A stretch of DNA of 32,712 nucleotides from Candidatus Freyrarchaeum guaymasense (lineage in GTDB: Archaea > Asgardarchaeota > Jordarchaeia > Jordarchaeales > Freyrarchaeaceae), in the NCBI GenBank assembly GCA_030587405.1, contig JAUQZD010000006.1, positions 1 through 32,712 on the forward strand, written 5' to 3'. Shown piece by piece: positions 1 through 32,712 of the stretch. The position numbers and the translations under genes are program-made. The notes under the pieces are model-generated. The model had not been told where the DNA came from, did not search any database, and was given only the letters and a program-made list of their open reading frames with translations. Within the stretch, counting starts at the first letter, position 1. Every line of letters begins with the position of its first letter.

Positions 1-576
1 GAGGAGCTTATGAGGAAGCCTGTCGGCAAGCTTTCCGGCGGCGAGAGGAAGAGGGTCTCCATATGCGTCGGCTTAATCCATGAACCACGTGTCCTGCTCT
101 TAGACGAACCTACAACAGGTCTCGACGCACACCTGAGGATAGACGTGCTAAATTACTTAAGGGACATTAACAAGAAATACAAGGTAACGATCGGCATAGT
201 GAGCCACGACTTGGAAACCGCAGAGTTCTGTGATAGAGTCGTCGTGCTGGATCGAGGGCGCGTGATGATTTTTGGAAATCCTAGGGAATTTGTTGAACGC
301 GTCCCTGCAGGATACGCCTTCATCGTCTCGTTCGGAAAGCTTGGAGAAAGAGATCTTTCTAGGATTGAAAGGATAAGGTTCGTCACTAGAGTGTTGCAAG
401 TAGGCAGAGGAACGGTCAAGGTGTTCGTTAAGAGAATTGAGGAACCCCTCAATCTCTTGGTCGAAGAGCTGGAAAGAATCGGATTGACGCCTTCCAGCAT
501 AGTCTCAAGCGACATAACATTCACGGATTATTTCCGGCTGAGTGCCTTAGAGAGGGAGGAAGAAACCTACTTTTGA
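1..576 (+). CDS. ABC transporter ATP-binding protein, C-terminal part
   Basis: The frame is open from base 1, so the N-terminus, including the Walker A region, lies outside the window. Visible are the ABC signature LSGGERKR, Walker B (VLLLDEP) followed by the D-loop (TTGLDAH), and the switch histidine in IVSHD. These define the nucleotide-binding half of an ABC ATPase that would power a membrane permease. About 90 residues follow the ATPase core and look like the C-terminal regulatory extension common in ABC-2-type exporters. The substrate is unknown and the permease is not in the window; a permease upstream is an inference. The 3' end overlaps the convergent gene at 567 by 10 bp, so no room is left for a separate terminator. 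Confidence 0.93.
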   Translation, partial: EELMRKPVGKLSGGERKRVSICVGLIHEPRVLLLDEPTTGLDAHLRIDVLNYLRDINKKYKVTIGIVSHDLETAEFCDRVVVLDRGRVMIFGNPREFVERVPAGYAFIVSFGKLGERDLSRIERIRFVTRVLQVGRGTVKVFVKRIEEPLNLLVEELERIGLTPSSIVSSDITFTDYFRLSALEREEETYF

Positions 577-1394
577 AGGACGCTTACTGCAGCAGCCATC
601 GCTACAGCCCCTAAATACTCATTGGGAGGCGCCGCCCTTGACGTGTCAATGATAACCTTTCTCATGTTCGCGTAGAGTGCACCGTAGGATCTGCCAGAGC
701 CCAAGTGAACCAAGGTCCTGTAAATTAGGTTTCCCGATATCCCGTCAGGAGCTATTATTACGTTCGCTCCCTCAGAGACAGCATTCTCTATTAAGATTTG
801 GTAGTGTTCGGCATTATAGCCTCTCTCCCTTAGGTTGGCTGCAACAACCTCGGCTTCCCTTATCGTTGCGTCAACTCTCTGGCTCCGCCCCACGTCCCCC
901 AGCCTCCCTCCCGAAAGAACGGATATTTTCTCCTTCATCCCTATTTTTCTAAGAAAGTTGGCTGCTTCAACCGCCAGCCTCACCTTTTCCTCGACGTTTC
1001 CTCCCTCGTCTACCCCTACCGGGGCGAACATGAATTGGTGGTTCTTCGCTGTTTCTAGGAGGGCTACCCTAAACGTCTTATTCACTTTAAATTTTGCCTT
1101 CACCTGCTTCAGGAACACCGATGAACTCAGCGTTCCTCTTACGACCCCATCCACCTCCCCTGAAGTAAGCAGCCTCAGAGCTTCCTCTTCAGGGCTGCTT
1201 GAAGGTAGAAACTCTACCTCGTGCATATGCCCCTTCAGTTTTTCTTCTCCTATAAGGGTTGGCTCGGGGAGTCCCTCAGCTCGGAGAAGCCTTACCGCCG
1301 CTACGAGCCTTTCTACCGAGTGTGGCTCCCCTACGCCAACGATCACTCTCACCTTGCTCCTCCTGGCATGCTCGAGGATCCTCGAGAATATCAC
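567..1394 (-). CDS. mtxX: MtxX-like protein (methanogenesis marker 4 type, phosphotransacetylase fold)
   Basis: The 275-residue protein resembles the phosphate acetyl/butyryl-transferase superfamily. It begins with a nucleotide-like motif (VRVIVGVGEPHS) and has the family-like segment PDGISGNLIYRTLVHLG near the C-terminus. Size and pattern fit MtxX, the methanogenesis marker protein 4 family, whose biochemical role is not settled. The start is GTG at 1394, 11 bases after the stop of the upstream aminopeptidase gene, with GAGGGA just before it, so the two genes form an operon. The link to hydrogen and heterodisulfide metabolism elsewhere in the window fits this family but is inference. Assignment is by eye; an ordinary phosphotransacetylase paralogue is the main alternative. 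Confidence 0.65.
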   Translation of the reverse strand: MIFSRILEHARRSKVRVIVGVGEPHSVERLVAAVRLLRAEGLPEPTLIGEEKLKGHMHEVEFLPSSSPEEEALRLLTSGEVDGVVRGTLSSSVFLKQVKAKFKVNKTFRVALLETAKNHQFMFAPVGVDEGGNVEEKVRLAVEAANFLRKIGMKEKISVLSGGRLGDVGRSQRVDATIREAEVVAANLRERGYNAEHYQILIENAVSEGANVIIAPDGISGNLIYRTLVHLGSGRSYGALYANMRKVIIDTSRAAPPNEYLGAVAMAAAVSVLQK

Positions 1395-1405
1395 TTCCCT
1401 TCCCT

Positions 1406-2476
1406 CTAAACGATTTTTTCATGCGCTTTCTCGAGGGCTAACCTCACCAGTTTTATCGCGTTTTCAACGTCCTTAACGTTTAAGACTTCCACTGGGGTGT
1501 GAATGTAGCGTGTCGGTATCGAAAGGACGGCCGCTGGCACCCCTCCCCGTGCTAACGCTATTTCTGTTGCATCCGTTGTCCCTCCCTCAAATACTTCTAA
1601 CTGGTAGGGGATATTGTTTTCCTCAGCCGTCTCTATTAGCAGACTTCTTGGAAGCGGGTGGGATATTAACCCTCCCCCGAGGCTTTCACGTCTACCGTCG
1701 GCTACGGTTATGGCTGGACCCTTGCCTAGTCTGACTGGAACGTCGCGTTCCTCCACTCCAGGATAGTCTCCTGTAGCCGTCACGTCTATGGCTATTCCCA
1801 TGTCTGGGTTGATCGAGAACGTCGAGGTTCGCGCCCCCCTAAGACCTACCTCCTCCATGACCGATGCAACACCGTAAACGTCCACTTCAGGGTCAATGCT
1901 CTTCATCACTTCTATTAGAATTAAGCATCCCACCCTATCGTCAAATGCCTTGCCGCAGAGATGGCCATTCTTTAATTCTATCATGTCTCCAACCCACGTT
2001 ATCGGGCTTCCCACCTTCACCCCCCACTTCTCAGCCTCTTCCCTACTAGTTGCCCCTATGTCTATGAACATCTGATTTCTCTCAACTGTTTTTTTGCGTC
2101 TCTCCTCTGGCAGCAAGTGGGGAGGTGTTGCCCCTATCACCCCCGGAATGCTTTCTTTCTCGGTGTGCACCAGAACACGCTGGTTTAAAACGGTCTGGTC
2201 AAAGAACCCTCCTAGGTAAGCAAATCTAATGAATCCTTCCTTCTCTATGTACTTGACGACCATCCCTATCTCATCCATGTGGGCTGCTATCATAACTTTT
2301 AACCGTCCTTTCCCTCCCTTTTTAATGCAAATTAGGTTTCCCAACCGGTCTTCCCGTATCTCGTCGACGTGCCCTTCGAGTTCTTCTCTAATTATCCTCC
2401 TTACATTTTCTTCATATCCAGGTGGTGCACAAGCCTCTACAAGCCTTTTTAAGGTCGACTTCAAGCTTTCACCCAT
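1406..2476 (-). CDS. M42 family glutamyl aminopeptidase / endoglucanase-like metallopeptidase
   Basis: This is a cytoplasmic dinuclear zinc or cobalt aminopeptidase of family M42 (TET-type), which trims peptides. Metal ligands and catalytic residues are visible in order: AAHMDEIG (His, Asp), KAFDDRVG (bridging Asp), VMEEVGLRGA (catalytic Glu and ligand), AIDVTATGD (Asp) and TRYIHTPVEV (final His). Length from the chosen ATG is 356 residues, normal for M42. The frame stays open upstream to 2710, but that stretch lacks family character, is rich in Pro, Arg and Cys, and lies on a structured element. The ATG at 2476 has GGGGGTG at good spacing and starts directly with the M42 N-terminal helix. 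It is co-directional with the MtxX-like gene. Confidence 0.93.
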   Translation of the reverse strand: MGESLKSTLKRLVEACAPPGYEENVRRIIREELEGHVDEIREDRLGNLICIKKGGKGRLKVMIAAHMDEIGMVVKYIEKEGFIRFAYLGGFFDQTVLNQRVLVHTEKESIPGVIGATPPHLLPEERRKKTVERNQMFIDIGATSREEAEKWGVKVGSPITWVGDMIELKNGHLCGKAFDDRVGCLILIEVMKSIDPEVDVYGVASVMEEVGLRGARTSTFSINPDMGIAIDVTATGDYPGVEERDVPVRLGKGPAITVADGRRESLGGGLISHPLPRSLLIETAEENNIPYQLEVFEGGTTDATEIALARGGVPAAVLSIPTRYIHTPVEVLNVKDVENAIKLVRLALEKAHEKIV

Positions 2477-2572
2477 CTGATGGCACCCCCAACAACACGT
2501 TAAATGCTCCCCTCTTAAACTATTCTCGCCCCCTCGCAGGATTTGCCTTGCGAAACAGTTAAAATTTGGTAG

Positions 2573-2740
2573 GTGTTTGTGAGTGCTGGTCTGGCCACAG
2601 GGTGGCCTATGAGGGCGGAACCTTTGGACGTGGGGTTCCGGGGTCCCCCCGAAAGCCCCATCAGAGGCGTACGCCCCGATGACGGGGAAACGCCTGACAG
2701 ACCAAAACACACACTACCCATAAAAGCCTATCAAGCGTGA
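2573..2740 (+). ncRNA. strongly structured intergenic element; RNA gene or insertion-element remnant
   Basis: The gap between the aminopeptidase and prepilin peptidase genes holds a GC-rich block with nested complementarity. Stems seen: GGTCT/AGACC (2588-2592 with 2699-2703) closing the block; GGCCAC/GTGGCC (2593-2598 with 2602-2607); GGAACC/GGTTCC (2617-2622 with 2634-2639); GGGG/CCCC (2640-2643 with 2656-2659); and AGGCGT/ACGCCT (2665-2670 with 2690-2695) enclosing CCCCG-ATGA-CGGGG (2674-2687). This is a closed multibranch fold. A 55-codon frame from GTG 2573 to TGA 2738-2740 also runs through it and has the look of a TnpB tail, so a decayed IS605-type right end with its guide-RNA scaffold is an alternative. 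It matches neither tRNA nor the signatures I know for RNase P or SRP RNA. Confidence 0.45.
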
Positions 2741-2760
2741 ACCCCTACATCCCTGAACGT

Positions 2761-3342
2761 TTAGGCTTGAAATGTTAGAGTAAGCATGTTTCCGAAGAAG
2801 AATGAAACCAGAAAGCTTATTGTTATGATTGGAATGGCTGGAGGGAACCATTGAAGGTATCCCTTGATACCCCTGCTTGCCCTCGACTTGTCAGCTTTAT
2901 CATGGCAGCACGAATAAACCTCCCTTTCCCCTCTAGCAGCCTGCAGGAGGATCCTCACCGAGGAGAATGCCCCCAATAATATGAAGAAGTTTACTGTCAG
3001 TGTGGCAGGGAATAGTAAGGGCGATCTACCTGCAGTAGGTACGAGGATGGACGTTAAAATGATGGCTTTACAGTCCGCTCCCCCAAGAATTCTAAACCGG
3101 TGCAGTAAATATGCAAGTGATAACGCTGCTACTATATTCATGCATGCCTCCTCAGGGAGAAGCAACAGCATTTTAACCTTTAAGGTCATTAATGCGATTC
3201 CCAGCGTAAATGGCGCAATCCAAACCTTATTTTGAACCATTTTGCTTTTCACGTCCAAGTATGATGCGTAACTTAGGGTTAAGAGTGCTACGGTAAGTGA
3301 GAGGATTTGGAGAACACACCTCAGGGGGTATACCTCCTTCAC
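2761..3342 (-). CDS. A24 family prepilin/prearchaellin peptidase
   Basis: This is a membrane aspartyl protease that removes class III signal peptides from pilins or archaellins. The two catalytic aspartates are visible: the first in YASYLDVKSK near the N-terminus, the second in GGADCKAI, equivalent to the family GxGD motif with Ala before the Asp. Several hydrophobic segments are separated by short loops, and a final one sits at the C-terminus. The best start is GTG at 3342, whose GTGA overlaps the gltX stop and implies translational coupling, giving 193 residues. A longer frame to 3393 would run inside gltX and adds nothing membrane-like. No pilin gene is in the window, so its substrate is unknown. 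Confidence 0.82.
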   Translation of the reverse strand: MKEVYPLRCVLQILSLTVALLTLSYASYLDVKSKMVQNKVWIAPFTLGIALMTLKVKMLLLLPEEACMNIVAALSLAYLLHRFRILGGADCKAIILTSILVPTAGRSPLLFPATLTVNFFILLGAFSSVRILLQAARGEREVYSCCHDKADKSRASRGIKGYLQWFPPAIPIITISFLVSFFFGNMLTLTFQA

Positions 3343-5084
3343 TCGTGAGCGAAGAATACCTTTATTTCCGGAGTAACCTCGTCCACCCTGCAAAAACCGT
3401 ACCGTTCAAACTGTACGAGCTGGCCTTCGCTAAGGTTCCTGCACTCCGGCTCTCCTAGTCCCTTTACAGCCTCCCCGTCCGGCTTGATAACGGTGATTGG
3501 AAGGCACCCGTCAACGGGAACCCAGTGGATGATCGGAGCTTTTCTCCCTCTAGCTTCGCTAACATCCAAACTGTGAAATACGCCTAAAGGCGGAGATGAA
3601 CGTTGAACCCTAAAGTTCAGTAAGTCCTTGAGTCTAACCATGGAGTCCTCCTCTAGACGTTTCGCATCATCTCTATCTATGTAAACACGTACCTTCCCCT
3701 CCTCAACTCGGACCTTCACTATCCTCCTGCCCCGCTCCGGAAAGTCCGGGTGGAGGGGTGGATGAGCGGTAAGCGTATCAACAGTCACACCTTCTATGAC
3801 TAGTTCAACAGGCTTCTCAACGAAAAAATACCTGTTTGCTTCAGGATCCACTATGCGTCTATTAATCGCATACAGCATCTCAGGACTATACTCCACATCA
3901 ATCATGCTCAGCCCAAGGCTGAGCATTGACTCCCTTAAGGCCTTAGGCTGGATTCCTCTCTTTTGAAGCGATTGGAGGCTCCACGTGCGGGGGTCACTCC
4001 AACCCATGTAAACTCCCTCTTCTATTTTCTTCCTTGCCTCCGTCTTACTAAGCTTTAACCCCTTAAAGATAATCATTCCATAATGTATAAACTCCACTTC
4101 CGGCCATCCATATATCTTCCACACAAACCTCTCGATGACATCCTCTTTGAACAGGTCTTTCCCTCTAAGTATGTGCGTCACCCCTAGCAGATGATCATCT
4201 ATCGCCCAGGAGAACTCTAAAAGTGGCCAGACACGATATCTTGACCCGACCCTTGGGTGTACCCTCTCGGAAATACGCATTATAACATGATCTCTTATGG
4301 CAGGGTCAGGCTGGTCCATCCCCGTCTTTAACCTTACAACGGCCTCTCCCTCGCCGTAAACTCCGCTAAGCATCTCATCCCATTTCTCAAGGTTCTCCTC
4401 GACGCTTGTCTCCCTATGAGGACAGGCTTTCCCTTTCTCCTTAAACTTCCGCCGCCACTCTTCACGTTCACAAGTGCACACGTAAGCATATCCTCTTCTG
4501 ATCAAGTCCTCACAGTACTTGTAAAATATGGGGATCCTATCCGACTTGTAGAATTCCCTATGCCATTTAACACCTAGCCAACGCAACCCTTCCCTTATTA
4601 GCTCATAAGCTTCGCCTACAACGAACTTTTCCCCCCCTCCAATCGTGTCGTCGAATACCAAGAGAAGTTCTCCATCATACTTCTTCACATACTCGTCGTT
4701 TAAAATCGCCATTCTGGCATTCCCTATGTGAAGGGGCCCTGAAGGATACGGGGCGAGCCTCATGACAACTTTCTCATACTTTTCAACGTTTGGAAGAGGA
4801 GGCAGCTCCCTTTCCTCCCTCTTTTCCCTCTCCTTCATCATTTCAGGTGCAATCTCTGAGAGCTTCGCTTTCTGAACCTCTAAGGGCATCTTGTTTACTT
4901 CCTCCACCAGACCCAAGACGACGCTAAGAACCTCCTTAGCTTTCGACCTGAGCTCCGGCATTTCGGACAGAATCTTCCCTAACACCGCCTTAGGATTAGC
5001 CTTCCCTCCATACTTCACCGCATTAGCAAGCACGTGCTTAAGGAAAACCTCATTTAACTCTGGTGAAGCCTCCACCACAACCAC
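3339..5084 (-). CDS. gltX: glutamyl-tRNA synthetase, archaeal type
   Basis: The enzyme charges tRNA-Glu; where no GlnRS exists it usually also charges tRNA-Gln for later amidation. At 581 residues it has normal archaeal length. Class I motifs are present: LHIGNAR (HIGH equivalent) after a roughly 100-residue archaeal N-terminal domain, and LKLSKTEARK (KMSKS equivalent). CTCEREEW and the later CPHRE give cysteines typical of the archaeal insertion. The C-terminal beta-barrels of the GlnRS-like anticodon domain follow. The start is GTG at 5084, with further GTG codons at 5078 and 5075 as alternatives. A TATA-like ATTTTTAAAGG (about 5133-5143) fits a short leader carrying GAGGAGAAGG. The prepilin peptidase gene follows with a GTGA overlap. 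Confidence 0.97.
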   Translation of the reverse strand: MVVVEASPELNEVFLKHVLANAVKYGGKANPKAVLGKILSEMPELRSKAKEVLSVVLGLVEEVNKMPLEVQKAKLSEIAPEMMKEREKREERELPPLPNVEKYEKVVMRLAPYPSGPLHIGNARMAILNDEYVKKYDGELLLVFDDTIGGGEKFVVGEAYELIREGLRWLGVKWHREFYKSDRIPIFYKYCEDLIRRGYAYVCTCEREEWRRKFKEKGKACPHRETSVEENLEKWDEMLSGVYGEGEAVVRLKTGMDQPDPAIRDHVIMRISERVHPRVGSRYRVWPLLEFSWAIDDHLLGVTHILRGKDLFKEDVIERFVWKIYGWPEVEFIHYGMIIFKGLKLSKTEARKKIEEGVYMGWSDPRTWSLQSLQKRGIQPKALRESMLSLGLSMIDVEYSPEMLYAINRRIVDPEANRYFFVEKPVELVIEGVTVDTLTAHPPLHPDFPERGRRIVKVRVEEGKVRVYIDRDDAKRLEEDSMVRLKDLLNFRVQRSSPPLGVFHSLDVSEARGRKAPIIHWVPVDGCLPITVIKPDGEAVKGLGEPECRNLSEGQLVQFERYGFCRVDEVTPEIKVFFAHE

Positions 5085-5132
5085 CCTGAAGAAATATCTT
5101 CCTTCTCCTCAAAGAGGATAGACTAAAGTTAC

Positions 5133-5143
5133 CTTTAAAAATC
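5133..5143 (-). promoter_or_regulatory. TATA box for gltX
   Basis: On the minus strand ATTTTTAAAGG lies about 50 bases before the GTG of gltX. Initiation about 25 bases downstream would leave a leader of roughly 27 bases that contains a purine-rich ribosome site. The position fits an archaeal promoter, but this is a pattern match only. Confidence 0.45.
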
Positions 5144-5341
5144 CCTCCCCCTCACCGGATGCAAACCCCGAAATTTAATTAGAAGGTAAAACCTCATCAA
5201 CTAAACAATCAGCCTCTCTCCCTTAAACGCTTAGGAACGCTAGATTACCTCATGGAGCGCTTTGACTCGAAAGTTTTAAAATCACGTTGCCTCCTCGAAC
5301 CTACTGGCGTAGGCTGCCTCCCTTACGTGAGGGGTGTCATA

Positions 5342-6025
5342 TTGATAAAGGTGATTATCTTCGACCTTGACGGAACCCTAATAGATACTAGGGAACGCTT
5401 CTTCATGGTTTTCAATAAAACATTGGAGTCCTTCTCCCTAAACCCCCTAACTAAAAGGAGATTTAACGAGCTCTACTCGAGAGCATCCCTAGACGAAGCT
5501 ATTCCTAAAGAACTTCAAAAGAATTTTTGGGAAAAGTTTCTCCACGACTATGGTAGAACATGCTCAGAGAAGGATTCACCCTTCCCCGGAGTAAAGAATG
5601 TACTCAAGGTGCTTAAGAGGAAGGGGCTAAAGATCTGTGTCGTCACAGGGAGGGCCTGTGCGGAAAGCGACGTCTGGACGGAACTTAAAAAACACGGCCT
5701 GGCCGAGTACGTCGACGCTGTGGCTTCAAAGGATGTGAAAGTAAAAGATCATTTCTTCAAGGACGAAGAGGTCTCCCGTATCTTGGCAAAGTTGAGTGTT
5801 AAGCCTCATGAATGCTTGATCGTCGGAGACTACCTCGCTGACATAGAAACAGGAAAAAAGATGGGTTCTCTCACCGTAGCCGTACTAAGTGGAGGCGTTA
5901 AGAGGGAAGTTTTAGAATCAGCCGATCCCGACCTCGTATTGGAAAGCGTCAACGACCTTCCTAGCATAGTAGATATTCTCGCTTCTAAACCCTCCAAAAA
6001 AGGATGCTTAGAACTTAACATTTAA
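5342..6025 (+). CDS. HAD-superfamily phosphatase (phosphoglycolate phosphatase-like)
   Basis: This is a Mg-dependent phosphohydrolase of the haloacid dehalogenase superfamily. Motif I is FDLDGTLID (nucleophile and acid/base Asp), motif II is VVTGR, the motif III lysine is probably in the VKVKDHFFKDEE region, and motif IV is VGDYLADIETG. A helical cap of about 80 residues lies between motifs I and II, typical of subclass I enzymes. The substrate cannot be read from sequence. I place the start at TTG 5342, which has GAGGGGTG just upstream and begins a few residues before motif I. An in-frame ATG at 5252 would add 30 residues without family character. The gene stands alone between divergent gltX and a convergent isomerase gene. 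Confidence 0.88.
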   Translation: MIKVIIFDLDGTLIDTRERFFMVFNKTLESFSLNPLTKRRFNELYSRASLDEAIPKELQKNFWEKFLHDYGRTCSEKDSPFPGVKNVLKVLKRKGLKICVVTGRACAESDVWTELKKHGLAEYVDAVASKDVKVKDHFFKDEEVSRILAKLSVKPHECLIVGDYLADIETGKKMGSLTVAVLSGGVKREVLESADPDLVLESVNDLPSIVDILASKPSKKGCLELNI

Positions 6026-6036
6026 CACTAACATAA

Positions 6037-6846
6037 TCATGGCGCTCTAAGCATTTCCTCCAGTTTCTTCCTGCTTTCAACCAGCCCTCTAAGAGAATGC
6101 ACCTCTAAAATGACTGGCACCTCGATCTTTCTCATGAATGGAAGTAGTACGTCAAACCTTATCTTTCCCTCCCCAACAGCTAAATGCTGGTCGGATTTCC
6201 CGTCGTTGTCGTGGACGTGGAAAGCAACCAAATAATCCTTCAAGGACGATATGAACCTCAAGTGTCCCTCCTCTGTTATCCCCCAAGTGTTGGCATGTCC
6301 CACATCGTAAACCACGCCCACATTTGAATCTAACCCTTCTAAGAACGATGTGAACTCCTCGGGGGAGACTAGGAGGTGCCTGTTACTTGCTCTCTCCTTA
6401 TTCTCTAAACCCAGCACGACACCTTCCTCGGAAGCATATTTTGCAAGCGATGAAACCGCCCTCTTAGACCTGACCCATGCCTTACTAAAAAGCCCTGGAG
6501 GGTAGTCTCGGGATAGTGTGCCACAGTGAACGGTTAGGTAGCATGCATCCAGCAACCCAGCCAGCTCCACACATTTCCTAGTCGCCTTCAGGGAAGCCTT
6601 ATACGTGTAATCGCAGAGACTTGCGAGGTTAATGTCAATGTATGATGAATGAAGAGCGAGGCGCAAGCTGAGCGAATCAGCCAGCTCAGCCAGCCTCCTC
6701 AAAGCCTCCCCTTCCACCCTCGCTGGGTTGAAAAGCGGCTCCTCACACTTAACCTCGACAATACTGAACCCGCTATCAGAAAAAAACTTTAAAATTTCCT
6801 CAAGGGTACCTTCGAAGTTCACAAGGGTAGCTGCTCCGATAATCAC
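6037..6846 (-). CDS. sugar phosphate isomerase/epimerase-like TIM-barrel protein (AP endonuclease 2 family)
   Basis: The sequence has the xylose isomerase-like TIM-barrel pattern with metal ligands at strand ends: SIVEVKCEEP, LALHSSYID, LTVHCGTL, LGLENKE, VVYDVGHANT, VAFHVHDNDGKSDQH (HxHD) and VILEVHS. Such enzymes act on sugars, sugar phosphates or, as endonuclease IV, on abasic DNA; which applies here is unclear. The frame is open to TTG 6882, but a TATA box at 6897-6906 predicts transcription from about 6875, downstream of that codon. GTG at 6846, with GAGGGTGG before it, is therefore preferred and gives 269 residues. The small regulator gene at 6899 lies upstream on the same strand. Confidence 0.82.
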   Translation of the reverse strand: MIIGAATLVNFEGTLEEILKFFSDSGFSIVEVKCEEPLFNPARVEGEALRRLAELADSLSLRLALHSSYIDINLASLCDYTYKASLKATRKCVELAGLLDACYLTVHCGTLSRDYPPGLFSKAWVRSKRAVSSLAKYASEEGVVLGLENKERASNRHLLVSPEEFTSFLEGLDSNVGVVYDVGHANTWGITEEGHLRFISSLKDYLVAFHVHDNDGKSDQHLAVGEGKIRFDVLLPFMRKIEVPVILEVHSLRGLVESRKKLEEMLRAP

Positions 6847-6896
6847 CTGCTCCACCCTCGCAAACGCCTTTTCCCTTTCCAAGCCTCCCAGCCAAT

Positions 6897-6906
6897 CTTT
6901 ATATGG
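6897..6906 (-). promoter_or_regulatory. TATA box for the TIM-barrel isomerase gene
   Basis: The minus-strand sequence CCATATAAAG overlaps the last codons of the upstream regulator gene. Its spacing predicts initiation near 6875, which decides the GTG start at 6846 over the upstream TTG. Confidence 0.5.
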
Positions 6907-7138
6907 AAGAAACTATCCTTTCCAAGACCCTCTTACCCTCGTCTGAAAGGGCAATCCCCCCTTCCTCCTCCCTGACAAGCCCTATTTCTAGGAAAACGTT
7001 AATTTTCGCTTTAACAATCCTCTCACTTACACCAGAAAAATCGGCTATCTCGCTTATAGAGGTAGCCCCCATTCCTAGTGCAAGAAGAACCTTCACGCCT
7101 CCCTCACCTATAAGCTGCGCCTCCGGAATAACCCTCAT
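6899..7138 (-). CDS. small winged-helix DNA-binding protein
   Basis: The 79-residue protein is a single winged helix-turn-helix. ISEIADFSGVSERIVKAKINVFLEIGLV supplies the helix-turn-helix, and REEEGGIALSDEGKRVLERI supplies the wing and last helix. This is the MarR/ArsR-like layout used by archaeal transcription regulators. It starts at ATG 7138, 7 bases after the stop of a larger tandem winged-helix gene, so the two form an operon. It carries no visible ligand domain and may act as a dimer. A long frame on the opposite strand over the same bases is an overlap artefact: its composition is Ser/Pro/Thr-rich and family-less. Confidence 0.75.
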   Translation of the reverse strand: MRVIPEAQLIGEGGVKVLLALGMGATSISEIADFSGVSERIVKAKINVFLEIGLVREEEGGIALSDEGKRVLERIVSSI

Positions 7139-7145
7139 CTAATAA

Positions 7146-7808
7146 TCACCGTCCCTCACCACTAATTCTGAAATCGAATTTTGAAAGATCTATTATTAGA
7201 AGGCGATCGGCTTCATACGGCTCCAACGACTTAAGCTTTATCACGACCATGTTCCTCTTTATCTTCCGTATTTCCGGGTTCAACTTTTCACTATGCAGCT
7301 TCTCCAGGAGAAACTCTATGAACTTGGATGGAATCTCTCTCACCTCTCCACTAATAATCATTTTCCCAACATCTCCAAGAAAGTACTGGCTGTTCCTGCC
7401 TCCGCGGCGGATGCTAATTAACCCCGCATCCAGCATTCTCTTTACATGCCATCTAACGGTATCATGGTGGAGGCCGGAGAACTCTACAATATCCCCCTGC
7501 TGAACCCCCGGATTCTCGGCGATAAACTCGAATATTCTTCGCGCATTCTCATTTCTTAAAAGGAGGAAGGCCTTCTCGGTCCTAGCATCCCTTAAATATT
7601 TGGGGTAAAAGACCGCTCTCCCACCACACTTCGTTTTCTCGAGCAGCCCTCCTGCCTCAAGCACCCTAAGGTGCCACGCCAATGTCCCAGTAGGAATGGA
7701 CAGTTCATTGGCAATCTCAAAAAAGTATGCCCCTGGATTTTCACATATCCAACGATAAATCTCTTGGCGAACCGGGTGTTGAAGACACCCTAAACGCTTA
7801 CTTAACAA
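7146..7808 (-). CDS. tandem winged-helix transcription regulator
   Basis: At 220 residues it carries two winged-helix units. The first (about 10-70) has FFEIANELSIPTGTLAWHLRVLEAGGLL followed by the wing CGGRAVFYPKYL. The second (about 85-150) has QQGDIVEFSGLHHDTVRWHVKRMLDAGLISI with wing RGGRNSQYFLG. About 70 C-terminal residues of unknown role follow. Tandem ArsR-like proteins of this type are common archaeal regulators. The start is TTG 7808 with GGTGAT upstream. It leads the two-gene regulator operon and faces a glycosyltransferase gene across a 252-bp spacer that contains a 27-bp palindrome, a likely operator. The regulated pathway is unknown. Confidence 0.82.
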   Translation of the reverse strand: MLSKRLGCLQHPVRQEIYRWICENPGAYFFEIANELSIPTGTLAWHLRVLEAGGLLEKTKCGGRAVFYPKYLRDARTEKAFLLLRNENARRIFEFIAENPGVQQGDIVEFSGLHHDTVRWHVKRMLDAGLISIRRGGRNSQYFLGDVGKMIISGEVREIPSKFIEFLLEKLHSEKLNPEIRKIKRNMVVIKLKSLEPYEADRLLIIDLSKFDFRISGEGR

Positions 7809-7892
7809 AAAACATCACCAACCACGTTATCAATACGTTAACGCCTCTATCTTTTATTTAAGCAAACCATTAAATAATATTTACTGAAACTC

Positions 7893-7919
7893 TAACCTTA
7901 AGCTTTTAAAATAAGGTTA
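7893..7919. promoter_or_regulatory. 27-bp palindrome enclosing a TATA-like box, candidate operator
   Basis: Arms TAACCTTA (7893-7900) and TAAGGTTA (7912-7919) are perfect inverted repeats separated by 11 bases containing CTTTTAAAA. A repressor dimer bound to the arms would cover a TATA-like core. It lies in the divergent spacer between the tandem winged-helix regulator gene and the glycosyltransferase gene, so autoregulation is a natural guess. Confidence 0.5.
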
Positions 7920-8002
7920 AAGGTGGGGGAGCGTTACGTGGATTCCGAATGTTGAAGGAATACCCACTGAGAGCTTAGGGTGCATCAGTAAAGGAAAAAA
8001 GT

Positions 8003-8014
8003 TTTTTATAATTT
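8003..8014 (+). promoter_or_regulatory. TATA box for the glycosyltransferase gene
   Basis: TTTTTATAATTT lies about 50 bases before ATG 8061, which fits initiation near 8034 and a leader containing GGTTCGGAG ahead of the start. Confidence 0.45.
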
Positions 8015-8060
8015 AGCGTAGAGTTGAAGGTAAGGTGGCTTCTTCTTCGAGGGTTCGGAG

Positions 8061-8981
8061 ATGCGTTCGGTGTCCGTAGTAGTTTGCACGTTTAACCGTA
8101 AGAAGGACATTGTCGAATGCGTGGAAAGCATCTTAAATCAAGATTACCCCGACTTTGACGTATGGGTTATCGACGATGCATCGACGGATGGAACAATGGA
8201 AGCTCTGAGGGACGCCTTCTCGGGGGAAAAGAGGCTTCACCTGATAAGGAACGAGGTTGAACTTGGAAACACTCTCTCCAGAAACATTGCCATGCGTACT
8301 TCGAAGGGTGAAATAATCGCCTCGACGGATGACGACTGCATCGTCGCCGAGGACTGGCTTTCAAACTTGGTAAAGGTGTTTGACGAAGGAGACGACATAG
8401 GACTCGTATGTGGACGAGTCCTACCGATCTTCTACACCCCAGTACCAGAATGGCTTAAACCCCCAATCTACCCCATACTAGCCATTAGAACCGAAAAGGA
8501 AAGAACAGAGCACCTCAGCCCTTACGGCTGCAACATGGCTGTCCGGAGAGACGTGATGGAAAAAGTAAACTATCTCAACGAGGACATAACCCGGAAGCAT
8601 GGAACCCTCTACTCCGGAGAGGACACCGACCTAGGATTAAGGGTGCGCGCCGCAGGGTACAGGGTCGTCTACACGCCTGACGCAGTGGTAAAACACAAAA
8701 TGTTCCCCTACAGGCTTACAAGAGAACACTTCATCGAGAGAGCCCTCTACTTCGGAATGTCCGAAGTAATGTTCTCCGGCAAGAACACTTGGGGGATCCT
8801 CGACGCAGCAGCCAACATAACAGCATACTTCATAAGATACATCATCAGGCCAAGATTCTACAATTTAACCCTAATAGCCTACAAGTTCGGCTGGCTCCTT
8901 AAAGCCCTAGGGGGAGGAGAGGAAGAAGCCACCAAAGCAAAGGAATGGTTCATGAGGTTCGCGCAGAAAGCAAAAAAATGA
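8061..8981 (+). CDS. family 2 glycosyltransferase
   Basis: This is a GT-A fold inverting glycosyltransferase that moves a sugar from a nucleotide-sugar to an acceptor, often for surface glycans or N-glycosylation. The N-terminus VSVVVCTFNRKKDIVECVESIL is the nucleotide-binding strand-helix. VIDDASTDGT and the metal-binding ASTDDDC follow, then a GxDxD-like acceptor region GEDTDLGLRVRAAGYRVVYTPDAVVKH. The C-terminal third is helical and may associate with the membrane. Length is 306 residues. The next gene starts 30 bp later on the same strand. The sugar and acceptor cannot be told; two secreted or surface proteins in the window are possible glycoproteins (inference). Confidence 0.93.
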   Translation: MRSVSVVVCTFNRKKDIVECVESILNQDYPDFDVWVIDDASTDGTMEALRDAFSGEKRLHLIRNEVELGNTLSRNIAMRTSKGEIIASTDDDCIVAEDWLSNLVKVFDEGDDIGLVCGRVLPIFYTPVPEWLKPPIYPILAIRTEKERTEHLSPYGCNMAVRRDVMEKVNYLNEDITRKHGTLYSGEDTDLGLRVRAAGYRVVYTPDAVVKHKMFPYRLTREHFIERALYFGMSEVMFSGKNTWGILDAAANITAYFIRYIIRPRFYNLTLIAYKFGWLLKALGGGEEEATKAKEWFMRFAQKAKK

Positions 8982-9011
8982 AGTAAAAACGTAAAAGGAA
9001 AGGTTAGCAAA

Positions 9012-9359
9012 ATGATGAAGCACGTGAATAAATACTGCGCCTCCGAAAGGCTGAAATCCCTCTCAATAATATCCTCAGTGGTGATCTCAAGGCACATGGC
9101 GTACCTAAACGGCGGCAAGGAGCCGGAAGGCCAGGACGTCCTCCTATGGATGCTAGACGCTGTGTGCAGCGAAGCAGACCTCCTGGCAACAACGGCCAGT
9201 TCAACCATCCTAAAGCAAGCATCCTCCCTCCTGAAGATGGCCAGGGAGAACGTTGCAACAGGAAAACTAGACGAAGCCCTGAGAAAAATCTCGGAGGCAA
9301 CGACTAGGATAACCACCCAAGCAGACTACGCCCTAAGAAAGCTTGAAGAAAAAGATTAG
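9012..9359 (+). CDS. small all-helical protein of unknown function
   Basis: I do not recognise this 115-residue protein. It looks entirely alpha-helical, with an N-terminal amphipathic segment and a long C-terminal helix pair (ASSLLKMARENVATGKLDE, then ALRKISEATTRITTQADYAL) of coiled-coil character. There is no signal peptide or membrane segment. GGAAAGG lies at good spacing before ATG 9012, with a second ATG directly after, and the gene follows the glycosyltransferase gene by 30 bp in the same direction, so co-transcription is likely. The overlapping minus-strand frames have low-complexity composition and I judge them spurious. Confidence 0.65.
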   Translation: MMKHVNKYCASERLKSLSIISSVVISRHMAYLNGGKEPEGQDVLLWMLDAVCSEADLLATTASSTILKQASSLLKMARENVATGKLDEALRKISEATTRITTQADYALRKLEEKD

Positions 9360-9371
9360 AAAAATTAGCTT

Positions 9372-9887
9372 CTAAGAAGCCTCAACAGAATACACCAGAA
9401 TCATACGGTAATCCTGGTTGAACGTTACAGCGTAGGGCATCGAAGTTTCATTGCCAAACTTGGGAACCATCCCGAAGCACTGGTCAACAACCCTCCAACC
9501 GCTAGGCCAAACATTCTTGAGCAACATCGCTGAAACGATAAGGTATCCTTCTCCCTCAACGTTTAGCGTCGCAGTCGGGTTAAACCACTCCTGAAGCCAC
9601 GTTGCGCCAGAGTAGTGCCAGCCAGTAGTTCCGTTACCTACAGTGAACGCAGCCTTAACGCCAGACGAATCCACAGCAATGAACACGAACAAGATTAAAT
9701 CCCCACTTTCCTGAACGTAATACGCTGGAACCCTCAGCGACAGGCTGTAGCTTGAGCAAGCCCTCGCTTGTCTTTCTCCATTCACGCTCACCGGGGGTGC
9801 TAAGGCAAAGCCGGCAATAGATGGCGCCATTGCGACGAGTACCATTGAAACGAGCAAAAGGGCGGTAAACACCTTTAACTTCAACAT
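9372..9887 (-). CDS. secreted protein of unknown function with signal peptide
   Basis: The 171-residue protein starts with a clear signal peptide: a basic N-terminus, the hydrophobic run VFTALLLVSMVLVAMAPSIAG and a likely cleavage near residue 28-32. The mature part is rich in beta-prone residues, Trp, Thr and Asn, has possible N-glycosylation sites (NGT, NET) and two separated cysteines. It resembles no family I can name. ATG 9887 has GGAGGG just upstream, and a TATA box lies at 9931-9940. It is convergent with the small helical gene, with only 12 bp between them. An extracellular or cell-surface role is inferred from the signal peptide alone. Confidence 0.7.
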   Translation of the reverse strand: MLKLKVFTALLLVSMVLVAMAPSIAGFALAPPVSVNGERQARACSSYSLSLRVPAYYVQESGDLILFVFIAVDSSGVKAAFTVGNGTTGWHYSGATWLQEWFNPTATLNVEGEGYLIVSAMLLKNVWPSGWRVVDQCFGMVPKFGNETSMPYAVTFNQDYRMILVYSVEAS

Positions 9888-9930
9888 TCAGCCCTCCACT
9901 TCGCACCTCTCCAGAAAACAAAGCTACACC

Positions 9931-9940
9931 ATAATATAAC
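9931..9940 (-). promoter_or_regulatory. TATA box for the secreted-protein gene
   Basis: The minus-strand sequence GTTATATTAT sits about 45 bases before ATG 9887 and predicts a leader of roughly 24 bases with GGAGGG near its 3' end. Confidence 0.5.
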
Positions 9941-10023
9941 TTTAACGTAACTTCCAGATTTTCTTTCCTCATAAGGGGTATGAAGGCACGCAATCCCACA
10001 TTTTGGTTTTGAAGTGGGTGTTA

Positions 10024-10073
10024 CCCCCCTGCTGGGGGTGGTCCCCACCTCCACCAGCAGTTTAGGGAGGTGG
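10024..10073 (-). promoter_or_regulatory. GC-rich hairpins after the presumed selenoprotein stop; candidate SECIS or terminator
   Basis: Directly after the TGA stop at 10075 the minus-strand transcript can form several competing hairpins. CTGCTGG pairs with CCAGCAG (10054-10060 with 10029-10035) and continues inward with two single mismatches to a GGGG loop. CCACCTCC pairs with GGAGGTGG (10066-10073 with 10045-10052). CCCCC pairs with GGGGG around AGCA (10034-10038 with 10025-10029). Archaeal SECIS elements usually lie in the 3' untranslated region, so the place is right, but I do not see the classical GAA/A internal loop. A transcription or processing signal is equally possible. Confidence 0.35.
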
Positions 10074-10074
10074 T

Positions 10075-10224
10075 TCAGCCCTCACCCAATACTACCTCTT
10101 TCTCGGCAACTTTCCTGCCCTTGTGGTCCACCACGATTAGATGTGCTGAGCATGCCAGTCAGCAGTCATAGGCTCTCATAACCATCTCGATCAGGTTCAG
10201 AAGCTTGGGGTCAACGTCCACCAT
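10075..10224 (-). CDS. vhuU: [NiFeSe] hydrogenase C-terminal subunit with in-frame UGA (VhuU-like selenoprotein)
   Basis: This 49-codon frame, read through one TGA (10159-10161, codon 22), encodes the C-terminal nickel-binding segment missing from the upstream large subunit. It begins MVDVDPKLLNLIEMVMRAYD, then C, UGA, LACSAH. Hydrogenase large subunits end with a D-P-C-x-x-C-x-x-H motif; here it reads D-C-U-L-A-C-S-A-H, with UGA at the cysteine that is selenocysteine in [NiFeSe] enzymes. Methanococcales carry this piece as a separate small selenoprotein, VhuU, after vhuD-vhuG-vhuA, the same order seen here. About 21 residues after the histidine would be removed by a maturation protease. The start is ATG 10224, after GGAGGG at good spacing. 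Automated callers would miss the gene. A plain nonsense mutation is less likely because the motif continues intact after the UGA. Confidence 0.85.
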
Positions 10225-10276
10225 TAATCAATCCCTCCACAACTTTTCATCCAAATTGGGAAAACCCTTATGCGTC

Positions 10277-11596
10277 CTACTTAAACCATGGTTCTGGAAA
10301 CTTTAACTTCTCGTGTATTTTATCCTCGAATATCTGCTTCGCTGTAACTAGCATCGACTTCTCCACTGCTGCGATGTTATTGTTTGTTGCCACGATCAGG
10401 TTCGCCTTCTTTATCACTCCCTCGTCATCCGTCCAGTAGTTGTAGATGAGCGTCCCTCTGGGGGCCTCAACGATCGCTACCCCCACGCCCTCCTTCGGAG
10501 TCACCGTTTCAAGCTTAACGTCGGCACTAACTATTTCAGGATCCTCTAGCAGCTTCTTAGCTTTTTCAACAGCCTGAACCAGCTCGATTATCCTAGCCCA
10601 GTTGTAGGCAAGAGTTGCATGGCATGGTCTCCCAACAGTGTCCCTGAACTCCTTAAGGAGCTCCTGGGCTTTCGGCGTCTCCATCCTGTCGGCAACGTTG
10701 ATCCTCGCCAGTGGACCTGCACGCCATATTCCGTCAGGGTAGCCGGCAGGCTTAAAGAAGATGTGCGTAGCGTACGAGTGAGGGGCGACACGCTCTCCGG
10801 CGTACTTGAGGTAGTCCCCCTTCGGGAAGTCCGCTGCAACCTTACCGTCAGGGTCCATGACTCTAACCGTCGCCTTGGGATCATAGATTGTGTGAACTCC
10901 CTCAACGTTCAAGCCAATGTAATATGTGGGCACAACTCCGAGCTTCGTGATCACGTCAAGGTATCCTTCAACGATCTTCCTCGTCACTTCAACGGTGAAA
11001 TCAGCCAGTTCCTCGCCCTCATTGACCAGTTTAAGCAGTTCATCCCTTTCCTCCTCGGTTAACCGTTTAGCCATTCCTCCCGGAATCCCCGTGACAGGGT
11101 GGACAGAGCGGCCGCCCACATACCTGCAGATCGTCTGACCAACACGCATAAGAGCTATAGCCTTCTTAGCAGCGTCAGGCATGTTCTTGATTATCCCAAC
11201 AAGGTTCCTTACGGATGGATCGGCGAATGGACCAGCCAGAAAGTCTGGTGCGGCTAGAGCATAAAAGTGCAGTGCATGACTTGAAATCTGCTTACCCTGC
11301 ATTAAAAGGTCTCTAAGCTTCACCGCTGCAGAGGGTGGAGTAACATCCCATGCAGCCTCAACAGCCTCTAAGCTGCATACGTGATGGGGCTCAGGGCATA
11401 TCCCACAGATCCTCGGAGTCAGCCGTGGAGCCTGCTCTGCGAGACGCCCTTCAAGAAACTTCTCAAACATGCGTGTGAGAGTGATGCTAAACATCAGGTC
11501 GTCCACTTCGCCCCTCTCGTTCAGCTTAAGAACTATTTTCGCATGACCCTCAAGCCTCGTCGCAGGCTCAATAACAATAGTCCTTTCCTCACCCAT
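10277..11596 (-). CDS. mvhA: F420-non-reducing hydrogenase large subunit, lacking its C-terminal nickel motif
   Basis: This is the catalytic subunit of the Mvh/Vhu [NiFe] hydrogenase that oxidises H2 and feeds HdrABC. The N-terminal EPATRLEGHAKI and the first nickel motif PRICGICPEPHH (Cys 64 and 67) are present, as is the PGG-containing segment GIPGGMAKRL. The protein ends at 439 residues with FPEPWFK, before any second D-P-C-x-x-C-x-x-H motif. That motif lies on the small UGA-containing gene at 10075-10224, so the large subunit is split. A GTG at 11605 abuts the mvhG stop, but ATG 11596, with GGTGGGG upstream, is the better start. It is third in the mvhD-mvhG-mvhA-vhuU operon. Confidence 0.95.
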   Translation of the reverse strand: MGEERTIVIEPATRLEGHAKIVLKLNERGEVDDLMFSITLTRMFEKFLEGRLAEQAPRLTPRICGICPEPHHVCSLEAVEAAWDVTPPSAAVKLRDLLMQGKQISSHALHFYALAAPDFLAGPFADPSVRNLVGIIKNMPDAAKKAIALMRVGQTICRYVGGRSVHPVTGIPGGMAKRLTEEERDELLKLVNEGEELADFTVEVTRKIVEGYLDVITKLGVVPTYYIGLNVEGVHTIYDPKATVRVMDPDGKVAADFPKGDYLKYAGERVAPHSYATHIFFKPAGYPDGIWRAGPLARINVADRMETPKAQELLKEFRDTVGRPCHATLAYNWARIIELVQAVEKAKKLLEDPEIVSADVKLETVTPKEGVGVAIVEAPRGTLIYNYWTDDEGVIKKANLIVATNNNIAAVEKSMLVTAKQIFEDKIHEKLKFPEPWFK

Positions 11597-11605
11597 TTTC
11601 CCCAC

Positions 11606-12520
11606 CTACTTCCTCCTGTCAGTTACCGCCCTCGGTATTATCGCTGATGGAAGAGTAAACCTGCTGAACGTGCCGACAACATCCTTAACAGCCTTAACAA
11701 GCTCCTCAGGACTGACCGACTCGTAATCCACAATCGACGCCAGCGCGCTAAGCATCTTAGCCCCCTGATCCAACACGTTAGGCCCGGGACCCATACACCC
11801 CTTGCAAGGGACCCCCGCAGACGGACACACCGCGCCGCACCCCGCCCTAGTCGCAGGACCCATGCAGATGTACCCTTGCTCCAGCAGGCACTTCTCAGGG
11901 TCAGGTATGCCCTCAAAGTCCCTCTTAATCTTCTTAACAACCACAACGTCCGATTTAACACGTGGACACTCGTCGCAAAGGGTTCTCTCCTTAAGCTTCG
12001 GCATCTCTCCTTTAAGGAGGCTAGTTAAAACCTCCGCTATCAGCTTAGGCTCAGGAGGACACCCCGGCACTAACAAGTCATACTTGACGATGGACGGATT
12101 CGGCTTCACGTAGTCAAGCATCTTGGGAACCACCCTGTCGGGTATCCTCCCATCAACTACGCTCTCAGCCTCCATGAACTTACGCCTCAAAGCCTCATCG
12201 ATAGGGTAGAGGTTCAGAAGCGCCGGAAGCCCCCCGAAAGTGGAGCATGCACCATAAGAAACCAGCATTTTACACTTCTGACGTGCAAGCTTCAACAAGT
12301 GAACATCCTCTTCCGTCCTGCAGAAACCCTCTGTGAGGCCAAGATCCACCGAGCCGTCGGGGAGCCCCTCAAGATCCTTAAACTTATAATCCACGACAGT
12401 ATGCCAAAAAACTATGTCAAGCTGCGGGATCACATCGAGCAACGCCTCATGCAAGTCTAATAGACTCTGCCAACAACCCCAACAGCTACTGAGCTGAATG
12501 AATGCTACCTTAACTGGCAT
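11606..12520 (-). CDS. mvhG: F420-non-reducing hydrogenase small subunit
   Basis: This is the electron-transfer small subunit of the [NiFe] hydrogenase, carrying iron-sulfur clusters from the nickel site toward MvhD. Proximal cluster cysteines are visible in SSCWGCWQS (N-terminus), SYGACSTFGG and PGCPPEP. The C-terminal part adds CDECPR, CMGPATRAGCGAVCPSAG and CKGCMGPGP for further clusters. There is no twin-arginine signal, consistent with a cytoplasmic Mvh-type enzyme. ATG 12520 is preferred, with GGAGGT five bases upstream; the frame runs open to 12583, but that extension overlaps mvhD. Length is 304 residues, normal for MvhG. It is the second gene of the hydrogenase operon. Confidence 0.95.
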   Translation of the reverse strand: MPVKVAFIQLSSCWGCWQSLLDLHEALLDVIPQLDIVFWHTVVDYKFKDLEGLPDGSVDLGLTEGFCRTEEDVHLLKLARQKCKMLVSYGACSTFGGLPALLNLYPIDEALRRKFMEAESVVDGRIPDRVVPKMLDYVKPNPSIVKYDLLVPGCPPEPKLIAEVLTSLLKGEMPKLKERTLCDECPRVKSDVVVVKKIKRDFEGIPDPEKCLLEQGYICMGPATRAGCGAVCPSAGVPCKGCMGPGPNVLDQGAKMLSALASIVDYESVSPEELVKAVKDVVGTFSRFTLPSAIIPRAVTDRRK

Positions 12521-12533
12521 GTTAAAACCTCCA

Positions 12534-12950
12534 TTATCCTTTTCGAAGCGGGCTTGGCCCAAGCTCCTTAAGTTTTTTAACAAATTCTTCGACTGCGTTT
12601 ACGAGCTCTGCCCCCTCGCTTGCCGATATCCATTTAAGCATTAACCTGTCGGGGTTTAAGCCTAGCTGATGTAGCATCGCCCTTAAGAGGGCGATCCTGC
12701 GTTCAGCACGGTAATTTCCTCTGACGTAGTGGCAATCTCCGGGATGGCAGCCGGCAACTAGGACGCCGTCGGCGCCCAGCTCGAAGGCTTTCAGGACGAA
12801 TTGGGGATCAACTCTGCCGCTGCATAAAACTCTGATGATTCTGATGTTTGGCGGGTACTGCATTCGGCTCGTGCCGGCCATGTCGGCTCCTGCGTAACTG
12901 CACCAGTTACAGAAGATGCCTAGGATCTTGGGTTCGAAGCCGTCGCTCAT
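12534..12950 (-). CDS. mvhD: hydrogenase delta subunit / [2Fe-2S] linker to heterodisulfide reductase
   Basis: MvhD carries a [2Fe-2S] cluster and passes electrons from the hydrogenase to HdrA. Its conserved cysteines are visible in GIFCNWCSYAGAD, RVLCSGRVD and AGCHPGDCHY. In some methanococci the homologue VhuD carries selenocysteine; here every position is an ordinary Cys codon. The frame is open to GTG 13007, but a TATA box at 13021-13030 predicts transcription from about 13000, so that codon is excluded. ATG 12950, behind AAGGAG, gives 138 residues, the usual size; ATG 12968 is an alternative. It is the first gene of the hydrogenase operon and is divergent from hdrA. Confidence 0.93.
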   Translation of the reverse strand: MSDGFEPKILGIFCNWCSYAGADMAGTSRMQYPPNIRIIRVLCSGRVDPQFVLKAFELGADGVLVAGCHPGDCHYVRGNYRAERRIALLRAMLHQLGLNPDRLMLKWISASEGAELVNAVEEFVKKLKELGPSPLRKG

Positions 12951-13020
12951 TTCCATCATCTCCTTCATATAGTGAGGGGATGGTAAAGGTAAAAACTCGT
13001 ATTTCACGAGCTTCTTTCCT

Positions 13021-13030
13021 TATTTTAAAG
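13021..13030 (-). promoter_or_regulatory. TATA box for the mvh hydrogenase operon
   Basis: The minus-strand sequence CTTTAAAATA, preceded by CGAAA as a possible BRE, predicts initiation near 13000 and thus a start for mvhD at an internal ATG. Confidence 0.5.
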
Positions 13031-13183
13031 TTTCGGGAGAGGCTGCGTGTCACCCTTTAAGGCTGAAGCCATAGGTGGCTGCCATGTTTCTTAGGTCGTT
13101 GAGGTGGGGAACGGTGGAACATGTTTTCAACTTTGTTGCGAGACGTCGGCTCGGAAGGATTCTGGGCTTTCAGCGGAAAAGAT

Positions 13184-13195
13184 AAATATTTTTAG
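13184..13195 (+). promoter_or_regulatory. TATA box for the hdrACB operon
   Basis: AAATATTTTTAG lies about 85 bases before ATG 13272. Initiation near 13215 would leave a leader of nearly 60 bases, starting almost exactly at a G6/C6 hairpin (13218-13231). Confidence 0.45.
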
Positions 13196-13217
13196 TAGTC
13201 TTAAGTTGGTTGCGTTA

Positions 13218-13231
13218 GGGGGGCTCCCCCC
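13218..13231 (+). promoter_or_regulatory. G6-CT-C6 hairpin in the hdrA leader
   Basis: GGGGGGCTCCCCCC can fold into a very stable five-pair hairpin with a four-base loop. It lies close to the predicted transcript 5' end of the hdr operon, about 40 bases before the start codon. It could stabilise the mRNA or act as a control point; no known riboswitch pattern is seen. Confidence 0.4.
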
Positions 13232-13271
13232 GCAGCTGCATGGTTACTTTAAAGCTTGAAGGAGGCTCTTT

Positions 13272-15242
13272 ATGGGTGAGAAGGTGGGCGAGGAACCGCG
13301 GGTAGGCGTTTTCATATGTCATTGCGGCACCAACATTGCCGGCGTAATAGATGTTGAGGAACTGGTCAGGTATGCTTCGAAGCTTCCCGGAGTGGTCGTC
13401 GCTAAGGATTACAGGTTCATGTGTTCCGATCCGGGTCAGAACCTCATCAAGGAAAGCATAAGAAACTTTAAGCTTAACAGGGTCGTGGTTGCCGCGTGTA
13501 GTCCGCGTCTCCACGAGGAAACGTTCAGGGAGACCGTGAGGGAGGCCGGCCTTAACCCTTTCCTTTTCGAGATGGCGAACATAAGGGAGCATTCAAGCTG
13601 GGTTCACATGTGGCAGCCTAAGGAGGCGACGGAGAAGGCTAAAGACCTTATAAGGATGGCTGTTGCTAAGGCTAGAGACCTGGAACCCCTAGAAGTCAGG
13701 AAGGTTCCGGTTAAACCGTCCTGCCTCGTAATTGGCGGGGGGATAGCAGGCATATCCGCCGCCTTAGACTTAGCCGATGCAGGATTCGAGGTTCACCTTG
13801 TTGAGCGTACACCTTCCATAGGGGGCCATATGGCCCAGCTTGATAAAACGTTCCCTACAATGGACTGTTCCGCATGCATTTTAACTCCCAAAATGGTTAT
13901 GGTGTCCCGCCACCCAAACATAAAATTGCACACTTACTCGGAAGTAGTAGACGTCGACGGATACGTTGGAAACTTTAAGGTTAAGATCCTTGAAAAGGCG
14001 AAGTACGTGAAGGATCGTGAATGCACGGGTTGTGGACTCTGCGCCGATGTCTGCCCGGTGCACGTTCCCAACGAGTTCGAGCTAGGGCTTGGTGCAAGGA
14101 AGGCTATTTACATACCCTTCCCTCAGGCAGTCCCTAATACTTACGTCATAGATAAGGAAAAGTGTATCGAGTGCGGCCTATGTGCGCAGGTATGCGAAGC
14201 CCAAGCCATAGACTTCAACATGAAGGATAAGGAGGTCGAGGTGGAGGTAGGCACGATAATAGTTGCCACGGGCTACGACATTTTCCACCCTTACGAAATG
14301 CAACAGTATGGTTACGGTAAGTACGAGAACGTGATAACCTCCCTTCACATGGAGCGTCTCCTAAGCGCCTACGGCCCAACCGGGGGGAAGGTTGTCGTCC
14401 CCTCGACGGGGGAGAAGCCGAAGCGGATAGCCTTCATCCAATGCGTCGGCTCAAGGGATGAACACTACTTCCCCTACTGCTCGAGAGTCTGCTGCATGTA
14501 CAGTCTTAAGCATGCAAGGCAGATAAAGGAAAAGTACCCCGACGCTGAAACCTACATTTTCTTCATAGACATGAGAACCTTCGGGAAGGGGTACGAAGAG
14601 TTCTATGAAACGGCAGCTAAGGAGTACGGTGTCAAATGCATTAGAGGCAAGGTGGCCGAAATATACGAGGACCCCAAGACCAAGAAGCTTATAGTTAGGG
14701 CCGAGGAGACCCTTCTCGGAGACCCAATAGAAATGGAGTTCGACTTGGTCGTGCTAGCCTCCGCCGTAAAGCCGAGCGAAACAACGGACGAAATACAAAG
14801 GATATTGAAGCTTTCAAAGAGCCCTGACGGCTTCCTCTTAGAAGCACACCCCAAGCTAAGACCCGTAGACACGTTCGCAGATGGAGTGTTCCTTGCTGGG
14901 ATGGCTCAAGGCCCAAAAGACATACCCGACGCGGTCTCCCAGGCTAAGGGCGCCGCAGCCGGGGCAGCCGCCCTAATGGGGAAAGGCGAGGTCGAGATAG
15001 AACCGTACTACGCAGTGGTAAACCAGGAAATATGCTCCGGTTGTAAAACGTGTAGTGGAATATGCCCCTACGGAGCAATAAGCTACAACGAGGAGGGAAA
15101 AGCGGAAATCAACAGCGTACTCTGTAAGGGCTGCGGGGCATGCGCGGCGGCATGCCCAAGCGGAGCCATAGAGCCAAACCACTTCAAGTTCAAGCAGATC
15201 TTGGATACGATAATAGCAGCATTCCAAGAGGAGGCAATGTAA
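13272..15242 (+). CDS. hdrA: heterodisulfide reductase subunit A, FAD electron-bifurcating subunit
   Basis: HdrA holds the FAD that splits electron pairs from H2 between ferredoxin and the heterodisulfide. The N-terminal domain has GVFICHCGTNIAG. The FAD motif VIGGGIAGISAALD starts near residue 153, followed by SIGGHMAQLDKTFPTMDCSACI. A first ferredoxin pair follows (CTGCGLCADVCP, CIECGLCAQVC), then the conserved CVGSRDEHYFPYCSRVCCMY, and a second pair at the C-terminus (CSGCKTCSGICP, CKGCGACAAACP). The CC at CSRVCCMY is the site I recall as selenocysteine in some methanococcal HdrA; here both are Cys. Length is 656 residues. ATG 13272 follows GGAGG closely. It is first in hdrA-hdrC-hdrB and divergent from mvhD. 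Confidence 0.97.
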   Translation: MGEKVGEEPRVGVFICHCGTNIAGVIDVEELVRYASKLPGVVVAKDYRFMCSDPGQNLIKESIRNFKLNRVVVAACSPRLHEETFRETVREAGLNPFLFEMANIREHSSWVHMWQPKEATEKAKDLIRMAVAKARDLEPLEVRKVPVKPSCLVIGGGIAGISAALDLADAGFEVHLVERTPSIGGHMAQLDKTFPTMDCSACILTPKMVMVSRHPNIKLHTYSEVVDVDGYVGNFKVKILEKAKYVKDRECTGCGLCADVCPVHVPNEFELGLGARKAIYIPFPQAVPNTYVIDKEKCIECGLCAQVCEAQAIDFNMKDKEVEVEVGTIIVATGYDIFHPYEMQQYGYGKYENVITSLHMERLLSAYGPTGGKVVVPSTGEKPKRIAFIQCVGSRDEHYFPYCSRVCCMYSLKHARQIKEKYPDAETYIFFIDMRTFGKGYEEFYETAAKEYGVKCIRGKVAEIYEDPKTKKLIVRAEETLLGDPIEMEFDLVVLASAVKPSETTDEIQRILKLSKSPDGFLLEAHPKLRPVDTFADGVFLAGMAQGPKDIPDAVSQAKGAAAGAAALMGKGEVEIEPYYAVVNQEICSGCKTCSGICPYGAISYNEEGKAEINSVLCKGCGACAAACPSGAIEPNHFKFKQILDTIIAAFQEEAM

Positions 15243-15309
15243 CCCCCTATTTACATGAAGTAGGCGTGAGGAGGTTAAAACGTTCAAAATCTCCCTTTAG
15301 GTGGTGTCC

Positions 15310-15864
15310 ATGGAATCCTCGAAGTTGATTAAGAAGTTTGAAGCGGATTTCACCCAGGAAGTAATAGATTTCGGATCTAAGTTTTTCCCTGAAGTAGAAA
15401 ATTTTAGGGCATGTATCCAGTGTGGGACGTGTACTGGTAGCTGTCCTAGTGGCCGTGAAACCGCGTGGCGCGTGAGGAAGCTAATAAGGCAGGTTCAGCT
15501 GGGTCTTAAGGAGGACGCAATAAGAAACGATGCCTTATGGAACTGCACTACATGCTACACTTGCCAGGAAAGATGCCCAAGGCTAATCCCCATCACCGAC
15601 ATAGTCCGTAGTGTAAGGAACATCGCCGTCTATAATGGTATTATGCTGCCAAGACACGTTCAAGTGGCCGGCTTACTTATTAAGTACGGCCACGCCGTCC
15701 CAATTAACGATGAAACTAGGGAGGTAAGGAAGGAGCTTGGACTGGACGAGACGCCTCCCACAGTTCATGCCTTCCCCGACGCCTTAGGGGAGGTTAAGAA
15801 GCTACTGGAGGACACGGGTTTCATCAGGCTAATAGAAGAGGCTGGAAGGGAGGGTTCTAAGTGA
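15310..15864 (+). CDS. hdrC: heterodisulfide reductase subunit C
   Basis: HdrC is the iron-sulfur subunit that passes electrons from HdrA to the catalytic HdrB. Two [4Fe-4S] motifs are visible, CIQCGTCTGSCP and CTTCYTCQERCP, each followed by a distant Pro as in the family. Length is 184 residues. Two GTG codons at 15301 and 15304 precede ATG 15310; GGTGGTG makes a usable ribosome site for the ATG, which I chose. The stop overlaps the hdrB start by four bases (GTGA), indicating translational coupling. The 67-bp gap after hdrA holds no separate promoter that I can see. Confidence 0.95.
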   Translation: MESSKLIKKFEADFTQEVIDFGSKFFPEVENFRACIQCGTCTGSCPSGRETAWRVRKLIRQVQLGLKEDAIRNDALWNCTTCYTCQERCPRLIPITDIVRSVRNIAVYNGIMLPRHVQVAGLLIKYGHAVPINDETREVRKELGLDETPPTVHAFPDALGEVKKLLEDTGFIRLIEEAGREGSK

Positions 15865-16751
15865 GTAGGTATGCTTACTTTCTAGGATGTTTAACTCCCA
15901 ACAGGTATCCTGGAATTGAGACCGCAACTATCGACCTTTTAAGGCTTTTTGACATAGAAGTTGACTACATGAAGGGTACCTCCTGCTGCCCTGCTCCAGG
16001 AGTTTTCGGCTCTTTCGACCTTAACACGTGGATCGTCATAGCAGCTAGGAACATTACTATAGCCGAGGACATGGGTGCAGACATAACGTTAACCTGCAAC
16101 GGGTGCTATGCTACGTTGCAGGAGGCAGACCACATGCTTAAACACAATAGGGAGCTCGTGGCAGATGTCAACCGGCGTCTTGCGAAGGTAGGAAGAGAGT
16201 ACAAGGGGACGGTTAACGTGATACACATCATGGAGATACTTTACAAGGAAATTGGACCGGAGAAAATAAGGGACATGGTTGTTCAGCCGCTTGAGGGAGT
16301 TAAAGTAGCATGCCACTATGGCTGCCACTTCCTGAAGCCTAGCGATATAAGACAGCAAGGCAACCCTGAAAACCCGACGATGATGGAAGAACTCATTGAG
16401 GCCATAGGCGCTGAGCCGGTGGAGTACCGGGACAAGAACATGTGTTGTGGTGCGGGGGGAGGTGTAAGAGCCGGAAAAATAGACTTAGCATTAGACATGA
16501 CCCGTAGAAAGATAGACGCGATGATGGAGGCTGGAGCTGACTGCGTCGTTACACCGTGCGTATTCTGCCACTTCCAATTCGACGTCGGCCAGGCCGAAAT
16601 TAACAATAGGCTTGGAGCCGAGAAATATAAGCTACCAGTAGTGTTCATCACACAGCTCATTGGGCTGGCCCTGGGAATGTCCCCGAGGAGAATGGGTCTT
16701 CACAGAAACCGCACACAGGTGAAAACCCTCTTGGACAAGGTCTTCGCCTAG
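15861..16751 (+). CDS. hdrB: heterodisulfide reductase subunit B
   Basis: HdrB is the catalytic subunit that reduces the CoM-S-S-CoB heterodisulfide at non-cubane [4Fe-4S] clusters held by two CCG domains. Ligand groups are visible in order: FLGCLTPNRYPG, GTSCCPAPG and CNGCYATL for the first CCG domain, then CHYGCHFL, MCCGAGGG and CVFCHFQFD for the second. Length is 296 residues, normal for the cytoplasmic enzyme. The start is GTG 15861, overlapping the hdrC stop. There is no membrane anchor, consistent with the soluble Mvh-HdrABC complex. Without an mcr locus in view, a non-methanogenic disulfide substrate cannot be ruled out. Confidence 0.96.
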   Translation: MSRYAYFLGCLTPNRYPGIETATIDLLRLFDIEVDYMKGTSCCPAPGVFGSFDLNTWIVIAARNITIAEDMGADITLTCNGCYATLQEADHMLKHNRELVADVNRRLAKVGREYKGTVNVIHIMEILYKEIGPEKIRDMVVQPLEGVKVACHYGCHFLKPSDIRQQGNPENPTMMEELIEAIGAEPVEYRDKNMCCGAGGGVRAGKIDLALDMTRRKIDAMMEAGADCVVTPCVFCHFQFDVGQAEINNRLGAEKYKLPVVFITQLIGLALGMSPRRMGLHRNRTQVKTLLDKVFA

Positions 16752-16858
16752 ACATGATCCACTTCAAACATTACCCCCTCCCCTTTTTAACACTTCTAAA
16801 CCTTTTTTGGCTTGCTTGGATGACGCTTCCTCTAGGTGGCACTCCTCGATGGGTAACG

Positions 16859-16868
16859 CTTTTAAAGA
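16859..16868 (+). promoter_or_regulatory. TATA box for the eS17 gene
   Basis: CTTTTAAAGA lies about 60 bases before TTG 16922 and predicts a transcript start near 16889. This supports a promoter for eS17 independent of hdrB and argues against the long upstream reading-frame extension. Confidence 0.45.
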
Positions 16869-16921
16869 TTCCATATGGATTGGTACTTACGGTTGTTCTT
16901 ATAGGCTCTGGAGGTAGCACT

Positions 16922-17314
16922 TTGGGCAAAATTAGACCTAGATACATTAAAAGAATCGCTAGGAAGTTGCTGGCGGAATACGGACACCTAATAACAGATG
17001 ATTTCGAGGAAAATAAGAGAATCCTAAACATGATCGCTGAGATAAGGTCTAAGAGGGTGCGTAACAGGGTTGCAGGATACCTCGTCCGACTAGTAAAACT
17101 CGGCAGAGAAGAATATGCCACCCCCACAGCCGAGGAACGAGCCATGGAAATGGAATACGAGACGGAAATAAAAAGGTATGAGGAAGAAAAGCAGGCAGAA
17201 TCCGAGTCTAAAGCAAGCATGGAGGCAAGCGGGGAAGGAGAGAAGGCAGCCGGAAAGGAGTCTGGTGAAGCAGAAGTTAAACCTCAAGAGGAAGAATCAG
17301 GAAAAGATGAGTGA
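16922..17314 (+). CDS. rps17e: ribosomal protein eS17 with a long acidic C-terminal tail
   Basis: The stretch GKIRPRYIKRIARKLL, then ITDDFEENKRILNMIAEIRS and KRVRNRVAGYLVRLVK, is archaeal ribosomal protein eS17 of the small subunit. The start is TTG 16922, with GGAGGT at ideal spacing. The frame is open back to ATG 16754 with two hydrophobic segments, but no eS17 has these and a TATA box lies inside, so I reject that extension. The 130 residues are about twice the usual archaeal length of 60-70. The extra part is a low-complexity Glu/Lys/Ser/Ala tail, probably disordered. Whether the tail is made and kept on the ribosome is unknown. Confidence 0.88.
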   Translation: MGKIRPRYIKRIARKLLAEYGHLITDDFEENKRILNMIAEIRSKRVRNRVAGYLVRLVKLGREEYATPTAEERAMEMEYETEIKRYEEEKQAESESKASMEASGEGEKAAGKESGEAEVKPQEEESGKDE

Positions 17315-17329
17315 GGAAAGGACTTTTAC

Positions 17330-18256
17330 CTATATGTCCACTTGTATGTTAAGTTTTTTGATGAGCTCCTTGTACCTGTTTCTTATGGTTACCTCTGTTA
17401 CATGAGCTACCTCGGCTATCTCCCTCTGAGCTCTTCTCTCTCCCGTAAGTATCCCGGCAATGTATAATGCTGCAGCGGCAAGGCCGGTCGGATCCTTCCC
17501 GCCTGTTATACCCATTTCCTTCGCCTTATTGAGTATCTCTGCAGCCTTAGTCCTAGCTTTAGCTGACAGCCTAAGCTCGGATGCAAACCTGGGTATGAAG
17601 TCTATCGCATTAGGCCTAGGCGACTTGAGCTCCAACCCTCTCAGGATCAACCTTACACAGTGAGCTAACTCCTTCCTGTTAACACGTGCTATGTGCTCTA
17701 TCTCGTCAAGCGGCCTGGGGATCCTATGCTCCCTACAGGCAAGGTAAACTGAAGCTGCAACCATCGACTCGATGGAGCGCCCTCTAACCAGCCCGCTCTC
17801 CAGAGCGCGCCTATATATAAACGCTGCAGTCTCCCTTATCTCCTTGGGAACCCCTATCTGGCTTGCAATCCTGTTAAGCTCGGGCATAGCCTGAGCAAGG
17901 TTCCTGTCAGCCGAGGAATGAACCCTAGTCCTAACCTGCCACTTCCTAATCCTGTAAATCTGAGCCCTCCGCCTAGGGGATATCTTCCTCCCGTAAGCGT
18001 CACGGTCACTTCTACTTATCGTCGTACTTAACCCTCTATCAGGCATCCTAAGGGTTAAAGGCGAGCCAACCCTACTCCTGTCCTTCTTCTCCTCAGCGGT
18101 GAAAGCCCTCCACTCTGGTCCACTGTCAATCATTAAGTCATCAATCACCAGCCCGCACTCGCTGCAAGTCGTTTCGCCTCTAACGTAATCCTTAATTATG
18201 CTTGTACTGCCACAGTTCGGGCATCTCACCTTATGTTCTCTCTCCACTTCAGACAT
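17330..18256 (-). CDS. tfb: transcription initiation factor TFB
   Basis: TFB is the archaeal TFIIB homologue that bridges TBP on the TATA box to RNA polymerase. The N-terminal zinc ribbon has CPNCGS (Cys 12, 15) and CSECGL (Cys 31, 34). The B-finger/linker region SGPEWRAFTAEEKKDRSRVGSP follows, then two cyclin-like repeats, the second ending with EVTIRNRYKELIKKL. Length is 308 residues. ATG 18256 follows GGAGGTG; the frame is open to 18382 but that part lacks family sequence. A TATA box at 18344-18356 implies a leader of about 70 bases, in which the ribosome site is paired in a hairpin. It is convergent with the eS17 gene, with only 15 bp between stops. Confidence 0.97.
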   Translation of the reverse strand: MSEVEREHKVRCPNCGSTSIIKDYVRGETTCSECGLVIDDLMIDSGPEWRAFTAEEKKDRSRVGSPLTLRMPDRGLSTTISRSDRDAYGRKISPRRRAQIYRIRKWQVRTRVHSSADRNLAQAMPELNRIASQIGVPKEIRETAAFIYRRALESGLVRGRSIESMVAASVYLACREHRIPRPLDEIEHIARVNRKELAHCVRLILRGLELKSPRPNAIDFIPRFASELRLSAKARTKAAEILNKAKEMGITGGKDPTGLAAAALYIAGILTGERRAQREIAEVAHVTEVTIRNRYKELIKKLNIQVDI

Positions 18257-18263
18257 TTTTAAA

Positions 18264-18280
18264 CACCTCCTGAAGAGGTG
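18264..18280 (-). promoter_or_regulatory. hairpin covering the tfb ribosome binding site
   Basis: On the minus strand CACCTC (18275-18280) pairs with GAGGTG (18264-18269) around a five-base loop. The second arm is the Shine-Dalgarno sequence itself, seven bases before ATG 18256. The pairing would hide the site and could tune TFB synthesis. Confidence 0.5.
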
Positions 18281-18343
18281 GTGGGAGATGAAGATTACAT
18301 GAACCTTCATCCTAATAGAAGGAGTCAGCGTTACTGATTGACG

Positions 18344-18356
18344 GGTTTTTAAATCT
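18344..18356 (-). promoter_or_regulatory. TATA box for tfb
   Basis: The minus-strand sequence GATTTAAAAACCC sits about 90 bases before the tfb ATG, giving an unusually long leader of about 70 bases that contains the ribosome-site hairpin. Confidence 0.45.
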
Positions 18357-18447
18357 TTTGGTTTCTGAATAGAAATTAGCACTATGAACTATCTCCATCT
18401 CCCAGCCATTAAAATAATGGATTTCCCCATATATAAACCTTTCGCCC

Positions 18448-18852
18448 TCAGCTCACCGTTGAAATATCTACTGAAAGCACACCTTCTATTTCTTCTATTT
18501 CTTTTTTAAATGTTTCTATGTTCGAGCTTAAGTGTGATTTATCTATGTACCCTTCATAAAAGCATATCTTTCCCTTCCTGCAAAGCCCTGTCGTGTAGAG
18601 GAAATCTATCTTATTCCTAACAATAACAGTCCCCAGCTCCTTTAGGAACTTCTGGCTTAACTTATTAATTTTTATGGAGACTTTTACTACTTCCGTACTG
18701 TCTGTGGGTATTAGGCGTGCCTCATTGTTTGCCTTTGAAAGCACAAAAACGGCGTTCTTCTTTCCTAAAATCTCAACGAACTTCTCAGGTAATCTTATGG
18801 GCCTATTAGGATCCACGACGACCATTTTAGCAAGGGTTAACTCCTCCGACAT
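18448..18852 (-). CDS. unknown protein, possible AbrB-like N-domain and ACT-like C-domain
   Basis: The 134-residue protein is not a family I can name with confidence. Residues about 8-50 (KMVVVDPNRPIRLPEKFVEIL, then AVFVLSKANNEARLIP) resemble a SpoVT-AbrB swapped-hairpin DNA-binding domain, with RPIRLPEKF matching the usual strand-turn-helix. Residues 58-134 have a beta-alpha-beta-beta-alpha-beta rhythm (VKVSIKINKL to EGVLSVDIST) suggesting an ACT-like ligand domain, with CRKGKICFYEGYI in the middle. ATG 18852 has GGAGGT at good spacing, and an upstream ATG at 18906 is less likely. It could be a small ligand-responsive regulator. Its neighbours are tfb and an SCP2 gene in the same direction. 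Confidence 0.7.
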   Translation of the reverse strand: MSEELTLAKMVVVDPNRPIRLPEKFVEILGKKNAVFVLSKANNEARLIPTDSTEVVKVSIKINKLSQKFLKELGTVIVRNKIDFLYTTGLCRKGKICFYEGYIDKSHLSSNIETFKKEIEEIEGVLSVDISTVS

Positions 18853-18974
18853 GTTAACCTCCTTCTGGCAATTGATCTTAAAAGGTAGTAGAGATTCTTC
18901 CTTCATTAAAAGCTTTTGCAGAGTCCTTCCGTGCTTCCCCTTCCTTTTAATCCTTTAAAAAAAGATGAAGTAGA

Positions 18975-19322
18975 CTATTCCATTTCATCTCTGACTATTT
19001 CTATTACTGTCCTGAACTTTACGGCATCCGGCAGTGCACCGGTAATCTTAAGGTCTCCACTCATATAGGCTGATGTTGCATCTATCTCTCCCGTAAGAAT
19101 CCCTAAGATAGTATCTTTATTTGTTTCAAACGTTAAGTCAGGGTTATCATGGGTTCCCTCGTGAACCGTGAGCTTACCATCCTTAACTTCAATGTAAAAT
19201 GGTGTCCCTCCCTCAATGTTGAATTGAAGAACCCTATCCCATCCCTCGATTTCAGCAGCAACATCCTCGCTTTTAGCTGCAACCTCCTCTATCTTCTTGA
19301 GGGCATCCATAATTTCAGACAC
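18975..19322 (-). CDS. SCP2 sterol-binding-like lipid carrier domain protein
   Basis: The protein is a stand-alone SCP2 domain of about 115 residues. It has the alternating strands and the family-like core VLQFNIEGGTPFYIEVKDGKL, then PDLTFETNKDTILGILTGEI and MSGDLKITGALPDAVKF. Such domains hold hydrophobic ligands; in archaea the ligand is unknown and is probably an isoprenoid or acyl compound. The start is GTG 19322, preceded by GGAGGAGG, and a strong TATA box lies at 19371-19380; an ATG at 19310 is the alternative. The sequence starts with an acidic helix (EIMDALKKIEEVAAKSEDVAAEI). It is divergent from the gelsolin-domain gene. Confidence 0.88.
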   Translation of the reverse strand: MSEIMDALKKIEEVAAKSEDVAAEIEGWDRVLQFNIEGGTPFYIEVKDGKLTVHEGTHDNPDLTFETNKDTILGILTGEIDATSAYMSGDLKITGALPDAVKFRTVIEIVRDEME

Positions 19323-19370
19323 ACGTCTCCTCCTCCAAGAAGTTAGTGTGATAAGACTCAAAAAGAAAAA

Positions 19371-19380
19371 TTATATAAAC
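19371..19380 (-). promoter_or_regulatory. strong TATA box for the SCP2 gene
   Basis: The minus-strand sequence GTTTATATAA predicts initiation near 19350 and a leader of about 27 bases with GGAGGAGG at its end. It is the clearest promoter in the window. Confidence 0.6.
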
Positions 19381-19691
19381 ATTTCTCTAAGAAATGAGTG
19401 CCCAGTGAATAAAAAATTTTCTTCATTGTTGAAACGGAAATCCTTGTTTTAGCTGACTCATCCTTTCTCAGGTTTAAACTTTTCGATTCCAATACTGTCC
19501 TTTTGCATCACCATGTTAATTTTCTATCTTTCAAAACATTTTCATTACATTTTTCTGACTATTAACTTGAGGATTTTCAAGAATGGCAGACTTAAATTGC
19601 TAAATTATTTAAAGGGAAAAGGTAAAACTAAATATGTGGTTTCACTCAATAAATTTAAAGCTGGAAGTAAAATAAAAGTTTGGGATGCCTC
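19381..19691. other. AT-rich divergent spacer between the SCP2 and gelsolin genes
   Basis: This stretch of about 310 bases is markedly AT-rich and holds no reading frame with protein-like character. TATA-like candidates for the plus-strand gelsolin gene are AATTATTTAAAGG (about 19602) and AATAAATTTAAAGC (about 19649). The second is well placed for a short leader before ATG 19692. No repeats or RNA fold stood out. Confidence 0.4.
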
Positions 19692-20633
19692 ATGAGCATC
19701 GTAGTTTATGATGTTCAACCTAATGGAGAATTAACGGAACTACCAGGTCTTAGCAAGGATTTACTCACTAATGACAGAGTCCTAATAGTTGTGGCTGAAA
19801 GACAAAAGAAAATATATCTCTGGAAAGGGAAAAACTCCTCGGTGAGGAAGAAATTTGTTGGTGCACGGAAGGCATCAGCTCTAAGAGGGGAATGGGGGCT
19901 CGTTTTTAAAGTAATCGCAATGGACGAGGGAGACGAAGACGAAGAATTCCTAAGCTTGATTGGCATGGAAGCTAAGCCTCCGACACCACGCCCAGCACCC
20001 AAGCCAGCTGTCAAAAAACCTATTGTTGAAAAGCAAGCTGCTCCTCCCGCCGACCAAACCAGAGTAGCCGTGGCGAAGCCCACCCAGCCGATACCCCAAC
20101 CAGCGGCACAACCCTCCCCCCCTGTTAAGTCTGCCGCTCAACCTGTAGTCCAGGCAACGTATGAAAGCAGTGGCCACACACTTGTACCTGCTCAAGGAGA
20201 GGTTGCCACCATGAAATCCGATGAGGGGGCCGCTATCAGCACCGCGTCTCCTGGTATAGGTGTTGCTGGCGGCTTCACAGGAATCAATGAAAACGAGGTT
20301 ATCTCCAAGCTTAATGAAATTAAGGTCCCAAAGGGCTATGTTAGAGAGGTCGTTGTGATAGGGCCTTCTATATTCGCCGTTAAGGAGAGTAGGACTAGCA
20401 TTTTTGGAAAGGAAAAAGTGGAGCGAAGACTTGAGAAGGTTAAGCCTCCTGAAGGCGTATTCCTAGTAGAAAACTTCATTCCAAGAGTTATAGCGGAAAA
20501 CGGAAAAATCCTTGCAATAGAGTTTTTAAGGGAGAAAAGCGACCTAAATGAAACCATGGAACCATTAAAAAGCGAAATGGTAAAACACCTTGAAGATATA
20601 ATATCTATGTTTAAAAAGGAAAAAGAAAAGTAG
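19692..20633 (+). CDS. gelsolin-like domain protein with Pro-rich linker and unknown C-domain
   Basis: The first 95 residues read as a gelsolin/ADF-homology domain: RVLIVVAERQKKIYLWKGKN, then SSVRKKFVGARKASALR, then WGLVFKVIAMDEGDEDEEFL. IYLWKGKNSS is close to the eukaryotic gelsolin strand where Trp and Gly precede the long helix. A flexible Pro/Ala/Lys linker (about 96-145) follows, then a roughly 115-residue C-terminal domain I cannot assign (EVISKLNEIKVPKGYVREVV to FLREKSDL) and a Lys/Glu-rich tail. In eukaryotes and Asgard archaea gelsolin domains bind actin; no actin gene is in the window. ATG 19692 is preferred over ATG 19680. A roadblock/LC7-like gene follows on the same strand, which suggests a shared role near the membrane or cytoskeleton (inference). 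Confidence 0.72.
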   Translation: MSIVVYDVQPNGELTELPGLSKDLLTNDRVLIVVAERQKKIYLWKGKNSSVRKKFVGARKASALRGEWGLVFKVIAMDEGDEDEEFLSLIGMEAKPPTPRPAPKPAVKKPIVEKQAAPPADQTRVAVAKPTQPIPQPAAQPSPPVKSAAQPVVQATYESSGHTLVPAQGEVATMKSDEGAAISTASPGIGVAGGFTGINENEVISKLNEIKVPKGYVREVVVIGPSIFAVKESRTSIFGKEKVERRLEKVKPPEGVFLVENFIPRVIAENGKILAIEFLREKSDLNETMEPLKSEMVKHLEDIISMFKKEKEK

Positions 20634-20678
20634 ACTCCACCTCAAAGTAGCAGCTGGTTAAATCCATTTTTAACATTA

Positions 20679-20690
20679 TTTTTTTATATT
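20679..20690 (+). promoter_or_regulatory. T-rich TATA region between gelsolin-like and roadblock-like genes
   Basis: TTTTTTTATATT, 45 bases after the gelsolin-like gene stop, could act both as a T-rich terminator for that gene and as a TATA box for the next gene. Confidence 0.35.
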
Positions 20691-20721
20691 AAACTTGAAG
20701 TATCATTCTTGGGGGATTTGG

Positions 20722-21471
20722 TTGCTGGCGGCAGAAAACGTTTCTAAAGTTGTTAGTATGCTGAGGGATGAGTTGAGGGTTCTTGGAGCCATAACAGCTA
20801 GGGGTCTCGCGCTCTACACCGTGGGAGGAAAACAAATCTACTCTGACCTTGACCCCCCGGTTGAGGAAAGGTTAAAGGTGTTTGTTTCAAGCTTTCCCGG
20901 TTTGAGCATAGGATCCCACATAACAGTCACCATAGGGGAAAGAACCTTAATAATAATGCGCCTCTCGGAAAGGTCTGTTTTAGCGGTTTTCACCCATCAA
21001 AGAGTTGGGATCGTACTGGTTAAAATGTCCGCTCTGATCAAGTCCTATGGAACAACACTAGATAAGCTTCTCGAAGGAGTTGAGGAAGAGCAGGTTCCAT
21101 CCATACAGCTACCCGAAGTGAGCGAAGTTAAAACCGAGGAGGTCCCGGTGGAAGAACAACCATCAGAACTTGTAGAGGCCCCTGTTGAGGGAAAAGCTGA
21201 AGTAGAGGAAGCGAAAGCTGAGGAAGTTGAAGCTGAAAGAAGGACGAGAATAGTTACAGTACAGGTCCCGGTGATCCTGGATGAATCAATTCTCAAGAAG
21301 TGCAGCGACAGAGAGCGAAAAATACTAGAGATGTGCGATGGGGAAAGGTCAATAGATGAAATAGCCAAGGAGACAGGCATCCCATTCTTCGAGATCCTTC
21401 AACTATGCACAAAGTATAGCGTGAAAAAGAAAATCAAAATAATAGACCGCCCTCGCATCATAACCGAATAA
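20722..21471 (+). CDS. roadblock/LC7-like domain protein with C-terminal helix-turn-helix-like domain
   Basis: Residues about 3-105 have the profilin-like alpha-beta-beta-alpha-beta-beta-beta-alpha layout of roadblock/LC7 proteins: SMLRDELRVLGAITARGLAL, HITVTIGERTLIIMRLSERS, VLAVFTHQRVGIVLVKMSAL. These regulate small GTPases (MglB type) or scaffold complexes. A Glu/Val/Pro-rich linker of about 60 residues follows, then a compact helical domain (CSDRERKILEMCDGERSIDE, then IAKETGIPFFEILQLCTKY) resembling a winged helix. TTG 20722 behind GGGGG is preferred, since the TATA-like TTTTTTTATATT at 20679-20690 predicts a start near 20712; TTG 20695 is the alternative. It follows the gelsolin-like gene on the same strand. 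Confidence 0.72.
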   Translation: MLAAENVSKVVSMLRDELRVLGAITARGLALYTVGGKQIYSDLDPPVEERLKVFVSSFPGLSIGSHITVTIGERTLIIMRLSERSVLAVFTHQRVGIVLVKMSALIKSYGTTLDKLLEGVEEEQVPSIQLPEVSEVKTEEVPVEEQPSELVEAPVEGKAEVEEAKAEEVEAERRTRIVTVQVPVILDESILKKCSDRERKILEMCDGERSIDEIAKETGIPFFEILQLCTKYSVKKKIKIIDRPRIITE

Positions 21472-21491
21472 AAATAGAAAAAAGTGTTGGG

Positions 21492-21713
21492 TTACTTGCT
21501 CCTTTTTCTTCTATATATTATAGCTCCCGTCCCGGCCGTGGCGGCAACCGCTACTATCACGATGGTGATTCCTGCTTCTCCCTTCCCTGAAGATGTAAGT
21601 AATAGGAGTAGCAGCAAGGTGAGTGGAGTTTGCGTCTCATAGACACTGGTTGAAATGTATGATATATAGGTGGATCGTTGTCTATGCTTTTTCCATCCCA
21701 CTCCGGGAAGCAT
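21492..21713 (-). pseudogene. surface glycoprotein gene, fragment 5: C-terminal membrane anchor
   Basis: This frame carries the missing C-terminus of the large broken surface-protein gene. A leucine-rich stretch is followed by SGKGEAGITIVIVAVAATAG and the basic tail YRRKRSK, a typical single-pass anchor with its basic end inside the cell. The preceding residues (SVYETQTPL) continue naturally from the overlapping frame at 21557-23104 if one base is added near 21645. On its own the frame has no good start, so I treat it as the last piece of the same gene. Confidence 0.65.
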
Positions 21714-23104
21714 GTTACCATGAAGTACGTTTCACCGGTTATGGTAATGTTTGCTATGGAATCCCCCGCTTCTCCAATGTACATCATCTTGAAGGCTGAG
21801 ACAGGTGTTGTTGAAGAGTAAGTAGTATAATTCTCTGTTCCATTCCACACGTAAACCGAGCTACCCATCTGGAAGTCTGCTATGGACGCGTTGCCTACCT
21901 TAAAGCTGAAAGTGCTTGACATCGTCGAGTTTTCATCAGGGTCTACTGGCCTACCCGACTCTGAGACGAAGGTCGACGTGTAGTTTCCTTGAACTCTCCG
22001 CCCATAATATGCTATGGCTAAACTTCTATTAGTAAGGTCGGCTGGATTAGTGCTGTTACCAACGTTCACGCTCCATTCTCCGACTCGCTGGTCTATCTTA
22101 AGAACCCCCTTAAAGTTTCCATCTCCGGCCTCAAGGTTGAAGTGCCCCACTAAGGATATGCCCGTTACGTTCGCCTTGGATGGTGTCTTATCAAAGTCCT
22201 CAGGGTCAACTGGTGTCACCTCCCTGATGAATGACCAAACATTATGTACCCTCTTAGCGTTGCCGACCTTAAGTGGGAACAATACTCCGCTCACGTTGCT
22301 GAGCGTTACGCCGAAATCAACAGTTTCCCCTCCAGAAACCGTTACGCTGCCGTTTTCTCCATAAGCGTCGTTAAAGGGTAATGTTAAGTTGACTGCTTGG
22401 GCGGAATCTATAAGGAAGACGTGGGTTGCCTCCTCCGGGTCGGCTGCACCTAGGAGCGGGCTAACGCCCATGTCAAGCACTCCATCCCCATCAACGTCGG
22501 TATAAAGGAGTATACCTGCAAACTCTGACATGAGCGTGCTCCAAGTAACCCCAAGTCCCGTAATGTCGGTAGCGTAGACCTCCTTGACCCTGAAGACGAG
22601 CCACGTCCACTCGAAGTTTTTATCCGTGATCCACCAATATTTGGGGTCGCCCGTAAGGTTATCTATGGTCGTGTTTTCTGTTATCGGTCCAAGCCCGGCA
22701 TACCCTAATTTCTCCATTCCCATCGTTTCATTTTCCCAGACCATGTCTCTTATCTGACTCATTTCAGCGTCGCTCACCGCTGTACCATTAGTGTAGGTCC
22801 AAGTGTAGTTTCTCTCCCAGTCAACTGTCTGGTTAAAGTGTACGTAGCCAACATGAGACAGGAACAGCAGCCCTGGAGGAACACCAACTATAACTACTAG
22901 GAAGTCATAGGTTACCTCCGTGTGGGACGTGGCGTTAACGTGCATCCTAACATAATAGTTCGGCGTATCCTTGTTGTTGTCCAGGTCAAGCGCTCCATTT
23001 TCATCTATGCTATAATTGAACCAGCTGAATGATGGCAGATTAAACACTATAAACCTATTCAGCTCGAAGTGCTCCGTCAAATCAACGTTCCATACAAGAG
23101 CCAC
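21557..23104 (-). pseudogene. surface glycoprotein gene, fragment 4: large extracellular region
   Basis: This 515-codon frame encodes a beta-rich extracellular segment with many possible N-glycosylation sites (NYS, NAT, NYT, NTT, NLT, NVS, NST). DVDGDGVLDMGVSPLLGA is a Ca-binding-like acidic loop. It lacks a signal peptide and an anchor. Upstream residues join fragment 3 after removal of one base near 23095 (joined text reads FNTIVALVWNVDL). The last 20 codons (MRRKLHSPCCYSYYLHLQGR) are out-of-frame sequence, since the true continuation is the anchor frame. It would be the largest part of an S-layer-like or surface protein of about 1065 residues. Function is unknown. Confidence 0.72.
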
Positions 23105-23753
23105 TAATAGTGTTAAAGTATGCTGGTATTACGATGTAGGTTCCGTAAAGCGATGAATTTGTCGTGTTAAACATTAAAGTAAATGTGAACCGGATGAAGC
23201 GTTCATTGTAAAATACTTGTTGGCTGGTGTTTGAAGCTGAAATGATCTTGATCGGGGTTTCACCGAGTCCGATAGGCACGATCTGCCATGTCTGAGTTGA
23301 CGTATCGTACTCTACTAGTATTTTATATTCCGGCTCTTCCCCTGCCAGTATTCTTAGTGAGAAGGGTACAAGAGTTATCCCTACTTTGGATACGCTGCTA
23401 AGTTCGCTGGTGCCGCTATAAAGATCAACCGTGATGTTGAACTGTTGATTTTGCATTACTAGTATTTCGTGTGGAGGTAAGTTCTGTGCTGATGCATCGC
23501 TTACGTTCGCATCTATGTATATGTATGGATCATCGACTATGATCTCCGGGTCCAATGGCCTATTTATCCAGTTTAGAACATTGCCGTATGCGTCAAGGAC
23601 GTTTATTACCTCATATTTGTGTCTTCCATCTGCAATGTTCAGAGTTCCCGCGAAGACTACCTCATCATCGCTGTGGCTACACTTCGACAGGTCTAACGTG
23701 AAGTTTTCCGACCCGTCCTGTATTTTAGCATACGTGAACTCTGTTGTCCTTTG
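23082..23753 (-). pseudogene. surface glycoprotein gene, fragment 3: region after the TnpB insertion
   Basis: The frame is open from the element junction (QRTTEFTYAKIQDGSENFT) through DPEIIVDDPYIYIDANVSD to a stop after ISGSCMER at 23082. The apparent start at TTG 23555 is not real, since conserved-looking extracellular sequence continues upstream to the insertion. The text is beta-rich with several N-x-S/T sites, like the other fragments. One extra base near 23095 breaks the frame into fragment 4. If the TnpB element is removed, this fragment joins fragment 2 in frame at Tyr-Gln. Confidence 0.68.
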
Positions 23754-23757
23754 ACAC

Positions 23758-23777
23758 TCTCCCCGCTGAAGCGGGGA
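23758..23777 (-). repeat. right-end hairpin of the TnpB element
   Basis: The perfect inverted repeat CTCCCCGC / GCGGGGAG with loop TTCA lies just after the tnpB stop. In this family such a hairpin marks the right end and is part of the 3' scaffold of the guide RNA. Confidence 0.7.
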
Positions 23778-23790
23778 GATTCTGGGTTTG

Positions 23791-24822
23791 TCAGCTTGGC
23801 TTCATCCTACCCAGTTCGGGCTGTGTCAAGGCAGCCCCTGCTACGGAGACTAGCCCCGTAGCCCGCTTCAAGATGTTCATAGCTCCGTTGTAGTCCGCAT
23901 GACAGGAATAACCGCAGTTCGGGCATTTGAAGGAGCTTCCGACTCGGACTCCCTCTTCCCCACATTTATGACAGGGCTTAGAGGTGTTCTTCTCGCTTAT
24001 CTTGATGACTCTGATTCCAAGCCATTTAGCCTTGTATTCTATGAATTGGCTTAGCTTGTAGTATGGGAATCCGTTGTTGAGCTTCCTGTTGAACCTTCGA
24101 CCTTTAACATTTCTTCTTATTCCTTTAAGGTTTCCGAGAACGATCATGGAGTCGTTCTCTAAGGCTTCATTAACTATTGCTCTGCTTATCTTGTGGAGGA
24201 TGTCGTTGACCACCCTCCTCTCCTTATGTCCAACCTTCTTTATGGTTTTATACGCCTTTTTTAGAGCTAAAGACCTTCTGAGGCAGAAGTAGTGTCCTTT
24301 CACCTTTCTCAGTTCTTTCCCGTAGAACTTGGGTTTGGGGTTGTTGGAGTTGACTGTTGTGGCTATCCACCTTATGCCTAAGTCTATGGCTAAGACTGAT
24401 TTAGGGTTTCTCTCCTCGACCTTCCTCTCAACAGTTATATAAACAAACCACTCATCGCCCCTCCTTATGATTTTATCCTCTCTACAAACCATATCATCAG
24501 TTATAGGCTCATGGGTTTTTATGGGGACGTTTATTCCACCCCTAACTCCGTAGATTGGTATCTTAAGCCAGTATGGCGTCAGCTTGGTGTCGGCTCTATA
24601 AACATCTCTTCTGAGAATCATCGGGTATTCTTTGTTAGGCTTGACCCTGCCCTTAAGCCTTCTAAGAAGTCTCTCAGCCTGTTGCTTGGTTGCAGAATAC
24701 AACGGAACTGTCCTATCCCCTCTCAGATAGCATTGCCAATTCTCATACTCACGCCTCAAAAGCTCTTCCTTGCCCTTCCGAAGCTCAAGAATCTTAGCCT
24801 TAATTGTCTTCTTAACCTTCAT
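23791..24822 (-). CDS. tnpB: TnpB RNA-guided nuclease / IS605 OrfB, with altered RuvC-II residue
   Basis: TnpB is the RNA-guided DNA nuclease of IS200/IS605 elements and ancestor of Cas12. At 343 residues it is a compact version. RuvC-I is VLAIDLGIRW (Asp 147), RuvC-III is ADYNGAMNI (Asp 310), and the zinc ribbon is CHKC...CPNC (Cys 284, 287, 300, 303). RuvC-II reads IVLGNLKGI, where most TnpB proteins have Glu; Gly 230 (codon GGA, one base from GAA) takes its place. Glu 219 and Glu 222 lie just upstream and could substitute, as in TnpBs with rearranged catalytic sites. Otherwise the frame is intact from ATG 24822 to the stop. The structured 3' end probably encodes the omega RNA scaffold. Confidence 0.93.
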   Translation of the reverse strand: MKVKKTIKAKILELRKGKEELLRREYENWQCYLRGDRTVPLYSATKQQAERLLRRLKGRVKPNKEYPMILRRDVYRADTKLTPYWLKIPIYGVRGGINVPIKTHEPITDDMVCREDKIIRRGDEWFVYITVERKVEERNPKSVLAIDLGIRWIATTVNSNNPKPKFYGKELRKVKGHYFCLRRSLALKKAYKTIKKVGHKERRVVNDILHKISRAIVNEALENDSMIVLGNLKGIRRNVKGRRFNRKLNNGFPYYKLSQFIEYKAKWLGIRVIKISEKNTSKPCHKCGEEGVRVGSSFKCPNCGYSCHADYNGAMNILKRATGLVSVAGAALTQPELGRMKPS

Positions 24823-24877
24823 GGGCGACTCGCCTGAAACAAATATAAGGTTTCCGATATTTAAACTAAACGGCGAT

Positions 24878-25597
24878 TCATCCCCCCACTAAAGTGGGAG
24901 GCTTTCTCGCCGAGAATAGGTAACCTTCCATTACACTAAAGTTTCCCTGATCATATTTGAGAACTATCCACCTTTTATGTTCTTGATATGATGTTCCTGT
25001 GTCTATGGCGAATATGGCGTAGGTGAGTGGTGACGTGGCGTTTATTTTGATCCTGAATAGTTGCCCGTTTCTGACGTAGTGTATCGGATTTCCGTTTTCA
25101 TCTTCGAAGCTGACCGTGAAACCACCGACTTGCTCAAGTATTATCGTCCTGAAGGCTTTGAACATGTTCTTTGGGAGCCAGTTAAGGGAGCTTATCTTGA
25201 ACTCGTTACCTTCGCCGTCGTAGAGTACGGCGCTACAGTAGTACCGGCCTTTGGGGGCGGCCTCGGTGAAGTATCCTGTAATGTTAACTATGTAGCGGTC
25301 TCCCGTATGATCTTCGCTTTTACCGGTTATGATGAATGGTGCCCCGGCGGTACTGCCATTGAAAACTACCATGAAGCTCGTCTCTTCCCACTTATCGGAC
25401 GTGTAGTTGTACCCTACCCTAACGTAAACCTTCGCCCCAGCGATGCTACCGAATATTCCGACTCCGACGTATCCTGCAGTTAGTCCTATATCTGTGAAGA
25501 GTGATTTAGGCACTTCCACCGAGAAAACGTACGAGCAGCTCCTGTTAAGCGTCACCTCAGAATTCAATTGGCCGGATGGGGGGGATCTCGTCGCCAC
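24878..25597 (-). pseudogene. surface glycoprotein gene, fragment 2: region before the TnpB insertion
   Basis: The frame encodes beta-rich extracellular sequence with N-glycosylation sites (NRS, NYT, NGS, NIT, NAT), for example LTYAIFAIDTGTSYQEHK. Host sequence ends at ...SVMEGY, and the last 14 codons (LFSARKPPTLVGG) are read from the left end of the inserted element. The upstream start is not real: the frame joins fragment 1 if one C is removed from a run of seven near 25577. It lacks a signal peptide of its own. Confidence 0.7.
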
Positions 25598-25841
25598 TCG
25601 TCGCGTTGTAGATTCTCAGTATTGGAGAAGGACCAAAAACCCAAGAGTTGATCTCCCAGTGTGACTCGTTAACCACAGTATTGGTTAGCCTGTACCAGGT
25701 GACGTTCATGTTCGGCAAGTTCTGCTTGGTGTAGACTGGAGGCGGCAACTGTTGGCTAGCCGCCACGAACCCGGCGCTCGTAAGCATCACAGCGATCATC
25801 AGGCCAGCAAGAACCAGCGTTAACCATTTCCTCCCTTGCAA
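25557..25841 (-). pseudogene. surface glycoprotein gene, fragment 1: signal peptide and N-terminus
   Basis: A classic signal peptide opens the gene: QGRKWLTLVLAGLMIAVMLT followed by SAGFVAASQ. The chosen start is TTG 25841, with TGGAGGA six bases upstream; TTG 25859 is possible. The mature text (NMNVTWYRLTNTVVNESHWE) has N-glycosylation sites. The frame ends at 25557 after a C7 run puts it out of phase with fragment 2; removal of one C rejoins them (GDEIPP-SGQLNSEV). Two AT-rich TATA candidates lie between 25885 and 25906. Confidence 0.72.
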
Positions 25842-25859
25842 AAAAGTTCCTCCACTCAA

Positions 25860-26425
25860 AACCTTATTAATTTAATACATTCACTTTAAAAATGGGCATA
25901 TAAATAATCTTTCGGGTTAGGGCAACTGTTCTCCCTACTGCATCATTTTGTTTAAAACCACGTCCTTCTGCATCGGTTAAGGGATTCCCCATTCTTCGTC
26001 ATCGGTAGCACAGCTACCTCCAGAGTGGAATCATAAGGGCATCGGGCTTTAGCGGCATGGAGCTCTTTTTTAGTAAGGGGCTCCCTTTTCAAGGTTAGGA
26101 ATGGGCTGCGACGTTTCCACTTCCCTTAACATTGCATTCAGTACAATTTTATAAAAATGTCTTGAAGTATCTCTCATTAGCTTAGAGTCCCGGAACGGAC
26201 GCGTAGGAAAATGTATCCTAGGGTTTAACTTTGAATGGGAACACCTTCCGAAGCAATGTTTCCTCGCATATTAAGCCCTTACCCTTCAACCTGAGAGGAG
26301 TTTTTTTGACGGAAAGGTTTTAGTTTACTTTTACGTTTATTCTCATAGGGAAAACTGGAAGCTTCCAGTTTTGTTTGCACTTGCAGGATGAGGGGTTTCA
26401 TTTGGAGTTGGGTAATGGCGGTAGC
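25860..26425. other. 566-bp spacer between the surface-protein gene and serB
   Basis: No protein-like frame is visible on either strand. The left 50 bases hold the minus-strand promoter of the surface-protein gene (TTTATATGCC and TTTTTAAAGTG). Two perfect short hairpins stand out: GGTAGC-ACA-GCTACC (26004-26018) and GGAGC/GCTCC around a T-rich loop (about 26059-26084). They may belong to an untranslated RNA, but I recognise no family. The right part probably contains the serB promoter. Confidence 0.4.
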
Positions 26426-27616
26426 ATGGTGGTTGTCACGGCTATAGGCAGGGATCGCCCCGGGCTTGTAGCCGAGCTGACGAGTATTATTGCAGAGGTT
26501 AACGGCAACATCGTGGACATCGAAGAAAGCGTTATGAGAGGCCTTTTCACCATGTTTATGATCGTCGACCTCAGCGAAGCAACTGCTTCCCCGGAGGAGC
26601 TAAAGGAGCGTTTAGTTGGGAAAGGGAGAGAGGTGGGGCTTCAGGTCAGCATTGAACCGTACGTTCCGGGGAGAAGGAAAGCTGACAAGCAGTTTGTTTT
26701 AATAAACGTCCTCGGGAAGGACAGGCCAGGGATAGTTGCCGCTATATCCTCTCTTCTCAGAGGCTACAACGTTAACATCGAGAAGATCCGGATGATTGCC
26801 CGTGGGGAAATGTTCGCTATGGAGATGCTCGCCGACATAAGCGATCTTGACGGTGACTTAGAAGCGGTGAAGCGTGAGCTCAAGAGGACGTGTGAGGGGA
26901 TGGGGTTAAGTGCGGTCGTCCAGAGAGAAGACGTTTTCGGTAGGTTTAAGAGGCTTGTAGTGTTCGACATGGATTCAACGCTGGTGGAGCAGGAGATAAT
27001 AGACGAGATCGCTAAGGCTGCAGGGGTAGGCGAGGAAGTCCACGAAATAACTAGGAGGGCGATGGAGGGGGAAATAGACTTTAAGGAAGCTTTAAGGATG
27101 AGGGTTAAGCTTCTTGCAGGCATCAGGGTGGAGGAACTTGAGAAGATAGCTCGGAACATGCGTCTAACTCCTGGAGCTAGAGAGCTGATTCAAGCATTGA
27201 AGGCCATGGGGTGCAAGGTTGCCTTGATAAGCGGGGGCTTCACCTACTTCACGGACAAGCTCAAGGAAATGCTCGGCTTAGACTACGCGTTCGGAAACAA
27301 GCTCATAATCAAAAATGGAGTGTTAACAGGGGAAGTTGAAGAGCCAATAATAGATGCCGAGAGGAAAGCGGAAATAATAGAGTGGATCGCTGAAAACGAG
27401 GGCATAGGTAAGGACGAAATAGTTGCCATTGGGGACGGAGCGAACGACAGGTTCATGCTTAAAAATGTCGGCCTCGGCATAGCCTTCAACGCCAAAGAAA
27501 TCCTTAAGCAAGTAGCCGATGGCGTGATAAGCGAGAAAAACCTGTTAAGCATACTCTACGCTCTCGGCATCCCCCAGCAAAACATCGAAAAGTACACCAA
27601 GCAAAACAGCAAATAA
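26426..27616 (+). CDS. serB: phosphoserine phosphatase with two ACT domains
   Basis: SerB hydrolyses O-phosphoserine in the last step of serine synthesis. Two N-terminal ACT-like domains (about 1-80 and 88-165) each contain the ligand-loop text GRDRPGLVAEL or GKDRPGIVAAI, the likely site of serine feedback. The HAD domain follows: FDMDSTLVEQEIIDE (nucleophile Asp, with the Glu typical of SerB), LISGGFTYF (motif II), and AIGDGANDRFMLKNVGLGIAF (motif IV). Length from ATG 26426 is 396 residues. TTG codons at 26375 and 26402 are alternatives, the latter with GAGGGG upstream. It stands alone. Confidence 0.94.
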   Translation: MVVVTAIGRDRPGLVAELTSIIAEVNGNIVDIEESVMRGLFTMFMIVDLSEATASPEELKERLVGKGREVGLQVSIEPYVPGRRKADKQFVLINVLGKDRPGIVAAISSLLRGYNVNIEKIRMIARGEMFAMEMLADISDLDGDLEAVKRELKRTCEGMGLSAVVQREDVFGRFKRLVVFDMDSTLVEQEIIDEIAKAAGVGEEVHEITRRAMEGEIDFKEALRMRVKLLAGIRVEELEKIARNMRLTPGARELIQALKAMGCKVALISGGFTYFTDKLKEMLGLDYAFGNKLIIKNGVLTGEVEEPIIDAERKAEIIEWIAENEGIGKDEIVAIGDGANDRFMLKNVGLGIAFNAKEILKQVADGVISEKNLLSILYALGIPQQNIEKYTKQNSK

Positions 27617-28263
27617 ACGATGACTAACCCGAGCTTTCAGCTCCACCCGATTTCAGGCTTCCTGCCTATACATTAAAGCTTCAAGGAGTTCAGGTGGAGG
27701 AAAGTTGTGCATAGAACCAGTCAGCCTCACATCACCCCCGTCCCTGTACGCTTATACAATCAAGGATTTAACCGTTCTGGCTCTCCGCTGCTTTTATGGC
27801 TTTTGATGTATGTGTGGCTGGGAGCCTTCCCGTCTCGGGTTTCATCGGCGGGCTTTCGCGGGGAACGGGGCTCCCCACATTCATCTTTTTAACAGCTCCC
27901 GCCCATTCAGGCTTAATTTTCCCCACATATCGGGCATGTGCGAGAAGCTCCATGCACATGAAAACACATAAAAATGTTACGAATACAACATTATATGTTA
28001 CTGCCCTCCTCGAGGAGGACTGGAAGTTAGGCACCCTCTAGTTAAAGGATCGTTACCCCTCCTTTCTGGAATCGTCGGTGAGCTACCTTATTCTCGCCGA
28101 TAAAACGCCTTCCAGCCTTTGCAGACCGGCTTGCTTCGGGGGTTTAATGACTCGCCTCTCTTATATGATGGGCTTTCCGTAACGATCTCTGTTTGCCCTT
28201 CCAAAGAGGATGCTGCTTAAAATCTTGATTCTTAAGGGAGGTCTAAGGAGAAAAGGATTTAAG
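27617..28263. other. spacer with GC-rich folds; possible insertion-element remnant
   Basis: About 650 bases hold no confident gene. A minus-strand frame (27768-28034) ends in Pro/Lys-rich text (GSPVPRESPPMKPETGRLPA) that recalls tails of archaeal TnpB proteins, though no catalytic region precedes it. GGGAGCC and GGCTCCC (27819-27825 with 27869-27875) can pair around a GC-rich block, and CCTCCTCGAGGAGG (28005-28018) is a perfect palindrome like an IS605-type end. Together these suggest a decayed right end of a second element. An untranslated RNA is the alternative. The last 60 bases include the thioredoxin promoter and leader. Confidence 0.35.
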
Positions 28264-28740
28264 ATGTCGGCTTCTCACCTTGAGTTGATAAGTTCCACCT
28301 TAGGGGGGTTCTATTTGTCCGACAAAGGCGTATTTGAAGAGGACGAAGAGTTGAGGCGCATAAAAGAGAAAAAGCTCAGGGAGCTAATGAAGAGGGCTTC
28401 AAACCCAGACGTGCCAAAAGGGATCGTCATACTTGACGAGGAAAAGTTCGACGAATTCGTGTCTAACTCCCCTGTCCCCGTGTTAATAGACTTTTTCGCC
28501 GTTTGGTGTCCTCCTTGCAGGGTGATGGAGCCTATAATCGAGAAGCTTTCTGAGGAGTTCGCCGGAAAGGTTGCTTTCGGCAAAGTTAACGTGGACGAGA
28601 ACATGGGGTTAGCTGCTAGGTTCGGAATATCAGCCGTTCCAACCTTCATGATATTCAAGGACGGGAAAGTGCTTGGACAGGTGATAGGCGCCAGGGACTA
28701 CGAGTCTTTCAAGGAAATCCTAGAAAAAGTCACTAAGTGA
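28264..28740 (+). CDS. thioredoxin with N-terminal helical extension
   Basis: The core (about residues 55-158) is a thioredoxin fold with active site FFAVWCPPCRVMEP (Cys 82 and 85) and the cis-proline loop ISAVPTFMIF. WCPPC differs from the common WCGPC and tends to shift redox potential. About 50 residues precede it, with a Lys/Glu-rich helix (ELRRIKEKKLRELMKRA) often seen in archaeal thioredoxins. ATG 28264 is chosen, with AGGATTT near it and GGAGG further up; ATG 28210 would add residues without family character. The next HAD gene starts within the stop (GTGA), so the two are coupled. Confidence 0.93.
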   Translation: MSASHLELISSTLGGFYLSDKGVFEEDEELRRIKEKKLRELMKRASNPDVPKGIVILDEEKFDEFVSNSPVPVLIDFFAVWCPPCRVMEPIIEKLSEEFAGKVAFGKVNVDENMGLAARFGISAVPTFMIFKDGKVLGQVIGARDYESFKEILEKVTK

Positions 28741-29519
28741 ACGACGTCCTGAAGGCTGAGCGCTTGAGGGGAGTCGCCCACCTTATCGTATCAAGAAGGG
28801 CTGTCGTCTTCGACTGTGACGGAACCCTCGTCAAATTAACAATAGATCCCGTCTCAACACGGAAGGCGGCCATAGACATTCTGGAAAAGCATGGCGTGCC
28901 GAGTCGCATACTATCCATAAATGACCCTATACTCTTAACTATTAAGAAGGGAATAGGTTACCTTAGGCTGAGAGGCGAACCATCCGCCACCGTGCTGTCC
29001 GAGGTTGACAGAGTAGTTGAAGTTTTCGAGATGAAGGCAGCTAGAGAAACTAGCCTCCTCCCCGGAGCCGTGGAGCTCCTTTCATGCCTACGCAGGCTAG
29101 GCTTCAAGCTCGGCCTTTTCACCCTTAACAAGAGGTCCGTAATGGAATATATTCTCGAAAGGTTTAACCTTAATGGGTTCTTCGACGCGATGGCTGCTAG
29201 GGACGACGTCCCGGCACCGAAACCGGATAAGCGACACTTGGAAGAGGTTTTCCTTAAGCTCTCGGTTAAGCCGAGAGACGTAGTTGTGGTGGGGGATCAC
29301 CCAGTTGACGCCCTCTGCGCCCTGAGAGCTGGGGCAACTCCGATAGGAGTCCTCTCGTCCGGGCGGCAGAGAGAAGACTTCGAGAAATGCGGTGTCCAAT
29401 ACGTTGTTAAGAGTGTCGCTGAGATCCTGGCCGAACTGAAGTGCTACCTTGCCTTAAGCCGCCCTCACCGGCTTCGAGTTAACATATCTGAAACGCCTTG
29501 CCTCGCTGACCATAGCTAG
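28737..29519 (+). CDS. HAD-superfamily phosphatase
   Basis: This is a Mg-dependent HAD phosphohydrolase, like the one at 5342. Motif I is VFDCDGTLVKL (Asp 26 and 28), motif II is GLFTLNKRS, the motif III lysine is in VPAPKPDKRHLEEVF, and motif IV is VVGDHPVDALCALRAG. The arrangement fits phosphoglycolate phosphatase-like enzymes; the substrate is unknown. GTG 28737 overlaps the thioredoxin stop by four bases. The last 22 codons lie over the end of the convergent URO-D-like gene and form a tail (CYLALSRPHRLRVNI) beyond the normal HAD end. Confidence 0.9.
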   Translation: MNDVLKAERLRGVAHLIVSRRAVVFDCDGTLVKLTIDPVSTRKAAIDILEKHGVPSRILSINDPILLTIKKGIGYLRLRGEPSATVLSEVDRVVEVFEMKAARETSLLPGAVELLSCLRRLGFKLGLFTLNKRSVMEYILERFNLNGFFDAMAARDDVPAPKPDKRHLEEVFLKLSVKPRDVVVVGDHPVDALCALRAGATPIGVLSSGRQREDFEKCGVQYVVKSVAEILAELKCYLALSRPHRLRVNISETPCLADHS

Positions 29520-30530
29520 GATGTTCTCCACCTTACAAGCCTTGTGTAAGCTGTTGCTGGATGAAAGAATGTACCCTCCCCCTTCCCCTGCTTTTTTTAT
29601 GGTCTCCGATACTGCCTCCGCTACCTCCCTAGGGGTTCCAAGGGGGAGCAACACGTCACAATCTATGTTTCCTACGAGAACCAGCCTGTCCCCATATTTT
29701 TCCTTCACCCAGCCTATGTCCACTCCAGCCGCCGGCTCCAAGGAGTGAACCCCATCCACTCCCGCCTCCAAGAGAAGCGGTAAAAGAGGGGTTATGTACC
29801 CGTCCGAATGGTGGATGACTTTAACTCCCCTCTTTTTGAAGGCGGAAACTTCTCTTTTCAGAATGGGAAGGATGAGTTTTTTAAACGTGCTTGGAGAGAA
29901 GAATGGGCCGGACTTGTAGGCGTAATCGTCAGCCAATATTAGAGCGTCAACCCCCATCTCGATCTCTATTTTCCCAACTTCAACCCAGTACGCGGAAACC
30001 TTCTCCATATGCCTAACGGCAAATGAAGGATTAAGGTGTAGGTCTGCGAGAAAACGTTCATGCGTCCTTCCCAGAGCCGCCCTCTCGAAAGGCCCCCCGA
30101 CGAAGCCGACGACCGCAAGGTCCCCTCTCATCTCGATGACACGTTTAACGTTGATGTAGCGTTCAGGAACGTTTGGGTCAGGCCAACTCCAAGACTCAAA
30201 GTCCTCCTCTGTGAGGATGACGCCTCCAGCATACCACTTCGTTCCGTCCTCGGTGAAAACACGCCTCCTCCCCCATTCATCTATGTACCCCCGCCTTCCC
30301 TTATCATCTTTAAAGTACTCTACCGGGAAGGTTTCAGGCCAAGCTGTCACGGCGTCTAAGCCAAGCTTCCTGTAGCACTCCACTTCAAGCTCTAAGCTAT
30401 AGGAGTCTACTCCCATTATCTTGGTTACTACCTCAGCGTCCATCCCCATGTCATAAATGGGGATCATGTCCGGAACTCCATGGTCTAAAGCTGTCAGGAA
30501 CCGTTCTCTCGCTTTCAAACAGTCCACCAA
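29454..30530 (-). CDS. uroporphyrinogen decarboxylase-like (URO-D superfamily) protein
   Basis: The TIM-barrel protein belongs to the URO-D/methyltransferase superfamily: N-terminal RFLTALDHGVPDMIPIYD, central DALILADDYAYKSGPFFSPS, VKVIHHSDGYITPLLPLLLE, and GVHSLEPAAGVDIGWVKEKY followed by LVGNIDCDVLLPLGTPREV. Related archaeal proteins are methylcobamide:CoM methyltransferases (MtaA/MtbA) or O-demethylation methyltransferases. The zinc H-x-C group of MtaA is not seen: here HHSDG, so I do not assign that activity. True UroD for haem synthesis is also unlikely given the partial match. It starts at TTG 30530 or GTG 30527. The convergent 66-bp overlap with the HAD gene is notable. Confidence 0.85.
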   Translation of the reverse strand: MVDCLKARERFLTALDHGVPDMIPIYDMGMDAEVVTKIMGVDSYSLELEVECYRKLGLDAVTAWPETFPVEYFKDDKGRRGYIDEWGRRRVFTEDGTKWYAGGVILTEEDFESWSWPDPNVPERYINVKRVIEMRGDLAVVGFVGGPFERAALGRTHERFLADLHLNPSFAVRHMEKVSAYWVEVGKIEIEMGVDALILADDYAYKSGPFFSPSTFKKLILPILKREVSAFKKRGVKVIHHSDGYITPLLPLLLEAGVDGVHSLEPAAGVDIGWVKEKYGDRLVLVGNIDCDVLLPLGTPREVAEAVSETIKKAGEGGGYILSSSNSLHKACKVENILAMVSEARRFRYVNSKPVRAA

Positions 30531-30579
30531 GAATCTTTAAGGAAATGAGTAATAAAAAGTTAAAGAGAAATTTAGACAT

Positions 30580-30593
30580 CCCCTTTAAAGGGG
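30580..30593. promoter_or_regulatory. 14-bp perfect palindrome in the divergent URO-D / phosphoesterase spacer
   Basis: CCCCTTTAAAGGGG is centred in the 70-bp gap between divergent genes and contains a TTTAAA core. Its right arm is also the ribosome site (GGGGGAT) of the phosphoesterase gene at 30601, so it may be an operator or an RNA hairpin that hides the site. Confidence 0.45.
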
Positions 30594-30600
30594 GATACCG

Positions 30601-31320
30601 TTGAGCTTAAGGGTGGCTGCAGTTGGCGACATTCATTCTCCACGCTACCTTGACCTTTTCATCAAAGCAATGAGCGGGCTTCCCCGCGTCGACGTCTTCC
30701 TGTTGGTGGGTGACGTCGTACTGAAGGGGAAAATAGAAGAGCTCCCGAAGGTCTTAGACATCGTAGAGAGGAATACTAATTGCCCCATCGTCGCATGTTT
30801 TGGAAACGAGGAGTACGAAGATCTCCACGATGAAATAAGAAGGCTGTGTGAGGGACGGGCTACGTTCCTCGAAGAGGAAATATACGTCCTTCAAGTCGGA
30901 GATGTCACCCTCGGAATAGTAGGTTCTAAGGGGTCGCTTGACAGGCCAACATGGTGGCAAGCTAGGAACATCCCTAACATAAGGAAAATATACGCTGAAA
31001 GGGTGAAGAAGGTAGCCGACCTCGTGTCAAGGTTAAAGACAACGTACAAGTGCCTGATGATCCATTACGCTCCATCATACTGCAATTTGGAGGGTGAGAA
31101 GCCGTCAGCTTACCCCGAACTCGGATCGAAGAAGTTTGAACCTATCATAAAGAAGAGCGATCTTGACTTCGTCGTTCATGGACATGCTCACAAGGGGAAA
31201 GCCTTCTGCGAAGTCGGCGATGTCCCGGTTTTTAACGTGGCATTACCGGCCACGAAGAAAATAACAATAATAGACCTTCCATTGAAGGGGGAAACCCGCC
31301 TAGACATGTTCTTTAGATGA
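30601..31320 (+). CDS. calcineurin-like metallophosphoesterase
   Basis: This is a dinuclear metal phosphoesterase. Motifs in order: VGDIHS (Asp 10, His 12), LLVGDVV (Asp 38), CFGNEEY (Asn 69, with Glu where GNHE has His), LMIHYAPS, and VHGHAHKG. Length is 239 residues. Relatives act on phosphodiesters, nucleotides or nucleic acids; the substrate is not evident. TTG 30601 has GGGGGAT at good spacing, in the arm of a palindrome. The 3' end overlaps the convergent radical SAM gene by eight bases. The His to Glu change in the GNHE motif occurs in some family branches and may affect catalysis. Confidence 0.92.
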   Translation: MSLRVAAVGDIHSPRYLDLFIKAMSGLPRVDVFLLVGDVVLKGKIEELPKVLDIVERNTNCPIVACFGNEEYEDLHDEIRRLCEGRATFLEEEIYVLQVGDVTLGIVGSKGSLDRPTWWQARNIPNIRKIYAERVKKVADLVSRLKTTYKCLMIHYAPSYCNLEGEKPSAYPELGSKKFEPIIKKSDLDFVVHGHAHKGKAFCEVGDVPVFNVALPATKKITIIDLPLKGETRLDMFFR

Positions 31321-32365
31321 GTTTAAGGGCGTGAAGCTGCTTCCCGAATGGTACGTCATTTAGGAACCCAGGGTAGAAGTAGCAGTCCTTACAGAAGTCT
31401 GGAAATCTCCCTTCCTTAAACATTTTCCTTAGCTCATTGTACTTTTCCCCGTCCCACACCTCCCGGAAGCTCCTCTCCTTAATATTTCCCATGACTTCCT
31501 CACTGTAACAGCAGGGGACTACGTCGCCGTTATGATTGATGTCTGCTGACAGCCACGGTCTATAGCATATAACGCCGCTAGGCGGCTTTTTATACATTGA
31601 AAGGAACTCCTCTACGTTAACCAGTATCCCGTACCTCTCGGCTTTTAACGCAGCCCGCTTTAGGTGCTCTAAGGTCTCCGGAATATCTCTATCGTCTATT
31701 ATCAGGGAGGGGTCTTCAGGGTAGTACTTGTCGAAGGTGAGTATTTGGGCGCCTACCCTATATGCCAACTCCACCATGTCCTCTAGTAAGGTGTTGTTAA
31801 GGTTGGTGACCACGCAGTGGATCTGGAGTAACGGCTTAACCCGCCTTTCCCTTCTCTTCAGCTCAGTCAGCATCCTCATAGCGGAAACAACCTTCTCAAA
31901 GAAGCGGGGGGAACCCCTAATCTCCCCGTAAGCGTCCGGTGTAGGTGCGTCGACGGAGAACATTGCAACATCCCATCCGACATCCACCATAAAGCGAGCT
32001 ATTCTCTCGTCTAGGAGAGTGCCATTAGTTGTTAAGACACCTTCCATCCTAAGCTCCTTCACGGCACGCATTATCTCGAGGATGTCGTCTCTCATCAGCG
32101 GCTCACCGCCACCTACCACATGGATCCTTTTAGTCCCGAACTCAGCCAGCTCCTTCAGCAAGGTTAAGTAACGCCCCGTCGGAAGCTCCTCCATTAAAGC
32201 TCGTTTCCTATCCTCATCGGAAAGCCTCCTCTGGAAGCACATCTTACACCTAAGGTTGCACCGAAGCGTAGGTTTAAGGTCAACCTCCTCAGGGGGCGCA
32301 AACCCTCTACACCGCCATATCGAAGCGTAGAGCAGCGGAGCCCTAACAGCCCAGTTTCTCACCAT
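31313..32365 (-). CDS. radical SAM / SPASM domain protein
   Basis: The enzyme cleaves S-adenosylmethionine at a [4Fe-4S] cluster bound by CNLRCKMC (Cys 36, 40, 43). It is followed by GGGEPLMRDDI (SAM-binding GGE-like motif), TTNGTLLD and FSVDAPTPDAYGEIRG. The C-terminus carries SPASM cysteines (CYRPWLSADINHNGDVVPCC and FCKDCYFYP) for an extra cluster. Such proteins mature peptides or modify proteins; members resembling it include PqqE/MoaA-like maturases. No precursor peptide gene is obvious beside it, so the target is unknown. ATG 32365 is a clear start. It is divergent from the sirtuin gene. Confidence 0.93.
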   Translation of the reverse strand: MVRNWAVRAPLLYASIWRCRGFAPPEEVDLKPTLRCNLRCKMCFQRRLSDEDRKRALMEELPTGRYLTLLKELAEFGTKRIHVVGGGEPLMRDDILEIMRAVKELRMEGVLTTNGTLLDERIARFMVDVGWDVAMFSVDAPTPDAYGEIRGSPRFFEKVVSAMRMLTELKRRERRVKPLLQIHCVVTNLNNTLLEDMVELAYRVGAQILTFDKYYPEDPSLIIDDRDIPETLEHLKRAALKAERYGILVNVEEFLSMYKKPPSGVICYRPWLSADINHNGDVVPCCYSEEVMGNIKERSFREVWDGEKYNELRKMFKEGRFPDFCKDCYFYPGFLNDVPFGKQLHALKLI

Positions 32366-32539
32366 ACAGAAGCCTCCTAGAAAACCCGAGAGGAAAAAGG
32401 ACTCCCTCTCTCAAAAAAACGTTTCGGGAACATTAAAGCGTTTCTAGCATCATTAAGCATATTAACGATTAAACCCTTAACCATTCCTCAACCTACAGAG
32501 GAGGGGATCCAAACGGAATCAGAGGAGGTTAACAGTAAA

Positions 32540-32712
32540 ATCTGGGATCTAGCCAGACTCATCAAAAACTCTAGGCTTGTCGTAGCATTAACAGGAGCTG
32601 GGATATCGACGGCATCCGGCATTCCTGACTTCAGGGGGCCGAGTGGACTGTGGAAAAGGCTCGACCCCTACAAGTTTGGCTCCATACAAGGATTCCTCTC
32701 AGACCCTGAGGG
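32540..32712 (+). CDS. Sir2-family NAD-dependent deacetylase, N-terminal part, unusual start
   Basis: The frame reads [20 protein letters not shown], then [20 protein letters not shown] and [17 protein letters not shown], running off the window. [15 protein letters not shown] is the sirtuin NAD-binding signature. Between the TAG at 32378 and the signature the frame has no ATG, GTG or TTG, and no other frame offers a usable one. GGAGG at 32524-32528 lies 11 bases before ATC 32540, which I list as a possible non-canonical start; ATT or ATC codons further up are alternatives. A sequence error is also possible. The role would be protein deacetylation, perhaps of Alba or acetyl-CoA synthetase (family knowledge). 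Confidence 0.75.

What the first reader, a model, noticed from the sequence alone, without database searches (positions are those of the whole stretch)
10075..11596. Split hydrogenase large subunit whose nickel motif lies on a tiny gene with an in-frame UGA
mvhA ends without the C-terminal D-P-C-x-x-C-x-x-H motif. Its missing end is encoded 52 bp downstream by a 49-codon frame with TGA at codon 22, precisely at the cysteine replaced by selenocysteine in [NiFeSe] hydrogenases. The gene order D-G-A-U is that of vhuDGAU in Methanococcales. This predicts a selenocysteine-decoding archaeon outside the classic methanogen set and a gene that standard callers will miss.
Basis: partly seen in the sequence, partly recalled or inferred. 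Interest (0 to 1): 0.93.

Follow-up and report, generated by a model that had tools for sequence, protein, structure and literature searches.

The report
Selenocysteine hydrogenase subunit in Jordarchaeia
In what is likely an Asgard archaeon, the missing end of a split hydrogenase is encoded by a tiny separate gene whose internal UGA codon is predicted to be read as selenocysteine and whose stop codon lies inside the RNA element predicted to direct that reading; this kind of gene was already known from related archaea.

Summary
VhuA (10277-11605, minus) lacks the C-terminal nickel motif; 52 bp on, a 49-codon frame (10075-10224, minus) supplies it with UGA at codon 22. The window lies near Candidatus Jordarchaeum (Asgard): five named MAGs match, all five with UGA in the same codon. 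A covariance model built without the window and its nine closest relatives matches the window once, at 10012-10093 minus, E 2e-7: a eukaryote-like SECIS spanning the vhuU stop codon. Relatives carry EFSec, SepSecS, PSTK-like and SelD genes and tRNA-Sec candidates. The window's own genome is not held.

Not seen in what I read: 80 of 88 Asgard vhuU genes end in UGA, which fits the SECIS core in 73 of the 80; the lower stem reaches into the coding sequence; Sec follows Cys (D-C-U) in 84 of 88, where four solved relatives have D-P.

The parts
10075..10224 (-). vhuU, 49 codons plus UGA stop; C-terminal nickel-motif subunit of the split hydrogenase large subunit
10159..10161 (-). in-frame UGA (codon 22), predicted selenocysteine, at the first cysteine of the C-terminal CxxC motif
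   Evidence: UGA in 88 of 91 Asgard sources read
10012..10093 (-). predicted eukaryote-like SECIS element overlapping the end of vhuU
   Evidence: only match of model R1 in the window at E up to 10; 29.2 bits, E 2e-7
10075..10077 (-). vhuU stop codon UGA, which is also the UGA of the predicted SECIS quartet (here CUGA_GA)
10083..10088 (-). 5' arm of the predicted SECIS lower stem, inside the coding sequence (UGGGUG)
10015..10020 (-). 3' arm of the predicted SECIS lower stem (CACCCA)
10277..11605 (-). vhuA, hydrogenase large subunit without its C-terminal motif
   Evidence: (NF041785 507 bits, below cut-off 800)
11606..12583 (-). vhuG, hydrogenase small subunit
   Evidence: NF045875 306 bits, below cut-off 450
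12534..13007 (-). vhuD, electron-transfer subunit, Cys form (no in-frame UGA)
   Evidence: NF040770 HdrA2 C-terminus 195 bits; NF045873 VhuD 143 bits, below cut-off 215
13272..15242 (+). hdrA, Cys form (no in-frame UGA)
   Evidence: NF040770 966 bits, below cut-off 1100
15301..15864 (+). hdrC
   Evidence: TIGR03290 over cut-off
15861..16751 (+). hdrB
   Evidence: TIGR03288 over cut-off

Best explanation
This is most likely a VhuU selenoprotein gene of a Jordarchaeum-like Asgard archaeon: the separately encoded C-terminal piece of a [NiFeSe] hydrogenase large subunit, whose UGA at codon 22 is predicted to be read as selenocysteine under the direction of a predicted eukaryote-like SECIS that spans the gene's own stop codon. 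VhuU would pair with VhuA, its Sec (codon 22) and the cysteine three residues on ligating nickel, and VhuD and HdrABC would pass electrons (inferred from the families). Sec would be made on tRNA-Sec by PSTK, SepSecS and SelD and delivered by EFSec (genes seen in relatives only). The UGA of the SECIS quartet is the stop codon, so a ribosome that reaches the stop would be expected to open the element and terminate rather than insert a second Sec (inferred, untested).
For: UGA and flanking coding sequence kept in 5 of 5 named relatives and in 88 of 91 Asgard sources read, the other 3 having a Cys codon. SECIS: a model from 44 more distant Asgard sequences matches the window once in 32.7 kb and 10 of 10 close UGA loci (window, five named Jordarchaeia, four unnamed nearest genomes), but not the Cys-form loci L115 and L117 (the third, L116, ends with its contig and says nothing). 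Helix P2 has changes on both sides at 8 of 8 pairs; whole-structure covariation 0.540 against 0.228 (sd 0.015) shuffled, 0 of 500. 73 of 80 stop UGAs meet the core test against 69 of 4820 other TGAs. vhuU stop is UGA in 80 of 88, the gene before it in 1 of 84. EFSec, SepSecS, PSTK-like, SelD with UGA, tRNA-Sec candidates in relatives. Profile match to solved MvhA/FrhA ends and to the 27-residue 9sfi chain M, which has DPX.
Against: The window's genome is not held, so its own Sec genes are unseen. RF01852 is over its cut-off in 0 of 5 relatives and two pattern searches found nothing convincing; the tRNA-Sec calls rest on my reading of hits of 22.6 and 16.1 bits (cut-off 47). EFSec was shown complete and over cut-off in one relative (G003) and as a contig-edge fragment below cut-off in G002. 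PSTK-like matches are below the curated cut-off in 4 of 4, and absent in G001. The SECIS model found no match in four selD loci, three of which have an in-frame UGA. The window core reads CUGA, not the common AUGA (A in 71 of 80). VhuU, VhuA, VhuG and VhuD score below NCBIfam cut-offs. A lokiarchaeal vhuU SECIS did not work in Methanococcus maripaludis (PMC11881835, passages).
Confidence: 0.93

Rival explanations
1. The internal UGA is a plain stop: vhuU is a decayed or mis-sequenced gene and VhuA works alone or not at all.
For: The standard code reads UGA as stop; UGA ends 14 of the 33 window frames I picked.
Against: UGA and the sequence after it are conserved in ten close loci and across Asgard archaea; a SECIS-like element follows.
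Confidence: 0.02
2. UGA is read as another amino acid (reassigned or near-cognate read-through), without selenium.
For: No peptide data; SECIS function untested.
Against: UGA ends 14 of 33 picked window frames; Sec machinery in relatives; Cys-form paralogues have TGT at this codon and the two that could be tested have no SECIS match.
Confidence: 0.03
3. The second UGA is also a Sec codon and the protein runs on past it.
For: Both UGAs lie on one SECIS-bearing message; UGA at the end is kept in 80 of 88 genes.
Against: The frame after it is not conserved: next stop after 3 to 91 codons, after 10 or fewer in 35 of 80. The sequence there is explained by RNA pairing; eight of 88 end in TAA or TAG instead.
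Confidence: 0.02
4. Stop/SECIS overlap is mere compaction with no effect on termination (a rival to the gating step only).
For: Five genes with a clear SECIS have it 21-25 nt from a TAA or TAG stop, so overlap is not needed.
Against: UGA is nearly absent as stop of the gene before vhuU (1 of 84) yet usual at vhuU where it fits the SECIS core, as expected if UGA stops elsewhere on the message are risky.
Confidence: 0.5

Closest known systems
VhuU/VhuA of F420-non-reducing [NiFeSe] hydrogenase (NCBIfam NF041786, NF041785; solved pair 9sfi chains g and M)
   Same: Large subunit split before the C-terminal motif; tiny VhuU with the variable position at UxxC; D-G-A-U neighbours.
   Different: D-C-U here against D-P in the four solved relatives aligned; scores below curated cut-offs.
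VhuU selenoprotein of Freyarchaeia (a name for genomes others call Jordarchaeia), PMC11291895
   Same: Same class of organism, same ~50-residue subunit, same proposed role of Sec.
   Different: Another organism; the passages I read give no SECIS/stop detail and no D-C-U motif.
Asgard eSECIS-like elements (PMC11227280; Mariotti 2016, not held, cited there)
   Same: UGA_GA core, A-rich apical loop; overlap of UGA stop with the core reported for Lokiarchaeia.
   Different: Window core is CUGA; here the lower stem's 5' arm lies in the coding sequence and a conserved small hairpin follows the core.
Methanogen SECIS (GAA_A kink-turn type, PMC11881835 passages)
   Same: Serves vhuU in Methanococcales, in the same gene order (recalled).
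   Different: Different core motif; the element here is of the eukaryote-like type.

Membership tests
VhuU (NF041786) | sequence match to the family model | tested here: inconclusive
   best family, 58.8 bits over positions 2-41 of 45, but cut-off 70
VhuU (NF041786) | Sec codon at the first position of the C-terminal UxxC motif | tested here: met
   UGA at codon 22, C three residues on, H three after that
VhuU (NF041786) | encoded next to a VhuA that lacks this motif, with VhuG and VhuD | tested here: met
   (neighbours' scores below curated cut-offs)
[NiFeSe] hydrogenase | Sec present in the protein, bound to nickel | not testable with these tools
   needs protein
eukaryote-like SECIS of Asgard archaea | UGA_GA quartet, 8-bp helix, A-rich loop 11 nt after the UGA | tested here: met
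   window: CUGA, 8 of 8 pairs, AAA 11 nt on, GA; R1 match
eukaryote-like SECIS of Asgard archaea | A before the UGA (AUGA), the common but not the only published form | tested here: not met
   C in the window; published core mainly AUGA
Rfam RNA families (any SECIS) | match at gathering score | tested here: not met
   0 matches in the window
Sec-decoding archaeon | EFSec, SepSecS, PSTK, SelD and tRNA-Sec in the same genome | tested here: inconclusive
   own genome not held; in G003 EFSec, SepSecS, SelD over cut-off, PSTK below, tRNA-Sec candidate 22.6 bits
Jordarchaeia (Asgard) | closest relatives | tested here: met
   VhuA 88, 85, 82% to three and 71-72% to two Jordarchaeia MAGs; vhuDGAU and hdrA shared with all five; no marker-gene tree made

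The most novel reading that the evidence does not exclude
In Asgard vhuU one UGA triplet does two jobs: it is the terminator and part of the kink of the SECIS. Each ribosome that ends VhuU dismantles the element that recoded codon 22, so Sec insertion switches itself off at the stop, and the last codons of the protein are kept for RNA pairing as much as for protein. The Sec itself sits in a Cys-Sec pair (D-C-U) beside nickel, a dyad not seen in the four solved relatives aligned, which could form a protective selenenylsulfide.
Probability: 0.25. Interest if true: 0.65.

Novelty: new member of a known kind. Interest (0 to 1): 0.42.

Why it matters
Standard-code gene callers would be expected to miss this gene, and published statements disagree on whether Asgard clades outside Loki-, Thor- and Sifarchaeia use Sec (PMC11227280 and PMC13188914 against PMC9723677 and PMC11291895); the window's SECIS and its relatives' machinery favour use in Jordarchaeia. 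The SECIS appears to extend into the coding sequence, so test constructs that take only the 3' UTR may cut it; that could bear on the failed lokiarchaeal vhuU SECIS test in Methanococcus maripaludis (inference; I did not see that construct's exact bounds). The D-C-U motif gives hydrogenase biochemists a specific residue to test.

Tried and rejected
Own-genome search: none held. Plasmid collection: no match to the vhu region. Rfam on the window: nothing at gathering score. tRNA-Sec by RF01852: over cut-off in 0 of 5 genomes; seven weaker hits listed, of which I looked at five (L006-L010): ARAGORN called four tRNA-Leu or tRNA-Met, and L007 fits the general tRNA model with what I read as a Leu anticodon. 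Pattern searches: 0 of 9 genomes; 24 matches in 4 genomes, in no genome more than the reversed control, none of which I recognised as a tRNA from the listing. A laxer RF01852 search of two genomes then gave the two candidates. ARAGORN had found no tRNA on the Sec-cluster loci L080-L084, nor an Rfam scan at E up to 0.1 on L080, L082 and L083. Idea that UGA is reassigned genome-wide: dropped, UGA ends 14 of 33 picked window frames. Idea of a second Sec with read-through: dropped. P1 scored only 52% paired on the MAFFT alignment, in my view because its arms are out of register between lineages; it is supported by the free pairing test instead. No structure prediction was run.

Full report
WHAT IS THERE. 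On the minus strand, vhuA (10277-11605) ends without the nickel motif. Fifty-two bases on, a 49-codon frame (10075-10224) reads MVDVDPKLLNLIEMVMRAYDC-U-LACSAHLIVVDHKGRKVAEKEVVLGEG when UGA is read as Sec; the UGA is codon 22 (10159-10161), and a second UGA (10075-10077) ends it. A GGAGG lies ahead of the ATG. The order vhuD-vhuG-vhuA-vhuU is confirmed, with hdrA-hdrC-hdrB divergent (VhuA, VhuG and VhuD score below their curated cut-offs, HdrB and HdrC above). VhuD and HdrA at this locus are Cys forms: their frames hold no UGA.

WHOSE IT IS. VhuA is 88, 85 and 82% identical to three Candidatus Jordarchaeum/Jordarchaeia MAGs (L001, L002, L005) and 71-72% to two further Jordarchaeia (L003, L004). 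vhuD, vhuG and hdrA are found beside vhuA in all five; hdrA is divergent in L001, L002 and L005 as in the window but on the vhu strand in L003 and L004. Three genes beyond vhuU match in the same order in L003 and L004 and were not matched in the other three. No marker tree was made and no whole genome is held for the window, so the assignment is an inference.

CONSERVATION. All five relatives have the frame, the UGA in the same codon and D-C-U-L-x-C-x-A-H. I read 91 sources: the window, 30 loci given and 60 regions fetched; further listed rows were not fetched. 88 have the UGA form; three (L115, L116, L117) have a Cys codon and end the motif in F instead of H. Two chance motif matches in L117 and L141 were dropped. 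Motif: D-C-U 84, D-P-U 2, D-N-U 1, D-F-U 1 of 88. The four solved chains aligned all have D-P; 9sfi chain M is a 27-residue VhuU with DPX. I found no paper on D-C-U, but only one search aimed near it.

SECIS. In the window the sequence around the stop codon is CUGA, an 8-bp helix, AAA 11 nt after the UGA, then GA. Across the 80 UGA-ending vhuU genes, 73 have at least 7 of 8 helix pairs and an AAA starting 7-14 nt after the stop UGA, against 69 of 4820 other TGAs in the same sources. On 44 sequences, leaving out the window and its nine closest relatives, the 16-pair structure gives 77.2% standard pairs (shuffled 59.2), 157 cells changed on both sides (61.7) and covariation 0.540 (0.228, sd 0.015), each reached by 0 of 500 shuffles; the number of pairs with a change on both sides, 15 of 16, was reached by 11 of 500. 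Shuffles do not keep relatedness, but sliding the partners by 1-3 columns also drops the covariation to 0.251 or less. The model from those 44 has one match in the window at E up to 10: 10012-10093 minus, 29.2 bits, E 2e-7. Among 17 sources it hits 10 of 10 close UGA loci (window, L001-L005 and the unnamed L090-L093) and neither L115 nor L117; L116 ends with its contig. It hits none of four selD loci (L072-L075), three of which have an in-frame UGA, so it is a vhuU-type model only.

THE STOP CODON. vhuU ends in UGA in 80, TAA in 7, TAG in 1 of 88. The gene just before it, vhuA in most (by eye seven of the 84 look like another frame), ends in UGA in 1 of 84 (4 of 88 not found). Of the eight non-UGA genes, five have a clear SECIS core 21-25 nt from the stop (L085, L086, L087, L092, L170), two a weak one (L113, L174, 5 of 8 pairs), and one none convincing within 200 nt (L167). 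The base before the stop UGA is A in 71 of 80; in the window it is C. The lower stem pairs the last codons with the 3' side: mean best helix 6.97 against 5.17 (sd 0.19, maximum 5.74) when arms are dealt among 50 deduplicated sequences, 200 deals (the deals do not keep relatedness); in the window UGGGUG (10083-10088) with CACCCA (10015-10020). On the MAFFT alignment the same stem is only 52.4% paired. A small hairpin follows the GA (P3, 90.9% of cells paired). The frame past the second UGA is not kept: 3 to 91 codons to the next stop. Overlap itself is not new: PMC11227280 (methods, read) says UGA stops of Lokiarchaeia selenoprotein genes often overlap the AUGA motif, citing Mariotti 2016, which is not held. 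The counts, the contrast with the gene before, the coding-side lower stem and the hairpin I did not see in the parts I read (searches). That termination opens the SECIS is inference.

MACHINERY IN RELATIVES. G003 (the genome of L003): EFSec L080:11546-12937 (TIGR00475 316 bits, cut-off 242), SepSecS beside it (515 bits, cut-off 225), PSTK-like gene 207 bits (cut-off 290). SepSecS is over cut-off in 3 of 5 relatives, PSTK-like matches above 160 bits in 4 of 5 (none over cut-off), SelD over cut-off in 4 of 5; SelD has an in-frame UGA in G001, G003 and G004 in the context HGU-x-C-K, with one further TAA flagged inside those matches that I did not resolve. G002 holds an EFSec fragment at a contig edge beside SepSecS. 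I did not scan for EFSec by family model in G001, G004 or G005. tRNA-Sec candidates: L080 15298-15448 minus, near the Sec genes of G003, and L202 1464-1599 in G002, each with a 9-bp acceptor stem that differs by one compensated pair, a UCA anticodon by my reading, and insertions in the T arm (and, in L202, after the anticodon). RF01852 scores are 22.6 and 16.1 bits, cut-off 47. Intron-rich tRNAs are reported for Freyarchaeia (PMC11291895, passages) and a T-arm intron for a lokiarchaeal tRNA-Sec (PMC9499178, passages), so this is expected.

OTHER LARGE SUBUNITS. 5 of 5 relatives have a second PF00374 protein of 391-396 aa and G003 a third of 440 aa. The two read contain DPCFSC (395 aa, G002) and end FDPCVSCATHLIEVIHQ (440 aa, G003). 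They were not typed.

LITERATURE. Sun 2021 (PMC9723677, passages): Sec machinery and tRNA-Sec in Jordarchaeia, naming HdrA, Prx and MvhD as selenoproteins, not VhuU. PMC11291895 (passages): VhuU, HdrA, Prx-like and SPS selenoproteins in Freyarchaeia/Atabeyarchaeia, and that others called similar genomes Jordarchaeia. PMC11227280 (abstract and sections 6, 7, 8, 11, 16): 1439 selenoproteins in Asgard archaea, the FrhA/MvhA/VhuU family in 68.3% of Sec users; [quoted passage not shown] PMC11881835 (passages): a lokiarchaeal vhuU SECIS did not work in M. maripaludis.

VERDICT.

Noticed in passing
L115:1468-1611, L116, L117 (G003:C227, G160:C47, G184:C68): Cys-form VhuU paralogues with D-C-C-L-S-C-S-A-F: the final His of the motif is Phe. 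No SECIS match in L115 and L117. In L115 I saw no vhuA among the frames of the 3.1 kb read; in L117 a vhuA precedes it.
   Followed up: partly
L080:15298-15448 (-) and L202:1464-1599 (+): tRNA-Sec candidates with 9-bp acceptor and insertions in the T arm and elsewhere; ARAGORN found no tRNA on L080, and both are below the Rfam cut-off.
   Followed up: partly
window 19680-20633 (+): Frame with a gelsolin repeat (PF00626, 23.0 bits, cut-off 21), of the eukaryotic-signature kind known from Asgard archaea (recalled).
   Followed up: no
window 21557-25859 (-): TnpB-like gene (23791-24822; PF07282, PF01385) lying between several minus-strand frames that look like pieces of a large extracellular protein; the one scanned has no Pfam match.
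   Followed up: no
window 16754-17314 (+): Frame with an S17e ribosomal protein match (82.4 bits, cut-off 72) only at residues 57-119, with a hydrophobic start and a long charged tail, directly after hdrB.
   Followed up: no
window 10075-10077 against L001, L002, L005: The closest relatives end vhuU in TAA with the SECIS core 21-25 nt from the stop, while the window ends in the overlapping UGA: the overlap seems to have been gained or lost among Jordarchaeum-like lineages.
   Followed up: partly
L003, L004 against window 13272: hdrA lies on the same strand as vhuDGAU in L003 and L004 but is divergent in the window, L001, L002 and L005.
   Followed up: no
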